In this document: piece after piece, positions 1 through 61,805 of the stretch | Position numbering within the stretch: position 1 is the stretch's first letter | Layout: each line of letters starts with the position of its first letter | Virus record (IMG/VR): IMGVR_UViG_3300024999_000107 | Span: 1 to 61,805 of that record | Strand: one strand, 5' to 3' | DNA: 61,805 nucleotides | Source: a virus | Notes under the pieces: generated by a model | What the model saw: only the letters and a program-made list of their open reading frames with translations | Databases searched by the model: none | Told to the model about the DNA's origin: nothing | Program-made: the position numbers and the translations under genes

Positions 1-1
1 T

Positions 2-118
2 AAAATTTTAAATTCTCAAAAACGTCAAGGAATGAAACTTAATGATGCTTGGTGTGCTGAGAAATATTTATTGGATGAAGGATGTAAAGTAGTTTATATT
101 AATAGAAATTATTTCTAA
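2..118 (+). CDS. Hypothetical protein, C-terminal part only
   Basis: The window opens inside an open frame of 38 codons ending in TAA. The visible tail ends in CKVVYINRNYF. The N-terminus lies outside the window, so no family can be assigned. The next gene starts 19 bases later behind an AAAGGAAAG ribosome site, so both are probably in one transcript. Confidence 0.6.
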   Translation, partial: KILNSQKRQGMKLNDAWCAEKYLLDEGCKVVYINRNYF

Positions 119-137
119 AGAAAGGAAAGAATATATT

Positions 138-410
138 ATGATGACAATTCAACAATGGGAAGAGATTGAGCAAGAGGTTATTAAAGCTTTAGATTCAATA
201 AATTTAATATCAGAAATGAAACAAGGAATAGAAGATTTGAAGGATTTTATGGATAGATTAGAAGAAAAATATCTATTCAAATTTCATAATGCAATATCAT
301 TATTTGATTGCTTTGGTATGGAAGATTTTGAAGATTATCTCTATAAAAGATATAAAAATATTGATTGTTATACACAAGAATATACTCGTGTAGATATAAT
401 CAAGATGTAA
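138..410 (+). CDS. Hypothetical 90-aa helical protein
   Basis: ATG start behind GAAAGGAAAG. The product is strongly charged and predicted helical, with heptad-like spacing in residues 8-45 that suggests a short coiled coil. The C-terminal half is rich in Tyr and Asp. I do not recognise a family. Confidence 0.7.
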   Translation: MMTIQQWEEIEQEVIKALDSINLISEMKQGIEDLKDFMDRLEEKYLFKFHNAISLFDCFGMEDFEDYLYKRYKNIDCYTQEYTRVDIIKM

Positions 411-454
411 ATAATTTCAATCGAAATAAAAACTCCCGAAGGAGGAATATAATC

Positions 455-595
455 TTGATTTGTTAAAAATGTAAAAGTAAATATGATCAATCTGTAGTGT
501 CTAAGACAGAAGGATATACTTGGGATGGTGAATCAAGAACTTTTTATGATGAATATTGTCCTCATTGTAATACTTGGTTAAATTCTTATAGTTAA
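455..595 (+). pseudogene. Small zinc-ribbon gene with early in-frame stop
   Basis: A TTG start sits 9 bases after an excellent AAGGAGG. The frame reads Leu-Ile-Cys then TAA at codon 4 (464-466), then continues open for 42 codons with KCKSKYDQ and a second pair CPHC. Two CxxC pairs make a zinc ribbon if codon 4 was a sense codon, most simply CAA (Gln). It is one of five such nonsense lesions here. No good restart codon follows, so it is probably inactive. Confidence 0.55.
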
Positions 596-633
596 GCAAA
601 CTAAAGACATCAATTATAGGAGGAAAATACTTT

Positions 634-798
634 ATGGATAAATGCCAAAATTGCGGAAAAGAATTAAAACAGGATAGTTCTTATTACACATCTGATGGAG
701 ATATTACTTATTGGTACACAGATCAATTTGATAGTATACTCGTATGTGAGGAATGTTATTGTGATTTAATGGCAGGAGATTATTCAAATATGAATTAG
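634..798 (+). CDS. Small zinc-ribbon protein (54 aa)
   Basis: ATG behind TAGGAGG. CQNC near the N-terminus and CEEC near residue 43 form a CxxC/CxxC zinc ribbon. The middle is rich in Tyr, Ser and Asp. Typical phage accessory protein; function unknown. Confidence 0.7.
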   Translation: MDKCQNCGKELKQDSSYYTSDGDITYWYTDQFDSILVCEECYCDLMAGDYSNMN

Positions 799-809
799 GA
801 GGAATAATA

Positions 810-1031
810 TTGATTGAATACGCAATTGTAAATGATAAAAATCTCTACTTTGAAGTTACTGAACGTCATGCAAATTTTGTTTTTGTTACAGATAATCCTA
901 TACGTGCATATAAAGTAAAGGATAAACCTTTAGCTAAAAAGTTAATCAAGCAAATTAATAATCATCCAATGACTTCTGAAGAAAATTGTCGTATCGCAAA
1001 AATTACAATCTCTGTAGAAATAGTTGAATAA
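810..1031 (+). CDS. Hypothetical 73-aa protein
   Basis: TTG start 8 bases after AGGAGG, 11 bases downstream of the preceding stop. The protein alternates beta-like stretches (YAIVNDKNLYFEV, NFVFVTD) with a short basic helix. No family recognised. Close spacing indicates one operon with its neighbours. Confidence 0.7.
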   Translation: MIEYAIVNDKNLYFEVTERHANFVFVTDNPIRAYKVKDKPLAKKLIKQINNHPMTSEENCRIAKITISVEIVE

Positions 1032-1079
1032 TTACAAGGAAATCCAACTTTAGAAAGACTATAAAAGGAGAATAATATT

Positions 1080-1406
1080 ATGACTTTATTCAGATTAATT
1101 TTTAGAATTGGTGATGAATTTTTTGATACCACAGATAATAGGTATGGTCTTGAAAAAGATTTAATATTTATTAATGGTCAAAAAGATTCAGAAATAATTG
1201 AGATTGAAACCATAGGGGAGGAAGAAAGCGATTTTCCTACATTAATATTAAATAATGCTCAATTATCAAAAATTAATAATGCTCAACCAATTGAAAGTAT
1301 GTCAAATGATGAATATATTAAATTAGCTAAAGAAAGTAATAAGAAAATTAAATCTAAACCAAATTATATGAATGAATTATTAAAGAAATATGGGAGGAAT
1401 AAGTAA
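1080..1406 (+). CDS. Hypothetical 108-aa protein
   Basis: ATG behind AAAGGAG. The N-terminal half looks beta-rich with acidic loops; the C-terminal 30 residues are basic and helical. The stop overlaps the next start (TAATG), so translation is probably coupled. No family recognised. Confidence 0.7.
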   Translation: MTLFRLIFRIGDEFFDTTDNRYGLEKDLIFINGQKDSEIIEIETIGEEESDFPTLILNNAQLSKINNAQPIESMSNDEYIKLAKESNKKIKSKPNYMNELLKKYGRNK

Positions 1407-1789
1407 TGTTTAAACATTTTAGAAAGGGAATAAATAAAATGCCAGACAATAAAGAACTATTCATGAGAGAATATTTATGTAAATGGCCTGAGCCATCTGA
1501 AGGATATCAAGAAGCATATAAATTATGGATAAAATATCGTTATAAATGTGAAAGATTTGATCAATTTGTATGCAAAGGTAATTTAGATGAATATGGATTC
1601 GTCAAACCGATAGATACGCATGAACGAATTTTAATAAATCGTAATTCTTCAAATTTAATAAAAGATTTATACTATAATGCAAAAATATTTGGAATTAGTA
1701 ATGAAGATCTAAAACATGCTAAACGAGATGCTAGTAGATTAACTTGTAAGGGATTAGAAGAAGAGTATAGGAGGTTGTTTGATGAATGA
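1406..1789 (+). CDS. Hypothetical 127-aa protein with NKELFMREYLC motif
   Basis: ATG at 1406 has GGGAGG 8 bases upstream and overlaps the previous stop. An inner ATG at 1441 is weaker. The motif NKELFMREYLCKW recurs as NRELFMQEYLCEW in the gene at 54700, so the two share a domain or are diverged paralogues. The rest is helical and basic. Function unknown. Confidence 0.7.
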   Translation: MFKHFRKGINKMPDNKELFMREYLCKWPEPSEGYQEAYKLWIKYRYKCERFDQFVCKGNLDEYGFVKPIDTHERILINRNSSNLIKDLYYNAKIFGISNEDLKHAKRDASRLTCKGLEEEYRRLFDE

Positions 1790-2123
1790 AATTACAGATC
1801 AAGATAAAATAAATTTCAAAGAAAAATATGAAAACTTAAAAGAATATTATCAACATAATCCAGTAGCATTTATCGAGGAAACATGCCCAGATATTAAACT
1901 TCTCCCATATCAAAAGATTTTATTAAATACAATTATGTCAAAACAAAATGATTTTTATTATATCAATCCTTATACAGCACAGAAAAGATGGTTGGCAAAT
2001 ATGAAATTAGAATATATGAAAGCAATGGGAATGAATTTTGAGGTGTGGAGTCCTAAAGGTATTGATGTTTATGAGAATGGTATGTTGGTTAGGACTTTAA
2101 AACATAATAAAGGAGATATATAA
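1782..2123 (+). CDS. Short protein resembling the start of a terminase large subunit
   Basis: Start ATG 1782 follows GAGGAGG inside the end of the preceding gene. The segment NPVAFIEETCPDIKLLPYQK is like the region just before Walker A in phage terminase large subunits, where a substrate strand and a YQK adenine-side motif occur. The protein is only 114 aa and I see no Walker motif, so it cannot be a working terminase. It may be an independent small phage protein; resemblance is from memory. Confidence 0.6.
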   Translation: MNEITDQDKINFKEKYENLKEYYQHNPVAFIEETCPDIKLLPYQKILLNTIMSKQNDFYYINPYTAQKRWLANMKLEYMKAMGMNFEVWSPKGIDVYENGMLVRTLKHNKGDI

Positions 2124-2474
2124 ATGGATAAAGATCGTTATTGGTTAAGAAATAAAGTTACATGGGGAATTACATATGATGACAAAAAAGTAACCATAAA
2201 GGTTGAAAGTTTAAAATGTAAAGACATAAAATACAAAGAGACTTATGAGTCAAAATCATATCCTTATAGTGAAGAAGATATGAAACAATTTTTAAAAATT
2301 AGGGATGATCTAGTAACTAAGGTTGTCAAAGAAAACAGAACCAGAATTAGTGATGCGGAACAATCTTTAACTGATTTTATTAAAGATAATTCAAGCATAT
2401 GGGATTTAAACGACACAAAGGATTTTATTATGGAACATAAAAAAGATTTGCTTAAATTAATTGCAAATTTGTAG
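2124..2474 (+). CDS. Hypothetical 116-aa protein
   Basis: ATG follows directly on the previous stop, behind AAAGGAG. An N-terminal beta-rich part is followed by a charged helical half with EEDMKQFLKIRDDL. No family recognised. Abutting genes imply a common transcript. Confidence 0.7.
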   Translation: MDKDRYWLRNKVTWGITYDDKKVTIKVESLKCKDIKYKETYESKSYPYSEEDMKQFLKIRDDLVTKVVKENRTRISDAEQSLTDFIKDNSSIWDLNDTKDFIMEHKKDLLKLIANL

Positions 2475-2493
2475 AATAAAGGAGAAGTTTGTT

Positions 2494-2646
2494 ATGAAAT
2501 ATGAGAAATGTTTAACCTGTAGGTTTGAGCATCAAGGTAATAATGGAAATTATTATCCTTGTGATAAATGTGATGGAATTAATCAATATGGAGAAAAAGA
2601 TAAGATGTTATGTTCTCATTGTGGTAATTCTATATGGATAGATTAA
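2494..2646 (+). CDS. Small zinc-ribbon protein (50 aa)
   Basis: ATG 2494 is preceded by AAAGGAG. It has three cysteine pairs: CLTC, CDKC and CSHC. That pattern could hold one or two zinc ions, as in rubredoxin-like or treble-clef knuckles. Upstream in-frame codons have no ribosome site. Role unknown, perhaps RNA or protein binding. Confidence 0.7.
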   Translation: MKYEKCLTCRFEHQGNNGNYYPCDKCDGINQYGEKDKMLCSHCGNSIWID

Positions 2647-2908
2647 TATCCTATAAGTTCTTTATTTTACGGGAATGAAAGGAGTAAATAAATTGAACAA
2701 ATATGATGTAAGATGGTGCGTTAAATACTTGCCTAAAACTTTATACTAGCATTCTAAATATATCCCTAAACTGCACATATAAAGAATGCAATATAGACTA
2801 TAAAACTTGTAAATATATTTTAAAAGTACCTATTTATTAACCATATGTAAAATAGTTATTTTCCAGAAAAGCATTGTTTGACGCTATAATAGAAAGGATG
2901 ATACATAA
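2647..2908 (+). other. 262-base stretch without an intact gene
   Basis: A strong AAAGGAG at about 2680 precedes TTG 2694, but that frame stops after 18 codons. In another frame at 2745-2840 there is Cys-rich coding potential (LNCTYKECNIDYKTCKYIL). This may be the wreck of one more small Cys-rich gene; I could not reconstruct it. Confidence 0.3.
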
Positions 2909-3100
2909 ATGAAATTAACTAAAAAAGTAATCGAGAAGAAATATAATTGTGAATTGATCAGAGACTTTGGATTTGATGATAGTCATTTATATTGGGTAGC
3001 ACATGAAAATGAATCAAGTGATAAAGGATTTGAATTTGCTGATGGATGGACACTAAAAGAATTGGTTAACAACATTGAGAAAAAGTTAAAGAAACAATAA
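2909..3100 (+). CDS. Hypothetical 63-aa protein
   Basis: ATG behind AAAGGATG. Contains FEFADGWTLKELVNNIEKKL near the C-terminus, a beta strand then helix like a ligand or nucleic-acid binding loop. No family recognised. Confidence 0.65.
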   Translation: MKLTKKVIEKKYNCELIRDFGFDDSHLYWVAHENESSDKGFEFADGWTLKELVNNIEKKLKKQ

Positions 3101-3217
3101 TTTTCAATAATATAAATTTTACAATTGATGGGATTCAAGTTTAATTGAATATATAAATAAATATTTGCTATTTTCTAATTAATATATTATACTTATTAAG
3201 GAAAGAATTATAAGGAG

Positions 3218-3526
3218 GTGAACAAGATTATTAAATTGCTAGAAAATATCCAATCACTAAGTATTAAAAATGGAAAATCATTAGAACAAATATGTCTTAA
3301 ATTATCAGAAGAAACTGGAGAATGTTCACAAGCATTATTATCTTACATAAATGCTGAAGGAAGTGTCTATAAGGGGTTAGGATCACAAGATGTTAAAGAA
3401 GAGTGTATAGATGTAATTATGGTCGCTATATCATTATTTTATAAATTAGGTGGAGATAATGAAAAATTAGTTAATCTTATTAATGTTAAGATGGAGAAAT
3501 GGCAAAAGACAGTTGGTATTAAATAA
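3218..3526 (+). CDS. MazG-like nucleotide pyrophosphohydrolase
   Basis: Residues about 28-75 carry the all-alpha NTP-PPase signature: LSEETGECSQALL, an EExxE-like cluster, and KEECIDVIMVAI, the EcxD half. Such enzymes hydrolyse (d)NTPs to the monophosphate and PPi with Mg2+. Phages use them to clean the dNTP pool or lower alarmone levels. The GTG at 3218 lies inside the AAGGAGGTG ribosome site, so the true start is more likely ATT at 3227, 8 bases after GGAGG. Family call is good; substrate is unknown. Confidence 0.75.
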   Translation: MNKIIKLLENIQSLSIKNGKSLEQICLKLSEETGECSQALLSYINAEGSVYKGLGSQDVKEECIDVIMVAISLFYKLGGDNEKLVNLINVKMEKWQKTVGIK

Positions 3527-3543
3527 AGAAAGAAGGAATAATT

Positions 3544-4989
3544 ATGCCTAATTTATTACAGGGTGTTAAAATAGAATACAATATTGAGTTTCTTATGCAA
3601 CCACAAGAGACTAACACTGTCGCAGATTTAAAGAAAGTATTAACTTTGTACAAACAATCAAAAAATTTATTAAAAACAGTTCCAAAAGAATTTCAAGATG
3701 CAATTGACTTAAAATTAAAAAAAGATGTGAACTCAGTAAGAAATGAAAAGTGGAAGACACATAGGAGTTTACCAGACAAATTAATAAGACAATATAATCA
3801 TGATGGTGAGTATTCTGATGTCTTAACTGCTTTAAATGCGTTACCAAAGGTAAAAATATCAGAATTTAGAAATCTTGCTGATAAATTTAACATGGTTATA
3901 ATTCCGGTTGAATATACTGAAGTGGATAAAATATTTGATATCCAAAAGAATTCAGGTGAATTAAAACAAGGATTAAAATATTTTAATGAATTGTTACGAC
4001 AGGATACAACCACGAAATATCAAAGCTACATATTATGCCCTATTGACTATTATAATATTTGGGAGCAAATTAAGAGTAATAAATTATTGAAAATATATTA
4101 TGCAGAGTATTTTGAGAATATATTTCAAACCTTAGAATTAATAATTCCTACTCAGAAAAATTTGTATTTAGCATCTAAAACTAATGACGAGAATCTAAAA
4201 GCATTAAGTTTGTCTTTTGATACAAATATTAAAACATTGAATGATAAAATTACTTCTATTTCTTCTAAAGTAAATAAGTTAGAATTAGAATTTATAGAGG
4301 AAAAGAGAAGGACTAGAAATCAAATCGAAGGATTACAAGATGCCCAGGCATCATTGCAAAATACAGTTCTCCAACAACAAAGACAAATTGAATTTCTATA
4401 TTGCCAATTAGATCCTATTCTATTTGCTGTTCCTAAAGAAACAGATATTGTTGAAGACGATTCGGTATCTATTGTAGGACTCTGTTGGGGTGAAGATATA
4501 GATGAAATGATTTTTGATATGAAAGGGATAACTATTGAACATAAAGATTTAGCAGAAATTAATCCTTTAAGTATAAAATCCAAAATGGATAAGGATGGTT
4601 TTAAATTAGAGTATGGGAAGATTGTTGATGTTGAGGAGTATATTTTAGGGATTATAAAAGATAATCTTCAGGAATTAAATAATAAACGATATATGAGATT
4701 CTGGAATGATAATGAGAAAGATTATAAAATCAAATATAAATTGTTTAATGAATTTAAAATAGTATTTGCGTATGAGAAAAACTATTCTAATACATTTATT
4801 AAATTAATGGAAATTCATGATAAGAATGATAAAGTTTTAACTAGTACTGTTTGTAACTATTGTTCATTAGATTCTTTATGTGAAGAAGATTTAAATAATA
4901 ATGAAAAATTCTTCAACACATATAAAAAATGGTTTAATGATTTAACTAAACAGTTTCATGAATATTGTAAAAATAATATTATAATTTAA
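3544..4989 (+). CDS. Large unknown protein with central coiled coil (481 aa)
   Basis: ATG behind GAAAGAAGGA. It is the longest gene of the first 11 kb. Residues about 215-290 form a clear coiled coil (NDKITSISSKVNKLELEF), flanked by an N-terminal helical region with KKVLTLYKQSKNLLKTV and a C-terminal alpha/beta part with two cysteine pairs near residue 435. No enzyme motif seen. The coiled coil suggests oligomerisation. Its place beside the D5-like domain and repeats hints at a replication role, which is inference only. Confidence 0.75.
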   Translation: MPNLLQGVKIEYNIEFLMQPQETNTVADLKKVLTLYKQSKNLLKTVPKEFQDAIDLKLKKDVNSVRNEKWKTHRSLPDKLIRQYNHDGEYSDVLTALNALPKVKISEFRNLADKFNMVIIPVEYTEVDKIFDIQKNSGELKQGLKYFNELLRQDTTTKYQSYILCPIDYYNIWEQIKSNKLLKIYYAEYFENIFQTLELIIPTQKNLYLASKTNDENLKALSLSFDTNIKTLNDKITSISSKVNKLELEFIEEKRRTRNQIEGLQDAQASLQNTVLQQQRQIEFLYCQLDPILFAVPKETDIVEDDSVSIVGLCWGEDIDEMIFDMKGITIEHKDLAEINPLSIKSKMDKDGFKLEYGKIVDVEEYILGIIKDNLQELNNKRYMRFWNDNEKDYKIKYKLFNEFKIVFAYEKNYSNTFIKLMEIHDKNDKVLTSTVCNYCSLDSLCEEDLNNNEKFFNTYKKWFNDLTKQFHEYCKNNIII

Positions 4990-5114
4990 AAATAATATTA
5001 GAAGTGAAGAAACAAAATGACCAAACCTAAATGAAGATTATGATAATAGTACGTGGAGTAATTTTAGGAATTGGATGATAGTTTAAATTAGAAAGGAGGT
5101 GATATAAAATAAAT

Positions 5115-5531
5115 ATGCTAGACCAATGTTTTAATTGTGGTGAAGAAATTGATATTGATCTGTCGGAAAAGTTAAAACTTGAGGCAGATGCAATATTTAT
5201 GTTTGCATTAAAAGGTTTACAAAGATTGCATAAACAAAATAAATTTACTGAAAGTACAGAAGTTAATAATAAACTTGAAGAATATAAACTGGATTCAAAT
5301 CCAGTAAAGCAATTTATGGAAGAAAAATATGTTGTAGTTGAAGATGAAAACAAAGGTGTAAAAAGTAATGACTTATACAATTCATATGGTTTATGGTGCG
5401 AAGAAAATGGTTTTATGAAATTGAACAATGTTAATTTTGGCAAAGAATTAAAAAGACTTCAATATAATAAGAAACAGAAGAAAATTGGTGGAAAAACTGT
5501 GGGATTTTTTGAAAAATTAGATAAAAGATAA
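5115..5531 (+). CDS. Orphan D5-type primase-helicase C-terminal domain
   Basis: The C-terminal half (residues about 58-135) with VKQFMEEKYVVV, LYNSYGLWCEENG and FGKELKRL matches the winged domain that closes poxvirus D5/phage P4-type primase-helicases. No AAA+ ATPase or primase precedes it, so the domain stands alone here. The N-terminus has one CxxC. A perfect AAGGAGGTGAT ends 15 bases before ATG 5115 but 9 bases before an in-frame ATA at 5109, so ATA may be the real start. It may act as an origin- or partner-binding factor. Confidence 0.65.
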   Translation: MLDQCFNCGEEIDIDLSEKLKLEADAIFMFALKGLQRLHKQNKFTESTEVNNKLEEYKLDSNPVKQFMEEKYVVVEDENKGVKSNDLYNSYGLWCEENGFMKLNNVNFGKELKRLQYNKKQKKIGGKTVGFFEKLDKR

Positions 5532-5542
5532 TAAAGGTTGAT

Positions 5543-5798
5543 GGTTGCTAGTGAAAATATTTTACTAGCAACCTCAAAAAACAAGGTCACAGTAATGTTT
5601 ATAGGGCATAGGTTGATAGGTTGTTAGTGAAATTCATCAAATTAAAAAATAAATAATAATTAAGTAATATAATTGACAACAATATCTGTATCTATTTGTT
5701 AAATTCACTAGCAACCAACAACCTTTCCTTGAAAGTATTGTTATAATAGGGTTTTTGGAGGTTGCTAGTAGGTTGATAGTGAAATTTTACCTGCAACC
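5543..5798 (+). repeat. Cluster of GGTTGNTAGTGAAA repeats with a promoter
   Basis: Direct copies of GGTTG(C/T/A)TAGTGAA lie at 5543, 5619 and 5771, with a GGTTGCTAGT half at 5760. Inverted copies end at 5573 (ACTAGCAACC) and 5716 (TTCACTAGCAACC). The first pair makes a perfect 10-bp stem around AAAATATTTT. An extended -10 (TGTTATAAT, 5739-5747) lies inside. There is no gene in 5532-5910. The layout fits an origin with iterons or a multi-site operator. Confidence 0.6.
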
Positions 5799-5910
5799 TT
5801 TTATAAGTAAATAATATAGTTCATGGAATAATTTCGACGCGATAGCTAGAAATTATGTAATGAAAAGCTTCCTGCAAGGACTTAAAGCAAAGATAAGGAG
5901 AGATAAAATT

Positions 5911-6297
5911 ATGAAACAGGTAATTACTATAGAATAATTAGAAGAATTAACACATGAACAAAAAGATAGTTTAAGAGAATGGTGGAATCCTGAGATTCAC
6001 ACATTCTTTGTAGTAAATAATACTATTTATCCTTGTGAAGATGGAAAATGTTTTGGCAAAAATGAAGTGGCAAACGGAGGATGTATTTTTAAGAAGGATA
6101 AATGTTTACCATTATTAAATATAGGGCAGATGATTGAGATATTGTCTTCTTGTAATATTGACATAATGAGTAATTATTATAATGAATTTGAGTGGACGAT
6201 AACTTTTTATAAAAAGGAACATTATATATTTAGAAATATAGAATTGTGTAATTCCTTATGGGAAGGTGTAAAAATTGTTTTGAGTAATAAAGTATAA
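5911..6297 (+). pseudogene. Hypothetical phage gene with TAA at codon 9
   Basis: ATG 5911 follows AAGGAGAG. The frame reads MKQVITIE, then TAA (5935-5937), then LEELTHEQKDSLREWW and on to 6297 without further stops. The restored 128-residue product has the look of a common phage protein beginning ITIEQLEELT, so the stop probably replaced a Gln CAA codon. The rest includes two Cys near residue 60. Either inactive or expressed by readthrough. Confidence 0.6.
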
Positions 6298-6314
6298 AGG
6301 AGATGATTAACAAA

Positions 6315-6476
6315 ATGTTCTATGCAGAAAATTATAAAATAGGTAAACAATTTAAGAATAAATTCACTAATTAAATATGGGAAGTTATAAGATTTGATGA
6401 AATGTTGCTGTTTGCAAAACAAGGATGTAGAGATTTATCTTATTCATTAAATGATGATTATTTTGAGGAATTATAA
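6315..6476 (+). pseudogene. Small hypothetical gene with TAA at codon 20
   Basis: ATG 6315 lies behind AAGGAGATG. The frame gives KFKNKFTN, then TAA (6372-6374), then IWEVIRFDEMLLFAKQG and on to 6476. Gln (CAA) would suit the stop position. Both halves read as one small, mixed alpha/beta protein, so I treat it as a nonsense-mutated gene. No family recognised. Confidence 0.5.
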
Positions 6477-6491
6477 AGGAGGAAAACAACA

Positions 6492-6734
6492 ATGATCGAA
6501 CAATACCCAAATGGAGCCAGAGTAATAACTTTAGGTGAAAATACGACTCAAATTAGTCAAATTGTACATAAAGACAGTCCAGAATCTTTAGGAATATGCT
6601 TTTGTAATAGTTTTACTGAAAATAATAAACCAGATGGCAATGTTGTAATTATTAATATCATCAATATTCAAGGTGTAATCAGCTACATCAAAGCATTGAC
6701 AGATATGTTAGCAACATGGGAAATTGAAGGTTAG
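6492..6734 (+). CDS. Hypothetical 80-aa protein
   Basis: ATG behind AAAGGAGG. Beta-rich N-terminal part followed by the helix VISYIKALTDMLATWE at the C-terminus. The gene ends 12 bases before the IS607-type element, whose insertion did not cut it. No family recognised. Confidence 0.7.
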   Translation: MIEQYPNGARVITLGENTTQISQIVHKDSPESLGICFCNSFTENNKPDGNVVIINIINIQGVISYIKALTDMLATWEIEG

Positions 6735-6775
6735 CAACTGTTAACTAAAAGTTATAAAAAGTTATAAATTTACCA

Positions 6776-6804
6776 TTTACATTATAATTATTGTATGTTA
6801 TAAT
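6776..6804 (+). promoter_or_regulatory. Promoter of tnpA
   Basis: TTTACA (6776-6781), 17-base spacer, TATAAT (6799-6804) preceded by TG one base upstream, an extended -10 of the vegetative sigma type. It lies between the left-end repeat and tnpA, so TnpA binding at the end could repress it. Confidence 0.65.
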
Positions 6805-6826
6805 CTATATATGAGGTGAAAAACAT

Positions 6827-7486
6827 ATGAAATATTATAGCATACATGAATTTTCAAAGTTAATATCTAGAACTCCACAAACTCTTAGGAATTGGGATAA
6901 AAATGGAAAACTAACTCCCAATCATACTGGAGCTAATGGTTATAGGTATTACTCGCACCAACAATTAAAAGAAGTTCTTAACATTAAAGATGACTCAGAA
7001 AAAAGTAGAATAGTAATCGGATATTGTAGAGTTTCTTCTAATAAGCAAAAAGATGACTTGCAAAGACAAGTTGATAATTTGTCAAAGTATTTGGAATCTT
7101 TAAACAAACCATATGAGATAATCACTGATATTGGTAGTGGAATTAATTATAAGAAAAAGGGACTCAGGGATTTATTGAAGAAAATCAATAATAAAGAAGT
7201 AGACAAAATAATTATTCTTTGTAAAGATAGACTTCTTAGATTTGGTTTTGAATTAATAGAATATATGGCTAATCTTAATGGTTGTGAAATAGAGATATTA
7301 GATAGCACTGAGAAAACACAACAAGAAGAATTGGTGGAAGATTTAATACAAATTATCACTGTTTTTAGTTGTAGACTTCAAGGTAAACGAGCTAATAGAA
7401 CTAGAAAAATGATTGATGATTTAATCAAGGAAGGAGATGAGGAAATTGATCAAGGGAATCAAAGTGATGCTTGTACCGAACAATAA
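6827..7486 (+). CDS. tnpA: IS607 transposase TnpA, serine recombinase
   Basis: Residues 1-50 form a MerR-like helix-turn-helix (YSIHEFSKLI, TLRNWDKNGKL). Residues 62-200 are a small serine resolvase domain with IGYCRVSSNKQKDDLQRQ, where Ser70 is the predicted nucleophile. Length 219 aa is normal for IS607 TnpA. It recombines a circular intermediate into a short target without target duplication. ATG follows GAGGTG. Its end overlaps tnpB by about 40 bases. Confidence 0.9.
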   Translation: MKYYSIHEFSKLISRTPQTLRNWDKNGKLTPNHTGANGYRYYSHQQLKEVLNIKDDSEKSRIVIGYCRVSSNKQKDDLQRQVDNLSKYLESLNKPYEIITDIGSGINYKKKGLRDLLKKINNKEVDKIIILCKDRLLRFGFELIEYMANLNGCEIEILDSTEKTQQEELVEDLIQIITVFSCRLQGKRANRTRKMIDDLIKEGDEEIDQGNQSDACTEQ

Positions 7487-8627
7487 GCAAAATACTTTAA
7501 TGTTTCAAAATGCTGGAACCGCAAGGTGGGCATATAACTGGGCATTGGGTAGAGAAAAAGAGAATTATGCAGATGGCGGTAAATTTATTTCAGATAATGA
7601 TTTAAGAAAAGAATTAACTCAACTAAAGAAAGAAGAAAAATTTAGTTGGTTGAATAGTGTTTCTAATAATGTACCAAAACAAGCAATTAAAGATGCTTGT
7701 ACTGCTTATCAACGATTCTTTAAAGGGCAAGCTAAGTTTCCTAAATTCAAGACTCGAAAAAAATCTCCTCCTAAATTTTATCAAGACAATATTAAAATTC
7801 AATTCACATCAACTCATGTTAAATTTGAAGGATTTGCTAAAAGTACAAAGAAAAATAAACAGCAATTAAACTGGGTAAGATTAGCTGAACATGATAGAAT
7901 TCCTTTTGGTAAAGATGTTAAGTATATCAATCCAAGAATCTCACATGATGGTTTAAATTGGTGGATTAGCGTTGGAATAGAATATCCAGATAGTCTTGAA
8001 ACACCATTAAATGAAGGAATCGGGATTGATGTAGGCATTAAAGATTTAGCAATTTGTTCAGATAAAGTTGCTTATGGTAATATTAATAAAACCAAAAAGA
8101 TGAAAAGATTAGAGAAGCAAAAGAAACGTCTTCAAAGACAAGTATCTAGAAGATATGAAGCGAATCGTGATGGTTTGAAATATATTAAAACTAAGAACAT
8201 TATTAAACTGGAACATAAAATTAAATCAGTTCAACACGAACTTAATGGGGTAAGAGATAATTATCTCCAACAAACGACTACTGAGATCGTGAAAACCAAA
8301 CCATCTTTTGTATCGTTAGAGGATTTAAATATTTCTGGAATGATGAAGAATTGCCATTTATCTAAAGCAATTCAACAACAAAGCCTGTATGAGTTTGGAA
8401 GACAGATTAAATACAAAGCAGCATGGAATCATATTGAAGTTAGAATTGTAGATAGATGGTATCCTTCAAGCAAAACATGTCATGATTGCGGTAAAGTTAA
8501 CAAGTTATTAAATTTAAACGACAGAGAATGGGTTTGTACTGGCTGTGGAAGTATTTTAGACAGGGATTATAATGCTTCATTGAATCTAAGAGATACAGAT
8601 AAATACAAGATATTTAAAGTAGCATAA
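7446..8627 (+). CDS. tnpB: TnpB, RuvC-like RNA-guided nuclease
   Basis: The RuvC residues are all present: Asp in GIGIDVGIKDLAI, Glu in VSLEDLNISGM, and Asp in ILDRDYNASLNL. A CHDCG/CTGCG zinc ribbon sits between the last two. About 390 aa is normal length. TnpB uses a guide RNA from the element's right end to cut the donor site after excision and so keep the element. TTG 7446 is 9 bases after AAGGAAGGAG; ATG 7437 lies too close to that site. The gene appears intact and may be active. Confidence 0.88.
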   Translation: MIKGIKVMLVPNNKQNTLMFQNAGTARWAYNWALGREKENYADGGKFISDNDLRKELTQLKKEEKFSWLNSVSNNVPKQAIKDACTAYQRFFKGQAKFPKFKTRKKSPPKFYQDNIKIQFTSTHVKFEGFAKSTKKNKQQLNWVRLAEHDRIPFGKDVKYINPRISHDGLNWWISVGIEYPDSLETPLNEGIGIDVGIKDLAICSDKVAYGNINKTKKMKRLEKQKKRLQRQVSRRYEANRDGLKYIKTKNIIKLEHKIKSVQHELNGVRDNYLQQTTTEIVKTKPSFVSLEDLNISGMMKNCHLSKAIQQQSLYEFGRQIKYKAAWNHIEVRIVDRWYPSSKTCHDCGKVNKLLNLNDREWVCTGCGSILDRDYNASLNLRDTDKYKIFKVA

Positions 8628-8787
8628 ATACAAACAAAATACTCGGACGTTGCCGAGGAATTTAAGCCTTTGGAGTGTTAAGCCACTTGAGTAGTATTAG
8701 AAATAATATGAAAAAGAACACGATGAATGAGGAATGAAACATAGAGTTATAACTTATTTGTTTAATTTATAACTTCTTATAAGTTTT
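8600..8787 (+). ncRNA. Probable omega RNA (TnpB guide) and right end
   Basis: The 3' end of tnpB and the following gene-free 160 bases can fold: CTCGG-ACGTTG-CCGAG (about 8642-8658) is a clean hairpin, followed by paired segments around TTTGGAGTG. TnpB guides normally come from this position, with the guide at the 3' end reading out of the element. Exact ends cannot be fixed by eye. Confidence 0.45.
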
Positions 8788-8844
8788 CAGTAACGGTGCA
8801 GAGATACAATTAGAGGTTTTAAGGAATAGTTTGGAGGAGATTAG

Positions 8845-9027
8845 ATGACAGACATAAACAAAATTTATCAATCTAAAGGCTATCAAAATCGTAAGGAATT
8901 TATAGAAAGTTTAGTTGAAGATGTTGATGTTCCTTTGAAAAAAGCATTGGATATTTTAGATAATAAATATTTTGATGAATTAGTTTGGTTATTGAGTTAT
9001 GAGATTGATGAAAAGAGAGGTGAATAA
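8845..9027 (+). CDS. Hypothetical 60-aa protein
   Basis: ATG 8 bases after TTGGAGGAG. All-helical, acidic, with a SLVEDVDVPLKKALDIL segment. The next gene starts 5 bases after its stop and uses a ribosome site inside its last codons. No family recognised. Confidence 0.65.
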   Translation: MTDINKIYQSKGYQNRKEFIESLVEDVDVPLKKALDILDNKYFDELVWLLSYEIDEKRGE

Positions 9028-9031
9028 ATAT

Positions 9032-9541
9032 TTGAGTTACATATATGACGAGAAAAATATTAAATCAAAAGAAGACGCAATTATTGCATTGGAGGAAATT
9101 AGAGCGTATCAAAGTCTTGAAGGATTACCTTTTGATTTTGGTGATGGATTAATTCAAAACGATTTATCTTATGGTACTGAACACGTTTATTGGAAAATGG
9201 ATGCTCAAGTTTTAGAAGATATAATTGAAGATTGGGAAAAAGATATTGAATGGGCAAACTGGTCGGAAACTCAATCAAAAAAGAAAAAACATAAGAATAA
9301 AAGATTAAATAAACACCTCAGAAAAATAATTGGTAAAAGAAAGTTAATTAATTTATTTAAAGCTTCATGGTGGATAGTATATTACAATGAAAAAGAAAAC
9401 AGATATATTCGATGTTATTATAGTGGTAGGAAAGGTTTTGCAAAATGGTGTTCTGATAGAGCTGTAAGGAATAGAAATGATTTTTCGTTAATAGGAGCTG
9501 GTTATAGGAAATGTTTTAATTACTGGAATATTGTGTTTTAG
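9032..9541 (+). CDS. Hypothetical 169-aa protein with basic middle
   Basis: TTG 9032 stands 8 bases after AGAGGTGA; an earlier in-frame ATG has no site. The N-terminal half is acidic and ends in EDIIEDWEKDIEWANW. A run of Lys/Arg follows (residues about 88-118). The C-terminal part (SWWIVYYNEKENRY and RCYYSGRKGFAKW) is aromatic and beta-like. Could bind nucleic acid; no family recognised. Confidence 0.65.
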   Translation: MSYIYDEKNIKSKEDAIIALEEIRAYQSLEGLPFDFGDGLIQNDLSYGTEHVYWKMDAQVLEDIIEDWEKDIEWANWSETQSKKKKHKNKRLNKHLRKIIGKRKLINLFKASWWIVYYNEKENRYIRCYYSGRKGFAKWCSDRAVRNRNDFSLIGAGYRKCFNYWNIVF

Positions 9542-9553
9542 AAAGGAATAATA

Positions 9554-10287
9554 ATGGGAAAATTTAAAGATTTGGTTGGGCAAGAATTTAATAGATTAAC
9601 TGTTCTTAAAAGAGATAAAAATAATAAACACAATCAAGTGATGTGGATTTGTCAATGCAATTGTGAAAATAAACCTATATTGACTGTAGAGTCATACAGT
9701 TTAACGAAAGGAAAGACTAAATCTTGCGGATGTTTGGCAAAGGAATTAACCATTCAAAGATTTAAAAAATATAATACATATAACTTGACTAATAAATATG
9801 GTATAGGTTATACATCAAATACAAACGAAGAGTTTTATTTTGATTTAGAGGATTATGAGAAAATCAAAGACTATTGTTGGAGAAAAAATTCAGATGGTTA
9901 TATTGTAACAAATATAACCATTAATAAAAAAATATTTGTTTATGGATTCATAGAATTATTATGAATGTATCAAAAGAATTAGACGTAGATCATATTATAT
10001 GTAAATATATATATGATAATAGAAAATCTAATTTAAGAATTACAGACAGAAGTGGTAATAATATAAATAAAGGATTACAAAAAAATAATACTTCTGGAAT
10101 TATAGGGGTAAGTTTTGATATTCAAAATCAAGTTTGGCGTTCACAAGTAAATAAAAATAAATTACATATTGACTTAGGATCTTTTATTCAGAAAAACGAT
10201 GCAATTTTTGCTCGTTTAAAAGCAGAGAAAAAATATTTTGGTGAATTTGCTCCTCAACAACACTTATATAATCAATATAGTATTTAG
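9554..10287 (+). pseudogene. HNH homing endonuclease with AP2-like domain, frameshifted
   Basis: Two overlapping frames make one protein. Frame one (9554-9964) starts MGKFKDLVGQEFNRLTVL, has a CQCNCE and CGC zinc knuckle, then DYEKIKDYCWR. Frame two (up to 10287) contains HRIIM, DVDHI and NRKSNLR, the HNH core, then an AP2-type DNA-binding domain with NNTSGIIGVSF. A one-base deletion near 9945-9955 separates them. The gene at 43060 is an intact relative with the same order. The break falls inside the nuclease domain, so activity is doubtful. Confidence 0.75.
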
Positions 10288-10303
10288 AAAGAGAGTTTTT
10301 AAA

Positions 10304-10353
10304 TTGTTTTCATAATAGCATGAAAGTCAACTTTAATCCTATTATGAAAACAA
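10304..10353 (+). repeat. 15-bp perfect inverted repeat with inner dyad
   Basis: TTGTTTTCATAATAG (10304-10318) is mirrored by CTATTATGAAAACAA (10339-10353). The 20-base loop has its own dyad, AAAGT-CA-ACTTT. No T-run follows, so a normal terminator is unlikely. It could be a transcript-stabilising or processing hairpin, an operator, or a tiny mobile remnant next to the broken HNH gene. Confidence 0.55.
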
Positions 10354-10371
10354 AAGAAAGAAGGAAATAAA

Positions 10372-10770
10372 ATGAGTAATGGTTGGATAAAAAATTTATC
10401 ATCAGATGATTACTATGAAATTCAATTTAATAATTATCTAGGTTGGGATAAAATTAATGAAAAAACTCCTTATTATGTTTTATTAGAAATTATAAAAGGG
10501 AAAGATAAATCATCTCAGGATATAGGAGTTGAATTCGATGATATTTCACATGGTAACTTTTATTGGAGAGATTTTACAAAAAGTAGTTTACCATTTGTAG
10601 ATGATGGAGATATATATTGGTCTGGATTTAGTTTTCAATTTGCTGAAGATGCAAAGAAATTTGTTGAGTTATATGGTGGTAAGGGTAATTGGATGGATGA
10701 TTTTGAAGAGTTTAGGATTATGTGTGATAATAAGAGAAATGGGAGGGTTATTAATGAACAGACAAATTAA
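10372..10770 (+). CDS. Hypothetical 132-aa protein
   Basis: ATG behind GAAGGAAA. Beta-rich and aromatic (YYVLLEIIKGKD, ISHGNFYWRDF), C-terminal acidic helix. The end overlaps the YopX start in another frame by 17 bases, which suggests coupled translation. No family recognised. Confidence 0.7.
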   Translation: MSNGWIKNLSSDDYYEIQFNNYLGWDKINEKTPYYVLLEIIKGKDKSSQDIGVEFDDISHGNFYWRDFTKSSLPFVDDGDIYWSGFSFQFAEDAKKFVELYGGKGNWMDDFEEFRIMCDNKRNGRVINEQTN

Positions 10771-11143
10771 ATTTAGAGCATGGGATATAAATCATAAAGA
10801 AATGGTATATATTAATGATTTATATTGGTTTGAGGAAGAAGGAATTCATAATTTCGAGGGAAGTGGTCATAATTCAAAATATATTTTTATGGAATATACT
10901 GGATTATATAATAAAAGCGATAATAAAACCGAAGTATATGAAAGTGATATTATTAAGCAACTTGGATGGCGAGGTGAATATTATATAGTTGAATTTATAG
11001 ACTGTGCATTTTATGCAGTATTAATAAATAATAAAGTTCCTAAATGTTTGCGTAATAGGTATGTTAAATTAGATGAAATGTACGATTTTCAAGTTATTGG
11101 GAATAAGTATGATAATCAAGAACTATTATATCAAAGGAGGTGA
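10754..11143 (+). CDS. YopX-family protein
   Basis: From ATG 10754 (behind GGGAGGG) the 129-aa product opens RQIKFRAWDINHKEMVYI, then MEYTGLYNKSDNKTEVYESD and later YIVEFIDCAF. RAWD near the start and TGL-DK-EVYEGDI in the middle are the YopX (PF09643) hallmarks. The family is common in Firmicute phages, named from SPbeta yopX, and forms a decamer of unknown function. Good evidence for phage origin. Confidence 0.85.
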   Translation: MNRQIKFRAWDINHKEMVYINDLYWFEEEGIHNFEGSGHNSKYIFMEYTGLYNKSDNKTEVYESDIIKQLGWRGEYYIVEFIDCAFYAVLINNKVPKCLRNRYVKLDEMYDFQVIGNKYDNQELLYQRR

Positions 11144-11148
11144 TTTTA

Positions 11149-11278
11149 ATGAATGAAATATGCGAGGCTTGTGAAAAAGAAATTGAAGAAGGTACAGGAG
11201 ATGAATATACAGATAATAGTTGTGGATATAAGTTTTGGTTGTGTGATAAAATGTATAGAAGAGTTAGATAAGTATTAA
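11149..11278 (+). pseudogene. Small zinc-ribbon gene, +1 frameshift at AAAA
   Basis: ATG behind AAAGGAGGTG. The frame gives MNEICEACEKEIEEG and FWLCDK, then leaves frame at GATAAAATGTATAG and stops at 11271. Removing one A restores CDKCIEELDKY and a stop at 11278, completing a CxxC/CxxC zinc ribbon. So the gene has one extra A in a four-A run. Confidence 0.6.
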
Positions 11279-11303
11279 ATAAATAAAAAATGAGGTGATT
11301 ATT

Positions 11304-11435
11304 ATTATATTTCTATGTGCAGAATGTCACAAAGAAATGATTTGGATTACAGACCAAAATGATAGTGAAATTATTAGTCAAGAATATTATTGTAAAGATT
11401 GCAATATTGAATTGATTAAATACTCATCTATTTAA
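11304..11435 (+). CDS. Small zinc-ribbon protein with ATT or ATA start
   Basis: A strong GAGGTG lies at 11293-11297. The open frame has CAEC and CKDC, a two-knuckle zinc ribbon, ending at 11435. The only in-frame GTG (11295) is part of the ribosome site itself. ATT 11304 or ATA 11307, 6-9 bases downstream, is the likely initiator. About 43 aa. Function unknown. Confidence 0.5.
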   Translation: MIFLCAECHKEMIWITDQNDSEIISQEYYCKDCNIELIKYSSI

Positions 11436-11469
11436 AACAATAAAATAATAAGAAAGTAGGAATTAAATA

Positions 11470-13026
11470 TTGAATGTATTAAGTTTGTTTGATGGTTTAT
11501 CAGGAGGTCAAATTGCATTGAATAGGGCAAATATAAAATATGATAAATATTATGCTAGTGAAATTAATCCAAATAGTATAAAGATTACACAGAAGAATTA
11601 TCCAGATACAATACAATTAGGTGATGTTACATTATTAGATGAAGAAAAGATAAAACAATTGGGTAAAATCGATTTACTTATCTTCGGATTTCCTTGTGAG
11701 GATGTTTCTATTATTAAATCAAAAACTAGAGAAAGTTTAAAAGGTAAAAAATCTGGGTTATTCTTTGAAGCAATAAGAATAAAAGATTTAATAAAGCCAA
11801 AATGGTTTATGGTAGAAAATGTTGCTAGTATGAACGAGGAAAGTAAAAATATAATAACCAAATATATAGGCGTAGATCCCATTGTAATAAATAGCAGTAA
11901 TTTTTCTGCACAGGATAGAGAAAGATATTATTGGACTAATATACCATTAGGTGATTTACCAGAGGATAAAGGATTAATATTGAAAGATATAATGGAAACT
12001 AATGTGGTAGAAAAACAATATTATAAACAACCATTTGAATTTCATGGATGGGATAAAAAAGTTATAGCAACTGTTCAATTAAAATGTCACGACATGGGGA
12101 AACGAGTTTATAATCCTAATATGAAATGTGCAACACTTACAGCAATTCAAGGTGGTTATCAGGAAAAGAAAGTATATGATAATAATAGATGTAGAAAATT
12201 AACTCCTATAGAATATGAAAGGCTCCAGACAATTGAAGATGATTATACAAAATTAGGAACAAATATTTATTATCAAATATTTGATAATAAATTAAATGGA
12301 GGATTAATTAATATATGCAATTATGCATTATTGAAGGATGTACTAATAAAATCTCAAGTAGAGAAACAAAATTATGTCATAAACACTATCTTAGATTTAA
12401 AAGATACAACACAACAGAACTCACAAGAAACCTCGTGGATAAAAGCAAGCAATGTTCGGTTGAAGGTTGTGAAAGAAAACAAGAAACTACCGGTGGCTAC
12501 TGTATCATGCATTATAAAAGAGAAAAAAGAACGGGGAATATTGAATTACCTAATAAAATTATTATTAAATGCGACTATTGTGATGGAGTGGCAATCGCAA
12601 GAGGAATGTGTAAAAGGCATTATCAAACTTGGTACAGACACGGCGATCCTTTATACACCGATAAAGATAGGTCAAACACAAATTCTCATGGATACACAAA
12701 ATCTCAGGGGGAATATAAGGTCTTACATAGAGAAGTTGCCGATAAAAAACTTGGGAGAAGACTCAAGCGAGGAGAAGTTGTTCATCATGCTAACCTTGAT
12801 AAATTGGATAACGATCAATTTAATTTATACGTCTGTCAAGGAAACAAAGAACATATTAGTTTACATCAACAACTTAACCGTGTTGCAGGAGGACTTGTTA
12901 AATTGGGATATATCATATTTGAGAACGGAGAATATAGAATTAATATCTGATACAGCAAGAAGAAGTGCTTGCGGAGATGGATGGACTATTGATGTCATAA
13001 CATTCTTATTTAATAATATTACATAA
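11470..13026 (+). CDS. DNA cytosine-5 methyltransferase interrupted by a nested HNH gene
   Basis: TTG start after GTAGG. C5-MTase motifs run in order: SLFDGLSGGQIAL (motif I), FGFPCEDVS with catalytic Cys76, ENVAS (VI), AQDRERYYW (VIII), RKLTPIEYERLQT (IX) and GDGWTIDVI (X). After DDYTKLGTN (about 12262) there are some 680 foreign bases before ISDTARR (12943) resumes the enzyme. The frame stays open throughout, giving 518 aa with an insert of about 225 residues. PCE for PCQ and GDGW for GNGW are unusual. Phage MTases guard against host restriction. Whether the product folds, is spliced or is dead is unknown. Confidence 0.75.
   Translation: MNVLSLFDGLSGGQIALNRANIKYDKYYASEINPNSIKITQKNYPDTIQLGDVTLLDEEKIKQLGKIDLLIFGFPCEDVSIIKSKTRESLKGKKSGLFFEAIRIKDLIKPKWFMVENVASMNEESKNIITKYIGVDPIVINSSNFSAQDRERYYWTNIPLGDLPEDKGLILKDIMETNVVEKQYYKQPFEFHGWDKKVIATVQLKCHDMGKRVYNPNMKCATLTAIQGGYQEKKVYDNNRCRKLTPIEYERLQTIEDDYTKLGTNIYYQIFDNKLNGGLINICNYALLKDVLIKSQVEKQNYVINTILDLKDTTQQNSQETSWIKASNVRLKVVKENKKLPVATVSCIIKEKKERGILNYLIKLLLNATIVMEWQSQEECVKGIIKLGTDTAILYTPIKIGQTQILMDTQNLRGNIRSYIEKLPIKNLGEDSSEEKLFIMLTLINWITINLIYTSVKETKNILVYINNLTVLQEDLLNWDISYLRTENIELISDTARRSACGDGWTIDVITFLFNNIT
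12266..12291 (+). repeat. 26-bp perfect palindrome at the insert's left edge
   Basis: TTTATTATCAAAT followed by its exact complement. It lies at the left boundary of the sequence inserted in the methyltransferase, just upstream of the nested HNH ribosome site. It may be the trace of insertion, a recognition site or a hairpin that limits readthrough. Confidence 0.6.
12315..12950 (+). CDS. HNH homing endonuclease nested inside the methyltransferase gene
   Basis: ATG is 9 bases after GGAGG, in a different frame from the methyltransferase. Three zinc knuckles (CIIEGCTNK, CSVEGCERK, CDYCDG, each followed by CxxHY) precede an HNH_3 core with GEVVHHANLDKLDND and LYVCQGNKEHISLH. 211 aa and intact. 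Its last codons use the host gene's resumed exon. Such nucleases spread by cutting uninserted alleles. Both frames are open over more than 600 bases, which is unexpected at this AT content. Confidence 0.8.
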   Translation: MQLCIIEGCTNKISSRETKLCHKHYLRFKRYNTTELTRNLVDKSKQCSVEGCERKQETTGGYCIMHYKREKRTGNIELPNKIIIKCDYCDGVAIARGMCKRHYQTWYRHGDPLYTDKDRSNTNSHGYTKSQGEYKVLHREVADKKLGRRLKRGEVVHHANLDKLDNDQFNLYVCQGNKEHISLHQQLNRVAGGLVKLGYIIFENGEYRINI

Positions 13027-13114
13027 GTAATAAATAAATATTTATAACCTCTTGCAATTCGTTGTAGGAGGTTATATAATGTTATTAATAAGTAAATCAA
13101 AGGGAGTGTTCAAG

Positions 13115-13354
13115 ATGAGTGAATATCTCACAAAATTGAATCTGTTCTTGAAACATTTAGAAAACAGCGCAAACGAGATGTTAGACATTATTGGTAAAGA
13201 AAATGGAGATTATGAAGATCGGTTTGATATTAAAATAGCTATTAATGGCAAGCAGATTATAATTCCTTTATGTGCTGATAGCTATAGTAGACTAGAGCAA
13301 TTTATAATGGATGAGATAAGAGAAGAACAAGAATTAAGAGGTTCAATGACATGA
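13115..13354 (+). CDS. Hypothetical 79-aa protein
   Basis: ATG 13115 is behind AAAGGGAG; earlier in-frame starts lack a site. N-terminal helix LNLFLKHLENSANEML, then IKIAINGKQIIIPLCAD, a beta hairpin. The next gene starts in the ATGA overlap of its stop. No family recognised. Confidence 0.65.
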   Translation: MSEYLTKLNLFLKHLENSANEMLDIIGKENGDYEDRFDIKIAINGKQIIIPLCADSYSRLEQFIMDEIREEQELRGSMT

Positions 13355-13500
13355 GAAAACCAGATGTGATTTATACTGATATTCTTCCGAGAGATATTGG
13401 CCTTTATGTTAACCAAGATGATGAGGAATGCCATAAATTTGAATCAGTGATTGTTAATGGTGAGCAGCGATTTGATATTAAAGTGTGGTTAAAGAATTAA
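13351..13500 (+). CDS. Hypothetical 49-aa protein
   Basis: Starts in an ATGA overlap with the previous stop, so it is translationally coupled. Contains VYVNQ-like strands and ends EQRFDIKVWLKN, echoing the FDIKIAINGKQ strand of its neighbour. The two may form one unit. No family recognised. Confidence 0.55.
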   Translation: MRKPDVIYTDILPRDIGLYVNQDDEECHKFESVIVNGEQRFDIKVWLKN

Positions 13501-13531
13501 TTTATTAAAATATGGAAAGAGGTTATTAATT

Positions 13532-13713
13532 ATGAATCAGGATCAAATAAATTTAGTGCTTAGAATGTATAATCTTTTTACGGAAATTAGTTTAGAATGT
13601 GAGCAAGATGATAAATTTAACGATTTTATTTCAGAACAAAACATTTTCAAAAAAGTGTTGATGAAATACTGCGCGACTTTGATTGTGCTCAATTTGATAA
13701 AGATAGTAAGTAA
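13532..13713 (+). pseudogene. Hypothetical gene with frameshift at A6
   Basis: ATG behind AAAGAGG. The frame runs to QNIFKK, then a six-A run. Adding one A gives SVDEILRDFDCAQFDKDSK and a stop at 13713, just before the next ribosome site. As read, the frame instead runs on through the next gene to 13864, which would bury a perfect AAAGGAGG inside coding sequence. So I treat the long 110-aa frame as an artefact. Confidence 0.55.
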
Positions 13714-13729
13714 AAGGAGGATTAATATT

Positions 13730-13864
13730 ATGAAGAACAAAATTATTTTAGTTGATGGCGAGGAGTATTGGTTAGGAGCAACAATGGGAAAATATAATGA
13801 GAAATATGATTGTTTTATGTTTGGAAATTGTTTTGTTCACAGGTATGATACTATATTCAAGTAA
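13730..13864 (+). CDS. Hypothetical 44-aa protein
   Basis: ATG 13730 has its own AAAAGGAGG 9 bases upstream. The product is a compact beta-type peptide: KNKIILVDGEEYWLGATMG then DCFMFGNCFVHRYD. No family recognised. It is followed by a strong terminator. Confidence 0.6.
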   Translation: MKNKIILVDGEEYWLGATMGKYNEKYDCFMFGNCFVHRYDTIFK

Positions 13865-13902
13865 ATTTGGGTTAAGTAATGTGCGGCAACAAGTGATAGA
13901 TT

Positions 13903-13940
13903 AAATATAGGAGAGGAGTAATATCCTCTCCTATATTTTT
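13903..13940 (+). terminator. Rho-independent terminator
   Basis: A perfect 15-bp stem (AAATATAGGAGAGGA / TCCTCTCCTATATTT) with a 6-base loop, ending in five T. One of the clearest terminators in the window; it closes the transcription unit ending at 13864. Confidence 0.85.
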
Positions 13941-14039
13941 ATAATGAATCAATAAATAATTTTTTCAAATACTATATACAGATAAAACCCAATATGATAT
14001 AATAAGTTAGATACAAATATTAAAGGGGAGTCGCAAGTG

Positions 14040-14267
14040 ATGAAAATATATTATTCTTTGAATTCCGAAGAAATGGGAGAAGAATCACGGAAGGAAAATT
14101 TATTAGATATTTACAAAGAATCAATTAAGTATAAGGAGGACGACAAAGAAACAGGGAGCAATAATAATTATTACTTTGTCAAACATGAAATAGAAAATGG
14201 GATTGATCTAATAACAGAAGGAAAGGTATATAAGAAGAACAACAAAATATATTTTAAATCTGTATAA
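14040..14267 (+). CDS. Hypothetical 75-aa protein
   Basis: First gene after a terminator; a TATAAT-like hexamer lies at about 13994-13999 but I see no clear -35. ATG 14040 follows AAGGGGAG. Acidic, with KEDDKETGSNNNYYFVKHE then a C-terminal beta hairpin (LITEGKVYKKNNKIYF). No family recognised. Confidence 0.65.
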   Translation: MKIYYSLNSEEMGEESRKENLLDIYKESIKYKEDDKETGSNNNYYFVKHEIENGIDLITEGKVYKKNNKIYFKSV

Positions 14268-14370
14268 ACGATTGTTTAAGAAAATTAGGAAAGTAAATAC
14301 GAGAATTGCCAAACAATTAATTTTAGCTTAAAATTATATTTTCCAAGGATATTTGAAAGGAATGATTTTT

Positions 14371-14577
14371 ATGTTTAAAAAAGATGAAATGGTATGGTGT
14401 AGACCTCGATTAATTGATGAGCCTATTCTTGGTAAGTATATTGAGAGAATGAGTGCCGAAGAAATTAAAAAAGGATATCGTGATGGGCATATTGTAGAAA
14501 TTGATGGTGTAAAACGTTGGGTTAATCTTGGATTTTGCGGTACAAATAAAGAAATTGTAAAAAACATGAAGTGGTAG
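14371..14577 (+). CDS. Hypothetical 68-aa protein
   Basis: ATG 14371 behind GAAAGGA. Segment MSAEEIKKGYRDGHIVEIDG then KRWVNLGFCG looks like a small beta barrel with a helix. No family recognised. Confidence 0.6.
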   Translation: MFKKDEMVWCRPRLIDEPILGKYIERMSAEEIKKGYRDGHIVEIDGVKRWVNLGFCGTNKEIVKNMKW

Positions 14578-14620
14578 TAACTGGCACTTTTAATTGATAG
14601 GAAAGGAGGTATGAGTTTAA

Positions 14621-14755
14621 TTGGAACAAATTGAAAAAGAAATTGAAGAGTTAAGATTACTTGAAGCAGAACTATATAAAAAGTTTAAAGATGTCAATTT
14701 GCAACTTCAGATAAAAATGGAAGAGTATATGCAATTTTTAAAAGGAGGAAGATGA
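14621..14755 (+). CDS. Small coiled-coil protein (44 aa)
   Basis: TTG start 11 bases after GAAAGGAGG. The whole product is one charged helix (KEIEELRLLEAELYKKF) with heptad leucines and isoleucines, consistent with a short coiled coil. The next gene's ribosome site AAAGGAGGA lies in its last codons. Confidence 0.6.
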   Translation: MEQIEKEIEELRLLEAELYKKFKDVNLQLQIKMEEYMQFLKGGR

Positions 14756-14761
14756 TACATA

Positions 14762-15247
14762 ATGTTTAATTTCTTCAAAAAGAAAACAGTGAAAATTGAA
14801 AAACCAAAATTATATAATTGTGCTATGTGTAATGGTAATTATCGAGAAGAAGATATTGATTTTCTTGTAAGTAAGAAAATAGGTAAGAGTATTTGCATAA
14901 GGTGTGCTGAGTATATTAAGGGTAATTTAAATAAGAAAAAGAAGGAGAATGAATATATGAAAAACTTAGAAACCATTATTAAAAACAGAGATGAGTTAAA
15001 GAAATCAATTGATAATATTTGGGAGGAAGTATATTCTATCAAAAAAGGTAGAGAGTGGCCTGAATTATCAAAAGAAGAACAGAAAATAGTTGGACAATTA
15101 CTTGGATTGAAGGCCAATTATTTTAATCAAATGGTAGCATTAAACTTTGTATTGAATGAAGACAATGGGTTATTAGATTATAGGACAAATAAAAATTATG
15201 AAGGTATTGTGGATGAGAGATTCTTTGCTGATGTTAATGTGAAATAA
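14762..15247 (+). CDS. Zinc-knuckle and helical protein (161 aa)
   Basis: ATG behind AAAGGAGGA. Residues 20-55 have CAMC and CIRC, a treble-clef-like knuckle. A Lys/Glu-rich helix follows (KNLETIIKNRDELKKSI) and then helical bundle sequence. Function unknown; the zinc part may bind nucleic acid and the helix may dimerise. Confidence 0.7.
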   Translation: MFNFFKKKTVKIEKPKLYNCAMCNGNYREEDIDFLVSKKIGKSICIRCAEYIKGNLNKKKKENEYMKNLETIIKNRDELKKSIDNIWEEVYSIKKGREWPELSKEEQKIVGQLLGLKANYFNQMVALNFVLNEDNGLLDYRTNKNYEGIVDERFFADVNVK

Positions 15248-15307
15248 TAGCTCGAAATGATGTACTTAAAGGAATTAATAAAACTAAATTGAGGAGGTAG
15301 ATAAACC

Positions 15308-15571
15308 ATTATAAGTATAATGTATTTAATCGGAACAATAAGTTCTATTTGTTTCATAAGTAGTTATTTACCTGATATGCTTAAGTCAATTAGAAGCAAA
15401 GAAATTAAAGGAGTTACAAAATTAAGTTCAATTATTTTAATGTTCGCTTTATCTGGCTCTATTGTAACTAACTTATATTTTAAAAATTATCCATTTGTTA
15501 TTAACGATATAATATGCATTTTGCTTAATGTTGTTATTTTAACTAATAAAATGAAGAAGATTATAGAATAG
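15308..15571 (+). CDS. PQ-loop / SemiSWEET-like membrane protein
   Basis: Three hydrophobic segments with LIGTISSICFISSYLPDMLK, then SKEIKGVTKLSSIILMF and IICILLNVVILTN, match the three-helix PQ-loop/SemiSWEET unit; the PQ pair is Pro-Asp here. Such proteins dimerise to form small-solute transporters. GGAGG is 10 bases before an in-frame ATT (15308) but 22 bases before ATG 15320, so ATT is the likely start (87 aa). If ATG is used the protein is 83 aa. Confidence 0.65.
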   Translation: MISIMYLIGTISSICFISSYLPDMLKSIRSKEIKGVTKLSSIILMFALSGSIVTNLYFKNYPFVINDIICILLNVVILTNKMKKIIE

Positions 15572-15608
15572 AATGGTTATATATTTTTAAAGGAGTAGTG
15601 AATTAAAA

Positions 15609-15788
15609 ATGAAAGAAATTAAACTATGTCCGTTTTGTGGTGGTAAAGGCAATCTCCAAGATTCAGGAGAAGTATGGGGTACTGTTTGGGTGAGTTGTGA
15701 GCAATGTGGTGCAGAAGGTGCATATGTAGAAATATTTAATGGAGTCACAGAAGACGATGCTATTGATAAATGGAATATGAGAGTATAA
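15609..15788 (+). CDS. Lar-like restriction alleviation zinc protein
   Basis: The 59-aa product has LCPFCGGKGNL, then WVSCEQCGAEG and DAIDKWNMR. The CPFCGG-CxxCGA-WN.R layout is that of the Lar/restriction-alleviation family (DUF-type zinc ribbons common in phages). The classic Rac Lar modulates type I restriction; that activity is not proven for relatives. ATG behind AAAGGAG. Confidence 0.75.
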   Translation: MKEIKLCPFCGGKGNLQDSGEVWGTVWVSCEQCGAEGAYVEIFNGVTEDDAIDKWNMRV

Positions 15789-15814
15789 TAAGAATAAAGA
15801 AAGGGTGATAAACC

Positions 15815-16027
15815 ATGATCAAAGAATATGATGTTAGCGGAGTTGTTTTGGTCAGAGATGAGTTAATTACACTCAAAGATGCTATGATTCAACACAGTGG
15901 TCTTGGATACAATGTTGAACTAGATTTAAATACATTAGGATATGTTAAAAAATATCAGATTATCAACGAAACTGAATTTATTCCAGTTACTTTCAATGGC
16001 AAGTTTTTAAAAGGAGAGATAAAATAG
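15815..16027 (+). CDS. Hypothetical 70-aa protein
   Basis: ATG behind AAAGGGTG. Mostly beta: YDVSGVVLVRDELITLKDAM and YVKKYQIINETEFIPVTF. Likely a small beta-barrel fold. No family recognised. Confidence 0.65.
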   Translation: MIKEYDVSGVVLVRDELITLKDAMIQHSGLGYNVELDLNTLGYVKKYQIINETEFIPVTFNGKFLKGEIK

Positions 16028-16077
16028 ACATCAAATCAAAGAATGGTTTGCTAGTATTATTAAAGGAGGAATAAGAA

Positions 16078-16218
16078 ATGAAACTAATTAATATGAAGTG
16101 CCGTAAATTTAGAAAAATTGTAATACATGTTGCATATACAGAATGTAAACAACCGAATTGTAACGGCTACCCACATTTAATAAACCAATATTCAAATCAT
16201 GTAGAACAGGAGGATTAA
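16078..16218 (+). CDS. Small basic Cys-rich protein (46 aa)
   Basis: ATG behind AAAGGAGG. Contains CRKFRKIVIHVAYTECKQPN with CKQPNC and His, which could bind zinc. Its end carries the ribosome site (CAGGAGG) of the next gene. Confidence 0.55.
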   Translation: MKLINMKCRKFRKIVIHVAYTECKQPNCNGYPHLINQYSNHVEQED

Positions 16219-16222
16219 AATA

Positions 16223-16386
16223 ATGGAAAATAAGTTTGAAGGATTTCTAATGGGATTAGAATATTATATATATTACTGCCAAGAATGCAAAACTGATTTT
16301 GCTGTGAAATTAGGAAGCAATGTAGTATGTTGCCATCATGTAAAAGCATGAATCTTATTGAAGGTGAAATGCAAGAGTTTTGTTAA
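16223..16386 (+). pseudogene. Zinc-ribbon gene broken by a 2-base insertion
   Basis: ATG behind CAGGAGG. The frame has YCQECKTDF, then VVCCHHVKA and stops at 16351. Dropping two bases in TGTTGCCATCATGT gives CPSCKSMNLIEGEMQEFC with a stop at 16386 and restores the second CxxC pair. A TG duplication is the likely lesion. Confidence 0.5.
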
Positions 16387-16407
16387 AAATTAGAAGGAGG
16401 AAAACCA

Positions 16408-17286
16408 ATGGGAAAGAAAAATAGAAAATATAAAGATTATCACAAAACTATCGATGGAATTGAATATAAACAGTGTAGAGATTGCCTAGAATGGCTTGTA
16501 ATGAACAATGACAATTTTGGTACAGACAACGGCAATAAAGACAAATATAATATGTTATGTATAAAATGTCTAAGAATATATGGAAACACCATGTATATGA
16601 AAGATAGAGAAAATAGAATAAAGAAATCAACCACTTATCAATCAGAACATAAAAAAGAAAGAGTAAAATGGACTAAAACATATTATCAAAAAGAACATGT
16701 TCAAGAAACACATAGATTGAATAGACTCGAACAAAAAGAAAGTGGATATTATGATAATTATATAAAAAACAATCCTGATAAAGTAAAATTATATACTCAA
16801 AATCACAGACAACATGATATTACAGAATTAGAGTGGATGAGTTGCTTAAAAGTATTTAATAATACTTGTGCTTATTGTGGGATACCTATTGAAAAACATG
16901 TCGCACAAAGAAAAGGAAAGTATTTTATAATGCAATTTCACAAAGAACATGTGGACGATTATGGTTATAATGACATTAGAAATTGTGTGCCATCATGTAG
17001 AGATTGTAATAGTCATAAACATCAATATAATATGGAAGAATGGTTTAGGAAACAAAAATTCTTCTCAGAGGATAAATTAGAATTTATTAAATGGTGGATA
17101 ACTGAGGGTTATAAAAATTACATAGAGGATAAGCCTCTTTACAGAATTGTTAGAAAGCAAAATGAAGGTTTGAAAACATTTCACTGGGAATTATGGACAG
17201 TAGATGAGATGAGAAATATGGTTGAATTAATTGATGTTGGAGATCAAAAGAAAGATTTAAATCTTGAACTTATAGATAATACATAA
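16408..17286 (+). CDS. HNH endonuclease (292 aa)
   Basis: ATG behind AGAAGGAGG. N-terminal CRDC...CIKC zinc knuckle (residues 23-60), a long basic helical region with repeated KKE/NRL, then an HNH_5-type core: NTCAYCGIPI, FHKEHVDDYGYNDIRN, CVPSCRDCNSHK. A C-terminal helical region ends in WELWTVDEMR. Probably a free-standing homing nuclease. Intact. Confidence 0.8.
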   Translation: MGKKNRKYKDYHKTIDGIEYKQCRDCLEWLVMNNDNFGTDNGNKDKYNMLCIKCLRIYGNTMYMKDRENRIKKSTTYQSEHKKERVKWTKTYYQKEHVQETHRLNRLEQKESGYYDNYIKNNPDKVKLYTQNHRQHDITELEWMSCLKVFNNTCAYCGIPIEKHVAQRKGKYFIMQFHKEHVDDYGYNDIRNCVPSCRDCNSHKHQYNMEEWFRKQKFFSEDKLEFIKWWITEGYKNYIEDKPLYRIVRKQNEGLKTFHWELWTVDEMRNMVELIDVGDQKKDLNLELIDNT

Positions 17287-17300
17287 ATAAATAATTGTTG

Positions 17301-17347
17301 TTGACATACTGGATTGATTAGTTATATAATGGGATTAATCAATCCAG
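17301..17347 (+). promoter_or_regulatory. Strong promoter embedded in a 12-bp palindromic operator
   Basis: TTGACA (17301-17306), 18-base spacer, TATAAT (17325-17330). The arms CTGGATTGATTA (17309-17320) and TAATCAATCCAG (17336-17347) are exact complements flanking the -10. A dimeric repressor bound here would block RNA polymerase. Spacing of arm centres is about 27 bases. Confidence 0.7.
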
Positions 17348-17447
17348 ATAAATTATCCTTCATTTTATCGTATGTCAATTATTGGTTTGAAAACATAAGC
17401 ATTTGGAAGTATAATGAAGTATTAATAAGTATAAGGGAGGTAATAAT

Positions 17448-17577
17448 GTGTTTAAGTTAATTTGTATAAAATGTGGAAATGAAATTACAGTTAAAAACGA
17501 TTCTAAAAGAGGGAATTGTAACAATAGATGAGGATTGCGAAATTGAATGCAGGTGCGGTAATAAAGTTGTGGTATAA
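17448..17577 (+). pseudogene. Zinc-ribbon gene, frameshift at AAAA
   Basis: GTG start 7 bases after AAGGGAGG. The frame gives LICIKCGNEITVKND, then stops at 17531. Removing one A from TCTAAAAGAG gives EGIVTIDEDCEIECRCGNKVVV and a stop at 17577, completing CxxC/CxC zinc ligands. Confidence 0.55.
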
Positions 17578-17602
17578 TAATATTTAAAAAAGGGTTGATA
17601 TT

Positions 17603-17905
17603 ATGGAATGGGAAATTACTATGAAGGATTATCCTGAAAAATTAGTCAATACTGTTGTTGAATACCTTGAAAATCACAAAGGATCAGAGTTATTTCATTA
17701 CGATTCTCACACCAGTAATATGTACAAAGATAAATCTATTGTCAGTACGACTTATCGAGCATATATTCTATATGGTAATTTATTTGAAGTTATGAGATAT
17801 ACATTTTGCTCTAAGCCAGAATGGAATTATGATAAAGTGGATTCTGATTCTATGATTATGCATGAAATTGAGATGTGTTTTAAGAAGAGTGGTATGTTTA
17901 TATGA
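17603..17905 (+). CDS. Hypothetical 100-aa protein
   Basis: ATG behind AAAAAGGG. Opens MEWEITMKDYPEKLVNTVVE and continues mixed alpha/beta. The stop overlaps the next start (ATGA). No family recognised. Confidence 0.65.
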   Translation: MEWEITMKDYPEKLVNTVVEYLENHKGSELFHYDSHTSNMYKDKSIVSTTYRAYILYGNLFEVMRYTFCSKPEWNYDKVDSDSMIMHEIEMCFKKSGMFI

Positions 17906-18054
17906 TTTATCATATCAGTTGGCTAGAAAGTGCTATTATGAAGCTTAGAGAGGATAATACTAAGGTTAGTACTGTAAATGGCGATATGACTATTGATGAA
18001 TTTATTAGAGAGTTTTGTGGTGAAGAATTGGATAAGGTTATTAAATTAAAGTAA
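17902..18054 (+). CDS. Hypothetical 50-aa protein
   Basis: Starts inside the ATGA overlap of the previous gene, so it is coupled to it. Contains MTIDEFIREFCGEELDKVI, an acidic helix. No family recognised. Confidence 0.55.
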   Translation: MIYHISWLESAIMKLREDNTKVSTVNGDMTIDEFIREFCGEELDKVIKLK

Positions 18055-18124
18055 ATGAAACAAATTTACATTGAAATACGTCAAGTAGTTTGTTAAATTT
18101 CAATAAGAAAGTGGTTGATTAAAA

Positions 18125-18316
18125 ATGAATTTAGAACAAGCTATAGAATGGTGTAAAGAACACCAAATAGATATCAGTTTTAGGGATGGTAATACAACTC
18201 ATCCTAGTCCTTACATTAGAGTCCATGCTAATGGTTGGTATGAAGAATTCGCTGATACATTAATTGAGGCTATTGAAAGATATAAACTCAATTGGGAATT
18301 AAGACAGATAAAGTAA
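18125..18316 (+). CDS. Hypothetical 63-aa protein
   Basis: ATG after GAAAGTGG. LEQAIEWCKEHQIDISF then YIRVHANGWYEEFADTLIEA suggests a compact beta-alpha unit. No family recognised, although the WCKEH...GWYEE pattern recurs in phage hypotheticals. Confidence 0.65.
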   Translation: MNLEQAIEWCKEHQIDISFRDGNTTHPSPYIRVHANGWYEEFADTLIEAIERYKLNWELRQIK

Positions 18317-18355
18317 TTCCCATAAGTCAAAAGTTTTAATTAAGGAGGAGTAGAA

Positions 18356-18538
18356 ATGGATAAGTTGAAAGTAATTGAAGGTAAAGTGATTCAAAATCCT
18401 TATGGCAATTGGGATGATGTTGATAAAGGTTGGTACGTTGACGAAGAAGATATTTTAAGTATAATTCAAGATTATGAGGATAAGAAAATCAAAATTACTA
18501 TTGAATTAATTGAACCAGAGAAAGTAGATAATGGTTAA
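18356..18538 (+). CDS. Hypothetical 60-aa protein
   Basis: ATG behind AAGGAGGAG. Acidic; GWYVDEEDILSIIQDYEDKK then a beta strand IKITIELIEP. The frame continues past its TAA into the next zinc-ribbon gene without another stop. Confidence 0.6.
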   Translation: MDKLKVIEGKVIQNPYGNWDDVDKGWYVDEEDILSIIQDYEDKKIKITIELIEPEKVDNG

Positions 18539-18571
18539 TTACCATATATTAAAGAGGTAAGGACAGAAACA

Positions 18572-18730
18572 ATTGAGGAGTACAAATATAACCCTAATTA
18601 TGGTGACGATAGAATCTGCAAATGTGGTCACACTTATTATAGGCATTTTGATCCATATGAAGATATGTATGCAGTAGGATGTAAATATTGTCACTCAGAT
18701 GAGTGTAGTGGATTCAAAGAAGCAGAATAA
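18572..18730 (+). CDS. Zinc-ribbon protein, start uncertain (ATT?)
   Basis: The frame has GDDRICKCGHTYYRHFDPY, then VGCKYCHSDECSGF, a recognisable phage zinc ribbon (CxCGHxYxxH ... CxxC). There is no ATG, GTG or TTG in frame between the upstream stop at 18538 and the conserved part. ATT at 18572 is the best guess, though the nearest AGAGG is about 14 bases away. A mutated start codon is equally possible. Confidence 0.5.
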   Translation: MEEYKYNPNYGDDRICKCGHTYYRHFDPYEDMYAVGCKYCHSDECSGFKEAE

Positions 18731-18773
18731 CCTACGAAAGCAGAGTTTCTTGGGATTAAGAGGAGGTATAAAT

Positions 18774-18956
18774 ATGGAAAGATTTATTGTGAAGATTAAA
18801 ATACAACTTAAAAATTACGAAGAGTTTGATAAAAAACTTATTGAATTTTTAGAAGCAAATACTATTGATTATGATTTGAGTGTTATTCAAGTAATGACAA
18901 AAGAAGAGAAAAAGGAAGTTGTAGACTCTATTAGAAAAGCAATGAAAGAAGGATAA
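18774..18956 (+). CDS. Hypothetical 60-aa protein
   Basis: ATG 18774 follows AGAGGAGG; earlier in-frame codons lack a site. MERFIVKIKIQLKNYEEFD then acidic helices ending KEEKKEVVDSIRKAMKEG. Possibly a ferredoxin-like half fold. No family recognised. Confidence 0.65.
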   Translation: MERFIVKIKIQLKNYEEFDKKLIEFLEANTIDYDLSVIQVMTKEEKKEVVDSIRKAMKEG

Positions 18957-18959
18957 ATT

Positions 18960-19364
18960 ATGAAAGAAAATAAACATCAAACATTCGCAGTAGCAACTAA
19001 AACAGAAGAGGGAGAAAAATATCTAAGTGCAGATGAGGATGAAAAACCATTTTATTATCATGATTTATTTTATGCAAATTTTTATACACACTTAGGGTTT
19101 ATTACATTATCAGAAAATGAATATGTTGTTAGAGTTGAGTATGATAAGCAAGGATTACCATATATGGCAAGCGACGAAAAGAATGTATTGAATTAGAAAT
19201 TGAAAGATTAACTCCAATATTTGAAGATGCACGAAAGAAGCATACATAATAAAGCATTTCATGATCTTAATGCCAAGAAAAATGAATATTTTGATTTATT
19301 ACTAAAGATTAAAAAATCAAAAATAACCGTTTTGAATAGATATTTGAAAGGGGAAACTATATGA
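18960..19364 (+). pseudogene. Hypothetical gene with two frameshifts
   Basis: The intact frame 18960-19196 (78 aa, TFAVATKTEEGEKYLSADED) is followed by good coding sequence in other frames: GKRRKECIELEIERLTPIFE, then NKAFHDLNAKKNEYFDLLL and LNRYLKGETI. One missing base in ATGGCAAG and a 4-base CATA duplication near 19240 would join them into one protein. Its stop (19362-19364) would then overlap the next ATG as ATGA, which supports the reconstruction. Confidence 0.55.
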
Positions 19365-19546
19365 CAATATGTAAAAACTGTGGTGTTGACATTGGTAACA
19401 AACTGAGACATTTTTGTAAATTGTGTGAAACTTGCGGTCAGTTATTAGATATCGATGAAGCGCAAGCGGGTGATGCAGTTTGTAGATCGTGCATTTGCAA
19501 TTGGGAAAAAGAAAGTGGTATTTGCAATGATGAAGACTATAATTAA
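19361..19546 (+). CDS. Zinc-ribbon protein (61 aa)
   Basis: ATG behind AAAGGGG. Four cysteine pairs: CKNC, CKLC/CETC and CRSC plus CIC. Dense Cys suggests two zinc sites. Partner and role unknown. Confidence 0.7.
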   Translation: MTICKNCGVDIGNKLRHFCKLCETCGQLLDIDEAQAGDAVCRSCICNWEKESGICNDEDYN

Positions 19547-19615
19547 ACCATCCCTTAAAAAACGCATTTGGTTTGGTTTTATGAATCATATTAAATTTAA
19601 AGGAGAAAGAATAAT

Positions 19616-20035
19616 ATGAATATGCCAAATTTGGTCAGACATGGTTTATATAGGGATTTTGAGTCTGGAATGACTAGTGATGCTACGCACATGCTGTATG
19701 AATCTGCTAAGAAAAGTCCAGAAGAAATTTCAGAAATGATTAGAGAAACTTGGAATTATATCAAAGAAGAAAATAAAAGTAATCATGTAGTAAGTCATTT
19801 CTTTTATCTACTTGGATGTGAAGTGAATAGGGATTTGGTAAAAGATATATCATTAGATATTGTTCAATATGGATTAAATCACGAAGACGATGAAGTCGTA
19901 GATAATACTATTGGATTAATTGAAACATGGAACGATAAAGATATACTTGATTTACTATATAATACTGAAATTAAAATGGAATGGCTTGAAGAGTACAAAA
20001 TGGCAGTATTAGAGCAGTTTGATTATTTCAAATAA
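19616..20035 (+). CDS. Hypothetical all-helical 139-aa protein
   Basis: ATG behind AAAGGAGAAAG. Helical segments EEISEMIRETWNYIKEE, DISLDIVQYGLNH and DILDLLYNTEIKMEWLEEY resemble a HEAT-repeat-like bundle. Function unknown. Confidence 0.7.
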   Translation: MNMPNLVRHGLYRDFESGMTSDATHMLYESAKKSPEEISEMIRETWNYIKEENKSNHVVSHFFYLLGCEVNRDLVKDISLDIVQYGLNHEDDEVVDNTIGLIETWNDKDILDLLYNTEIKMEWLEEYKMAVLEQFDYFK

Positions 20036-20074
20036 ATCGGTGATTTAATGCTAAAGAAAAGGATGATGATAACT

Positions 20075-20281
20075 ATGAATGAATTTGAGTTATGGAATAT
20101 GCTAAGAACGAAGGAAGATAAGACTAATATTGAGAAATTATTATTACATTATAGGCATATGCTAGGTAATATTAGTGATGAATTGGTAGAGAAATCTAAA
20201 AATCATGTCAGCGATTATGATGCGATAAAGCATATAAGAGCAATTATGTTAAGAATCAATATTCCAATGACAGAACTATAA
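20075..20281 (+). CDS. Hypothetical 68-aa helical protein
   Basis: ATG 20075, behind AAAAGGATG. FELWNMLRTKEDKTNIEKLL then MLGNISDELVEKSKNH. All helical. No family recognised. Confidence 0.6.
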   Translation: MNEFELWNMLRTKEDKTNIEKLLLHYRHMLGNISDELVEKSKNHVSDYDAIKHIRAIMLRINIPMTEL

Positions 20282-20313
20282 ACCAATACAAACTGTAAAA
20301 GGAGGTATTATTG

Positions 20314-20504
20314 ATGGATTTTAAAGGCAAAGATAAAAACTATATTGATGAATGGATTAGAATGATGTTGCCCCCCCCCATCTTGATTTGTCTGCATATG
20401 AAAGATTGGGATATTTGAGAGGATATTCAGGATGCAAAGGAAAATTAGATGGATACTTTCAAGAACAATATGAACAATTGATTAATATTTTAACCAAGCA
20501 ATAA
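20314..20504 (+). pseudogene. Hypothetical gene out of frame at a nine-C tract
   Basis: ATG behind AAAGGAGG. Reads MDFKGKDKNYIDEWIRMML, then nine C (20371-20379), after which the frame fails and stops at 20418. With seven or ten C the frame continues HLDLSAYERLGYLRGYSGCK to a stop at 20504, giving about 62 aa. A C9 run is extraordinary in such AT-rich DNA and is a classic slippage site. Confidence 0.65.
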
Positions 20505-20579
20505 GATAGCACATCTTGGAATTTAGTAGTAGATAAATCATGTAAATGGAAGTATAATATAAGCATGAGGTGTAAAATT

Positions 20580-20765
20580 ATGCAAAATATTATCAATACT
20601 ATTAAAATTTCAAATAATTCTAATGAAGTAAAACAAATTCTAAAACCATTAAAAATTAAAGAAGTTGTTAAAATTGCAAAAGGTTTGGATGTTTGTATCA
20701 GAGGAAATGAAAATAAAACTGAGGTAATTGGAAATATTATTTTAGCAATTGTGAAAGGAGATTAA
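20580..20765 (+). CDS. Small basic protein with SAP-like helix pair
   Basis: ATG 20580, behind GAGGTG. NEVKQILKPLKIKEVVKIAK then GNENKTEVIGNIILAI resembles the two-helix SAP/Rho-N motif (AKxLxI-GxKxEVIxxI), which binds nucleic acid. 61 aa. Assignment is tentative. Confidence 0.6.
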   Translation: MQNIINTIKISNNSNEVKQILKPLKIKEVVKIAKGLDVCIRGNENKTEVIGNIILAIVKGD

Positions 20766-20767
20766 AA

Positions 20768-20989
20768 ATGAATGAAGAAGAATTTATGAAAGGAGAATAC
20801 AAAAAAATGAAAACAGACATTAAACAAATTGGCAATTGGTGGAAATGGAATGAATACTGTAATAATTGTGCAAAACAAATTAGAGATTATAATTCTTCAT
20901 CGAGTGAAGAACCGGAGAGGGACAAGGAAGGTTTTTGTTTAGATTGTTTGAGGAAAATTTCTGATGGGATTATTGGTAAGAATCAATAA
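20768..20989 (+). CDS. Zinc-knuckle protein (73 aa)
   Basis: ATG two bases after the previous stop, AAAGGAG upstream. CNNC and CLDC pairs around an acidic, Ser-rich loop (SSSSEEPERD). An inner ATG at 20810 has its own AAAGGAG and would give a shorter product. Function unknown. Confidence 0.65.
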   Translation: MNEEEFMKGEYKKMKTDIKQIGNWWKWNEYCNNCAKQIRDYNSSSSEEPERDKEGFCLDCLRKISDGIIGKNQ

Positions 20990-21008
20990 ATAAAGTTTTT
21001 ACAATGTG

Positions 21009-21037
21009 TTGATTTATGTTTATGGTTGTGGTATTAT
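21009..21037 (+). promoter_or_regulatory. Promoter
   Basis: TTGATT (21009-21014), 17-base spacer, TATTAT (21032-21037), 35 bases before the gene at 21072. Confidence 0.55.
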
Positions 21038-21071
21038 ATTGGTAAGGAAAAAGTTGAGAGGTGGAAGATAA

Positions 21072-21245
21072 ATGGAAAAGAGAATGGTAAGATTTACTAT
21101 GATAGTTACTAGAGATATAGAGGAAGCATCTGAATTTAATATGCAATGTGATATACAAGATCCCTTCGCATTTATTGATGCTAAAGATACCAAGATTGAA
21201 ATGAAGTATGAAATTTTGCCTGAAAATCTAAAACATAGGATTTAA
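21072..21245 (+). CDS. Hypothetical 57-aa protein
   Basis: ATG behind GAGAGGTGG. Strand-helix-strand: RMVRFTMIVTRDIEEASEF, then DPFAFIDAKDTKIEMKYEI. Similar to small phage proteins of ferredoxin-like fold. Function unknown. Confidence 0.65.
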   Translation: MEKRMVRFTMIVTRDIEEASEFNMQCDIQDPFAFIDAKDTKIEMKYEILPENLKHRI

Positions 21246-21254
21246 TGAAAATTA

Positions 21255-21412
21255 CATTTGCCCAAATTACCTGTGCTGAGATTGCGAAAGGTAAGCTAAC
21301 TTATGATTTTAGGATTGTAAGCAGTTGAAGTGTTATGGCAAACATCCTAACGTAAAGTCGAGGATGAAGACTCTCCTTCCCCAAGGAAGTGAACTTAGGG
21401 GGGATTTTATAC
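21255..21412 (+). ncRNA. Orphan structured RNA resembling an IS605-type right end
   Basis: A gene-free, comparatively GC-rich block. Visible pairing: CATCCT (21343) with AGGATG (21361), CTTCC with GGAAG around 21376-21389, and CTCTCC with GGGGGG. The order GTCGAGGATGAAGACTC, small hairpin, G-rich closing strand is like the 3' guide-RNA/right-end region of IS200/IS605 tnpB elements. No tnpB is next to it, so it may be a relic or a domesticated guide RNA. Confidence 0.4.
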
Positions 21413-21435
21413 AATAAATTTAAGGAGTGTATTAT

Positions 21436-21612
21436 ATGTGTTTAAATATTTTTGAGCAAGAACATTTGAAGGTAAATAACTTTGTTATTATTAGAGAATT
21501 GACATTCGGACGTTGTGTAGTTATTACAGATAAATTGTGAGATGCTTTATTAAGTAATGAAGAAAATCAGAGGTTAATCAATTCAATGAAAGCGGTTATA
21601 ATTAAAAGATAA
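21436..21612 (+). pseudogene. Hypothetical gene with TGA at codon 35
   Basis: ATG behind AAGGAG. Reads FVIIRELTFGRCVVITDKL, then TGA (21538-21540), then DALLSNEENQRLINSMKAV to a stop at 21612. Arg CGA would suit the stop codon. The two halves read as a single 58-aa strand-helix protein. Confidence 0.5.
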
Positions 21613-21693
21613 AGAAGGAGTTTATGCCAACTTTATGATCTGAGAGTTGAAGCAATTTAGGAGTAAATGAGAGTATGATGGAGGTAAAATATT

Positions 21694-22530
21694 ATGGCAA
21701 AGAAAACACAAACTAAAGTTCCAAAAATAACTCCTGAAGAACAACTTATACTTGATAAACAATTCAGATTAAAAGAAGTGTCTGAACGACTTCCTTTAAT
21801 TCCTAACCCTACATACAAACATAATATAGGGGATAGGGTGTCAATGGGTAATTTAGAAGATGTTCATATTTCTGCAATTCATAATGAAAACAAAATATAT
21901 GAAATTGATTATACTTCTATCAATAATAATCGTGGGAACCCAATTAGGAATGAGCACCAATGGATGTTTGTTACATGGATGGATGTTAGAAAATATATTG
22001 AAGCAATTGAGGAATCCTTTATTGAGAATAGAGATGTCAAATTGAATTATTCTCAAAGAGGTATGGGCGATATTTTCACCAAAGCATATCATTTTGGTAT
22101 TAATTTCGAACCAGAATATCAACGTAAATTTGTTTGGAATTTAGAAGATAAAGTTTCATTAATTGATTCTATCTTTCATAATGTGGATATTGGAAAGTTT
22201 ACTTTTATTCACTATAGTTCGGATAAGTGGTTAGAAACTGGTTATGGATATGAAATATTAGATGGGAAACAGAGACTAAGAGCAATTCTTGATTTTTATG
22301 AGGACAGATTTACTTATAAAGGTAAGCTATTTAGCGAACTATCTGATAGAGATCAATATCATTTTAGAGATTATGGTATAGTCGAAGCAGAAGCAAGAAA
22401 TTTGACTCAAGAACAAATTCTAAGATACTTCATTATGTTAAATACTGGTGGACGTATTATGGCAAAAGAACAAATTGATAAGGTTAGAGGTATGTTAGAG
22501 AGTAGTAAGGAGGATAAAAACAATGGATAG
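21694..22530 (+). CDS. DUF262 / ParB-like domain protein (278 aa)
   Basis: ATG behind GGAGG. Residues about 120-270 have YQRKFVWNLEDKVSLIDSI, IGKFTFIHY, YEILDGKQRLRAILDF and LRYFIMLNTGGRIMAKEQI. This is the DUF262 fold (PEYQRxxVW ... DGxQRL ... FxxLNxG), the N-terminal half of GmrS-type nucleases. The DUF1524 HNH partner is absent. In phages such proteins may bind or modify nucleic acid. The N-terminal 90 residues are beta-rich and unassigned. Confidence 0.75.
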   Translation: MAKKTQTKVPKITPEEQLILDKQFRLKEVSERLPLIPNPTYKHNIGDRVSMGNLEDVHISAIHNENKIYEIDYTSINNNRGNPIRNEHQWMFVTWMDVRKYIEAIEESFIENRDVKLNYSQRGMGDIFTKAYHFGINFEPEYQRKFVWNLEDKVSLIDSIFHNVDIGKFTFIHYSSDKWLETGYGYEILDGKQRLRAILDFYEDRFTYKGKLFSELSDRDQYHFRDYGIVEAEARNLTQEQILRYFIMLNTGGRIMAKEQIDKVRGMLESSKEDKNNG

Positions 22531-22726
22531 GAAATCAGTGGTACAAATGGCATACCATATTATTACTATGGATCAAGAAATTATTTCCCTGAATGCAGAG
22601 GTTAAAGAGTTAAGGGAATATAAAAGGATTAGACAAGATCAAGATGCTCAGTATGTCGAGGACAGTTTAAATGGATTGGGAGATTTAGTCAATGCAATTA
22701 ATAATCGACAAATTATAGGCAGATAA
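22523..22726 (+). CDS. Hypothetical 67-aa coiled-coil protein
   Basis: Overlaps the previous stop by 8 bases; AAGGAGG upstream. AYHIITMDQEIISLNAEVKE and LREYKRIRQDQD make one long helix. No family recognised. Confidence 0.65.
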   Translation: MDRKSVVQMAYHIITMDQEIISLNAEVKELREYKRIRQDQDAQYVEDSLNGLGDLVNAINNRQIIGR

Positions 22727-22769
22727 ATTTATTCTTTTAATTGATTTTAGAAAGGGAGTGTATTTAAAA

Positions 22770-22919
22770 ATGTATAGAGTAATATTTTATAGTGTAAATA
22801 ATGGGTGGAATTTAAGTGATAATTTTATCGATATTGAGAAAGCAAGAGAATATAAGGATAGATTAATTAAAGCTTATTATCAAGAAGATAAAATACACAT
22901 TGTTACGATTGTAGAGTAG
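22770..22919 (+). CDS. Hypothetical 49-aa protein
   Basis: ATG behind AAAGGGAG. Strand YRVIFYSVNNGWNLSD, helix EKARGEY-like, strand IHIVTIVE: a beta-alpha-beta miniature. No family recognised. Confidence 0.6.
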   Translation: MYRVIFYSVNNGWNLSDNFIDIEKAREYKDRLIKAYYQEDKIHIVTIVE

Positions 22920-22948
22920 AATTAAAAATATGAAAGAAGGAATTAATT

Positions 22949-23683
22949 ATGGGTTATCAAGAAAGTTTTATATTTACTAGTGCAAAAGATATTGTTAAAA
23001 ACAACAGCGATGTAGGGATAATTGTAAATCTTTTCAAAGATCATGATGTTAGAACACATGATGATGGATTAGCCAATTGTGTAGCCAAAATTACCTTTCT
23101 CAAAAAATTAGGTCAGTTTAAAGAAGGACAACAAGTTTTATGGATTACTGGTGAAAGAAGTTCTCAAAGACATTCAGCAAGACTATTTGAATTTGAGGAT
23201 TATAACGAATTGAGAGAAAGTATAGATTATAATAAAGATGAAAAGAAATTAATTAATTCAATCGAAGTAGTTTTTATTGATAATATTTCTTCTTATCTTC
23301 CTAAAATTACACGCGACAGCAAATATGTAACTATAGAGGATTTAAAGATTGAAGCGGAACGACCACCAAATTACGATATTGTAGAAAAATTATTTACTCT
23401 AATCAAACCTAATCAAATTGAAAACGATTATAGTGGATTCGTTTTTGGACTTGACTCATTTAATGAACTTGATGAAATAATTAGAAAATCATGCGTAGAA
23501 TTAGAATTACCATTAGTTGTAGATGAATCTACACATGAACATTTGAATGTGCCATACTATAATTATTCTATTAACAAGTGTAGTTTTGCTAGTTACCATG
23601 ACACACCACATTTAGATAAAGTGGGTTCTTGGAATATAGATATGACACCGCAAAATATGAGAAAGATTGCTAGAGTAATTTAA
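22949..23683 (+). CDS. Conserved-looking phage protein of unknown function (244 aa)
   Basis: ATG behind GAAGGAA. Alpha/beta, with NNSDVGIIVNLFKDHDVR near the start and a C-terminal His-rich loop (ESTHEHLNVPYYN, SYHDTPHLDK) that could hold a metal. No named family; function unknown. Confidence 0.7.
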   Translation: MGYQESFIFTSAKDIVKNNSDVGIIVNLFKDHDVRTHDDGLANCVAKITFLKKLGQFKEGQQVLWITGERSSQRHSARLFEFEDYNELRESIDYNKDEKKLINSIEVVFIDNISSYLPKITRDSKYVTIEDLKIEAERPPNYDIVEKLFTLIKPNQIENDYSGFVFGLDSFNELDEIIRKSCVELELPLVVDESTHEHLNVPYYNYSINKCSFASYHDTPHLDKVGSWNIDMTPQNMRKIARVI

Positions 23684-23717
23684 AAAGAAAATTGTTCAAT
23701 CAATACTTACAAATGCA

Positions 23718-23765
23718 AATATAAATATTGTAATATTCTTTATAGTGTGTTACAATATTTATATT
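23718..23765 (+). promoter_or_regulatory. Promoter inside a 16-bp perfect inverted repeat
   Basis: TTGTAA (23728-23733), 17 bases, TACAAT (23751-23756) with an upstream TG (extended -10). The arms 23718-23733 and 23750-23765 are exact complements of 16 bases, so each contains one promoter hexamer. A dimeric repressor or activator is expected. Drives the gene at 23788. Confidence 0.7.
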
Positions 23766-23787
23766 AATAGTTAGGAGGTATTTACAT

Positions 23788-24258
23788 ATGAATATATTTG
23801 TCTTAGACTTAGACATCAAGAAATGTGCTGAATATCATTGCGATAAGCATGTTGTAAAAATGCTCTTGGAGGCATCGCAAATTTTATGCAGTGCTTTCTA
23901 TTACACAAATGAATCTCATAAATCACCATATAAACTTGCACACAAAAATCATCCTTGTACTGTATGGGCAAGAGAAAGTCTATCTAATTGGTTATGGCTT
24001 AGAGATTTAGGATTAGCTTTGTATGATGAATATAAGAAGAGGTACAACGATAAAGATCATAAGTCAGGAGATGTTATATTAGCTCTAGATGCTCCAAATT
24101 TGACTGATAAGGGTTTAACTCCATTCACTCAAGCAATGCCCTTAGAATACAGAAATGAAGATACTGTGAAGGCATATAGGAATTATTATAAGGGTGAAAA
24201 ATTTGACATTTTGAAGTATAATAATTGTGAGTGGCCTGAGTGGTTAAAAGTTGGTTAA
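23788..24258 (+). CDS. Phage protein of the CDKHVVKM family
   Basis: ATG behind TTAGGAGG. Signature ECAEYHCDKHVVKM-like start (CAEYHCDKHVVKMLLEASQI), then HPCTVWARES, NWLWLRDLG, FTQAMPLEYR and AYRNYYKGEK. I recognise this set from many phage genomes, where it is sometimes labelled pyrimidine-dimer glycosylase-like. I cannot confirm that activity. Invariant His, Lys, Trp and Arg suggest an enzyme. It is the first gene behind a palindromic promoter. Confidence 0.7.
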   Translation: MNIFVLDLDIKKCAEYHCDKHVVKMLLEASQILCSAFYYTNESHKSPYKLAHKNHPCTVWARESLSNWLWLRDLGLALYDEYKKRYNDKDHKSGDVILALDAPNLTDKGLTPFTQAMPLEYRNEDTVKAYRNYYKGEKFDILKYNNCEWPEWLKVG

Positions 24259-24298
24259 GAAATAAGGCAAAAACCATTGCGTGAAAGGAGAGTAAATT

Positions 24299-24502
24299 AT
24301 GATTATTAGTTTTGAAAAGATAGTTGAAAGATTTATATCTGCATATGGAATAAGAGCAGTAGTTTTAAATACTAAATTTATCAATGAAAGCGAGTGTCAT
24401 TTGTCTTTACGAGGTGGATTTACAACATCTATAAAGATAATTGAAGATAAGTTATATAAAGATAATGTATTATATTGCAAAGTTGATGATTTGTTTGGTT
24501 AG
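24299..24502 (+). CDS. Hypothetical 67-aa protein
   Basis: ATG behind AAAGGAGAG. SFEKIVERFISAYGIRAVVL then beta strands SECHLSLRGGFTTSIKII. No family recognised. Confidence 0.65.
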   Translation: MIISFEKIVERFISAYGIRAVVLNTKFINESECHLSLRGGFTTSIKIIEDKLYKDNVLYCKVDDLFG

Positions 24503-24552
24503 ATGTCCTAGAAAAGTGTGGTTTGCTAGGATTATAAAAAGGAGTGAGTTAT

Positions 24553-24906
24553 ATGAAATTTATTGCTAATGTTTTAGTAAAAATCGAAGTCGAAGCAGAT
24601 ACAGAAGAATTTGCAAGAAAACTATTAGAAGAAGAACGTGCCCAAATGCATATTGGATGCAGAGGCTGTCATGTGGATCATGGTAGTTATTTCTTAAAAT
24701 CAATAGGTCAGAGAGTTATGAATATTCAAAAGGATAATGTTCAATTTGTGTTAAAATCAAGGGATTCCGAATCGTATTTAAAATCAAGTGAACATGGAAT
24801 CAATTCCTATACGGATGATATTAATTTGGCCTTTGTATGGAAATGTAATACCAGTATTAGTGAATTAAAAATTGATGAGGAAATGTACGAAATAATTAAG
24901 ATTTAG
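24553..24906 (+). CDS. Hypothetical 117-aa protein
   Basis: ATG 24553 behind AAAAAGGAG. Residues 1-25 (KFIANVLVKIEVEADTEEFA) look like a beta-alpha repeat; CRGC plus His follow at about residue 37. C-terminal half beta-rich. Function unknown. Confidence 0.65.
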   Translation: MKFIANVLVKIEVEADTEEFARKLLEEERAQMHIGCRGCHVDHGSYFLKSIGQRVMNIQKDNVQFVLKSRDSESYLKSSEHGINSYTDDINLAFVWKCNTSISELKIDEEMYEIIKI

Positions 24907-24918
24907 AGGAGCAAATAA

Positions 24919-25131
24919 ATGAAAAAGATAAAAGAAAAACTTCAAATTATTATGTGTTCCAAACGACAAAATATTTATTTTTATATATTTGCAATATCTT
25001 TTTTAGTTTTAATAATTGAGTTGTTATTTTTTTATCATTTAAATAGAAACATGTTGAAATTTAGCATAAAAGGAGTTGAGACAACTTGGCAAACAACAAT
25101 ATTAACCTCAGAATTATTACAGAAAATCTGA
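24919..25131 (+). CDS. Small single-pass membrane protein (70 aa)
   Basis: ATG behind AGAGGAG. One transmembrane helix (FYIFAISFLVLIIELLFFYH, residues 20-40) after a basic N-terminus. Its last 45 bases overlap the broken homing-endonuclease gene. Function unknown. Confidence 0.6.
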   Translation: MKKIKEKLQIIMCSKRQNIYFYIFAISFLVLIIELLFFYHLNRNMLKFSIKGVETTWQTTILTSELLQKI

Positions 25132-25828
25132 TGTTCGGACATATCAAAAATCATCAAGAATTTGAAGAATTGATTAAAGGCCAATGGGAATATAGAAAAA
25201 TAATAATGCGGATGGTTACAACAATACAGATTTAAATTATATAGAAATAACATTAAATAATAAGGATATAACTATTTTACATATATTCAAAGATATTTTA
25301 AAATGCGATAGACCATTACAAAAAATTAAGGTTAAGCTTAATAATAAAGAATATAATCATATTAGGTTATGTATTACTAGTGTGCGTTTATCTCAAAGAC
25401 TTTTTGAACTTGGCTGTGGGAAAAACAAAACATTTAAGATTGAATTTCCAATATGGTTAGATGAATCTTTATATAATCATTTTATTAGAGGTGTTTTTGA
25501 CGGAGATGGTAGTATAAGTTTTTTAATTAGGGATAATAGCCCAGAATTTAATATCACTGGAACAGAGGAACTTTTGGCATATATTCAAAACATTTTAATG
25601 AAAGAATGTAATTTAAATAAGACAAAACTAACTAAAAAGAAAAATAGTAAAACAAATATTGTTGCTTTGAGATATAGTGGCACTGTAAACTTGATTAAAA
25701 TTAGAAGATGGTTGTATAAAGATGCAACAATTTATTTAGAAAGAAAATATAATAAATTTATGAAGGTAGAAATTAAAAAAGGGAAACGATATGAATATTT
25801 TAATAAGAGATTAAATGAAGAATTTTGA
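25086..25828 (+). pseudogene. LAGLIDADG homing endonuclease, frameshifted
   Basis: TTG start after AAAGGAG gives NHQEFEELIKGQWEYRK and stops at 25235. A frame lacking a start codon continues with NNNADGYNNTDLNYIEITL, then HFIRGVFDGDGSISF, the second LAGLIDADG helix with its acidic pair, and ends at 25828. One missing A in an A5 run (about 25196-25200) separates the halves. The ADG of the first motif lies just after the break. Probably a decayed homing nuclease. Confidence 0.7.
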
Positions 25829-25848
25829 AATATGAAGGAGGTAAATAG

Positions 25849-26526
25849 ATGATATATATAACCGGAGATACACACGGAAAAATGTCAAGATTCAATATGG
25901 ATAATTTCCCAATACAAAAAGAATTAACAAAAGATGATTGTATGATAATTTGTGGAGATTTTGGTTTGGTATGGGATAATTCAAAAGAAGAGAAATATTG
26001 GTTAAAGTGGTTAAATGATAAGAAATACACGACAATTTTTTGTGATGGAAATCATTCTAATCACGATATATTAGATTCTCTTCCAGTTTCAATGTGGAAT
26101 GGTGGTAAAGTACATTTTATCAATGATAGTGTTATTCATCTTATGCGTGGACAAATGTTTAATATCAACGGCAAAAAGATATTTACTTTTGGTGGAGCTG
26201 ATTCAATCGATAAGCAACATAGGATCGAAGGTAAATCATGGTGGAAAAGAGAAATGCCATCACATGCTGAATATGAAGAGGGGTTAGATAATTTAGAGAA
26301 GTGTAATTATAAAATCGATGTGATTATTTCTCATGATTGCTCTACGAGTGTTTTTGAGAAGTTAATGGCCGGATTGTGGGTAAAGAATTTAACTTCAATT
26401 AACAAGTATTTTGAAGTATTAGAAGAGAAATTGGAGTATAAGCAATGGTATTTTGGGCATTATCATGAAGATAGATGGATTGATGAGAAGCATAGGTTGA
26501 TTTACAATGGTATTGAAATGATTTAA
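25849..26526 (+). CDS. Calcineurin-like metallophosphoesterase
   Basis: ATG behind AAGGAGG. Motifs in order: ITGDTHGKM (D-x-H), IICGDFGLVW (GDxG), FCDGNHSNHD (GNH), VIISHDCS (H) and YFGHYHEDR (GHxH), a full two-metal centre. 225 aa. Phage members act on phosphodiesters, nucleotides or protein phosphates; the substrate is not evident. Intact. Confidence 0.85.
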   Translation: MIYITGDTHGKMSRFNMDNFPIQKELTKDDCMIICGDFGLVWDNSKEEKYWLKWLNDKKYTTIFCDGNHSNHDILDSLPVSMWNGGKVHFINDSVIHLMRGQMFNINGKKIFTFGGADSIDKQHRIEGKSWWKREMPSHAEYEEGLDNLEKCNYKIDVIISHDCSTSVFEKLMAGLWVKNLTSINKYFEVLEEKLEYKQWYFGHYHEDRWIDEKHRLIYNGIEMI

Positions 26527-26551
26527 TAAATAATAGAGGAGGATGATTAAT

Positions 26552-26737
26552 GTGTCAATGCAAATGGATGTGCTTTTATACAATGATAAAAATGAGGTTG
26601 TAGTTGCCTATACACCTAATAAAGACTTTAAAAAAGGTAATGTAATAAGTATTAATGGTAAAGATAGTAAGGTTGTGGATATTGAGAAATATAGGGTTAT
26701 GAACGGTGGGGAGTTTGTGGTTTTGGGATTGAAGTGA
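26552..26737 (+). CDS. Hypothetical 61-aa protein
   Basis: GTG 26552 is 9 bases after GAGGAGG; ATG 26543 overlaps that site and ATG 26558 is possible. Beta-rich: MDVLLYNDKNEVVVAYTP, GNVISINGKDSKVVDI, GEFVVLGLK, like a small SH3-type barrel. No family recognised. Confidence 0.6.
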   Translation: MSMQMDVLLYNDKNEVVVAYTPNKDFKKGNVISINGKDSKVVDIEKYRVMNGGEFVVLGLK

Positions 26738-26781
26738 ATAGAATGATTTTTTAAAGGTAATTAGAAAGGAAGGTAAATAAT

Positions 26782-27072
26782 ATGTATTTTATTACTGGAA
26801 TTGAGAAATTGGATAAAGATTATGGTGTTAAAGGCTCAAGATGTTTTGGCTATAAGAAAACTTGGTTAGAAGCAGATCATTCTGTAAGAGGAAATTCGTG
26901 TGATATTAATGAAACAATTTATGATTATGCGGTTATTGAATATATTGAAAGTGGCATACACAATATTTGTAGAGCAAGATGGTTTTATAAGTTTGACTAT
27001 AATAATGGTATTTATGAGTCAATTAAAAAACCTGAAGAAGTTAAGGGATTATGTAATTTGAGTATTGGGTAA
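26782..27072 (+). CDS. Hypothetical 96-aa phage protein
   Basis: ATG behind GAAAGGAAGG. Opens YFITGIEKLDKDYGVKGSRC and contains CRARWFYKFDY. The pattern FITGIEK...GSRCFGY...YDYAVIEYIE is one I recall from Firmicute phages without known function. Confidence 0.7.
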   Translation: MYFITGIEKLDKDYGVKGSRCFGYKKTWLEADHSVRGNSCDINETIYDYAVIEYIESGIHNICRARWFYKFDYNNGIYESIKKPEEVKGLCNLSIG

Positions 27073-27083
27073 AGAAATAATGC

Positions 27084-27113
27084 TTGACATGAATCAATAA
27101 ATAATGTTATAAT
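27084..27113 (+). promoter_or_regulatory. Strong promoter
   Basis: TTGACA (27084-27089), 18 bases, TATAAT (27108-27113) with upstream TG. Directly before a 139-base leader and the 680-aa gene, so that gene has its own strong start of transcription. The leader contains an AT-rich dyad (TTTTATT ... AATAAAA, about 27202-27225). Confidence 0.75.
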
Positions 27114-27251
27114 AAACACATGGTAAATAGAAATCTTACATAAGTTAAACGTTAAAAGGATGTGAAACAAAAACATGATGATAAGAGGTCATACATAAAT
27201 TAATTTTATTAATATTAACAATAAAATAAAATTAAGAGGAGATTGATTAAG

Positions 27252-29294
27252 ATGGAATTTAGAGAATTTAAAAAATTGTTTCAAGAAAACTTTAAACAAC
27301 TTTCAAAGGATGCTACTCATTTATTCGAGGTAAAAGTAGATGCTGAATATATGTGGAATTTGTATCTTGACAGCTTTCCATCAGGCACAAATGAAATCTT
27401 TAGAGGAAGGAGAGAATTTGATTGTAGTTGTTGTAGACATTTTATTAAAAATATCGGAAATGCAGTTTTTCTTAAAGACAATAAAATCACTACTATTTGG
27501 GACCTTGAAACTAACGATGCAACTTTCCAACCAGTAATTAATGCTTTGTCTGCATATATTGAATCTCAAATTGTTTCAGATATTTATGTTACAAAGGATA
27601 AAAAGATTGGAACAGACAAAAATTTTGAAAAGGGTGTAAATGGTAAAATAACTGAATGGCAACACTTTTATCTTGATCTACCGCAGAAATTTGTTAATAC
27701 CAGTGGAAAATCTGAAGGTGATATCAAAGGTGGTTTTAGGGATACAAGAAATGTATTCAAAAGATCATTAGAAGAAATCACTGAGGAAAGTTTACTGACT
27801 GTATTGGAACTTATTTCTCAAAATAGTCTGTATAAAGGGGAAGAGTGGAAAGCAGTATTGACTGAGTTTCTGAAATATAAAAAGCAATATGATAAACTTA
27901 AACAAGAGGACAGAGAAAATTATACTTGGGAACAATCGGTAAAAGTAGGTGGAGCAATGGGAAGAATTAAGAATCATTCGATTGGAACATTGCTTATCAA
28001 TATCAGCGAAGGTATGGATTTAGATTTAGCAGTTAAGAAATATGAAGCGATTGTGGCCCCCGAGAGTTATATGAGGCCAAAAGCGATATTTACCAAGAAA
28101 ATGCTAGAGGATGCTAAGAAAACATTGCAAGAACTTGGTTATATGGAATCATTAAGCAGAAGATTCGCTACGCTCGATGATATTACAGTGAATAACATTT
28201 TATTCTCTAATAAAGATTCAGCAAAAAGAATCAGTGGATTAGATGTATTCGATGAAATGTCTAGTAATATCCCCGTTAATCCTAAAAAGTTTTCAAAAGT
28301 TGAAGAAATTTCTATTGATAATTTTATTAAAGACATTTTGCCTACAGCAAAAGAGCTTGAAATATTCTTGGAAAACAAACATGCTAGTAATATGGTATCA
28401 TTGATTGCACCGGAAAACAAAGACTCAAAAACTATGTTCAGATGGGCCAATAATTTTTCATGGTCTTATTCTGGAAATATTACAGATAGTTCTATGAAAG
28501 AGAATGTAAAGGGCGCTGGTGGTAATGTAGAAGGAATTTTAAGATTTTCAATTCAATGGAATGATAATGAGTATGATGGCAACGATTTAGATGCTCATTG
28601 TTATGAACCTAGCGGTAATCTGATTTATTATAGTAGTAGTCATAATAGAGCAACGACTGGTCAATTAGATATTGATATCAGAAATCCAATCAAAGAAAAA
28701 CCTGCTGTTGAAAATATTACATGGACTAACAAAAGTAGAATGCAAGAAGGTATTTATAAATTCTTAGTTCATAACTTTTCTAATCGCGGTGGAAGGGGTG
28801 GTTTTAGAGCAGAAATAGAATTTGATGGTCAAATATTTTCTTTTGATTATGGTAAAGAATTAAGACAAGATGAAAAAGTTGTTGTTGCAGAAGTAACTTT
28901 TAATAGAAATACAGGATTTACTATTAAGGAAAAATTACCATCCAACGTATTATCAAAAGAAGTATGGGGATTAAAAACAAATCAATTTATTCCTGTTTCG
29001 GTAGTATGTCTATCTCCCAATTATTGGGATGAACAACATGGAATTGGAAATAAACATTTTATGTTCATGTTAAAGGGCTGTAACAATCCTGAACAACCAA
29101 ATGGTTTCTACGTTGAATTTTTAAAGCAAGATTTAGTGCCTCATAGAAAAGTTTTTGAGGCATTGGGAGCAAAAATGGCAGTAAAAGATATTGAAGATCA
29201 ACTTAGCGGAGTTGCATTCAGTTCTACTAAGAGAAATGAATTATTAGTCAAGGTCAAGGGAAATGTTGAGAGAATGGTTAAAATTAAATTCTAG
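27252..29294 (+). CDS. Large phage protein with YfaP-like (DUF2135) domain
   Basis: ATG 27252 behind GAGGAG. Residues 1-410 are mainly helical and contain [15 protein letters not shown] and [15 protein letters not shown]. Residues about 430-560 ([45 protein letters not shown]) fit a YfaP/DUF2135 beta-sandwich. A 120-residue C-terminal domain follows. It pairs with the next gene, an arrangement I recall from other large Firmicute phages. Function unknown; a strong private promoter suggests abundant product. Confidence 0.75.
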
Positions 29295-29331
29295 AATAAA
29301 TATAAAGAATAAAAAGGAGTGTGTATTTATT

Positions 29332-29727
29332 ATGACAAATGTTAATGGAAAAAATATCTTCGAGGTAGCTACCCGTAACGGTTTTAGGTTTAATTTCAAA
29401 GGTATGATTAGCGTTGAGGATCTTTGGGCGTTAAATACTAAGGATTTAGATTCAGTTTTTAAGGTTTTAAATTCTCAACTTAAACAAGCAAACGAAGAGA
29501 GCCTTTTAGATGTAAAAACTAAACAAGACGAAGAATTGGACACAAAGATTGAAATCGTTAAATATATCGTTAAGGTTAAACAGGAAGAAGAAAACCTAAG
29601 ACTTAAAGTAAAAGAGCAAAAAGAAAAGAAACAAAAAATCATGGAAATTCTATCAGCAAAACAAGAATCTAATTTGCAAAACATGTCCGAAGATGAACTT
29701 AAAAAGATGCTTAGTGAGTTAGAATAG
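29332..29727 (+). CDS. Phage protein paired with the 680-aa gene (131 aa)
   Basis: ATG 29332 behind AAAAAGGAG. NIFEVATRNGFRFNFKGMIS and VEDLWALNTKDLDSVFKVL, then a long coiled coil (KEQKEKKQKIMEILSAK). The N-terminal signature is widespread in phages, usually unassigned. The coiled coil suggests assembly with a partner. Confidence 0.75.
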   Translation: MTNVNGKNIFEVATRNGFRFNFKGMISVEDLWALNTKDLDSVFKVLNSQLKQANEESLLDVKTKQDEELDTKIEIVKYIVKVKQEEENLRLKVKEQKEKKQKIMEILSAKQESNLQNMSEDELKKMLSELE

Positions 29728-29747
29728 GTTAGATAAATAGTTAAAAA

Positions 29748-29778
29748 TAAGTAGGGAGATTTAAACTCTCCCTACTTA
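29748..29778 (+). terminator. Probable terminator
   Basis: Perfect 12-bp stem TAAGTAGGGAGA / TCTCCCTACTTA around a 7-base loop, right after the coiled-coil gene. The T-run is weak (TTAATAC), so termination may be partial. Confidence 0.6.
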
Positions 29779-29816
29779 ATACATAATATAAAATATAGTT
29801 ATTAGGAGTGGAATAA

Positions 29817-30143
29817 ATGGAATTGACAGATGAAGAAATATTGCAATTACCAATGGAAGATAAATTAAAATTAGTCGCAGATCACATTAACAATATGACT
29901 GACGAAGAGTTTGAAAAAGAATGTGGGCATCTCTTCATTGAAGAAGGAAGTATAGAAAGTCCTTGGCATCCATCAAAACAAAATAGTTTTTACCTTTGTT
30001 GGTATTGTGGAAAAGATGGGAATGCTCATTTATGTACAGATGGAATGGGTAGAGGATTTTGTCCAGAATGTAGAGAAAGGGCAGAGAAAGAATTTTTAGA
30101 TTGGAAAAATCCTAAAGAAAGGGAGAGTTGGCAAGATGATTGA
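29817..30143 (+). CDS. Zinc-finger protein (108 aa)
   Basis: ATG behind TTAGGAGTGG. An acidic helical half (DEEILQLPMEDKLKLVADHI) followed by CWYCGKDGNAHLC and CPEC, a zinc ribbon. Overlaps the next gene by 8 bases. Function unknown. Confidence 0.7.
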   Translation: MELTDEEILQLPMEDKLKLVADHINNMTDEEFEKECGHLFIEEGSIESPWHPSKQNSFYLCWYCGKDGNAHLCTDGMGRGFCPECRERAEKEFLDWKNPKERESWQDD

Positions 30144-30366
30144 ACAAATTATTTGTGAAACAGATGAAAACTATGAAAAACTTTCTGAAGAAAGAAAAAT
30201 AATATATCAAGATATTTGGAAGAAAGCTGCTTGCTGTCCTAAAAAATATGTTTTATCTGTAGATATTGCATCATCTAATAGTAAAGATTATTCGGTAGTG
30301 ACAAAATTTAATTATGAAGAATATGTAAAAGGTAATATGGTAGTAGAAAGTGTAGAGCATTTTTAA
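30136..30366 (+). CDS. Hypothetical 76-aa protein with terminase-nuclease-like strand
   Basis: Overlaps the previous gene. YVLSVDIASSNSK-DYSVV resembles the first strand of the RNase H fold of terminase nucleases (DxA...DYSV), but nothing else of the domain is there. Probably a coincidence or a minimal relic. Confidence 0.6.
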   Translation: MIEQIICETDENYEKLSEERKIIYQDIWKKAACCPKKYVLSVDIASSNSKDYSVVTKFNYEEYVKGNMVVESVEHF

Positions 30367-30425
30367 GCAAATAAATCAGGATTTTTATTGGATATTAGTA
30401 TAAAGAATAGGAGGGGATTGTTTTG

Positions 30426-30620
30426 ATGATTAAGCAAGTTGTTAGTTTTAATCAGGATGAAATCAAAGATATATTAAATGACTATCTTTTAGATAAAGGT
30501 TTTAAGAACATCACTAGTATTAAAATTACAATTGGTGGCAATCCACATGATTTTATAACTGGAAATGGATACGTAGATACAAAACTTACAGTAGAAACAA
30601 CAAAAGATGAAATTATTTGA
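30426..30620 (+). CDS. Hypothetical 64-aa protein
   Basis: ATG behind GGAGGGG. NQDEIKDILNDYLLDKGFKN then ITSIKITIGGNP: helix then strands. No family recognised. Confidence 0.65.
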   Translation: MIKQVVSFNQDEIKDILNDYLLDKGFKNITSIKITIGGNPHDFITGNGYVDTKLTVETTKDEII

Positions 30621-30631
30621 GGGAGGTAAAT

Positions 30632-30804
30632 ATGTTAGGAAATAATTTTGAAACAAATTATCCAATTGGATATTGGTTTACATTTGGTTATATTGTAAAA
30701 ACAATTGTAGATATTCGTAAAGATGAAAATGGTTACAATAAATATTTATTGAATGACGATCAATGGGGGTAACGGGTAGATATATTACATTTTGTAGTGA
30801 TTAG
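30632..30804 (+). pseudogene. Hypothetical gene, frameshift at G5
   Basis: ATG behind GGGAGG. Reads NYPIGYWFTFGYIVKTIVDI and NDDQWG, then TAA (30770). Adding one G to the five-G run gives VTGRYITFCSD and a stop at 30804. The restored end reads as natural protein sequence. Confidence 0.5.
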
Positions 30805-30843
30805 GATATATTTTCTTGGGAAAATTCAAAGGAGGAATAATTT

Positions 30844-31059
30844 ATGAATTATATTGAATTATTTATGAGACGTAATTTTATTGCTATAGATGAAAAATTT
30901 GCCATAAAAGGTTGTAAAAAGTATTCGGATATTGATAAATCATTCTATTTTGATAGTAATTATAATTTAAAAAGCAAACATATTAATAGAGAGCACAACA
31001 GTATATTTTTAAGATTATTATCTGGAATCTATTCAATTGTAGTAGATATAAAATCATAA
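30844..31059 (+). CDS. Hypothetical 71-aa protein
   Basis: ATG behind AAAGGAGG. Mixed, with basic residues: FMRRNFIAIDEKFAIKGCKK and a hydrophobic end FLRLLSGIYSIVVDI. No family recognised. Confidence 0.65.
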   Translation: MNYIELFMRRNFIAIDEKFAIKGCKKYSDIDKSFYFDSNYNLKSKHINREHNSIFLRLLSGIYSIVVDIKS

Positions 31060-31122
31060 TACTTTCAAAATCAAATTTTAAAGGTTTTTGGAAATAATAT
31101 TTAGAAAGAAGGAAAATATAAA

Positions 31123-32049
31123 GTGGAAATATTAAAAAATTATCAAGTTCCAACAGGTAATATATTAATCGTTCAAGGAGATAAAGGAAAATTAGAGTGT
31201 TTGTCTCTTGGGGATTATAGAAAAGACATAAATCTTAATCAACACAAAAAAGTTGAACACACTCAATTGTTACCACTGGAAGAAAAATGGGTAATTACAA
31301 TATCAACTCAATATGGTTGTAATAGTGCCTGTCTATTTTGTGATGTGCCTAAAGTTGGCAAAGGAATTAATGCAACATATAATGATTTACTGAATCAGAT
31401 ATTATTAAGTTTAGAGTTGCATCCAGAAGTAACTAGTACAAAACGTCTTAATGTTCATTATGCTAGAATGGGAGAACCTACATGGAATCCTAATATAATA
31501 GAGTTTACGAAGAATATGCGAAAAGAATTATACCCATACATAAATAGATCATTAATTCATCCTGTAATTTCAACAATGTTGCCAAATAAAAATAAGAATC
31601 TTATTCCATTTATAAATGATTGGATGGAAATTAAGAATTATGATTTTAGAGGCGATGCAGGATTACAATTCTCCATTAATTCAACTGACAATGAAGAGAG
31701 AAATAAAATGTTTTCTGGAAATTCTTTAAGCATTGAAGAAATATCAAAAATTGGAAAATATCTTGATATGCCAAAAGGACGTAAAATTACATTGAATTTT
31801 GCAGTAGCGGATTATACAATTGACGCAGAAAAACTAAGAGATTTATTTGCTCCTAATAAATTTATTATTAAAATTACACCAATGCATAAAACAACAGAAG
31901 CATTGAAACATGGTATCCAAACAATAGGAGATTATACAGAATCATATCCCTATATTCACCACGAAGAAGCGTTGAAGAAAGTTGGGTTTGATGTATTGAC
32001 TTTTATTGCATCATGGGAAGAAGATGCAGGAAGAATTAACGTGTGGTAA
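31123..32049 (+). CDS. RlmN-like radical SAM enzyme (308 aa)
   Basis: GTG behind GAAGGAAA. Cys66, Cys70 and Cys73 in STQYGCNSACLFCDV form the CxxxCxxC iron-sulfur motif, and RMGEPTWN resembles the GMGEP motif of RlmN. RlmN methylates A2503 of 23S rRNA and some tRNA using Cys in both halves. The C-terminal acceptor Cys of RlmN is not evident here, so another radical chemistry is possible. A phage RNA-modifying role is inference. Stop overlaps the next ATG (TAATG). Confidence 0.8.
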   Translation: MEILKNYQVPTGNILIVQGDKGKLECLSLGDYRKDINLNQHKKVEHTQLLPLEEKWVITISTQYGCNSACLFCDVPKVGKGINATYNDLLNQILLSLELHPEVTSTKRLNVHYARMGEPTWNPNIIEFTKNMRKELYPYINRSLIHPVISTMLPNKNKNLIPFINDWMEIKNYDFRGDAGLQFSINSTDNEERNKMFSGNSLSIEEISKIGKYLDMPKGRKITLNFAVADYTIDAEKLRDLFAPNKFIIKITPMHKTTEALKHGIQTIGDYTESYPYIHHEEALKKVGFDVLTFIASWEEDAGRINVW

Positions 32050-32159
32050 TGCAATTCTTAGTGGGACTGAGCCGATGGTTGAATTTAAAATGGTTTAGAA
32101 TTTTTAAAAAAGGTTTAATTGATTACTCGAAAGAGTTATTTTCTGGGAAAGGAATTTAA
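32049..32159 (+). CDS. Tiny basic protein coupled to the radical SAM gene (36 aa)
   Basis: Starts in the TAATG of the radical SAM stop. Amphipathic and basic (RWLNLKWFRIFKKGLIDYSK). It may be a small accessory peptide. Short length limits certainty. Confidence 0.45.
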   Translation: MQFLVGLSRWLNLKWFRIFKKGLIDYSKELFSGKGI

Positions 32160-32166
32160 GAATTTT

Positions 32167-32350
32167 ATGATTAAAAGTCTTAGACTATATAGTAGTGAAA
32201 ATGATATTAATTGTTCAACTTGCAGAAGGTCTTTTAAGAACTATTATTCAGAAATAGGTTATATAATGATATGTATGATGCATGATGCATGATCATATCA
32301 TAAAAGATCATGAAGTTTGTATTGATTGGGAATGTTGGTTAGATAATTAG
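32167..32350 (+). pseudogene. Zinc-binding gene broken by a 7-bp tandem duplication
   Basis: ATG behind GGGAAAGGA. Reads NCSTCRRSFKNYYSEIGYIM and ICMMHDA, stop at 32290. GATGCAT is present twice in tandem (about 32277-32290). Removing one copy gives MMHDHIIKDHEVCIDWECW and a stop at 32350, restoring a Cys/His-rich protein of about 58 aa. Confidence 0.6.
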
Positions 32351-32395
32351 ATATCTTAAATAAAAACAGATTTCAAATAGTTAGAAAAGAGTTGG

Positions 32396-32632
32396 ATGTA
32401 CATGAAAGAAACACCAAACTGTAAAATATGTAAACTAAAATGTTGTGGTTGTCAAAGTTATAATACTTGTTTGATGAGAAAAGAAGAAAATTGTCATCAA
32501 ATAGAAGATTGTACATACATGGCAAGTAAATATTATTTATTTACTGAGTATTTGAGTTATGATAAAGGTATGAATATGAAGTTATATAATTATGATGAAG
32601 TGTGTAAAAGTGCTGTTGAGACTTGGAATTAG
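32396..32632 (+). CDS. Cys-rich hypothetical protein (78 aa)
   Basis: ATG 32396 or 32402. CKICKLKCCGC, CLMRKEENC and CTYMASK: eight Cys in the first 45 residues, a probable metal-binding cluster. Weak ribosome site (AAAAGAG). Function unknown. Confidence 0.6.
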   Translation: MYMKETPNCKICKLKCCGCQSYNTCLMRKEENCHQIEDCTYMASKYYLFTEYLSYDKGMNMKLYNYDEVCKSAVETWN

Positions 32633-32644
32633 GAGTGATTACAA

Positions 32645-33001
32645 ATGGATTTAAGAATGTATATATTAGTCAATGAAGATATAAAGATTAATAAAGGAAA
32701 ATTGGCTGGTCAAGTAGGTCATGCGGTAGCAGTATATTTCTATAATACAATGGATGATAAAAATAATCTATACGATTCAACTATTGAATTATATATGACG
32801 AATTATCAAAAGAAAATTATTTTGTATGCTCCGCAATCTAAATTAGAGGAATTAGAAGAGAATAAATATATTACAATTAGAGATAGAGGATGGACAGATT
32901 TAGAACCTAATACATTAACTTGTGTTAATATGGGCATTATTGATTATGATGATTTTCCAAAAGAGTTAAATTGGTTAAAGAATTTAAAATTATGCAGATA
33001 A
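32645..33001 (+). CDS. PTH2-family peptidyl-tRNA hydrolase
   Basis: The start RMYILVNEDIKINKGKLAGQ and QVGHAVAVYFYN carries the PTH2 signature (V.ND.KM.KGK.AAQ.GHA). KKIILYAPQSKLEEL and DRGWTDLEPNTLTCVNMGI match the later PTH2 strands, including the TVLGIGP-like end. 118 aa is the normal length. PTH2 frees tRNA stuck to peptides; phage copies may rescue translation during takeover. ATG behind TAGGAG. Confidence 0.85.
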   Translation: MDLRMYILVNEDIKINKGKLAGQVGHAVAVYFYNTMDDKNNLYDSTIELYMTNYQKKIILYAPQSKLEELEENKYITIRDRGWTDLEPNTLTCVNMGIIDYDDFPKELNWLKNLKLCR

Positions 33002-33058
33002 GTTATCAATTCCAAACAAAGAATAGATTTATTTGATAAGAAAGGAATATAATTTTAA

Positions 33059-33241
33059 ATGGGAGTAAAAATTCAATTAAAAAGTGGAGCAGTACATAAT
33101 TACCCTGATGCAAAATTAACTAAAGAATTTTTTGAAGATTGGTTATTAAATAGTAAAACTTATTTTGATGCTTTAGAGAATGATGATACATGTGTTATTT
33201 ACAGAATTTCAGAAATAGAAAGTATTCAAATAGAAAAGTAA
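33059..33241 (+). CDS. Hypothetical 60-aa protein
   Basis: ATG behind GAAAGGA. KIQLKSGAVHNYPDAK then YRISEIESIQIEK: an SH3-like small barrel frequent in phages. No named family. Confidence 0.65.
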   Translation: MGVKIQLKSGAVHNYPDAKLTKEFFEDWLLNSKTYFDALENDDTCVIYRISEIESIQIEK

Positions 33242-33258
33242 AAGGAGGAAATAAAATC

Positions 33259-33381
33259 ATGTGTGAAAATAATAAAGGACATAAACATGTCATAATTAAC
33301 ATTCTACCTCAAAGTCCAGTTGCTTGGTTTTTTATAATGTGGATTGGTATATTTTTTGCTTGTGCAGGGGGAGGAAAATAA
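33259..33381 (+). CDS. Small membrane peptide (40 aa)
   Basis: ATG behind AAAGGAGG. A basic, His-rich start and one hydrophobic segment (SPVAWFFIMWIGIFFACAGG). The following gene's ribosome site lies in its last codons. Function unknown. Confidence 0.6.
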   Translation: MCENNKGHKHVIINILPQSPVAWFFIMWIGIFFACAGGGK

Positions 33382-33383
33382 TC

Positions 33384-33581
33384 ATGGACTTAGCAGATGT
33401 AATTAAAAATTGTAAAGATAGGGAAGTATATAAAGCTACTTTCGCTATTGATGAGTATTGGTATATTACTAAAATTTCTGAATGTTTTTGGTATTGCGAT
33501 GAATATGGCAAAGGATTTGAAGATATATCAGCAGTGCCTTTGACTTATAGTAATTTGAGAGCAGAGTATGAAAAAGTTTAG
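33384..33581 (+). CDS. Hypothetical 65-aa protein
   Basis: ATG 33384 behind GGGGGAGG, 3 bases after the previous stop. YKATFAIDEYWYITKISECF is beta-rich and aromatic. No family recognised. Confidence 0.65.
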   Translation: MDLADVIKNCKDREVYKATFAIDEYWYITKISECFWYCDEYGKGFEDISAVPLTYSNLRAEYEKV

Positions 33582-33598
33582 AAAGGAACTTAATAATT

Positions 33599-33805
33599 AT
33601 GTTAAAATTTGAGGAAATGTTTCTCAAAGGGATACTAAAATATAATGAGGAACATAGAAATATTCCAGACCAATATTCTATAATGAAAGAGTGGGAAAGT
33701 TTCCTAGAAGAGTCTAGACGTTTCTTAGAGAAAACAAAAAATAGAAAACCAATAGTTGATTTTAAAGTCAGAGATGAATTAAAATTAAAATATGACAAAT
33801 TGTGA
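33599..33805 (+). CDS. Hypothetical 68-aa helical protein
   Basis: ATG behind GAAAGGA. Helical and charged (SIMKEWESFLEESRRFLEKT). Last gene before the membrane/agr block. No family recognised. Confidence 0.6.
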   Translation: MLKFEEMFLKGILKYNEEHRNIPDQYSIMKEWESFLEESRRFLEKTKNRKPIVDFKVRDELKLKYDKL

Positions 33806-33827
33806 TCAAATGAGGTGATATAATCAC

Positions 33828-34409
33828 ATGATCGAATCAATACTCCTCTCATTCTTAATCTCTAAATCTAAAATCCATATAGAATTAGGGAAATTAAAAT
33901 TCCAAAAAGAATCATACAAACTGACTCCTATATTCAAACATTGGAGTATTTACCCCATGATTATTATGTCAATCTTCTATATCTATTTAGAATACTCAAC
34001 ATGGAACAATGATTACTCCTTGCTACAATACTCTAATATCTTCAGAATGGCATTTCTAAGCTCTTTTCTAGTCTTAGCAATACATTACAACCAAACAATG
34101 AAATTACTTCAAGGAATCATATTTATGTCGATTGGAACAGTTCTGAATAATATTGCTATCAAAGTAAATTCAAATCATATGCCGATATTCCCTTCCATTA
34201 CATTTTCTACTGGAGTTACAAATCCAGATAAATTCCTTGATTCATCAATGTATGGAGATTTTCATGTCATAGGGGATTATACAACAAAATTAATACCACT
34301 TTGCGATTTTATGGACAATGGAATAAGTACGTATAGTATCGGAGATATATTTATATTTTCTTTTGCATTTATTCTAATTTATGGTTCTGTTAAAGCATCT
34401 AATATTTAA
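33828..34409 (+). CDS. DUF5317-like multi-pass membrane protein (193 aa)
   Basis: ATG behind GAGGTGAT. Hydrophobic helices at residues about 40-60, 73-95, 100-115 and 170-188. SNHMPIFPS followed by a His-rich loop (YGDFHVIGDYTTKLIPLCD) and STYSIGDIFIFSFAFILI match DUF5317, a family of unknown function. It directly precedes the agr-like genes and may belong to the signalling unit. Confidence 0.65.
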   Translation: MIESILLSFLISKSKIHIELGKLKFQKESYKLTPIFKHWSIYPMIIMSIFYIYLEYSTWNNDYSLLQYSNIFRMAFLSSFLVLAIHYNQTMKLLQGIIFMSIGTVLNNIAIKVNSNHMPIFPSITFSTGVTNPDKFLDSSMYGDFHVIGDYTTKLIPLCDFMDNGISTYSIGDIFIFSFAFILIYGSVKASNI

Positions 34410-34438
34410 CAAAAATAAAAATAATTTATAGCATGGAC

Positions 34439-34467
34439 TTGTAAACCACTTGACTTTCTGTTATAAT
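34439..34467 (+). promoter_or_regulatory. Promoter of the receptor-agrD operon
   Basis: TTGTAA (34439-34444), 17 bases, TATAAT (34462-34467) with TG one base upstream. Lies 38 bases before the receptor gene. Confidence 0.65.
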
Positions 34468-34504
34468 TATCTAAAGATTATAAATAAAAGATAGAGAAAG
34501 AGAG

Positions 34505-35335
34505 ATGGGAATATTTATGCAAGGAATCACAAATATGTTCTTTAACTTGATTTTAGTAACTATACCGGAGCAATTCTTCTTAGTGGTTATGACATTAATA
34601 TTTCTAAAGAAATTTGGAATTTTAGATGTATTGATGTGGAAACAAAACATTAAGTGGATATTAATCCCAGTAATACCAATATCAATTATTGAGGATATAA
34701 ATACTTTTATAATTACAAATAATTTATTTAGTCAGATATTAACCATTCTAAATCTAGTGTTTTTTTACATATTAATGGTATATGTAGCAAAAAAGAATAG
34801 TGACAACTTCAATATGAGAGATTACAAAAAAATATTCGCAGGTTTAGCTATAAGTCTTTTAATATTAGGAGTTTTAGAATCTGTAACTGCTCCAATAATG
34901 TTATTATTATTGAATAAACCTTTAACATATATTAATGATAATGCGATTTGGAACTTTGTCGGAAGTTTTCCTTCAAGAACATTTGAATTTTTAATACTTA
35001 CATTTTTTATTATTAAAAACAATAATGCTGTAAAAATTCAAATGTTTGATTCAATATCTAGACACAATTCACTACTTGTTCCTATTACAACTTTCGTAGT
35101 TTTATCCAATATATTTGCAGTTTATCTTATAAAATTAGTTGGAGGAGATAAAATCCTAGACAAAGTTTCAACATTGGGGCAAGTAATTATATCAATGAGT
35201 ATTTTAGTTGTTCCTGCACTCGTATTATATCTAATATTAATGATAATAAACTTTTTCTTAGTTCGAGAAAAACAAGCCCATAAAGTTTACGAAAATCTTG
35301 CAACGCAAGATAAGGTAGTAGACTTTGATATATAA
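34505..35335 (+). CDS. AgrC-like membrane receptor without a kinase domain
   Basis: 276 aa, almost entirely hydrophobic, with about seven transmembrane stretches (LVTIPEQFFLVVMTLIFL, WILIPVIPISIIEDI, FAGLAISLLILGVLESV, LILMIINFFLV). The FNLILVTIPEQFFLV start is like the sensor half of AgrC-type receptors found next to agrBD in Bacilli and Clostridia. Only about 25 polar residues follow the last helix: no His, N or G boxes. So it can sense but not phosphorylate. It might hold or release a partner, possibly the HTH-MazF protein. Confidence 0.7.
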   Translation: MGIFMQGITNMFFNLILVTIPEQFFLVVMTLIFLKKFGILDVLMWKQNIKWILIPVIPISIIEDINTFIITNNLFSQILTILNLVFFYILMVYVAKKNSDNFNMRDYKKIFAGLAISLLILGVLESVTAPIMLLLLNKPLTYINDNAIWNFVGSFPSRTFEFLILTFFIIKNNNAVKIQMFDSISRHNSLLVPITTFVVLSNIFAVYLIKLVGGDKILDKVSTLGQVIISMSILVVPALVLYLILMIINFFLVREKQAHKVYENLATQDKVVDFDI

Positions 35336-35368
35336 TTAATTTTATATGGGTGAGAGGAGGTGAATACA

Positions 35369-35500
35369 ATGAAAGTAAAAATGTATACGGTTGTTGCTAG
35401 TCTATTGGGTTTGGTAGCAATGGGCCTTGTTCAAACTGCTTGTCGTTTCTGGTTTTTTCAACCAGAAGAAGATCAAACTCCAAAGTGCTTAAGTAAATAA
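35369..35500 (+). CDS. agrD: AgrD-like cyclic peptide signal precursor (43 aa)
   Basis: ATG behind GAGAGGAGGTG. Layout is that of AgrD: an amphipathic leader (KVKMYTVVASLLGLVAMGLV), a core around Cys25 (TACRFWFFQ), and a charged tail with QPEEDQTPKCL. AgrB would cut after the core and join Cys25 to the new C-terminus as a thiolactone, so CRFWF or CRFWFF is the likely ring. A second Cys at position 40 in the tail is unusual. It is followed by a GTAGGGA/TCCCTAC hairpin. Confidence 0.85.
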   Translation: MKVKMYTVVASLLGLVAMGLVQTACRFWFFQPEEDQTPKCLSK

Positions 35501-35510
35501 GTAAACATAA

Positions 35511-35538
35511 GTAGGGAGGATTTTATAGTCTTCCCTAC
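35511..35538 (+). terminator. Hairpin after agrD
   Basis: GTAGGGA (35511-35517) pairs with TCCCTAC (35532-35538). No strong T-run, so it may attenuate rather than end transcription, or protect the agrD message. Confidence 0.5.
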
Positions 35539-35579
35539 AACTATAAAAATAATTATTTTATAAATATAGTATAAGACTG

Positions 35580-35609
35580 TTGACATTTGAATACACTTTA
35601 GTATATAAT
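35580..35609 (+). promoter_or_regulatory. Strong promoter of the HTH-MazF/agrB operon
   Basis: TTGACA (35580-35585), 18 bases, TATAAT (35604-35609), both perfect. It lies 60 bases before the HTH-MazF gene, so agrB and this regulator are made separately from agrD. Confidence 0.75.
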
Positions 35610-35668
35610 TAGATAAATAAATTAATAAAATTAATTATCTAATTGCTAATAAAAAGGAGTGTATTGTT

Positions 35669-36463
35669 ATGTTAGACACATTGGTCAAAAAATTTAATAC
35701 AGAGGAAAATATTAAAAAGGATTTCAAAAAAGTAGCCAGTTATGTAATTAAAGCAAAAGGTAGCGAAAGATCAATCGGAGGTTTTGCTGGAGATTGTGGG
35801 GTTAGCGGGCAATATATGGAAAGTGTTATAAAAGGGAAAATAAATTGTTATCCCCAAATGCAGTTCCTAAAAGTTGTATCTGATAATTCCGAAGGCAGAG
35901 TTTCATTCAAGGATTTAACACTAGCTTGCGGTTATTCTAATTATTGTAATAATGACTTGGAACAAATTAAAAATATAAAAATTGAGAGAGGTGGAATTTA
36001 TTTTTGTAACTTTGGCGATAGTGGGATTGATAGTGAGATAACTGGTCATCGTCCAGTGTGTATAATTCAGAATTCTATAGGCAATGCACGAAGCAGTAAT
36101 ACCAAAGTTCTCACAATCACCAGTCGCAGTAAAGCAAAATTGCCGACGCATATAGAAATAAGTAGCAAGGAATATAAAGGCTTAACATCTGATTCTATTA
36201 TTTGTTGCGAAGTTGAAGACACTGTTAGTAAGAGAAGATTAATATCTGGATCTGGAGTAGTAGAAAAAATAGCACAGTGTTCTCCTGAATTACTACTTCG
36301 TATTTCTGTGGCAGTAGCCAAGGCAGATGGAATCATTGATTTAAATGTACCTGAAAAAATTGCCATTGAGGCTTTAATGAATTTGAATAGAGGAATAACT
36401 AAAACATATCAATTTGAAAATAATCGCAATCTAAATACAGCCAAACAATCAGTATTTGCTTAA
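35669..36463 (+). CDS. Helix-turn-helix protein fused to a MazF/PemK-like domain
   Basis: 264 aa. Residues 30-90 look Xre-like (SIGGFAGDCGVSGQYMESVI, ACGYSNY). Residues 107-192 match MazF/PemK: ERGGIYFCNF, GHRPVCIIQN with Arg128, LTITSRSKAKLPTHIEI with Thr151-Ser152, GLTSDSIICCEVEDTVSKRR. The two MazF active-site positions (Arg and Thr) are conserved. A 70-residue tail has IAQCSPELLLRISVAVAKAD, usual for MazF ends. It may repress DNA, cut RNA, or use the MazF fold to bind a peptide or protein. It sits between agrD and agrB, replacing a response regulator. Confidence 0.8.
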   Translation: MLDTLVKKFNTEENIKKDFKKVASYVIKAKGSERSIGGFAGDCGVSGQYMESVIKGKINCYPQMQFLKVVSDNSEGRVSFKDLTLACGYSNYCNNDLEQIKNIKIERGGIYFCNFGDSGIDSEITGHRPVCIIQNSIGNARSSNTKVLTITSRSKAKLPTHIEISSKEYKGLTSDSIICCEVEDTVSKRRLISGSGVVEKIAQCSPELLLRISVAVAKADGIIDLNVPEKIAIEALMNLNRGITKTYQFENNRNLNTAKQSVFA

Positions 36464-36477
36464 AGAAAGGAGTTTTA

Positions 36478-37101
36478 ATGATTTTACTTAATAATTTATC
36501 AAATCGTTTTGCAAAATACTTATCCACAATAGTACCAAACTCTAAATATCCTTCTATAAAAGATCAAATTGAAGTTTATGATTTTGCTATCAAGGGGGTT
36601 TTTGAAGAATTATCTACTATGATATTATTAATCTTATTTTCATTGGTTTTAGGTGTATTTACTCCTGTTATATTTATTGCATTAACTTTTATTTCATTAA
36701 GAAGTATAGCAGGAGGAATACACCTTTCAACGCATAGAAGATGCCAGATTATGTCTATAGTGATGTTTATTGGATCTGGATTGATTATGAAGTTGATATT
36801 AAGGTGTCTGTCTATTCAAAACATCTATTTTTTGTTGTTATTTTGTGTCTTAACGACGTTATATATGGTAGTTAGGTATATTCCTAGGGATTCAATAAAC
36901 AAACCGATTACAGATCCTTTAGAAAGATTAAAATTCAAAAGATTGTCATTGTATTATATTATAATATGGACAATTATAATGACAATCTTTCTCCACCTTA
37001 ATTTAAAAATAATTGTCATTGCTAGTTGTTTTGGATTATTGTTAGAATTATTTAATTGTAGTAAAATGGGACAGTTTATTTCCTTTATAAGTGATTCATA
37101 A
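36478..37101 (+). CDS. agrB: AgrB-like peptide-processing membrane protease
   Basis: ATG behind AAAGGAG. LRSIAGGIHLSTHRRCQIMS has His82 and Cys89, with the same 7-residue spacing as the His-Cys catalytic pair of staphylococcal AgrB. RYIPRDSINKPI matches the PxDxxNKPI motif. Four to six transmembrane helices follow. 207 aa is normal. AgrB trims the AgrD tail and makes the thiolactone. It lies 14 bases after the HTH-MazF stop in the same operon. Intact. Confidence 0.92.
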   Translation: MILLNNLSNRFAKYLSTIVPNSKYPSIKDQIEVYDFAIKGVFEELSTMILLILFSLVLGVFTPVIFIALTFISLRSIAGGIHLSTHRRCQIMSIVMFIGSGLIMKLILRCLSIQNIYFLLLFCVLTTLYMVVRYIPRDSINKPITDPLERLKFKRLSLYYIIIWTIIMTIFLHLNLKIIVIASCFGLLLELFNCSKMGQFISFISDS

Positions 37102-37208
37102 AAATTAGTCCTAAAGTCCTATGACATTAGACCTATAAATAAAATACAATCATGTCGAAAAACAGAACATAACGTGTCAACATTAAGAAATTATTGGTAA
37201 TTTTGTTC

Positions 37209-37237
37209 TTGATTCCTGAACAAATGTTCTATATACT
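37209..37237 (+). promoter_or_regulatory. Promoter with a LexA/SOS box in its spacer
   Basis: TTGATT (37209-37214), 17 bases, TATACT (37232-37237). The spacer holds GAACAAATGTTC (37218-37229), a perfect dyad that fits the Bacillus LexA core GAAC-N4-GTTC. LexA here would hide the promoter until SOS induction. The strong AAGGAGG just downstream opens only an 11-14 codon frame starting at ATT; the first real gene is at 37319. Confidence 0.7.
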
Positions 37238-37318
37238 ATTATCAAGGAGGTATTAAAAGAATTCAGGTACTATTTGTAGAATATACCAAATATTAGAAAC
37301 TAAAGGAGAAGTGAATAA

Positions 37319-37756
37319 ATGGAATGTGTTAAAAAAATAGATATTAATAAGGAAAGATTTATATGGACTATTAAGGATCAAGACGGTAATTATTGTCAAA
37401 AAACTAGTATTTGCAAATTAAATAATAAAGAATGGATATACATACCTAGTGAAATTAATTCTAAAACATTTTCTCAAGAATCTAGAGGGTACATAACTAA
37501 AGAGTCGGCTGAAAAAGCATTGGATTTATTAAATAAAAAGAAAATAGTTGCAGGATTTGATCTTACATTTCATATTGAAAGACTTAATCTAGATGAAATA
37601 ATTGAAGAGAGTGTGCAATTTCAAGGGAATAATTTGGTCATATGTGATAAAGATTCTTCAACTAATCCTTGGGAAATTGTAAAAGCATGTATTTGTTCCT
37701 ATATGTGTTTATGTTGTCTTCATCAATGCTTGGGTATGATGACGAATGTAATTTAG
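37319..37756 (+). CDS. Unknown protein behind the SOS-type promoter (145 aa)
   Basis: ATG behind AAAGGAG. Beta-rich N-terminus (ERFIWTIKDQDGNYCQKTS), a helix with ITKESAEKALDLLNKKK, and a Cys-rich C-terminus (ACICSYMCLCCLHQC). No family recognised. As the only gene between a LexA-box promoter and a terminator, it is a good candidate for an SOS-induced switch protein. Confidence 0.7.
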   Translation: MECVKKIDINKERFIWTIKDQDGNYCQKTSICKLNNKEWIYIPSEINSKTFSQESRGYITKESAEKALDLLNKKKIVAGFDLTFHIERLNLDEIIEESVQFQGNNLVICDKDSSTNPWEIVKACICSYMCLCCLHQCLGMMTNVI

Positions 37757-37784
37757 TAATTAATAGACCAATTAATTATGCAAT

Positions 37785-37827
37785 ATAATAAACTACTTCT
37801 TCTATTCTCCGTGGAGTAGTTTATTAT
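37785..37827 (+). terminator. Probable terminator
   Basis: Perfect 13-bp stem ATAATAAACTACT / AGTAGTTTATTAT with a 17-base loop. Followed by an A-rich, not T-rich, sequence. It separates the SOS-type unit from the YopQ-like operon. Confidence 0.55.
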
Positions 37828-37847
37828 ATAAAAATAAGTATTATTCC

Positions 37848-37877
37848 TTGACATTATTAGGGAAGTCATGATATATT
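37848..37877 (+). promoter_or_regulatory. Promoter of the YopQ/MrpR-like operon
   Basis: TTGACA (37848-37853), 18 bases, TATATT (37872-37877) with TG one base upstream. Just after the start site lies the dyad TGTCA-N6-TGACA (37892-37907), a likely operator for self-control. Confidence 0.65.
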
Positions 37878-37929
37878 ATATTATATAAGTGTGTCATTAC
37901 TGTGACAATAATGCGAAGGAGTGATATTT

Positions 37930-39315
37930 ATGCTAAAAGAAAAATCGGTTGAATTGATTCGTGGGCTTAATGTATTAATTGAAGATTATGCATCGAACGA
38001 CAAGGTAAGAAAAATAATTGTTGAAGAGTTTGACAAAAGAAATATGAAAGGTAGTTTAGCAGTTGGTATTCTAAATAAAAATAGAGAGTTATCCACGTTA
38101 GATATTGATGAAAGTAAAGATTTAATCATATTGTTTGTTTTTACTATGAGCATGTATAACGCACTAATGTTTAAGGAATCAGATGATAAAGAACCATTGG
38201 GGAAAATTGAAGAAATATTAATGATTAATCCTAAAAATTATTTCAATGAAATTGAGATTGAAAACTTAAATGATTATAAATTTGAAAAGAAAGTAGATAA
38301 AAAAGACGAAGTTATTGTTTTCCCTAAAATGAATAGAATTGCTACTGGATTTTATTCTGGATATATATCAGGAAAACAATTCGCCGAATTAGATGCTGGA
38401 AATGAACTCATCTATAATTTTAAAACGCAACGTGATCCACTTATTGATGTGTATGGAATGAAGCGAATACACTTAAACAAAACAAATGCAAAAGAAATTA
38501 GAGATGGTGTTCTTTCAGGAGATCAATTTCCAACTACTATTGTGGTAAATGTTCTTAAAGATGGTACTGATGAATTAGATTATGATGAAAAAACAGGTGA
38601 TTTATTTATTATTTCAGGAACTAAAAATCTAGTTGACGGATTTCATCGGAAGGTCGGAAATAGCTTGGCCTTCGCCATTAACCAAGATTTAGAGTTCAAC
38701 TGGTTATTAGTTGTAACAAATTACAGTGAAATTAGAGCGCAAAAATATATGGTAGAAATTAATAAACAACAAAAAATGAAGCAAGAGCATATTAAAAATA
38801 TGGATACTGCTAGTCTTGGAAATGTAGTCGTAGATGCAATTAAAGATATTGATACCTCTGAATTTGCAGATCAAATAAAGGATAACGATAAAGAAATTGG
38901 ACATTTTGAACTTGAACATTTCGGCATGGCTAAGAAGTCCACATTGGCATTAGCTATTGAAGAGTGTTATGGAGATAAATTAACTAATAAGCTTCAAGTA
39001 AGACCTATTGCAAAGCATATAGCAAATGTTATGGATTATATTATAGGACTGCATGTAGAAGAGTTTATGGAACATCCTGAAGCTACTCAGAAGGTAAGTT
39101 ATATCAATCATAAGAATATGTTCGCAGGATATATCGCTTTGTCTGAGCGATTATATGGTGTGAAAAAGTGGGAAGATATTCTTGAAGAAATTTTAAATAA
39201 GATAGATTTCAGTATGGAAAATACATTCTGGGATGATATTAAATTGAACAAAGATTCAGATATGAAAAAGTCTACACGGACAAATTTATATAAATTCTTT
39301 CAGAAATTAATTTAA
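37930..39315 (+). CDS. YopQ-like protein with DGQHR/ParB-type fold
   Basis: ATG 37930 behind GAAGGAG, 461 aa. The middle has IHLNKTNAKEIRDGVLSGDQ, FIISGTKNLVDGFHRKVGNS and MVEINKQQKMKQEHI. VDGFHR plus NKQQ is the DGQHR/DndB-like ParB-fold pattern. Size and position, directly before a recombinase-like gene of about 340 aa, match SPbeta yopQ (about 460 aa) before yopR. Proposed role: partner in lysogeny control. The SPbeta link rests on order and size from memory. Confidence 0.65.
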   Translation: MLKEKSVELIRGLNVLIEDYASNDKVRKIIVEEFDKRNMKGSLAVGILNKNRELSTLDIDESKDLIILFVFTMSMYNALMFKESDDKEPLGKIEEILMINPKNYFNEIEIENLNDYKFEKKVDKKDEVIVFPKMNRIATGFYSGYISGKQFAELDAGNELIYNFKTQRDPLIDVYGMKRIHLNKTNAKEIRDGVLSGDQFPTTIVVNVLKDGTDELDYDEKTGDLFIISGTKNLVDGFHRKVGNSLAFAINQDLEFNWLLVVTNYSEIRAQKYMVEINKQQKMKQEHIKNMDTASLGNVVVDAIKDIDTSEFADQIKDNDKEIGHFELEHFGMAKKSTLALAIEECYGDKLTNKLQVRPIAKHIANVMDYIIGLHVEEFMEHPEATQKVSYINHKNMFAGYIALSERLYGVKKWEDILEEILNKIDFSMENTFWDDIKLNKDSDMKKSTRTNLYKFFQKLI

Positions 39316-39330
39316 AGGAGATGCTTTAAA

Positions 39331-40362
39331 ATGATTGAAATTGCAAATGATGAATTACAAAATGAAGAAAAAGTGGAATTTAAAGTTGATCCTGAAGTTA
39401 AGGAAGAATTTTTAGAAAAACAATTAAAATCTACTAGAAGTTATTATCGTTATATTTTAAAACTTGCAGATGATTTTGAAGTAAAACTTGGTAAACCTAT
39501 TTACAACTTTAATACAGAAGAGAGAGACGAATTATTAATTGTGCAATATAAAAACAAAAACAAGTTCGCTTTTCAAACTGTTTTATCTCCATTAAAAACT
39601 TATGTAGATTTTTGCATTTCACCTAAGAATCTAGTACGACACAATGAAAACAGGTTTTCTAGCATTTTAACATCGAACTATAAATTTTATATTAATTCTC
39701 AAGCAAAAGAAAATTCCTATATTCCTCTATCAGAGTGTCGAGAATTTCAATCTAAATTAGCAAATTATCAAGATAGGGCAATTCTTGAATTACCAAGTCT
39801 AGGGGTTAGAGGCCGTACTGAAAAAGGCAATACTCTTGAAGAATTAGTAAACCTAAAAGAAGACGATATTAAATGGGAAAAGAAAAGATTATATCTTACC
39901 AAAAATAATGGCGAATTGAGGTGGATTGAAGTTGATGACTATACTTTAGATTTACTCAAAAAAACCATTAATCAAGATTTTTATATTTCAAATAATGGAT
40001 TAAAAACAAAACCCAATGAAAATGGGGTATACGAAAGTACAGATAAGGGAAGAATGATTAATAAAACTGAATATGTATTTAGAGTCCCAGGGAGCAACAA
40101 ACATGGCAAGGTCGATTATCAATTTTTTGCTAGTAGAATTCAACGGATGCAAAAATGGTTAGGAAAACCTTATATTAGTGTAAGTAATTTATACTTCTCT
40201 GCTATTATTGAATATGCTAAAAAGTTGAAAAAAGAGAAAGGCGAATTGACTAGAGAAGATTATCTTTCAATTAATGAGAGATTTGAATTTGGTGAAACTA
40301 AGGAGAAATATGTTTTTAAAACTAGAGAACTTATTGAATCGTATCTGAATGATGAGAGGTAA
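39331..40362 (+). CDS. Tyrosine-recombinase-fold protein, MrpR/YopR-like master repressor candidate
   Basis: 343 aa. Residues 20-120 resemble a core-binding SAM-like domain (RSYYRYILKLADDFEVKL, VLSPLKTYVDFCI). The second half follows the integrase fold: LPSLGVRGRTEKGNTLEEL and LVNLKEDDIKWEKKRLYL. But there is no HxxR box and no Tyr nucleophile region; ISVSNLYFSAIIEYAKKL stands where they should be. SPbeta MrpR (YopR) is such a catalytically dead recombinase acting as master repressor. This is the best lysogeny-repressor candidate in the window. Confidence 0.7.
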   Translation: MIEIANDELQNEEKVEFKVDPEVKEEFLEKQLKSTRSYYRYILKLADDFEVKLGKPIYNFNTEERDELLIVQYKNKNKFAFQTVLSPLKTYVDFCISPKNLVRHNENRFSSILTSNYKFYINSQAKENSYIPLSECREFQSKLANYQDRAILELPSLGVRGRTEKGNTLEELVNLKEDDIKWEKKRLYLTKNNGELRWIEVDDYTLDLLKKTINQDFYISNNGLKTKPNENGVYESTDKGRMINKTEYVFRVPGSNKHGKVDYQFFASRIQRMQKWLGKPYISVSNLYFSAIIEYAKKLKKEKGELTREDYLSINERFEFGETKEKYVFKTRELIESYLNDER

Positions 40363-40367
40363 ATATT

Positions 40368-40775
40368 ATGCAAAATACGCTATTAGAAATGTGGAAAAGA
40401 TATAATTTGCTTCTTTCTTTTAAAGTGGAGATGAATAAACGTGGACACGCTAGTAAAGATTTATATTGTTTACATGCTCAATTATATCTCTTGATGGAAT
40501 TAATTGAAATTGAAAGTGAAAGTGTTTTGAGTTTATTATTACAAAAGACCTATTTTAGAATATTTCAATCAATAGATAAAGGAATTGAGTATTTGCCTGA
40601 AATTGTTTATGATCCAGAGGGATGGACGTTGAATAAAATTGAGGATGATAATGATGCTTGGATTAGCAAAGATGTTTTAATTTTCACTTGTAAATCAACA
40701 GTTGCTACATTTAGTAGGATATCTAGGAAAGAAACTGGATATAGATATGTTCTCAGTAGTAGCAAATGGCAATAA
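40368..40775 (+). CDS. Hypothetical 135-aa protein of the lysogeny operon
   Basis: ATG 6 bases after the previous stop. Helical start (LLEMWKRYNLLLSFKVEM, CLHAQLYLLMELIEIESE) and a beta-rich end. No family recognised. Tight spacing puts it in the operon from 37848. Confidence 0.65.
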   Translation: MQNTLLEMWKRYNLLLSFKVEMNKRGHASKDLYCLHAQLYLLMELIEIESESVLSLLLQKTYFRIFQSIDKGIEYLPEIVYDPEGWTLNKIEDDNDAWISKDVLIFTCKSTVATFSRISRKETGYRYVLSSSKWQ

Positions 40776-40792
40776 GAAGGGAATTGATATTA

Positions 40793-41194
40793 ATGAACGT
40801 GGGAGAAAAGGTTTTTTTGTTTAAAGAAAGGTTGGGACATAAATATTTTGCTGATTTTGCTAGGTCTGCAAATGTTCCTCCTGCTTGGTTAAACGAAATT
40901 AAAGATAAAGAAGAGATTAAACAAATAAGTGACATGTCATATCTTATAAATCTTTGCTCATATTTAAATATGACAATTGATGATTTTTTAAGAAATGAGA
41001 ATGTCATAAAAGAAGAAATTTCTGACATTATTGATGTAAATTCAGAAGATATTGGTGTTTTAATCAACAATATGATAGTGTTATTAGGAAAGGAGGGAAT
41101 AAAAGTAGATGGTATGTTAATGAACGACAAAAGTAAAGAGATTTGTATTGACTCTTTACATGTCGTAAAAACGCTAGTTAAACAACATTTATAA
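40793..41194 (+). CDS. Xre-type helix-turn-helix regulator
   Basis: ATG 40793 behind AAGAAGGGA; 133 aa. KVFLFKERLGHKYFADFARS then NVPPAWLNEIKD, DMSYLINLCSYLNMTIDDFL form a Cro/CI-like five-helix domain whose start is atypical. The second half (DSEDIGVLINNMIVLLGKEG) may dimerise. Probably a second DNA-binding regulator of the lysogeny switch. Confidence 0.65.
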   Translation: MNVGEKVFLFKERLGHKYFADFARSANVPPAWLNEIKDKEEIKQISDMSYLINLCSYLNMTIDDFLRNENVIKEEISDIIDVNSEDIGVLINNMIVLLGKEGIKVDGMLMNDKSKEICIDSLHVVKTLVKQHL

Positions 41195-41214
41195 ATGAAG
41201 AGAGGTGAATAATC

Positions 41215-42072
41215 ATGGTATTCAAAGGAAGATCAACTGACACATTTGAGATGGATGATATAGAGGTTTATCAACTAGTCAAAAGTGGTTCTCTAAAATC
41301 ATTTCCTTCTGGATTTTGGGATGGAGTCGCAGGACTTCAAACTGCTAAGAAAATTCTAAACTATGTTTTCAAGGATATTTTAAATTGGACTATTGATGAT
41401 ATTAAACATAAAGTAAATAGAGAAATATTTGAAGAATATAAATTAGTTGGAATGATTTCAACAGTTTTTGATGGTAGTATGTATATTTGCTTAGGAGAAG
41501 CTTATCCAGAACTTAAAGAATGGGCAGATAAATTGTATCAAACAAATGAACACACTGATTTCGTTCATAGAAAATATACAGATGACGAATTGATTTATAT
41601 TCTCCAAGAAAAATCAAAAGAGCTAAACAGGATTCCTAAAGGAGTTGATATGAAAACGCCTAGTAGTGCTATTTATAGTAATAGATTTGGTTCATGGGAG
41701 AAGTCTTTAATGAAGGCAGGTTTGATCGAAGACATCTATAAAGATGTTGATTTTAGTAAAAACTCTAAAGAATCAGTTATATCTCATTTAAAGAAATTAT
41801 TTTCAGAAAAAGAAAGAGTATTGGATAAAAATGAGATATACGCCATTTATCCTGAAGGATTAATTAAAGAATATTTTGGGAATTACAATAAGGTTGAAAA
41901 AGTTATTGCAGTAGAGTATACTAAAAAAGACTTAATCAAAATATTGAAAAAGAAGAAAGAAAAGTTAGGAAGAATTCCAAGCAACAAAGACATGAAATTT
42001 CCAATGGCTATTGTATTTATAGATAAGTTTGGTAGTTGGCAGAAAGCAATTGATCAAATGGAGAAATCATGA
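41215..42072 (+). CDS. DUF4046-like protein with two HNH-associated repeats
   Basis: ATG behind GAGGTGA, 285 aa. Residues 25-110 (SFPSGFWDGVAGLQTAKKIL, WTIDDIKHKVNREIF) fit DUF4046. Two copies of a homing-endonuclease-associated repeat follow: ELNRIPKGVDMKTPSSAIYS with RFGSWEKSLMKAG, and KLGRIPSNKDMKFPMAIVF with KFGSWQKAI. These repeats bind DNA. No nuclease core. A DNA-binding role in the switch region is likely. Confidence 0.7.
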   Translation: MVFKGRSTDTFEMDDIEVYQLVKSGSLKSFPSGFWDGVAGLQTAKKILNYVFKDILNWTIDDIKHKVNREIFEEYKLVGMISTVFDGSMYICLGEAYPELKEWADKLYQTNEHTDFVHRKYTDDELIYILQEKSKELNRIPKGVDMKTPSSAIYSNRFGSWEKSLMKAGLIEDIYKDVDFSKNSKESVISHLKKLFSEKERVLDKNEIYAIYPEGLIKEYFGNYNKVEKVIAVEYTKKDLIKILKKKKEKLGRIPSNKDMKFPMAIVFIDKFGSWQKAIDQMEKS

Positions 42073-42178
42073 TTTGCTTTTATATTATCGGGATGTGTTA
42101 TTATGTCTCGATATTACATAAGTAAAATTAATACAATTCAATAAATAAATTTATCATAAAAAGAAAGTGAGTTATCAA

Positions 42179-42778
42179 ATGAGAAAAACTACACTAAAAC
42201 ATAATAAATTATTCATCACATTAATTAGTGCTTTTCTCATTGTGGGAAGTGCAAATGGAAATCATATAAGTGAGAATAAAATTATAAAAACTGCTAGTCA
42301 GAAAACTAATTATTTAGGGAGTGATGCCTGTGGTGCAATTAAGGAATTGAGAAAACAATACATAGTAGTTCCAAGTAAAATTGATGTGGAAAAGGAAATT
42401 ATTAAATCAGTAAATGAAAAAATAGACAAAGTATTCAAAGTCTCTGCTTATACATTAGCATATCAATCATGTCAAAAATCTAGAGGTTCAAAGGACTATG
42501 GTATAACTTCATCAGGTTATGATTTAAAAGGTCATACTCTTGTCTCCGCTAGGACAATTGCTACTGATCCTATCATCATACCAACTGGTACTAAAGTCAT
42601 GCTTACGTTCAAAAATAGCAAATACAAGAAATGGGATGGTATATATACTAGCCGTGATATAGGAGGTGGAATAAAGAGTTTTCAAATAGATTTATTTGTT
42701 GGAAGTGGTTATGGATCAAATAAGTTTGCTAAAGATTTCGGAGTAACTTATGCAATTGTAACAATCTTAGAAGATTAA
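42179..42778 (+). CDS. Exported 3D-domain protein (YorM-like)
   Basis: ATG 42179 behind AAGAAAGTG, 199 aa. Signal peptide: basic start, then LFITLISAFLIVGSANG. Residues about 100-198 form a 3D (Asp-Asp-Asp) domain: FKVSAYTLAYQSC, GITSSGYDLKGH, ATDPIIIPTGTKVMLTF, TSRDIGGGIKSFQIDLFVG. 3D domains belong to double-psi barrels that cleave peptidoglycan. SPbeta YorM has one. It may alter the lysogen's wall or aid entry. Confidence 0.75.
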   Translation: MRKTTLKHNKLFITLISAFLIVGSANGNHISENKIIKTASQKTNYLGSDACGAIKELRKQYIVVPSKIDVEKEIIKSVNEKIDKVFKVSAYTLAYQSCQKSRGSKDYGITSSGYDLKGHTLVSARTIATDPIIIPTGTKVMLTFKNSKYKKWDGIYTSRDIGGGIKSFQIDLFVGSGYGSNKFAKDFGVTYAIVTILED

Positions 42779-42834
42779 CATATCATGTGAATAAATTAGT
42801 AAATATATAAATAAAATTATGAGGAGTGTTAGAA

Positions 42835-43029
42835 ATGTTAACAGATTACACAGTTATATATTTTGATGGTGATTTCAAAAAAAGATTAGTCGAACAAAAG
42901 AAACTTGAACAGGAGATGATTAAAAAGTTCGGAAGGAATAGACCAGATGACTTAAGGTATAAGCTAATGGTGGAAGAAAAATGTCTAGTAGCAATTCATA
43001 GGTCTGAGAGAGAATTGATTAATCGCTGA
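42835..43029 (+). CDS. Hypothetical 64-aa protein, perhaps the 5' part of a split gene
   Basis: ATG behind GAGGAGTG. Helical, charged (KKRLVEQKKLEQEMIKKFG). It ends RSERELINR just before an HNH nuclease gene. A fragment ITKELEANRHRKGIRIIEDD follows the HNH gene, so the nuclease may have split one gene. Confidence 0.55.
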   Translation: MLTDYTVIYFDGDFKKRLVEQKKLEQEMIKKFGRNRPDDLRYKLMVEEKCLVAIHRSERELINR

Positions 43030-43059
43030 TTACATATTAAATTAAAGAAGGTGAATTTA

Positions 43060-43815
43060 ATAAATAATAATTTTAAAGATTTAACTGGTATAGTATTTGA
43101 AAGATTAACTGTACTTAGTAGAGATTATGGAAACACAAAGAAAGGCATATATTGGTTGTGTCAATGTGATTGCATATGTCAAACAGTTATATCTGTAATA
43201 TCTGGCTCATTGGTTAGTGGGAACACAAAAAGTTGCGGGTGCTTACAGAAAGAAAAAATAATTAATTTAAATAAGTTAATTAAAAAGAAGTTCAACACGT
43301 ATGATTTATCAGGAGAATATGGTATAGGATATACATTTAAAGGAAAAGAATTTTATTTTGATTTAGAAGACTATGATTTAATTAAAGATTATTGTTGGTC
43401 TTTGCGTAAAGGATATGTTAGTGCAAGAAATATTAATGTAGATGACAATGATAATACACATGTTAATATGCACAGATTAATAATGAATGCTAAAGATAAT
43501 GAATATGTCGATCATATATTTCATAACATAACAGATAATCGAAAAAGTAAATTAAGATTAGTTAGTGATAGTCAAAATCAAATGAATAGAATTATACCAA
43601 GCAATAATAAATCTGGAGTTAAAGGAGTTTGTTGGGATAAAGAATATGGAAAGTGGGTGGCGTATATAACTGTTAATAAGAAAGTGATGAAACTTGGTAG
43701 ATTCTATAAGTTCGAAGATGCAGTAAAATCACGCAAAAACGCAGAAAATAAATATTGTAAAGAATATAGTTATGATAATAGTATGATAATAAAATTAGAA
43801 TTACTAAAGAGTTAG
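43060..43815 (+). CDS. HNH homing endonuclease with AP2-like domain
   Basis: Start NNNFKDLTGIVFERLTVLSR, zinc knuckle CQCDCICQ and KSCGCLQKE, then DYDLIKDYCWSLRKGYV, MHRLIM, YVDHI and DNRKSKLRLV (HNH core), and NNKSGVKGVCWDKEYGKW (AP2-type DNA binding). GTG 43051 is part of the GAAGGTG site; an ATA at 43060 is at proper distance. About 250 aa, intact, and a close relative of the broken copy at 9554. Confidence 0.8.
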   Translation: MNNNFKDLTGIVFERLTVLSRDYGNTKKGIYWLCQCDCICQTVISVISGSLVSGNTKSCGCLQKEKIINLNKLIKKKFNTYDLSGEYGIGYTFKGKEFYFDLEDYDLIKDYCWSLRKGYVSARNINVDDNDNTHVNMHRLIMNAKDNEYVDHIFHNITDNRKSKLRLVSDSQNQMNRIIPSNNKSGVKGVCWDKEYGKWVAYITVNKKVMKLGRFYKFEDAVKSRKNAENKYCKEYSYDNSMIIKLELLKS

Positions 43816-43912
43816 AAGCAAATAGGCATAGAAAAGGTATTAGAATTATCGAAGATGATGAGAGAGGAAATATAATTTATTCTCATGCAATGGAACAAGG
43901 TGCATTCCACTA
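43799..43912 (+). pseudogene. Gene fragment downstream of the HNH insertion
   Basis: An open frame without a start reads RITKELEANRHRKGIRII and EDDERGNIIYSHAMEQG, ending TAA 43912. It looks like the C-terminal exon of a gene interrupted by the HNH element, whose front could be 42835-43029. Confidence 0.4.
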
Positions 43913-43959
43913 ATACATATAATACTCAAATAATAATCAAAAGAAAAGAGGAATTTAAT

Positions 43960-44391
43960 GTGATAATTGTAGAAAATATTGAAACGGTTATTGTTCAACA
44001 AAAAACAGTAGGTAAATTATGCAATAAGTGTGGACTACCATTCAGTCCACATGCAGAGGATATTAAAACTACAAATACTGATCTTGGAGAATATGGAAAT
44101 CCTAAATATGAAATATGCGATAAATGCCACTTAGAATTCATCAAATCATTTGCCATAGTGCCAACGAATTTTAAAAGTAGCCCTTATTTTACTTCGTCTT
44201 TTGATTTAGATCATGATTTACATCAAAATTTGTTCGAACAGTGGCAAATTAGTGGGATATGGAATTGTGATGAAGATCCTTGGAGAGATTATTATGAAAA
44301 TTATGAGGAATATTTATTGGATTATGAGAGTTATGAGGAATATGAAGATGTTTCTGATGCAATAGAGGTACGAAAGCCTTATTATGTTTAA
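43960..44391 (+). CDS. Zinc-knuckle protein with acidic tail (143 aa)
   Basis: GTG 43960 behind AAGAGGAA. CNKCGLPFSPHAED and YEICDKCHLEF form a zinc ribbon. The last 50 residues are very rich in Glu, Asp and Tyr (YENYEEYLLDYESYEEYED), resembling a DNA-mimic or flexible acidic tail. Function unknown. Confidence 0.65.
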   Translation: MIIVENIETVIVQQKTVGKLCNKCGLPFSPHAEDIKTTNTDLGEYGNPKYEICDKCHLEFIKSFAIVPTNFKSSPYFTSSFDLDHDLHQNLFEQWQISGIWNCDEDPWRDYYENYEEYLLDYESYEEYEDVSDAIEVRKPYYV

Positions 44392-44417
44392 ATGATAATT
44401 GGAAAGGAGAGAAATAA

Positions 44418-45017
44418 ATGAAAATTACATTCAATAAAAACAACCCACATGAATTTATAAATAATATAAAATCAGTTACTAAAAATAAAAATGTATTGTT
44501 TGCTTGTGTTGGCACAGATAGAAGTACAGGCGATTCTCTAGGGCCAATTGTAGGAAGTTCCTTAGAATTATTAGGGTATAATGTTGTTGGTACTTTAGAT
44601 GACCCTTTACATGCTAGTAATATAGTTGAGCGTATGGAAATCTTGAAACAAATGAATTATGATTTGGTAATTGCTGTTGATGCTTGTTTAGGGAAAATAG
44701 ATAATATTAGCAACATTTATTTAAATTATTCATCATTAAAACCTGGAACAGGAGTTGGTAAAGAATTACCAGAAATCGGAGATTATTGTATTACCGGAGT
44801 TGTGAATATTTCAGGGTTCATGGAATACATGGTGTTGCAAAATACTAGATTATCTATAGTTATGAATATGGCAAAAATAATTGTTGAAATGATTAAAATA
44901 GCGATTCCATTAGAAGAAAATATTATTGAAGTTATACGTAATGGCAAAGAAAATAGTATGACTTTATTTGAGAAAGCAAAATCGATGTTTATTCCAAGAA
45001 AAATTAAATTGGCTTAA
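44418..45017 (+). CDS. YyaC-like sporulation protein (DUF1256)
   Basis: ATG behind GAAAGGAG, 199 aa as in YyaC. VLFACVGTDRSTGDSLGPIV, GTLDDPLHASN, LVIAVDACLGKIDNI, PGTGVGKELPEIGDYCITGV and NISGFMEYMVLQNTRL match the family across its length. DUF1256 relates to the spore protease GPR/hydrogenase maturase fold. In Bacillus yyaC is a sporulation gene. A phage copy suggests a spore-forming host and interference with, or entry into, spores. Confidence 0.85.
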   Translation: MKITFNKNNPHEFINNIKSVTKNKNVLFACVGTDRSTGDSLGPIVGSSLELLGYNVVGTLDDPLHASNIVERMEILKQMNYDLVIAVDACLGKIDNISNIYLNYSSLKPGTGVGKELPEIGDYCITGVVNISGFMEYMVLQNTRLSIVMNMAKIIVEMIKIAIPLEENIIEVIRNGKENSMTLFEKAKSMFIPRKIKLA

Positions 45018-45052
45018 ATATATATTTGAAAGGAGAAGGGAGAGAAGATAAA

Positions 45053-45421
45053 ATGTATAAAAATAAATGTGATAATTGTGTTAAAGGTAATATCTGTGTA
45101 ATAAATGTTAAAGTTGGAGAGGTGAAGCAAGAATTACACTCCCAAGCATATAAATTGCAATATTCTCTATTAAATGATATGTATTATATTGATAAAACAG
45201 ATGTGTACTTTTATGAAGAAACTAAATTTGGTATCAGAGAATGTAAGCATTATCTAGAGAAGAATCCACAATATCTTGATGAGAAAAATAAGAAGGAGTT
45301 AGAGCAAGCAGAAATAGAAAAGGAAATTGCTACAGCATTCTTTAATGCACTCAAACTATATCCTACTAATGATGGCCTGAATTTTAATATGAGTGTTGAA
45401 AGTAAAGAAGAGGGGGGATGA
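45053..45421 (+). CDS. Cys-containing hypothetical protein (122 aa)
   Basis: ATG 45053 behind GGAGAGAAG. CDNCVKGNICVIN at the start, acidic helix at the end (EKNKKELEQAEIEKEI). Stop overlaps the next ATG (ATGA). Function unknown. Confidence 0.65.
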   Translation: MYKNKCDNCVKGNICVINVKVGEVKQELHSQAYKLQYSLLNDMYYIDKTDVYFYEETKFGIRECKHYLEKNPQYLDEKNKKELEQAEIEKEIATAFFNALKLYPTNDGLNFNMSVESKEEGG

Positions 45422-45665
45422 GGGTACAGAGAAACTAAATAAAATCTGTGAATTTTTGATACCAGTTCTAGGATATGCAAAATCAGAAATTAGGACTTAT
45501 GAATATGGTAAAAAGATTTCATATATTAATTTTACTTTAAAAAAGAATAATTTTGGAGTTTCTATTAATTATCGTTGTTATGGAATAGGATACGATGAAG
45601 GGATTTTAATTGTTAAACAATATTCAAATTCCATATCAAATGATTTTGATAATTATAAGAATTAA
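45418..45665 (+). pseudogene. Hypothetical gene, probable frameshift at GGG after the start
   Basis: ATG 45418 overlaps the previous stop (ATGA) behind GAGGGGGG, but its frame stops after six codons. Adding one G to ATGAGGGTAC gives TEKLNKICEFLIPVLGYAK onward to 45665. The long frame has no other good start (only TTG 45393 without a ribosome site). Confidence 0.5.
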
Positions 45666-45678
45666 AAGGAGAGAATAA

Positions 45679-46053
45679 ATGAAAAAACAAAATGAAGATA
45701 AATATCTTCCATATACAAAGAAAGATTTTAGAAAATATTGGTGTGATCCAGAATCTAGTTTCCCAGAGATGCAAACATTTGAAATTATCAGACCACTTAC
45801 TGAAAAAGAAAAAGCTGATTTTACTAAAGGTGAAGATTATGATTACACTGAAGAAATGTATTTAATTAGAAATAATAATAGGGAAGAACGTGAAGTTTTT
45901 GATATTGAAATTCTTAATGAATATGAAATAGATCCAGAAACATGGAGGTGCTGTATAATTAATTTATTAGAAGACATGGAAGGTGATGATGAAAATATTA
46001 TAGAATTTATAAAAGAATGTAAAATAGAGCAATATATCAAAAAACATTGTTAG
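45679..46053 (+). CDS. Hypothetical acidic 124-aa protein
   Basis: ATG behind AAAGGAGAG. TFEIIRPLTEKEKADFTKGE and YDYTEEMYLIRNNNREERE, then acidic helices. No family recognised. Confidence 0.65.
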   Translation: MKKQNEDKYLPYTKKDFRKYWCDPESSFPEMQTFEIIRPLTEKEKADFTKGEDYDYTEEMYLIRNNNREEREVFDIEILNEYEIDPETWRCCIINLLEDMEGDDENIIEFIKECKIEQYIKKHC

Positions 46054-46073
46054 AAAGAAGGGTTGTCAAATTA

Positions 46074-46352
46074 ATGATATTAAGCAATGAGGAATTAATC
46101 AAGTTAAAAGTTTTAATATTGGCTGATTTAGATGAAGAAGATAATTACGACTGTATGAAATGTACACTAGAAAATCCATGTTGTGGTTTAATCAGTATAT
46201 GTAATAGATATGGATCATTTTACTTTTTTGATGGAGCAAAGGATATGGTTAGGGATTTATTTGATACTATTGAAAGTTTGAAAGATGAATTATTTGAGCA
46301 AAGAATTGTTGATAATTGTATAAATTGTGAAAAAACAGCAATAAAATTCTAG
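46074..46352 (+). CDS. Hypothetical 92-aa Cys-containing protein
   Basis: ATG 46074 behind GAAAGAAGGG. CMKCTLENPCCGLISICN in the middle and CINC near the end, with acidic helices between. May bind a metal. Function unknown. Confidence 0.6.
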   Translation: MILSNEELIKLKVLILADLDEEDNYDCMKCTLENPCCGLISICNRYGSFYFFDGAKDMVRDLFDTIESLKDELFEQRIVDNCINCEKTAIKF

Positions 46353-46438
46353 AAAGATGTATGTTAGAAAATGATGAAGAATTGGAGTGTCTCTTAGATA
46401 ATTATAATTATCATATTAGAAAGAAATAAACATAACTA

Positions 46439-46472
46439 TATGAAAGGATATGAAAGGATATGAAAGGATATG
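46439..46472 (+). repeat. Tandem 10-bp repeat carrying ribosome sites
   Basis: Three and a half copies of TATGAAAGGA. Each copy holds both an ATG and a GAAAGGA ribosome site. The last copy serves the gene at 46478. Copy-number changes would alter translation initiation without changing the protein. Confidence 0.75.
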
Positions 46473-46477
46473 ATTTA

Positions 46478-46836
46478 ATGTTTAAAATGCTCCCAATACA
46501 ATATAAATTTCAACCAAAATTTAAACCAACAAAAGATGTTTATGATAAATACATTATTGCAGAACCTTATAAATGGGACAATGGTTATGGCATTTCATTC
46601 ATAATTGAAGCAGAAATTCCATTAGAAGGCAAAATAATTGGTTCAAGAGTTAAAACAATAGAAAGATATGATTATTTGACAGAGATATTGATTATAATTT
46701 ATCATTAATGTTTTCTCCTTTATACAATGGTGAAATAAGAGGTGAATATGCAGAAAGAATTGTCTGGAATATATTTTATAAGATGTGTATTCATGAGGAA
46801 TGGGTGATTAATAATTTTCAAATTCCAAAAATATGA
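46478..46836 (+). pseudogene. Hypothetical gene, frameshift at TTT
   Basis: Reads MLPIQYKFQPKFKPTKDVY and GYGISFIIEAEIPLEGKI, then leaves frame and stops at 46708. One extra T in TATTTGAC gives YFDRDIDYNLSLMFSPLYN and GEYAERIVWNIFYKM, ending at 46836. About 119 aa restored. No family recognised. Confidence 0.55.
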
Positions 46837-46875
46837 TACTAATTATTATTAAAGTTTAAGAAAGAAGGAAACAAA

Positions 46876-47136
46876 ATGTTAGAAAATATTATTAAAGATG
46901 AAATCGAAACTATAATCCAAGAAAAAGGATTAACTCAAATTATTAAGGATATTGTTAGAAAGAAAATGTCTAATGAAAATATTCAACAAATCATTGAAAT
47001 GGAAATAGATAAATTATTACCAGAAGCAGTTATGGAAAGTGTACAATATCAATTGAGCGATAGCGATATTGTTCATAATGCCACTCACAGAAAATTAAAA
47101 GAAATGATAGAAAATAGAATATTGAATTGGAAGTGA
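46876..47136 (+). CDS. Helical 86-aa protein, possible paralogue of 55682
   Basis: ATG behind GAAGGAAA. Long helices KDEIETIIQEKGLTQIIKDI and QQIIEMEIDKLLPEAVMES. The pattern of Ile-rich helices ending VxxxI resembles the gene at 55682. Likely oligomeric. Function unknown. Confidence 0.6.
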   Translation: MLENIIKDEIETIIQEKGLTQIIKDIVRKKMSNENIQQIIEMEIDKLLPEAVMESVQYQLSDSDIVHNATHRKLKEMIENRILNWK

Positions 47137-47142
47137 TGAGTT

Positions 47143-47322
47143 ATGGAATTAACTACTAAAGATAAGGCGTTAATTAGATGTAGATTAGACAGCAATATAA
47201 AATATGCTTGTCATAATTGTGAAATTCACAAGGAATGTGAATGGGGAGCCAATTATAATTTTCTTGCGGAAGAATTGCTAATTAAATTAAATATTAAATG
47301 GGAGGAGAGAACAAATGATTAA
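47143..47322 (+). CDS. Cys-rich hypothetical protein (59 aa)
   Basis: ATG six bases after the previous stop. CHNCEIHKECEWG gives CxxC plus His and Cys, a possible zinc site. Its last codons carry GGGAGGAGAG for the next gene, which it overlaps by 8 bases. Confidence 0.6.
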   Translation: MELTTKDKALIRCRLDSNIKYACHNCEIHKECEWGANYNFLAEELLIKLNIKWEERTND

Positions 47323-47644
47323 TATATTTCTTGATGATTTACGACCATGTCCTGGACATTTTATCTTAGCAAAAAACGCTCTAGAATGTCGCCTGTTACT
47401 ATTAAGCAATGATGTCAATATTCTATCACTTGACCACGACTTAAGTGAAACTGAAACTGGTTACGATCTTTGTAAGTGGCTCATTGAAGCTGGATATTAT
47501 AATCCTAATATCTATCCTAAAGAAATCTATCTTCACACTGGAAATGGAGTAGGCAGAGATAATATGTTTAAATTATTAGATAGATATAAACCAGATTGGG
47601 TTAAATTGCATCGTGGGCCTATGGTTAATGAAGATAATTTGTGA
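47315..47644 (+). CDS. Cyclic-phosphate processing receiver (cpREC) domain protein
   Basis: 109 aa. INIFLDDLRPCPGHF, VNILSLDHDLSETETGYDLC and KEIYLHTGNGVGRDNMFKLL match the stand-alone cpREC family: a receiver fold with DD and DHDL acidic pockets and a final HTGN loop. It is thought to act on 2',3'-cyclic or related phosphates in RNA repair or CBASS-like contexts. ATG behind GGGAGGAGAG. Phages may use it to process nucleotide ends or signals. Confidence 0.8.
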   Translation: MINIFLDDLRPCPGHFILAKNALECRLLLLSNDVNILSLDHDLSETETGYDLCKWLIEAGYYNPNIYPKEIYLHTGNGVGRDNMFKLLDRYKPDWVKLHRGPMVNEDNL

Positions 47645-47819
47645 TTGTGGTAATGAAGTAAATTTAGTTAAACCAGATGATAATGAAGATAGTGATATTA
47701 TTGATGAAGGCTTATATGTAGTTACTGATGATTATAGCAAGTTTGATTTCTGGGAAAGGTATGATGTGATTGGTATTTATTGTATAAAGTGTGAAAAGTC
47801 AATTTGGATGTTTGTTTAA
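47628..47819 (+). CDS. Zinc-ribbon protein (63 aa)
   Basis: ATG 47628 within the end of the cpREC gene. CDCGNEVNLVKPDDNEDSDI then IGIYCIKCEKSIWMF: CxCG and CxxC knuckles. Overlap suggests coupling to cpREC. Confidence 0.65.
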   Translation: MKIICDCGNEVNLVKPDDNEDSDIIDEGLYVVTDDYSKFDFWERYDVIGIYCIKCEKSIWMFV

Positions 47820-47863
47820 GCATTTCAATGTAATAATTGATGGTGAGTGAAAGGAGTATCTTC

Positions 47864-48214
47864 ATGGAAATAAACTACGATGAAATAGATATTGAATGTA
47901 TCCCAATGGTAAAATTATTTAACAATATCGGTTTGACAACGAAGTTTAGTTGCCAAGGACACAATAATATATTACAAAATAGCTTTCAAATAATATTTGC
48001 TGATTCTGTAAATGATTCTAATATTATAGAATTTGTAAATAAATTTGATAATATCTATACCCACTCTCCATTTCATGGCAAGTTCTTAAAATGGATGAGA
48101 AAAATGAATGGTGAAATAGTTTCAAATTGGACATATGAAATTAGCTATGGGAATTTTAAAACAAACATTAAATTATCAAAAATTGATTATGATTTATTCA
48201 AAGAATTGGTTTAA
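47864..48214 (+). CDS. Phage protein with KFSCQGHN motif (116 aa)
   Basis: ATG 47864 behind AAAGGAG. EIDIECIPMVKLFNNIGLTT followed by KFSCQGHN, a motif I know from many phage hypotheticals, where Cys and His may bind metal. Alpha/beta. Function unknown. Confidence 0.7.
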   Translation: MEINYDEIDIECIPMVKLFNNIGLTTKFSCQGHNNILQNSFQIIFADSVNDSNIIEFVNKFDNIYTHSPFHGKFLKWMRKMNGEIVSNWTYEISYGNFKTNIKLSKIDYDLFKELV

Positions 48215-48252
48215 GCTACAGAGTTGATTCTAATATAGAAAGGAAGTAAAAA

Positions 48253-48545
48253 ATGCATAAAGAAAGTAAAACTGTCCAAATAGGAATTAATTATTATTGT
48301 GTATATTGTGGAAATAAAACAAAAGAAAATTCTGAGTATTGGGGAGATAATGAATTTACTTATCATCATTATTGTGATTCTTGTGAATTAGGAAAAGAAG
48401 AAACAATATTACATGATGAAATTGCTCAAGTTATTAAAAAACATGGTGGTTATGAAAAATTTAAGAGAATTCAAGGATTGTCAGTAGATTAAGATATGAA
48501 AATGAATTATCTTCATTAAATAATAGGTATAAGGATTATATTTAA
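48253..48545 (+). pseudogene. Zinc-ribbon gene, one-base deletion near the end
   Basis: As read: 79 aa with YYCVYCGNKTKENS and HHYCDSCELGKEE, ending QGLSVD at 48492. Just past the stop another frame gives IVSRLRYENELSSLNNRYKD, ending 48545. One missing base at CAAGGATT would join them. The truncated protein keeps its zinc ribbon and might still work. Confidence 0.5.
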
Positions 48546-48583
48546 TACTATAAATGACGAGTTTAAAAGGAGATGAAATTATT

Positions 48584-48757
48584 ATGTTTAAACTTAAAAA
48601 ACTAAAATTAATTATTGCAATTAAATTAACAAATTTATTATTAATGTTAATAAAATTATTTTTAATAGTATTGTTAGGATTAATATACTTGATAATATTT
48701 GGTGGAGTATTAGCTATATTCGCAATACCTATTGCATTATTGTTTAAATTGATCTAG
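48584..48757 (+). CDS. Small membrane protein (57 aa)
   Basis: ATG 48584 behind AAAAGGAG. Two hydrophobic stretches (NLLLMLIKLFLIVLLGLIYL and GGVLAIFAIPIALLF) after a basic amphipathic start. Converges on the minus-strand micro-gene 10 bases away. Holin-, toxin- or membrane-modulator-like. Confidence 0.65.
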   Translation: MFKLKKLKLIIAIKLTNLLLMLIKLFLIVLLGLIYLIIFGGVLAIFAIPIALLFKLI

Positions 48758-48766
48758 TTTATTTGA

Positions 48767-48859
48767 TTAATGACTAAAATAGTAAATCAACATACTAATA
48801 ATTGGCGTTAAAATAATAATCATTCCAAGAATTATAATTATAATCTTTTCTATAGTCAT
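48767..48859 (-). CDS. Minus-strand micro-membrane protein, type I toxin-like (30 aa)
   Basis: The only supported minus-strand gene. On that strand AGGAG lies 9 bases before ATG (48859). Product: Met-Thr-Ile-Glu-Lys, then IIIIILGMIIILTPIISMLI and a short polar end. Single helix, 30 aa, like small toxins of type I systems (SPbeta carries such genes). It faces the membrane-protein gene at 48584. No antitoxin RNA can be proven. Confidence 0.55.
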   Translation of the reverse strand: MTIEKIIIIILGMIIILTPIISMLIYYFSH

Positions 48860-48903
48860 GGTATTATTCTCCTATTTCTCTTATCTATCTTATTACTCAA
48901 ATC

Positions 48904-48942
48904 AAAAAGAACCTCTTAGCCAGTTTATCTTTCTAAGAGGTT
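48904..48942 (-). terminator. Minus-strand terminator or attenuator before the micro-gene
   Basis: Read on the minus strand: AACCTCTTAG, 13-base loop, CTAAGAGGTT, then CTTTTTG. A perfect 10-bp stem with a U5 tail. It lies between the presumed promoter (TATAAT, 48977-48982 complement) and the micro-gene, so it would cut the leader to a roughly 75-base RNA unless read through. Confidence 0.65.
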
Positions 48943-48976
48943 AATATAGGACGAGAACAATTTTCGTAACGACATT

Positions 48977-49007
48977 ATTATATGCCATATTAAGAATTAT
49001 TATGCAA
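48977..49007 (-). promoter_or_regulatory. Possible minus-strand promoter
   Basis: On the minus strand TTGCAT (49007-49002), 19 bases, TATAAT (48982-48977). The -10 is perfect but the spacing is long, so strength is uncertain. Confidence 0.35.
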
Positions 49008-49027
49008 GAAAGGAGGAAATTAAAATA

Positions 49028-49259
49028 ATGAGATGTAGATGTGAAAAGTGCAGTAGTTTTTCTCATAGAAAAATTCATGTTTATCCAATATGTCAAGAAA
49101 CAAGACATGTAATTAATAGATACGATAATGAGTGTAATTTGCTTAAAAAATATTCAAGAGACTAGAGATGAATTAATTAGAAAATGTAGATTATTTGAGG
49201 AAGTATTTGAAATTGATTGTAGTAATAGTTTAGATGAAGTGATTGATGGTATGTCATAA
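49028..49259 (+). pseudogene. Cys-rich gene, extra A in an A-run
   Basis: ATG behind AAAGGAGG. As read 45 aa (CRCEKCSSFSHRKIHVYPIC) ending at 49165. Dropping one A from CTTAAAAAATATTC gives KNIQETRDELIRKCRLFEEV and EIDCSNSLDEVIDG, ending 49259. The restored protein of about 76 aa is coherent. Confidence 0.55.
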
Positions 49260-49292
49260 AGAATACGATTTATAGGAAAGGAGATTAATTAT

Positions 49293-49502
49293 ATGGAATT
49301 TATAAAATTTATAGGTAAAGTAAAATATCATATTCCTTCTGATAGATGGTCTTTAGAAGGTGTTGAATTAAATGATTTTGATACTAACAATTTATTAGAT
49401 GGCGTTGACCAATGTTTATCTAATGTCAATAAGGAACGTCTTAATATTGATGATGAAATAACCATTATAATTCGAAGAAGGGAAGAAGAAAAGAATGAGT
49501 AA
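49293..49502 (+). CDS. Small protein, paralogue of 56084 (69 aa)
   Basis: ATG behind GAAAGGAG. FIKFIGKVKYH, then LLDGVDQCLSN and DDEITIIIRR. The gene at 56084 has the same order (FKGIVKC, LDGLDQILSN, DEEIEIIIK). Beta-alpha-beta small fold; function unknown. Overlaps the next gene by 8 bases. Confidence 0.65.
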   Translation: MEFIKFIGKVKYHIPSDRWSLEGVELNDFDTNNLLDGVDQCLSNVNKERLNIDDEITIIIRRREEEKNE

Positions 49503-49692
49503 ACCGTTAATTGAACTTATAGTCTGTGAGTCAGGAGATTGGGAAGTATTACAAGTAAATTTTGGAGAAGATTTTAAATGTGAAGGCCACTCAATATCTA
49601 ATTATGGATGGATTGGCTTGTTAGAAGTATTAGGTTTTGAAGTTGAAACAAAAAAAATATCGGATAAAGATATGGAAGACGAAAAATATTAA
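49495..49692 (+). CDS. Hypothetical 65-aa protein
   Basis: Overlaps the previous stop. PLIELIVCESGDWEVLQVNF and GWIGLLEVLGFEVETK. Mixed fold. No family recognised. Confidence 0.6.
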   Translation: MSKPLIELIVCESGDWEVLQVNFGEDFKCEGHSISNYGWIGLLEVLGFEVETKKISDKDMEDEKY

Positions 49693-49715
49693 AATATAAA
49701 GAAGGATAAATAAAA

Positions 49716-50138
49716 ATGTTAGAAAATAAATTCCCAATCTATAAATTTTATGCCACTTGGAATCAAGATGATTATCAGAATAATTTTACAGATTATTTTA
49801 TTATGTATAAAGAAAATCAATCAGCAGAACAGTTAGAAGAAGAATTAAAACAGTTTAAATTAAGGACATTAACAAAACATAATGGAGTTATATTTAAGAA
49901 TATTGAATATGAATTTGTCGAAGAAGAATCTTGGTGCTTGAGATGGTTTAATCACTATACCTTTAATGAATTTAAAACTGATTCTGATGTTGAGAGAAGT
50001 TTTGAAGAATTTGTTAGTCGTAAGAAATTATTGGGTGAAGGTAAATATTGTCTTATGGGTGCTGAGGATAGATATAGGTGGACTATTTGTCGATGTGAAC
50101 ATTGTAATATGGCAGGTAAGATTACTATTGATCATTAA
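49716..50138 (+). CDS. Hypothetical 140-aa protein
   Basis: ATG behind GAAGGATA. Aromatic and acidic, with a C-terminal CRCEHC zinc-like pair and His. No family recognised. Confidence 0.65.
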   Translation: MLENKFPIYKFYATWNQDDYQNNFTDYFIMYKENQSAEQLEEELKQFKLRTLTKHNGVIFKNIEYEFVEEESWCLRWFNHYTFNEFKTDSDVERSFEEFVSRKKLLGEGKYCLMGAEDRYRWTICRCEHCNMAGKITIDH

Positions 50139-50183
50139 GTGGAAGTATTGTACCATATTAAAATGAAAGGAGATTGATTAATA

Positions 50184-50711
50184 ATGAAATACAAACCAAC
50201 AATTATAGTAAGTGCATTTCCTGCCTGTGGTAAATCCTACATGTTTAATAATTATAATGACAAACCATATACAATGTTAGATTCAGATTCTAGTAATTTT
50301 AGTTGGGTTAAAGATGAAAATGGAATTAATACTAAGGAAAGAGATTCTAATTTCCCTAATAATTATATTAAACATATTAAAGATAATATTGGCAAAGTGG
50401 ATGTAATTTTTGTATCAAGTCATAATATCGTGCGAGAAGCGTTAAATGAAAACAATATTAGATTTTTTATGGTATATCCAGATAAGAATATGAAAGATGA
50501 ATGGATTAAACGTTTTAGGGAACGTGATAATAATGGGATATTTATTAATTTTATTTCTAAAAATTGGGATAATTTTATTGACGAAATCGAAAAAGAAGAT
50601 AAGTGTTTATTAGAGAGACTGAATGCTGATAATCCATATATTGATAATAAATATCTTGCAGGTTGTTTTGACCCCAATATGGGTAATTTGTCTTGCAATT
50701 GGTGGAATTAA
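50184..50711 (+). CDS. P-loop nucleotide/polynucleotide kinase-like protein
   Basis: ATG behind GAAAGGAG, 175 aa. PTIIVSAFPACGKSYMF is a Walker A (GxxxxGKS variant A-F-P-A-C-G-K-S). MLDSDSSNFSW gives the acidic pocket, VDVIFVSSHNIVREAL a Walker B-like strand, and WIKRFRERDNN an Arg-rich lid. A well-known phage kinase-like family; substrate (dNMP or RNA/DNA end) unknown. Confidence 0.75.
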   Translation: MKYKPTIIVSAFPACGKSYMFNNYNDKPYTMLDSDSSNFSWVKDENGINTKERDSNFPNNYIKHIKDNIGKVDVIFVSSHNIVREALNENNIRFFMVYPDKNMKDEWIKRFRERDNNGIFINFISKNWDNFIDEIEKEDKCLLERLNADNPYIDNKYLAGCFDPNMGNLSCNWWN

Positions 50712-50760
50712 ATAATAGGATAAGTTTGTGATTTTAAATGTTATATAAGAAAGGAGAAAA

Positions 50761-51192
50761 ATGAAAAATTTTGATGAAATAAAATATGAAGGATATTATG
50801 GTAGTTTTGGATATTATAAAACACATAAATTAACTAATAATCAAACAATTATAATATGCTTCAATAAATATGAATTTAGTAAATGTAAAGAATACTCAAT
50901 ATTTTTAGCAATTGCAAATAAGAAAAAACATATCCGACAATTTTTATCAGAAGAAAGAGATGTACTAATAGGCAAGGAAACTGGTAAGTGTGGCTTGGAA
51001 GGCTTAATATGGGCTAAGAATCAGATTATTGAATTTGAGAATTCTGATTTCTGTAAAAATGGAGATTATATTCGCATAGGGTGGAACGATAATAGGCGTA
51101 GAAATGTTTATGAATATGGATTAAGAAAATTAGGATTTATTATGGGATTTAGAGATGGTGGTAAATGTTTGAGTAAGAAGGTTATTAAGTAA
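50761..51192 (+). CDS. Hypothetical 143-aa protein
   Basis: ATG behind AAAGGAGAAA. The C-terminal half GLIWAKNQIIEFE, YIRIGWNDNRRRNVYEYGL and RKLGFIMGFRDGGKCLSKK resembles an acetyltransferase-like or phage Rha-like end, but no family can be named. Intact. Confidence 0.65.
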   Translation: MKNFDEIKYEGYYGSFGYYKTHKLTNNQTIIICFNKYEFSKCKEYSIFLAIANKKKHIRQFLSEERDVLIGKETGKCGLEGLIWAKNQIIEFENSDFCKNGDYIRIGWNDNRRRNVYEYGLRKLGFIMGFRDGGKCLSKKVIK

Positions 51193-51224
51193 GAAACTTA
51201 ATACAAAACTAAAAAATAATTTAT

Positions 51225-51253
51225 TTGACAAAGACATATAATTGTAGTATTAT
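51225..51253 (+). promoter_or_regulatory. Promoter of the HNH-ligA unit
   Basis: TTGACA (51225-51230), 17 bases, TATTAT (51248-51253), 15 bases before the HNH start codon. A short leader with AAAGGAG follows. Confidence 0.7.
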
Positions 51254-51267
51254 AAAGGAGAGATTAA

Positions 51268-52155
51268 ATGGAAGAAAAGAAAAATACGTGTTTAGCCAAT
51301 GGATGTAAGGATATTGAACACGTAAAGGGGTATTACAAGAAACATTATAAACAGGTTTTTAGACATGGACATGTATTGGAAAGAACAAGGTTTGATAAAA
51401 ATGAAATAATTATTAATAACGAACTAAATTATGCTGAAATATTATTATATGATATTCACAATATTGTTAAAAACAAAACGATATTGATTGATATTGAAGA
51501 TGTAGAAAAAGTTAAAGATATGAAGTGGAGTTTAGACTCCAAAGGATATCCTGTTACAACTATAAATAGAATAGAAAAAATTAGAATGCATAGAATGTTA
51601 TTAAATTCAGATGTGGAGGTGGATCATGAGAATAAAAATAGGAGAGATAATAGAAAATTTAATCTAAGAGTCGCTTCAAGTTCAGATAATGGTGCTAACA
51701 AATCAATGCAAAGAAACAATACTAGTGGGTTTACTGGAGTGTTTTGGTATAAGAATACTAACAAATGGCAGGTAAATATTCAATATTACAAAGAAGAATT
51801 CCAATTAGGTTATTATAAAAGTAAAAATATTGCTATCTCAGTAAGGTTAAAAGGAGAGCAGTTGATATTTAAGGAATTCGCTCCAAATATTGATAAGTTT
51901 CATATGATCGATGAAAATATTAATAAAGCGGAAACAATTAACGAATTAAAACATTTTGCTCAAATGTTAGACAACTGTATTTCTATTCCAAAAGTAAAAA
52001 GATTGACTCAATACAAAGTAGATAATCTTTATAATGATACTATGGGTGTGGGGATAGAGTACAATAGAAAAGAATTGGCAACTAAGTATAAATGTAGTTT
52101 GTCTACAATAGATGTACATATTAGAAAATTTAAACAGAATAAGGAGATGTCATAA
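51268..52155 (+). CDS. HNH endonuclease with zinc knuckle, AP2-like and HTH parts
   Basis: 295 aa. N-terminal CLANGCKDIEHVKGYYKKHY knuckle, then ILIDIEDVEKVKDMKWSL, MHRMLL, EVDHENKNRRDNRKFNLR (HNH core) and NNTSGFTGVFWYKNTNKW (AP2-type). A C-terminal HTH-like segment (YNRKELATKYKCSLSTIDVH) adds DNA binding. It lies in front of ligA with the stop directly before the ligase ATG. Intact. Confidence 0.8.
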   Translation: MEEKKNTCLANGCKDIEHVKGYYKKHYKQVFRHGHVLERTRFDKNEIIINNELNYAEILLYDIHNIVKNKTILIDIEDVEKVKDMKWSLDSKGYPVTTINRIEKIRMHRMLLNSDVEVDHENKNRRDNRKFNLRVASSSDNGANKSMQRNNTSGFTGVFWYKNTNKWQVNIQYYKEEFQLGYYKSKNIAISVRLKGEQLIFKEFAPNIDKFHMIDENINKAETINELKHFAQMLDNCISIPKVKRLTQYKVDNLYNDTMGVGIEYNRKELATKYKCSLSTIDVHIRKFKQNKEMS

Positions 52156-54147
52156 ATGAAAAAGATTGAACAAATTCAAAACCTTATTAAAGAACTAAAT
52201 AAGCACTCCTACGATTATTATACCCTTAGTAACCCAACTATCTCAGATTCCCAATATGACTCAAAATACACCCTACTGGAAGCCTTACAAAAGGAATCTA
52301 ATTACATACCAGAAGATAGCCCCACACAACGAATTGGAGATATAGTTTTAGACAAATTTGAAAAACATGAACATAAAGCAAGGTTATATTCAATGGACAA
52401 AGCACAAAATATGGATGAACTTGATGATTGGCATAAAAAGAATGAACAGTTTGTAAAACAAAATAATCTGCCAAAACTTCAATATGTTGTAGAGAAAAAA
52501 TTCGACGGACTGACAATTAATAATACTTATAAAAGTGTATTATTGTCTTCTGCCACAAGGGGAACTGGTGGAATTAAAGGTGAATTAGTAACATCACAAG
52601 TAAAAACAATTAAATCTATTCCATTACGAATTGCTTGTGGTTATGTTATTGAAGTTCATGGCGAAGCCTATATGAAGAAAAGTGCTTTTAAAAAATATAA
52701 TGAAACAGCTAAAATTCCTTTGAAAAATGTAAGAAATGGTGCTGCCGGAGCAATCAAAAACTTAGATTCAAAAGAAACTGCTAATAAAAACTTAGACGCT
52801 TTCTTTTATGACATTGGATACAGTGAAGGAATTAAATTCACAACTTACATTCAAATGATGAAGTTTATCACAGAAATGGGATTGCCAGTAGATCAAGATT
52901 ATTATCTATGTAATACCATTGAAGAAGTTAAAGAAAAAATTGCTTTAATTGAAGAACTTAGACCTAATTTAGATTATGAAATTGATGGAGCAATAGTAAG
53001 CATCAATGATATCAAAACAAGAGAAGCAATGGGATTCGCCACAAAGTTTCCTAAGTGGGCAATTTCATTTAAATATGAGTCAGAAGAAACAACTACAGAA
53101 TTATTAGATATTGAATTCAGGACTGGTCGTACAGGGAAAGTAACTCCTAGAGGAACTTTAGAACCTGTAGATTTAATGGGTTCGACCGTTAGTTATGCTA
53201 CCTTAAATAGCATGGACGATATCAAGAAGAAAGGAGTAAAAATTGGTGCAACAATATTTATTCGGAAGTCCAATGACGTTATTCCTGAAATTTTAGGAGT
53301 AGTAGAGGATAGTATTACAGAGGATATGCTTGAAATTAAAATGCCCACTCATTGTCAATCATGTGGAAGTGAATTAGTACAGGATGGAGTTCATTACTTT
53401 TGTATGAATTCATTAGAATGCAAGGCACAAATTGTAAAATCAATATCTCATTTTGGAACAATCCAAGCAATGGATATTGATGGATTCAGTGAACAAACTG
53501 CGTTGCTCTTTGTTGAAAATGGAATTATCAATAATATTTTGGATTTGTTTAGTTTGGAAAACAAAAAAGATAAAATCATTAAACTTCCTAAATTCGGGAT
53601 TAAAAAATACAATAACCTAATCCAAGCAATTAAAAATTGTAAAAAGGTAAAATTAGAGTCGTTTATTTTTGCTCTAGGAATTGATGGAATTGGATTAGGA
53701 GGTAGTAAAAACTTATGTAAACATTTCAATAATGATATTACTGAAATTATGAGTGCAAAGGTAAAAGATTTATTATTGGTAAAAGATTTTGGGCCAATTG
53801 CTTCAGAAAATGTTTATAGTTATTTTATGGATAATGACAATTGGATTCAAGTATCTGAACTATTAAAACATATTGAGATTATCAAAGAAGAAAAGAAGGA
53901 AGTGATTAATGTGGATGGAGTTTTTGCAGGTAAAAAACTGTACTGCACTGGTAGTTTCGAATCACATAAGAAGGATGAATTAAAAGCAATCATAGAGGGG
54001 TTAGGTGGGGAATTTGGATCAGGTTACGCTAAGTCCTTGGACTATTTGGTGGTAGGTAAATTAAAAGGTTCATCTAAAGAAGCAAAAGCGTTAAAAGATG
54101 GAGTTCCAATTTTAACTGAAGATGAATTTTTAGAAAAAATAAAATAA
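52156..54147 (+). CDS. ligA: NAD+-dependent DNA ligase LigA
   Basis: 663 aa, normal LigA length. Domain Ia (YDYYTLSNPTISDSQYD), adenylation motif YVVEKKFDGLTIN with the nucleophilic Lys, ATRGTG, EVHGEAYM, NGAAGAIKNLD, OB fold with TGRTGKVTPRGTLEPV, four-Cys zinc finger (CQSCGS...CMNSLECK), HhH repeats, and a C-terminal BRCT (KLYCTGSFESHKKDELKAII). All key parts present. Seals nicks in phage replication. ATG one base after the HNH stop. Confidence 0.95.
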   Translation: MKKIEQIQNLIKELNKHSYDYYTLSNPTISDSQYDSKYTLLEALQKESNYIPEDSPTQRIGDIVLDKFEKHEHKARLYSMDKAQNMDELDDWHKKNEQFVKQNNLPKLQYVVEKKFDGLTINNTYKSVLLSSATRGTGGIKGELVTSQVKTIKSIPLRIACGYVIEVHGEAYMKKSAFKKYNETAKIPLKNVRNGAAGAIKNLDSKETANKNLDAFFYDIGYSEGIKFTTYIQMMKFITEMGLPVDQDYYLCNTIEEVKEKIALIEELRPNLDYEIDGAIVSINDIKTREAMGFATKFPKWAISFKYESEETTTELLDIEFRTGRTGKVTPRGTLEPVDLMGSTVSYATLNSMDDIKKKGVKIGATIFIRKSNDVIPEILGVVEDSITEDMLEIKMPTHCQSCGSELVQDGVHYFCMNSLECKAQIVKSISHFGTIQAMDIDGFSEQTALLFVENGIINNILDLFSLENKKDKIIKLPKFGIKKYNNLIQAIKNCKKVKLESFIFALGIDGIGLGGSKNLCKHFNNDITEIMSAKVKDLLLVKDFGPIASENVYSYFMDNDNWIQVSELLKHIEIIKEEKKEVINVDGVFAGKKLYCTGSFESHKKDELKAIIEGLGGEFGSGYAKSLDYLVVGKLKGSSKEAKALKDGVPILTEDEFLEKIK

Positions 54148-54156
54148 TAGAATTAA

Positions 54157-54207
54157 ATATGGAAGTGTAAAATTACACCTCTCTTATACTCACTTATGCT
54201 TCCATAT
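54157..54207 (+). repeat. Nested hairpins after ligA
   Basis: ATATGGAAG pairs with CTTCCATAT (54199-54207), and GTGTAA-AA-TTACAC lies inside. No T-run. Could be a transcript end structure; no gene lies between 54148 and 54269. Confidence 0.4.
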
Positions 54208-54269
54208 GCTCCATATCCCAAATATGTAAATACTTTAAAATATCGAATTGAAAGGAACTGATAAAAGTT

Positions 54270-54479
54270 ATGGCAGATTGTCTAAATTGCATAAATTGTA
54301 TAAGAAAAGAAGTATATGATGGGCAATGGGGAAGGTTTGCATTTGACAAGAAATGTTTGGTTGGGGTATTTGTTATCAAAGATGGTAGAATAAATCCGTG
54401 GGATATGCTATGTGATAAATTTGAACACGGAGAATCAAAAATTAAATACATGACAAAAGAAGAAAAACATAAATATTAA
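54270..54479 (+). CDS. Cys-containing hypothetical protein (69 aa)
   Basis: ATG behind GAAAGGA. CLNCINCIRKE at the start and CDKFEHGE near the end, giving CxxCxxC. Known pattern in phage zinc or Fe-S-like small proteins (NCIxCxNW type). Function unknown. Confidence 0.65.
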   Translation: MADCLNCINCIRKEVYDGQWGRFAFDKKCLVGVFVIKDGRINPWDMLCDKFEHGESKIKYMTKEEKHKY

Positions 54480-54496
54480 ACATAGGAGATGTTGTT

Positions 54497-54697
54497 ATGG
54501 CGTTTGGTAAAAGAGAATCTTACACTGATGATTTAATTACTTATACCGAGAGTGTTGATATGCTTTTAAATGATTTAAAATCAATAGGACATAAAGAGAT
54601 AACAAAAGAAGAACTAAATAAAATTTTACAAAATAATTTTTCTATAGGTTGTGCAGTAAGATTGGAATTAGGTAGAATATTAAAAATGGAGGTATAG
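54497..54697 (+). CDS. Hypothetical 66-aa helical protein
   Basis: ATG behind TAGGAG. YTESVDMLLNDLKSIGHKEI and ILQNNFSIGCAVRLELGRIL. All helical. No family recognised. Confidence 0.6.
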   Translation: MAFGKRESYTDDLITYTESVDMLLNDLKSIGHKEITKEELNKILQNNFSIGCAVRLELGRILKMEV

Positions 54698-54699
54698 AA

Positions 54700-55182
54700 A
54701 TGGCAAAAGCTGACGATTATTGCGGAGCTAAAAGTTGTGGGTGTAAAGCAGATGACTATGATGTTGGTTATTGGGATCGAGTAAAAAGAGACAATAATAG
54801 AGAATTGTTTATGCAAGAATATTTATGTGAATGGGTGAAAGATGATACTTTTTTAAATTCTATAGAAATATGTTTGCTACACTTATATACACAAGTTTAC
54901 AGAGAACATCCAACTGAACGTGATCTTCTGGCTTATCAAATTAATAGAATTTGTCATGATTTAGAAATAAATAGTGACAAAATAATTGATATTTTACCAT
55001 CTGGTAGACTAAGACCTAAAAATTTTAGTAGACATATTAATGTAGAAAATATACCTGAAATATGTGAATCTGCATATAATAAGATTTATGAACTTTATAA
55101 TAAAATATCAGAGGAAGATAGGAAAAGACAAGAAGAGCAAGAGAAAGAAAATAAAGATGGTTATTATTTTTTAAAATTATAG
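54700..55182 (+). CDS. 160-aa protein with NRELFMQEYLC motif
   Basis: ATG behind GGAGG. A Cys-rich start (DYCGAKSCGCKADD), then NNRELFMQEYLCEW, the motif shared with the gene at 1406. Helical C-terminal half ends in a Glu/Arg coiled coil. Function unknown. Confidence 0.65.
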   Translation: MAKADDYCGAKSCGCKADDYDVGYWDRVKRDNNRELFMQEYLCEWVKDDTFLNSIEICLLHLYTQVYREHPTERDLLAYQINRICHDLEINSDKIIDILPSGRLRPKNFSRHINVENIPEICESAYNKIYELYNKISEEDRKRQEEQEKENKDGYYFLKL

Positions 55183-55226
55183 CATAAATCTCTAAATTTA
55201 AATGCTTTTAGAAAGGAGATTAATTT

Positions 55227-55415
55227 ATGCAATTAGATAAAAAAGTTGATATCAATAATCCAGAAGAGATTAAAAAATATCTTGACAACTCTATTACAAA
55301 TTGGCGTAGAAGTAAAGAAAATGCAGACGATCAAGAAGATATGTTAGTAGCCAGTTGCTATGTTGATGCTTATCAGAGCGTAAGAGTATCATTGTTTGGT
55401 GAATTAAAGGATTAA
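55227..55415 (+). CDS. Hypothetical 62-aa protein
   Basis: ATG behind GAAAGGAG. NPEEIKKYLDNSITNWRRSK then helix with VASCYVDAYQSVRVSLFGEL. All helical. No family recognised. Confidence 0.65.
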   Translation: MQLDKKVDINNPEEIKKYLDNSITNWRRSKENADDQEDMLVASCYVDAYQSVRVSLFGELKD

Positions 55416-55431
55416 GAAAGAGGTTAAAGTT

Positions 55432-55677
55432 ATGACAAAAACAGAGATTCTATTTTATGGAGCATTACTGGAAAGTGATATGTATGTTGATGGATATGGT
55501 TCAACTGACGAAGATGCATTGCAAGTACAAAAAGCATTAAAGAAAATGTATGGTGTTACAAAAGAAATCTCAGATGAGGATGCCTTGAAAACCGAAGCAC
55601 AAATAAATGATGATATGAGAAGTTTGGTTATAGAATTTAGAGATAAGGTGAGAGAGTATCTAGGTAAGGAGGAGTAA
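55432..55677 (+). CDS. Hypothetical 81-aa acidic helical protein
   Basis: ATG behind AAGAGG. DEDALQVQKALKKMYGVTKE and IEFRDKVREYLGKEE. Its last codons carry the AGGAGG of the next gene. Confidence 0.65.
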   Translation: MTKTEILFYGALLESDMYVDGYGSTDEDALQVQKALKKMYGVTKEISDEDALKTEAQINDDMRSLVIEFRDKVREYLGKEE

Positions 55678-55681
55678 TCAT

Positions 55682-56029
55682 ATGTCAAACGATTTTAAAT
55701 TGGATATTAATATTCCACAAAAGAATATTGAGCAAATGGCTAAACAAGTTGTGCGCGAACTTATTGAGGGGAAAATTGATGAGGTAATGATAAAATTAAA
55801 TGTAGAAAAATTAGTGGAAGAAAAAGTAAAATCAATTATTGAATCAAAAACAACTAAAATTATTGATACTTCAATAAAAAAATTAGTTTCAGATATTGAA
55901 TGGAGAATTGAGGGTAGTGTTAGGCAAGAAATTCATGATATTGTCATTAAAGAAGTACAAAAGAAACCTATGAGTGGGAATGTGTATTTAAAAATTGGCA
56001 GTGATAATGTAGAAACAGATTGGGATTAA
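55682..56029 (+). CDS. Helical 115-aa protein
   Basis: ATG behind AAGGAGG. Long Ile/Val-rich helices (LVEEKVKSIIESKTTKIIDT, IKKLVSDIEWRIEGSVRQEI) suggest an oligomeric bundle. Resembles the gene at 46876 in composition and pattern. Function unknown. Confidence 0.65.
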   Translation: MSNDFKLDINIPQKNIEQMAKQVVRELIEGKIDEVMIKLNVEKLVEEKVKSIIESKTTKIIDTSIKKLVSDIEWRIEGSVRQEIHDIVIKEVQKKPMSGNVYLKIGSDNVETDWD

Positions 56030-56083
56030 TTTGGGTTAAAAGGATTATTTCATCCCTAATAAAAATAAAGGAGATTGATGAGC

Positions 56084-56314
56084 ATGTTAACAATTGAGTT
56101 TAAAGGTATCGTAAAATGTGATGATGAAAATGGTTTTTATGCAGAAAGTCAAAATGAAAATATTATGGATGCTGAGTCTCTTGATGGATTAGATCAAATT
56201 CTATCTAATTTTGGGTATAGTCCGACAGCTATAGATGAAGAGATCGAAATTATAATTAAAACAAATAGAAAAGATGTCCGTACTATAAATGAACAAATTA
56301 CTCAAGGATATTAA
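56084..56314 (+). CDS. Small protein, paralogue of 49293 (76 aa)
   Basis: ATG 56084 behind AAAGGAG. LTIEFKGIVKCDDENGFYAE, LDGLDQILSNFG and DEEIEIIIKTNRK parallel the 49293 product. Fold and function unknown. Confidence 0.65.
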   Translation: MLTIEFKGIVKCDDENGFYAESQNENIMDAESLDGLDQILSNFGYSPTAIDEEIEIIIKTNRKDVRTINEQITQGY

Positions 56315-56347
56315 ATTTATATTTAATTGTTTTAAAAAGGAGCATCT

Positions 56348-56578
56348 ATGAAAGACAACACATTCACTTATGAATTATGGGATTTATGTAGACAATATCA
56401 GCATGAAAGTTTGTTTGCAAAAATAACATTTGCAATATTAAATAGATTCACTGATATGAAAACTATTTATTTTAATGAAGAAGATTTTTATAATGCAATT
56501 GATTGTGAAGATTATAAGTGGGCAGAATTACGTTTGCAATATATGATTAATAATGGTATTAATTATAATTCCCCCTAG
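56348..56578 (+). CDS. Hypothetical 76-aa helical protein
   Basis: ATG behind AAAAAGGAG. TYELWDLCRQYQHESLFAKI then FYNAIDCEDYKWAELRLQYM. Helical. No family recognised. Confidence 0.6.
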   Translation: MKDNTFTYELWDLCRQYQHESLFAKITFAILNRFTDMKTIYFNEEDFYNAIDCEDYKWAELRLQYMINNGINYNSP

Positions 56579-56646
56579 AATGACTGGATTGCGTACAACT
56601 CTTGCATTAGAAAGGATGGATTTATGTGAGGAAAGGAATTGATAAA

Positions 56647-57006
56647 ATGATTAAACTCAATAATCAATTAATAATGACTATTGGAAAAACACAAAATGGA
56701 TGGAATTTAACCAAAGAAATGATTATGAACTCTTTAGACACATTCGCAAACAAACCTATTGTATGGAATAAACGTGAAGATTTTAACAATTATACAGATA
56801 TGGATAATTATAAAGATAGTTGTCAAGTAATAGGAATGATTTTAGCAGAACCTAATATAGAAATTACAGATCATGAGGTTTATGCAGATATTATGATAAT
56901 GAATGATAATCATAGGCATCTATGGACAGGAAAATTTGATAATTGGTGTATTACGTTAAGTGATGATAAGAAGTCATTTGAATTAGATAGCATTGAAGTA
57001 TTTTAA
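56647..57006 (+). CDS. Hypothetical 119-aa protein
   Basis: ATG 56647 behind GAAAGGAA. TKEMIMNSLDTFANKPIVWN, CQVIGMILAEPNIEITDHEV and YADIMIMND are like the beta-barrel front of phage prohead-protease-like (head maturation) proteins, but no catalytic triad is evident and the size is small. Tentative; treat as unknown. Confidence 0.6.
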   Translation: MIKLNNQLIMTIGKTQNGWNLTKEMIMNSLDTFANKPIVWNKREDFNNYTDMDNYKDSCQVIGMILAEPNIEITDHEVYADIMIMNDNHRHLWTGKFDNWCITLSDDKKSFELDSIEVF

Positions 57007-57022
57007 GGAGGAATTGATTAAA

Positions 57023-57445
57023 ATGGAATTCGAAGACATTAAAGAACAAGTTAGTATATTATTAGATTTAACAAACAGAAAGACAACACTTAAACTTCTT
57101 GGAGAAATATTAGATGAAGATTATGATCTTAAAACCGCAAGCAATTTAGTAAAAGCAGATTGTAATTCATCTCTAAATAAAATGATGTTTGAAGAATGTT
57201 ACTATTCTGAAGGAAATGAAGAAGCAGGATTTATTAGATTAAAAGATATTTTGGACGCAGTTGAGGAAATAGTAAATCTCGATGATTATAATAGAGTTGA
57301 AGACATTCATTTTGAGTATTTTGTTAGACCAGAAACAGATGAAGAATCGGAAATTGAAGGACGACATGATAGTGGTATTGAGTGGTGGGTTGCGGATGAA
57401 AGGGTGGATATCGATAAGATTTATGTTCAATTTGATGGATCGTAA
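57023..57445 (+). CDS. Hypothetical 140-aa acidic protein
   Basis: ATG 57023 behind AAGGAGG. Helical, acidic start (EDIKEQVSILLDLTNRKTTL); later EWWVADERVDIDKIYVQF. No family recognised. Confidence 0.65.
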   Translation: MEFEDIKEQVSILLDLTNRKTTLKLLGEILDEDYDLKTASNLVKADCNSSLNKMMFEECYYSEGNEEAGFIRLKDILDAVEEIVNLDDYNRVEDIHFEYFVRPETDEESEIEGRHDSGIEWWVADERVDIDKIYVQFDGS

Positions 57446-57486
57446 ACAATATTATGGTTTTATTTTAGAAAGGAGTATTTATAACA

Positions 57487-57657
57487 TTGATAATTTATCC
57501 AGATAGAGATTACTCATATCTTCTACTCTCTCAAGGAAGGCAATGTGGAAAAACAAATATACATCTTGCTATTTTAGAAGCTGTCATGAGTAGCAAGTTA
57601 ATTAATAAACCTGTGGAAATAAGTTTTAGTATGAAGCTTGTAAAAATTGAAGATTAA
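57487..57657 (+). CDS. Hypothetical 56-aa protein
   Basis: TTG start about 10 bases after GAAAGGAG. YPDRDYSYLLLSQGRQCGKT then helix NIHLAILEAVMSSKL. GRQCGKT is P-loop-like but lacks the context. No family recognised. Confidence 0.5.
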   Translation: MIIYPDRDYSYLLLSQGRQCGKTNIHLAILEAVMSSKLINKPVEISFSMKLVKIED

Positions 57658-57672
57658 AAAGGAGCTAATTAA

Positions 57673-57834
57673 ATGAATTTAGAAGAAAAAATTAGTGAAC
57701 TAAGACTGGCACTAGAATGTTTAAAAGACTAATATGTTCAATATGTTAACAATGCTTGTCATTGTGATGAATATGACGATAATGAAGAATGTTCATATTG
57801 CTATGCTAAAAGAGTATTAGAAAAAACAAAGTAA
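57673..57834 (+). pseudogene. Cys-rich gene with TAA at codon 20
   Basis: ATG behind AAAAGGAG. Reads LEEKISELRLALECLKD, TAA (57730-57732), then YVQYVNNACHCDEYDDNEEC and SYCYAKRVLEKTK to 57834. Gln CAA would fit the stop. The second half supplies CxC and CxxC ligands, so the gene is likely broken. Confidence 0.55.
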
Positions 57835-57868
57835 AACAAATAAAAAATATTTGAAAGGAAGTTGTAAA

Positions 57869-58231
57869 ATGAAAATTGTAAAAAATCTAATTAAAAATAA
57901 AAAACCAATTTATAATGTTAAAATGTGTGGAGATTATAATGATGCTGATTATTCTTACTCAGAGGAAGAATTTGATGAAACATATTTTAATGAAATTGCA
58001 GAATGTTTACTAGAAGTTAAGAAATTAGTTGGAAAAGACTATACCAATGAAGATCACGGATATGAAAATGTGGATGAACATATTCAGGAATTGCAAAAAC
58101 AATATAAAGTAGATTTTAATTGTCCAAATGGAGATAGTGCTTCAGGGTATCCAATACATAGTTTAGAAAGTGTTGATATTCAATTTATTGATATCGATGG
58201 GAAGATATATAATGTTATTTTAGAAGATTAG
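57869..58231 (+). CDS. Hypothetical 120-aa acidic protein
   Basis: ATG 57869 behind GAAAGGAAG. Acidic: DYNDADYSYSEEEFDETYF; strands near the end (SVDIQFIDIDGKIYNVIL). No family recognised. Confidence 0.65.
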   Translation: MKIVKNLIKNKKPIYNVKMCGDYNDADYSYSEEEFDETYFNEIAECLLEVKKLVGKDYTNEDHGYENVDEHIQELQKQYKVDFNCPNGDSASGYPIHSLESVDIQFIDIDGKIYNVILED

Positions 58232-58246
58232 GAAAGGAGATAAATT

Positions 58247-58482
58247 ATGCCAAGATTAATTACAATTTATGAAACAGAAGTAGAAGTCCCACAATGGGAA
58301 TATTGTAATGAACAAACAGATAAAGCAAGTAAAAATGGAGATACCTTATGTAAATTTGTTAAAGGTTCAAGAGATGAAAGAAATTGCTTACTGTCTGGAC
58401 AAATTCTTTATATGGTTGGGTTAAAAAATGTGATGACTGTATCATAATGTCAAAAATGAATAAAAAGGAGATAAAACAATGA
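58247..58482 (+). pseudogene. Phage protein losing its C-terminal zinc pair by a frameshift
   Basis: ATG behind GAAAGGAG. TIYETEVEVPQWEYCNEQTD and CKFVKGSRDERNCLLSGQ match a phage family I know that ends in a CxxC. As read it ends LKNVMTVS at 58447. One extra A in TTAAAAAATGTG gives LKKCDDCIIMSKMN and a stop at 58482 overlapping the next ATG. So a terminal Cys pair was probably lost. Confidence 0.55.
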
Positions 58483-58799
58483 AAGAATTTAACGATCAAT
58501 TACTAAAATTTAAAATCACCAATGATAAACTTAAAATGGAAATAAGTCTTAAAGATTTGGTGTGGTTGTTTCATAATAGTCCTGATAATTGTAGTGATGA
58601 TGGAAGTAATTTAGGTGCAAAAATAATGCGCGGTAAAAGACAGGAATTTGCTGAATATATTGTAACTATGCTTATGGACGAATCACCAAACAATGGGAAT
58701 AATATGAGATGGGGAGAACCATTTGAAGATATATTTATGGAAATATTCGAGGGTGATGAAGAATTTTGCAAATATAATGGATATGAGGATGGTGAATAA
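58479..58799 (+). CDS. Hypothetical 106-aa protein
   Basis: ATG behind AAAAAGGAG. LKMEISLKDLVWLFHNSPDN and EFAEYIVTMLMDES. Helical with an acidic end. Starts 4 bases before the next gene's leader. No family recognised. Confidence 0.65.
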   Translation: MKEFNDQLLKFKITNDKLKMEISLKDLVWLFHNSPDNCSDDGSNLGAKIMRGKRQEFAEYIVTMLMDESPNNGNNMRWGEPFEDIFMEIFEGDEEFCKYNGYEDGE

Positions 58800-58802
58800 A
58801 TA

Positions 58803-59864
58803 ATGAATAGTACAATATTTTTACCAAAAACTATTAAAGTAGGTTATCAAGAACGCAAAGATACATACACTGGACAACTTGCTTACATTATTTATTATGA
58901 CCAAAGAAATGTTTTAAGAAAAGAAAAAAGTTGGAATGGTTGGCGCGACAACAAAATTGAACCACAAGAGTTTGAAAATGTACCTACGAGTGGATTTGTA
59001 TTAAATAAGAAAGTTGGCGATTATAGTTCGGGATGGGAGCATCGAAAATCATATTGTAGAGTATTCGATGAGCGAAACTTTGAATTCGAAATTACAATAG
59101 AAAACTTACTCTATATTCTTGAAAATGCTAGTTCTATTAAAGGTAAGGGGTTAGAAGGATTTTTTGTGTACGGTTGGTCTGGGTCAGATTTATTGTTAAT
59201 CCCAGTGGAATCTCCTGATTATGTTGAACTATCCAAATTAAACGATCTAAGACATGAAAAGAAGAAATTCGATGGTAAAACCTTAATATTAGGTGGGACA
59301 TATAAATCCAATTCCAATAATGAATTGATTTATTTAGGCAGATTTTATGAAAACAATAAGGACAGTAAAGAAACAAAAACATATTTTTTCTATAATAGAA
59401 ATGTAAGTTATAGAAAAATTACATCTATAAAATCTTTATCAGGCAATATTATTGATATAATAGATGAGAATTGTGTTGAAGATTATTCTGATTTGATGGA
59501 TGAACTATTAAAGAGCGATAGTTATTCTGCTAGAGAACCCAAGAATGATATATATTTAGATTATACATCAGAAGAATTCAATAAATTATTAGAAAAGAAT
59601 TCTTATTGGCATAATCAATGCTATGTTAAAATTAATAACAAATATATAAAATATTATATTGAAAGACAAAGACATTATAGTTATTATCACTATACTAATT
59701 ATGATAAGAAAAATGAAGTTTATAATGTTTATACTACCACCAAGGGTAGAAAAGATGAAATATTTATGAGAGAAGCATCTCTTGAAAAAGTTTTTGATAC
59801 AATTAACCCTAAATATTTAGTAACTTATAATTCAAATAAAGAATTAATTAAGGAGTGGAAATAA
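58803..59864 (+). CDS. Conserved-type phage protein (353 aa)
   Basis: ATG after GGTG near the previous stop. The start FLPKTIKVGYQERKDTYTGQ with LAYIIYYDQRNVLRKEKSW is a pattern I recall from several large Firmicute phages, always without function. Beta-rich, with ESPDYVELSKLND and a Tyr/His-rich C-terminal part. Intact. Confidence 0.7.
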   Translation: MNSTIFLPKTIKVGYQERKDTYTGQLAYIIYYDQRNVLRKEKSWNGWRDNKIEPQEFENVPTSGFVLNKKVGDYSSGWEHRKSYCRVFDERNFEFEITIENLLYILENASSIKGKGLEGFFVYGWSGSDLLLIPVESPDYVELSKLNDLRHEKKKFDGKTLILGGTYKSNSNNELIYLGRFYENNKDSKETKTYFFYNRNVSYRKITSIKSLSGNIIDIIDENCVEDYSDLMDELLKSDSYSAREPKNDIYLDYTSEEFNKLLEKNSYWHNQCYVKINNKYIKYYIERQRHYSYYHYTNYDKKNEVYNVYTTTKGRKDEIFMREASLEKVFDTINPKYLVTYNSNKELIKEWK

Positions 59865-59866
59865 AA

Positions 59867-60271
59867 ATGAAAACAGAAACAAACGATCTTAAGATTATGG
59901 AACTAAAAAAGCAAATTGAGGAAAAGAAAATTAAATTAGGAAAATCTCAAAAGTTTTCACCAATTACAAATTGTTCAATTGAACTAAATGGTATTAGGGT
60001 AAATATTCAAGTTCTAACGAAAGAGCAATTAACTACTTTATTAATTAAACTAAATTCATATGCAATTTCTGCTAAAGATTTGGGAATTGATTTTGTTATT
60101 AGTGGATATCATGTTGTTGAGTGGATTACCGATATTAAGTCTAAACTTGATTTTGTAAGTTGTAAAGAAGAAGAAAATAAACTTAAAGTTATGGAATCGA
60201 AATTGCATCAGCTTCTTTCCAATGAAAAGAAAGTTGAACTTGAAATTGATGAGATAATGAAGAATCTGTAA
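59867..60271 (+). CDS. Hypothetical 134-aa coiled-coil protein
   Basis: ATG 59867 behind AAGGAGTGG. IMELKKQIEEKKIKLGKSQK at the start and ESKLHQLLSNEKKVELEIDE at the end flank an alpha/beta centre (ISGYHVVEWITDI). Pairs with the 353-aa gene. Function unknown. Confidence 0.65.
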   Translation: MKTETNDLKIMELKKQIEEKKIKLGKSQKFSPITNCSIELNGIRVNIQVLTKEQLTTLLIKLNSYAISAKDLGIDFVISGYHVVEWITDIKSKLDFVSCKEEENKLKVMESKLHQLLSNEKKVELEIDEIMKNL

Positions 60272-60288
60272 TTAGTTGATTCTTGAAA

Positions 60289-60318
60289 GTGGCCTCTAAC
60301 AAGGATTCTAGAGGCCAC
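60289..60318 (+). terminator. Probable terminator
   Basis: GTGGCCTCTA / TAGAGGCCAC, a perfect GC-rich 10-bp stem with a 10-base loop, right after the coiled-coil gene. No T-run follows, so it may be partial. Confidence 0.6.
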
Positions 60319-60366
60319 ATAACCAGATAAAATCTGATGTTGAAGAATAAAGAAAGGAGTCCTCTC

Positions 60367-60642
60367 ATGTATCTTAAAAATTCAAAAGGTGAAGAAATTA
60401 ATACAAAAGAAATGGCAATCAAGGCACTAGTTCATACTGCCAATTATGAGCAAATGTCTTTACAAGAAATTTGGTGTTTTGATGAACAATGTGAAATGTT
60501 TGGGATAGATAAAACTAAATTCTATGCTCAAGAAATGTGTAAAGAATGTATGAAATGGGGAGTTCTGATTTATCATTATAAGGATGATAATTTTGAGTAT
60601 AGGTATGATTGGAAATGTCCTACGTGTAGAAAGGAGGATTAA
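60367..60642 (+). CDS. Zinc-binding hypothetical protein (91 aa)
   Basis: ATG 60367 behind AAAGGAG. EMCKECMKWGVLIYHYKDD and YRYDWKCPTCRKED give two CxxC pairs, a zinc ribbon at the C-terminus. Function unknown. Confidence 0.65.
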   Translation: MYLKNSKGEEINTKEMAIKALVHTANYEQMSLQEIWCFDEQCEMFGIDKTKFYAQEMCKECMKWGVLIYHYKDDNFEYRYDWKCPTCRKED

Positions 60643-60671
60643 TATGATAAGATATCAGATAGGAGGAATAT

Positions 60672-60824
60672 ATGTTAACTTCATGTAAAGAGAATCAATA
60701 TCTTGTGTTTTATTTTGATGATGGTAAAAACGTAAAATATAATTTATCAACAGGAGAAACAATTGGCAAACTTGGCAAACCAGTAAAAGACATTCGCACA
60801 CAACTTAGGGGATATGATTTATAA
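60672..60824 (+). CDS. Hypothetical 50-aa protein, perhaps a truncated front part
   Basis: ATG behind AGGAGGA. CKENQYLVFYFDDGKNVKYN and GETIGKLGKPVKDI look like the N-terminal module of a longer phage protein. It ends just before the zinc-ribbon nuclease gene, which may have interrupted it. Confidence 0.55.
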   Translation: MLTSCKENQYLVFYFDDGKNVKYNLSTGETIGKLGKPVKDIRTQLRGYDL

Positions 60825-60847
60825 ATAAAAATAAGGAGGACTGACTT

Positions 60848-61805
60848 ATTGGGTTATTAACCAAATTAGCTATAATAAATTGGCATCCCAGAAATAAAAA
60901 ACATTATGAAAATAAAGAATATATTTTCACGAAATGGAAAGACAAGTTTGAAGTTAAAATAGAAGATTTACAAATTGGAGCTAAAATATTAGCAAAAATA
61001 AAGTGCGATGGTGATAGATGTACAAAAGTAATGAATGTAAAATGGCATGATTATTTAAAATGTGTTCATAGTGATGGTAAATATTATTGTAATAAATGTG
61101 CCAATAGAATATTTGGAAGTGAAAATACAAGAAAAGGTAGACTAAAGAACGGCAGATCATTTGAACAATGGTGTATTGACAATAATAAACAAGATGTTCT
61201 TAATTTATGGGATTATGAATTAAATATATTAAAACCAGATGAAATAAATTATGGTTCTACGAAGAAATATTACTTTAAATGTCCTAGAAATATACACGAA
61301 AGTGAGTTAAAGAAAATTAGTCGAGTTACAGGTAAATGCAATCAATGCAATTCCTTTGCCCAATGGGGCATTGATAAATACGGAGAAAATTTTTTGGAAA
61401 AATATTGGGACTATAATAAAAATGACAACATAGACCCTTGGGGAATTAGTCGTGGTAGTAATAAAAAGGTATGGATTATATGTCAAAAGAAAGATTATCA
61501 TAGTAGTTATAAAGTAACAATATACAACTTTAATAAAAAAAATAATAGATGCTCATATTGTAATTCTAATAGTGGCAAAGTACATAAATTGGATAGTGTG
61601 GGTACTGTATGCCCTGAAGTATTAAATGTATGGAGTGATAAAAATAAAACATCTCCCTATGAATATAGTCCTCATAGCGATAAAGAAGTTTATTGGAAAT
61701 GCGAACATGGTATACATAGTGATTACAAAAGAAATATTGATTGTTCATTAAGATATAATTTTCATTGCCCAGAATGTCGATATTCTAAAGGTGAAAAAAT
61801 AATAA
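60848..61805 (+). CDS. Zinc-ribbon-repeat endonuclease, 3' end outside window
   Basis: Open from ATT 60848, 10 bases after AAGGAGG, to the window end (about 319 codons). Upstream in-frame TGA at 60842 rules out an earlier start. It has a front knuckle (KYYCNKCANRIFG), then repeats of a phage/host zinc-ribbon domain: LNLWDYELN with YYFKC, KYWDYNKN with KVWIIC, and LNVWSDKNKTSPYEYSPHSD with YWKCEHG. Such proteins usually end in a very-short-patch-repair-like nuclease. Likely a mobile nuclease. Confidence 0.7.
   Translation, partial: MGLLTKLAIINWHPRNKKHYENKEYIFTKWKDKFEVKIEDLQIGAKILAKIKCDGDRCTKVMNVKWHDYLKCVHSDGKYYCNKCANRIFGSENTRKGRLKNGRSFEQWCIDNNKQDVLNLWDYELNILKPDEINYGSTKKYYFKCPRNIHESELKKISRVTGKCNQCNSFAQWGIDKYGENFLEKYWDYNKNDNIDPWGISRGSNKKVWIICQKKDYHSSYKVTIYNFNKKNNRCSYCNSNSGKVHKLDSVGTVCPEVLNVWSDKNKTSPYEYSPHSDKEVYWKCEHGIHSDYKRNIDCSLRYNFHCPECRYSKGEKII

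What the first reader, a model, noticed from the sequence alone, without database searches (positions are those of the whole stretch)
33828..37101. Phage-encoded agr-type peptide signalling locus with an unusual receiving end
Seen directly: an AgrD-like 43-mer with Cys25 core and QPEEDQ tail, and AgrB with His82/Cys89 at the canonical spacing. From family knowledge: AgrB cyclises AgrD and a two-component AgrC-AgrA pair reads the peptide. Here the nearby receptor-like protein has no kinase, and no AgrA is present. A helix-turn-helix protein with a MazF fold sits between agrD and agrB instead. I infer a new quorum circuit in which a kinase-less receptor or the HTH-MazF protein reads the peptide. 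agr genes have been reported in a few clostridial phages, but I know of none with this layout.
Basis: partly seen in the sequence, partly recalled or inferred. Interest (0 to 1): 0.93.

Follow-up and report, generated by a model that had tools for sequence, protein, structure and literature searches.

The report
Phage agr-type signal in arbitrium slot
A family of bacterial viruses related to Bacillus phage SPbeta carries its own cyclic-peptide chat system, built from bacterial agr parts but with a receptor that has lost its kinase and a DNA-binding-like RNA-cutting protein in place of the usual response regulator, in the spot where SPbeta keeps its "arbitrium" lysis-or-dormancy switch.

Summary
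Window 33828-37101 encodes DUF5317, a 7-helix receptor, AgrD (TIGR04223 7.5e-7), a protein with an HTH-like N-terminus fused to MazF (PF02452 5e-17), and AgrB (PF04647 5e-33, His82/Cys89). The next genes are yopQ and mrpR, the SPbeta-group repressor genes, so the cassette lies where SPbeta/phi3T carry arbitrium (aimR-aimP-aimX). I found the cassette in 19 distinct phage contigs, several recovered with yopQ rather than cassette genes as bait. The receptor is homologous to the AgrC sensor domain (hhalign 4.6e-9) and ends before the kinase. The 12 records tested have no GHKL kinase, LytTR regulator or over-threshold AimR. Cassette genes co-vary with each other (rho 0.73-0.88) but not with yopQ/mrpR (mostly 0.05-0.14), so they are exchanged as a block, as expected of a signalling specificity module. 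The HTH-MazF protein is the only soluble cassette product present throughout. Best reading: a lysis-lysogeny communication system in which a kinase-less AgrC controls a phage MazF effector. Direct receptor-effector contact, peptide structure and effect on lysogeny are inferred. A MazE-mimic tail idea was tested and not supported. Host unknown.

The parts
33828..34409 (+). DUF5317 membrane-type protein, first gene of the cassette; accessory (absent in relative L016)
   Evidence: PF17248 3.3e-15; present in 17 of 19 cassettes (L055 is cut by the contig end, L016 lacks it)
34505..35335 (+). Kinase-less AgrC-type receptor (REC); a start at 34517 (MQ...) would match most relatives
   Evidence: hhalign of 17 receptors against AgrC kinases, prob 96%, E 4.6e-9, cols 13-267; 7 long helices; tail YENLA.QD-type in about half of the first receptors and variants of it in others
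34439..34467 (+). promoter-like site before the receptor
   Evidence: 10 of 12 matches
35369..35500 (+). agrD, 43-aa peptide precursor; predicted ring CRFWF
   Evidence: TIGR04223 7.5e-7 over cut-off; 19 relatives share the [C/S]xxxx-x-Q[PS] layout
35511..35538 (+). strong RNA hairpin just after agrD, no U-tract
   Evidence: -18.5 kcal/mol, z -5.6; a hairpin lies in the ~75 nt after agrD in all 19
35580..35609 (+). consensus promoter of the HTH-MazF gene (TTGACA-18-TATAAT)
   Evidence: 12 of 12
35590..35665 (+). operator-like inverted half-sites AATACACT/AGTGTATT (35590-35597, 35658-35665) and AATTAGATAA/TTATCTAATT (35607-35616, 35635-35644)
   Evidence: individually weak to moderate against shuffles (window 0.02, L021 0.005, L016 0.01, L020 0.02; others not significant)
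35669..36463 (+). XMAZ: Cro/C1-like helical domain fused to MazF; proposed effector
   Evidence: PF02452 4.6e-17; nearest solved MazF 4hke/4mdx, TMt 0.90; R128 in 18 of 19, T/S151 in 19 of 19
36478..37101 (+). agrB, membrane peptidase/cyclase
   Evidence: PF04647 5.2e-33; His82/Cys89; motif in 18 of 18
37848..37877 (+). promoter-like site before yopQ
   Evidence: 11 of 12
37921..39315 (+). yopQ (sroE) homologue: conserved neighbour, not part of the cassette
   Evidence: phrog_5732 2.7e-57; SPBc2 yopQ hit 3e-15
39331..40362 (+). mrpR (yopR/sroF) homologue, SPbeta-group master repressor: presumed target circuit
   Evidence: PF22822 MrpR_N_CB 1.4e-12; Geobacillus E3 1e-26, phi3T 5e-10

Best explanation
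This is a peptide communication module of SPbeta-like temperate phages that takes the place of arbitrium. AgrB trims and cyclises AgrD to a small (thio)lactone (window: CRFWF core) that leaves the cell (inferred from the families). The kinase-less AgrC receptor in the membrane of infected or lysogenic cells binds it (inferred; the receptor is homologous to the AgrC sensor and co-inherited with AgrD). With no kinase and no AgrA, the receptor passes the signal through its short cytosolic tail, probably by contact with the only soluble protein of the cassette, the Cro/C1-like-MazF fusion, holding or releasing it. That protein then acts as repressor (its own promoter, perhaps receptor-agrD and yopQ-mrpR) and/or as RNase, tipping lysis versus lysogeny as the MazF-centred output of arbitrium does in phi3T. 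Shown: gene content, homologies, position, conservation, block exchange. Inferred: peptide structure, receptor binding, receptor-XMAZ contact, DNA binding, RNase activity, lysogeny output.
For: (1) AgrD and AgrB over curated cut-offs, catalytic motif in 18 of 18. (2) The same cassette lies upstream of yopQ-mrpR in 19 contigs; 7 of the further contigs were found with yopQ, not cassette genes, as bait; in SPBc2 and phi3T aimR-aimP(-aimX) precede the same genes. (3) No AimR over cut-off, LytTR or GHKL kinase in 12 records. (4) Receptor = AgrC sensor without kinase. (5) Mantel: REC-AgrD 0.80, REC-AgrB 0.88, REC-XMAZ 0.73 (p 0.001) versus REC-yopQ 0.08, XMAZ-yopQ 0.05, REC-mrpR 0.14 and XMAZ-mrpR 0.20 (p 0.026); yopQ-mrpR 0.87; L016/L053 share YopQ 100% and MrpR 99% but REC 45% and XMAZ 59%, with identity lost inside the cassette. 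(6) XMAZ is the only soluble product found in every cassette and keeps the MazF active-site residues. (7) MazF activity is the output of arbitrium in phi3T (PMC10769878). (8) In two bacterial genomes a kinase-less receptor and AgrD lie next to a Cro/C1 HTH gene without a kinase.
Against: No direct sign of receptor-XMAZ contact: resemblance of the receptor tail to the MazF-binding segment of MazE/AimX/YosL is not significant (p 0.21), and the YENL tail is missing from the first receptor of L025, L056, L057, L060, L061 and L066 (L057, L060 and L066 have no second receptor that carries it). The Cro/C1 call for the N-terminus is weak. L061 has His for the MazF Arg. Operator-like repeats are of mixed significance. 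Host unknown, so a host AgrC-AgrA pair cannot be excluded. A lysogeny role rests on position and precedent only. Records are metagenomic and mostly fragments.
Confidence: 0.5

Rival explanations
1. The phage manipulates the host's own agr system. AgrD/AgrB make a peptide that acts on a host AgrC, and the kinase-less receptor dimerises with host AgrC or soaks up peptide; XMAZ is a separate stress or abortive gene.
For: The receptor is a truncated AgrC; phiCDHM1 carries agrDBC without agrA and may use host AgrA (PMC3901668).
Against: XMAZ is co-inherited with the receptor (0.73) and AgrB (0.79) and lies between agrD and agrB, or just after agrD, in all 19. The module is fixed next to the phage repressor genes, not scattered like a moron.
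Confidence: 0.2
2. The signal reaches XMAZ only through transcription or through another phage protein (e.g. YopQ) or a host kinase docked on the receptor tail; there is no direct receptor-XMAZ contact.
For: The tail motif is short and variable; hairpin and separate promoter between agrD and XMAZ; YopQ is always adjacent.
Against: YopQ is not co-inherited with the cassette (rho 0.05-0.08); no other soluble cassette gene in all 19.
Confidence: 0.2
3. The cassette is a lactone-peptide bacteriocin or exclusion system with the receptor-like protein as immunity and MazF as toxin, unrelated to lysogeny.
For: No kinase; variable peptide cores; stand-alone MazF nearby in most relatives.
Against: The receptor is homologous to an AgrC sensor; no PADLOC hit; fixed position at the arbitrium/repressor locus; block exchange separate from the repressor genes fits a signal specificity group.
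Confidence: 0.08

Closest known systems
Arbitrium (aimR-aimP-aimX) of SPbeta/phi3T
   Same: Same phage group, same position directly upstream of the sro/yop repressor genes; peptide signal; MazF in the circuit (phi3T uses host MazF, PMC10769878)
   Different: No AimR, AimP or AimX; membrane AgrC-type receptor and AgrB-made cyclic peptide instead of a cytosolic RRNPP receptor and linear peptide; the phage encodes its own MazF fusion; yopP-type gene absent between cassette and yopQ
agrBDCA quorum sensing (Staphylococcus, Clostridia)
   Same: AgrB and AgrD by curated models; receptor homologous to the AgrC sensor
   Different: No histidine kinase and no LytTR response regulator; effector is an HTH-like/MazF fusion; 16 of 19 relatives have Ser rather than Cys in the ring
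phiCDHM1 agr3 locus (PMC3901668)
   Same: agr genes on a phage, no agrA
   Different: phiCDHM1 has an AgrC with a GHKL domain on a C. difficile myovirus; the passages read mention no MazF fusion or SPbeta repressor genes
MazEF toxin-antitoxin
   Same: MazF domain 37% identical to B. anthracis MazF (TMt 0.90), catalytic Arg and Thr/Ser kept
   Different: No MazE-like antitoxin found; extra N-terminal helical domain and N/Q-rich C-terminal tail mostly ending VA[FY]A

Membership tests
agr quorum-sensing system | AgrB peptidase with His/Cys pair | tested here: met
   PF04647 114 bits; motif 18 of 18
agr quorum-sensing system | AgrD precursor: hydrophobic leader, Cys/Ser ring start, QP tail | tested here: met
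   TIGR04223 over cut-off; alignment of 19
agr quorum-sensing system | AgrC: sensor domain plus GHKL histidine kinase | tested here: not met
   Sensor homologous; no GHKL domain in 12 records; receptor ends after the last TM helix
agr quorum-sensing system | AgrA LytTR response regulator | tested here: not met
   PF04397 absent from 12 phage records; host not testable
Arbitrium system | AimR RRNPP receptor | tested here: not met
   NF038310: no record over cut-off; one sub-threshold HTH-only hit in G006; phmmer negative in 11 further loci
Arbitrium system | Position directly upstream of the sro/yopQ-mrpR repressor genes | tested here: met
   19 contigs against SPBc2 and phi3T maps
Arbitrium system | Peptide controls lysis-lysogeny | not testable with these tools
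   Needs a phage-host pair
SPbeta-like phages | yopQ-mrpR gene pair | tested here: met
MazF endoribonuclease | Fold and catalytic Arg/Thr | tested here: met
   R128 18 of 19, T/S151 19 of 19
MazEF toxin-antitoxin | MazE antitoxin or MazF-binding segment in the cassette | tested here: not met
   No GYx[EQ]M segment in the window or the cassette loci scanned; receptor-tail resemblance p 0.21
Cro/C1 (XRE) HTH proteins | HTH domain in the XMAZ N-terminus | tested here: inconclusive
   No Pfam hit; best PDB hits phage Cro E 0.19; hhalign to XRE set E 2e-4, prob 45%, unrelated controls 0.08-0.58; five helices in AF2

The most novel reading that the evidence does not exclude
A kind of agr signalling without phosphorylation: a kinase-less AgrC receptor directly controls a DNA-binding MazF ribonuclease, giving phages an extracellular cyclic-peptide lysis-lysogeny switch that evolved independently of arbitrium at the same locus. 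The same receptor-AgrD-HTH logic also exists in bacterial genomes (G292, G414).
Probability: 0.35. Interest if true: 0.95.

Novelty: new variant of a known kind. Interest (0 to 1): 0.85.

Why it matters
Arbitrium is the best-studied phage-encoded peptide switch for lysis versus lysogeny. A conserved module at the same locus, built from agr parts and linked to a phage MazF fusion, would mean that phages have recruited two unrelated peptide languages for the same decision, both meeting at MazF. It would also show how an agr signal can be read without a two-component system. The system offers many natural specificity types for testing, and pairs such as L016/L053 with the same repressor genes but different signal cassettes.

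Tried and rejected
(a) Receptor tail as a mimic of the MazF-binding segment of MazE/AimX/YosL: best register lines up the tyrosines, but column-shuffle p = 0.21 and single tails are not significant; dropped as evidence. (b) Fold search with the receptor model: no useful PDB match. (c) Genome scans for XMAZ: only an ordinary chromosomal mazF behind alr (L029). (d) AgrB or receptor in isolate phages and receptor in plasmids: no match. (e) Hairpin after agrD as a standard terminator: no U-tract, none called. (g) Weak AimR hit in G006: HTH only, below cut-off. (h) A review's remark that SPbeta-like phages carry agrB/agrC (PMC11945551): of its two references, [110] is a paper on cinnamaldehyde and AgrA; [92] was not read. 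No support for a published precedent was found there.
Full report
WHAT IS THERE. The five genes described are at the stated place. AgrB (36478-37101) and AgrD (35369-35500) pass the curated cut-offs of Pfam and NCBIfam. The protein between them (35669-36463, here XMAZ) has a MazF domain at aa 106-217 that matches solved Bacillus and Staphylococcus MazF by profile (4e-28) and by fold (TM-score 0.90 on 4hke). Its first ~90 residues form five helices in the AF2 model and look Cro/C1-like only weakly: no Pfam hit, phage Cro as best but non-significant PDB hits, hhalign E 2e-4 with 45% probability against an XRE set. The 276-aa protein at 34505 has no family match and seven long helices. DUF5317 (33828) opens the cassette.

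THE PHAGE AND THE PLACE. The window is a 61.8-kb virus record. The two genes after the cassette match phrog_5732/DndB-like YopQ and MrpR and hit SPbeta-group phages of Bacillus, Geobacillus, Psychrobacillus, Staphylococcus and Mammaliicoccus. In SPBc2 the order is aimR(yopK)-aimP(yopL)-yopM-N-O-P-Q-R, in phi3T aimR-aimP-aimX-92 to 97. The agr cassette therefore stands in the arbitrium slot. yopR is the SPbeta master repressor and yopMNOPQR has been renamed sroABCDEF (PMC10769878; PMC10516654).

HOW COMMON. Scans with XMAZ, AgrB and receptor found the same gene order in 11 more distinct contigs. A last scan used YopQ as bait and so did not select for the cassette. It gave 11 further loci from 10 distinct contigs: seven carry the cassette (one cut by the contig end) and three do not. 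Total: 19 distinct phages. agrB moves upstream of DUF5317 in L025, L056, L061 and L066; a second receptor follows in seven; homing endonucleases sit in the gaps of some. No cassette homologue of AgrB or the receptor was found in isolate phages, nor of the receptor in plasmids, by tblastn. A stand-alone MazF lies upstream in most relatives, not in the window.

RECEPTOR. The receptor profile finds, in 398 genomes of one phylum, the N-terminal halves of full AgrC kinases; those in G143 and G109 stand beside agrB and agrD, that in G146 beside a LytTR regulator. hhalign gives 96% probability, E 4.6e-9 over 234 columns. It ends where the kinase would start. No GHKL or LytTR domain occurs in 12 phage records, and no AimR over cut-off. 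Absence in fragments is not absolute, but the records reach 227 kb.

BLOCK EXCHANGE. Pairwise identities were compared with Mantel tests over 17-19 phages. Receptor, AgrD, AgrB and XMAZ track each other (rho 0.73-0.88, p 0.001). Receptor-yopQ (0.08), XMAZ-yopQ (0.05), receptor-mrpR (0.14) and AgrB-mrpR (0.10) are not significant; XMAZ-mrpR is 0.20 (p 0.026). yopQ and mrpR track each other at 0.87. L016 and L053 have YopQ 100% and MrpR 99% identical, but receptor 45%, AgrD 57% and XMAZ 59%; at DNA level identity is 98.6% before the cassette, drops inside it and returns to ~94% from within the 3' part of XMAZ onwards. This is how a swappable signal-specificity module should look, and it ties XMAZ to the signal genes.

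AGRD AND CIS ELEMENTS. AgrD cores vary at the ring ([C/S]xxxx) while QP...TPxC is mostly kept; Ser replaces Cys in 16 of 19. Each agrD is followed by a strong hairpin without a U-tract (window z -5.6). This recalls the regulated terminator between aimP and aimX of phi3T (PMC10769878) but its role is unknown. XMAZ has its own promoter (TTGACA-18-TATAAT at 35580) flanked by inverted half-sites in several relatives, significant against shuffles in some only.

EFFECTOR. XMAZ is the only soluble product found in all cassettes and keeps the MazF catalytic Arg in 18 of 19 and Thr/Ser in 19 of 19. In phi3T the arbitrium output is control of host MazF by AimX, YosL and phi3T_93 (PMC10769878). A phage MazF fusion in the alternative module at the same locus is unlikely to be coincidence (inference). 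Two bacterial genomes, G292 and G414, carry kinase-less receptors with AgrD and a convergent Cro/C1 gene and no adjacent kinase, which supports receptor-to-HTH signalling as a wider theme.

WHAT IS NOT SHOWN. The link from receptor to XMAZ. I tested whether the receptor tail mimics the MazF-binding segment shared by MazE, AimX and YosL; it does not do so significantly. The conserved tail (YENLxxQD) is present in about half of the first receptors. Peptide structure, export, binding, DNA binding, RNase activity and any effect on lysogeny are inferred. The host is unknown, so use of a host AgrA remains possible.

NOVELTY. agr genes in a phage were reported for phiCDHM1, with a GHKL-bearing AgrC and no agrA (PMC3901668). 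Paper searches found no report of an agr cassette in the arbitrium/sro locus, of a kinase-less AgrC receptor in phages, or of an HTH-MazF readout; the library lacks most subscription journals and holds no preprints. I rate it a new variant of known kinds (agr signal, arbitrium position) with a possibly new receiving mechanism.

Noticed in passing
L002 3389-3781, L005 5851-6237, L007 4231-4650 and others, against XMAZ C-termini: Most stand-alone MazFs and nearly all XMAZ proteins of these phages end in an N/Q-rich stretch plus [VI]x[YF]A(N/R), absent from the printed Bacillus MazF matches: a shared degron or docking tail?
   Followed up: partly
L059 6014-7208: An SPbeta-like relative without the agr cassette has, in the same slot, a MazF with a C-terminal extension followed by a 199-aa TPR-like protein (RRNPP-like without HTH, judged by eye): perhaps another receptor-MazF pairing.
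   Followed up: no
L043 14351-16960 (G292:C68); L075 1089-2675 (G414:C7): Bacterial loci with kinase-less AgrC-like receptor(s), an AgrD-like peptide and a convergent Cro/C1 HTH gene, no adjacent agrB or kinase; G292 also has an actin-like (ALP) gene next door.
   Followed up: partly
window 6827-8627: IS607-type element: serine recombinase-like protein plus TnpB/OrfB (Cas12f-like TNB).
   Followed up: no
window 32645-33001; L002 2346-2684; L007 2908-3432: Phage PTH2-type peptidyl-tRNA hydrolase (Pfam in the window, similar by eye in relatives) just upstream of the cassette; with MazF nearby this may be an RNA-damage or translation link.
   Followed up: no
L002 8851-9147: C-terminal fragment of a second receptor left between agrB and yopQ, next to an HNH-type endonuclease gene: decay of REC2.
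   Followed up: partly
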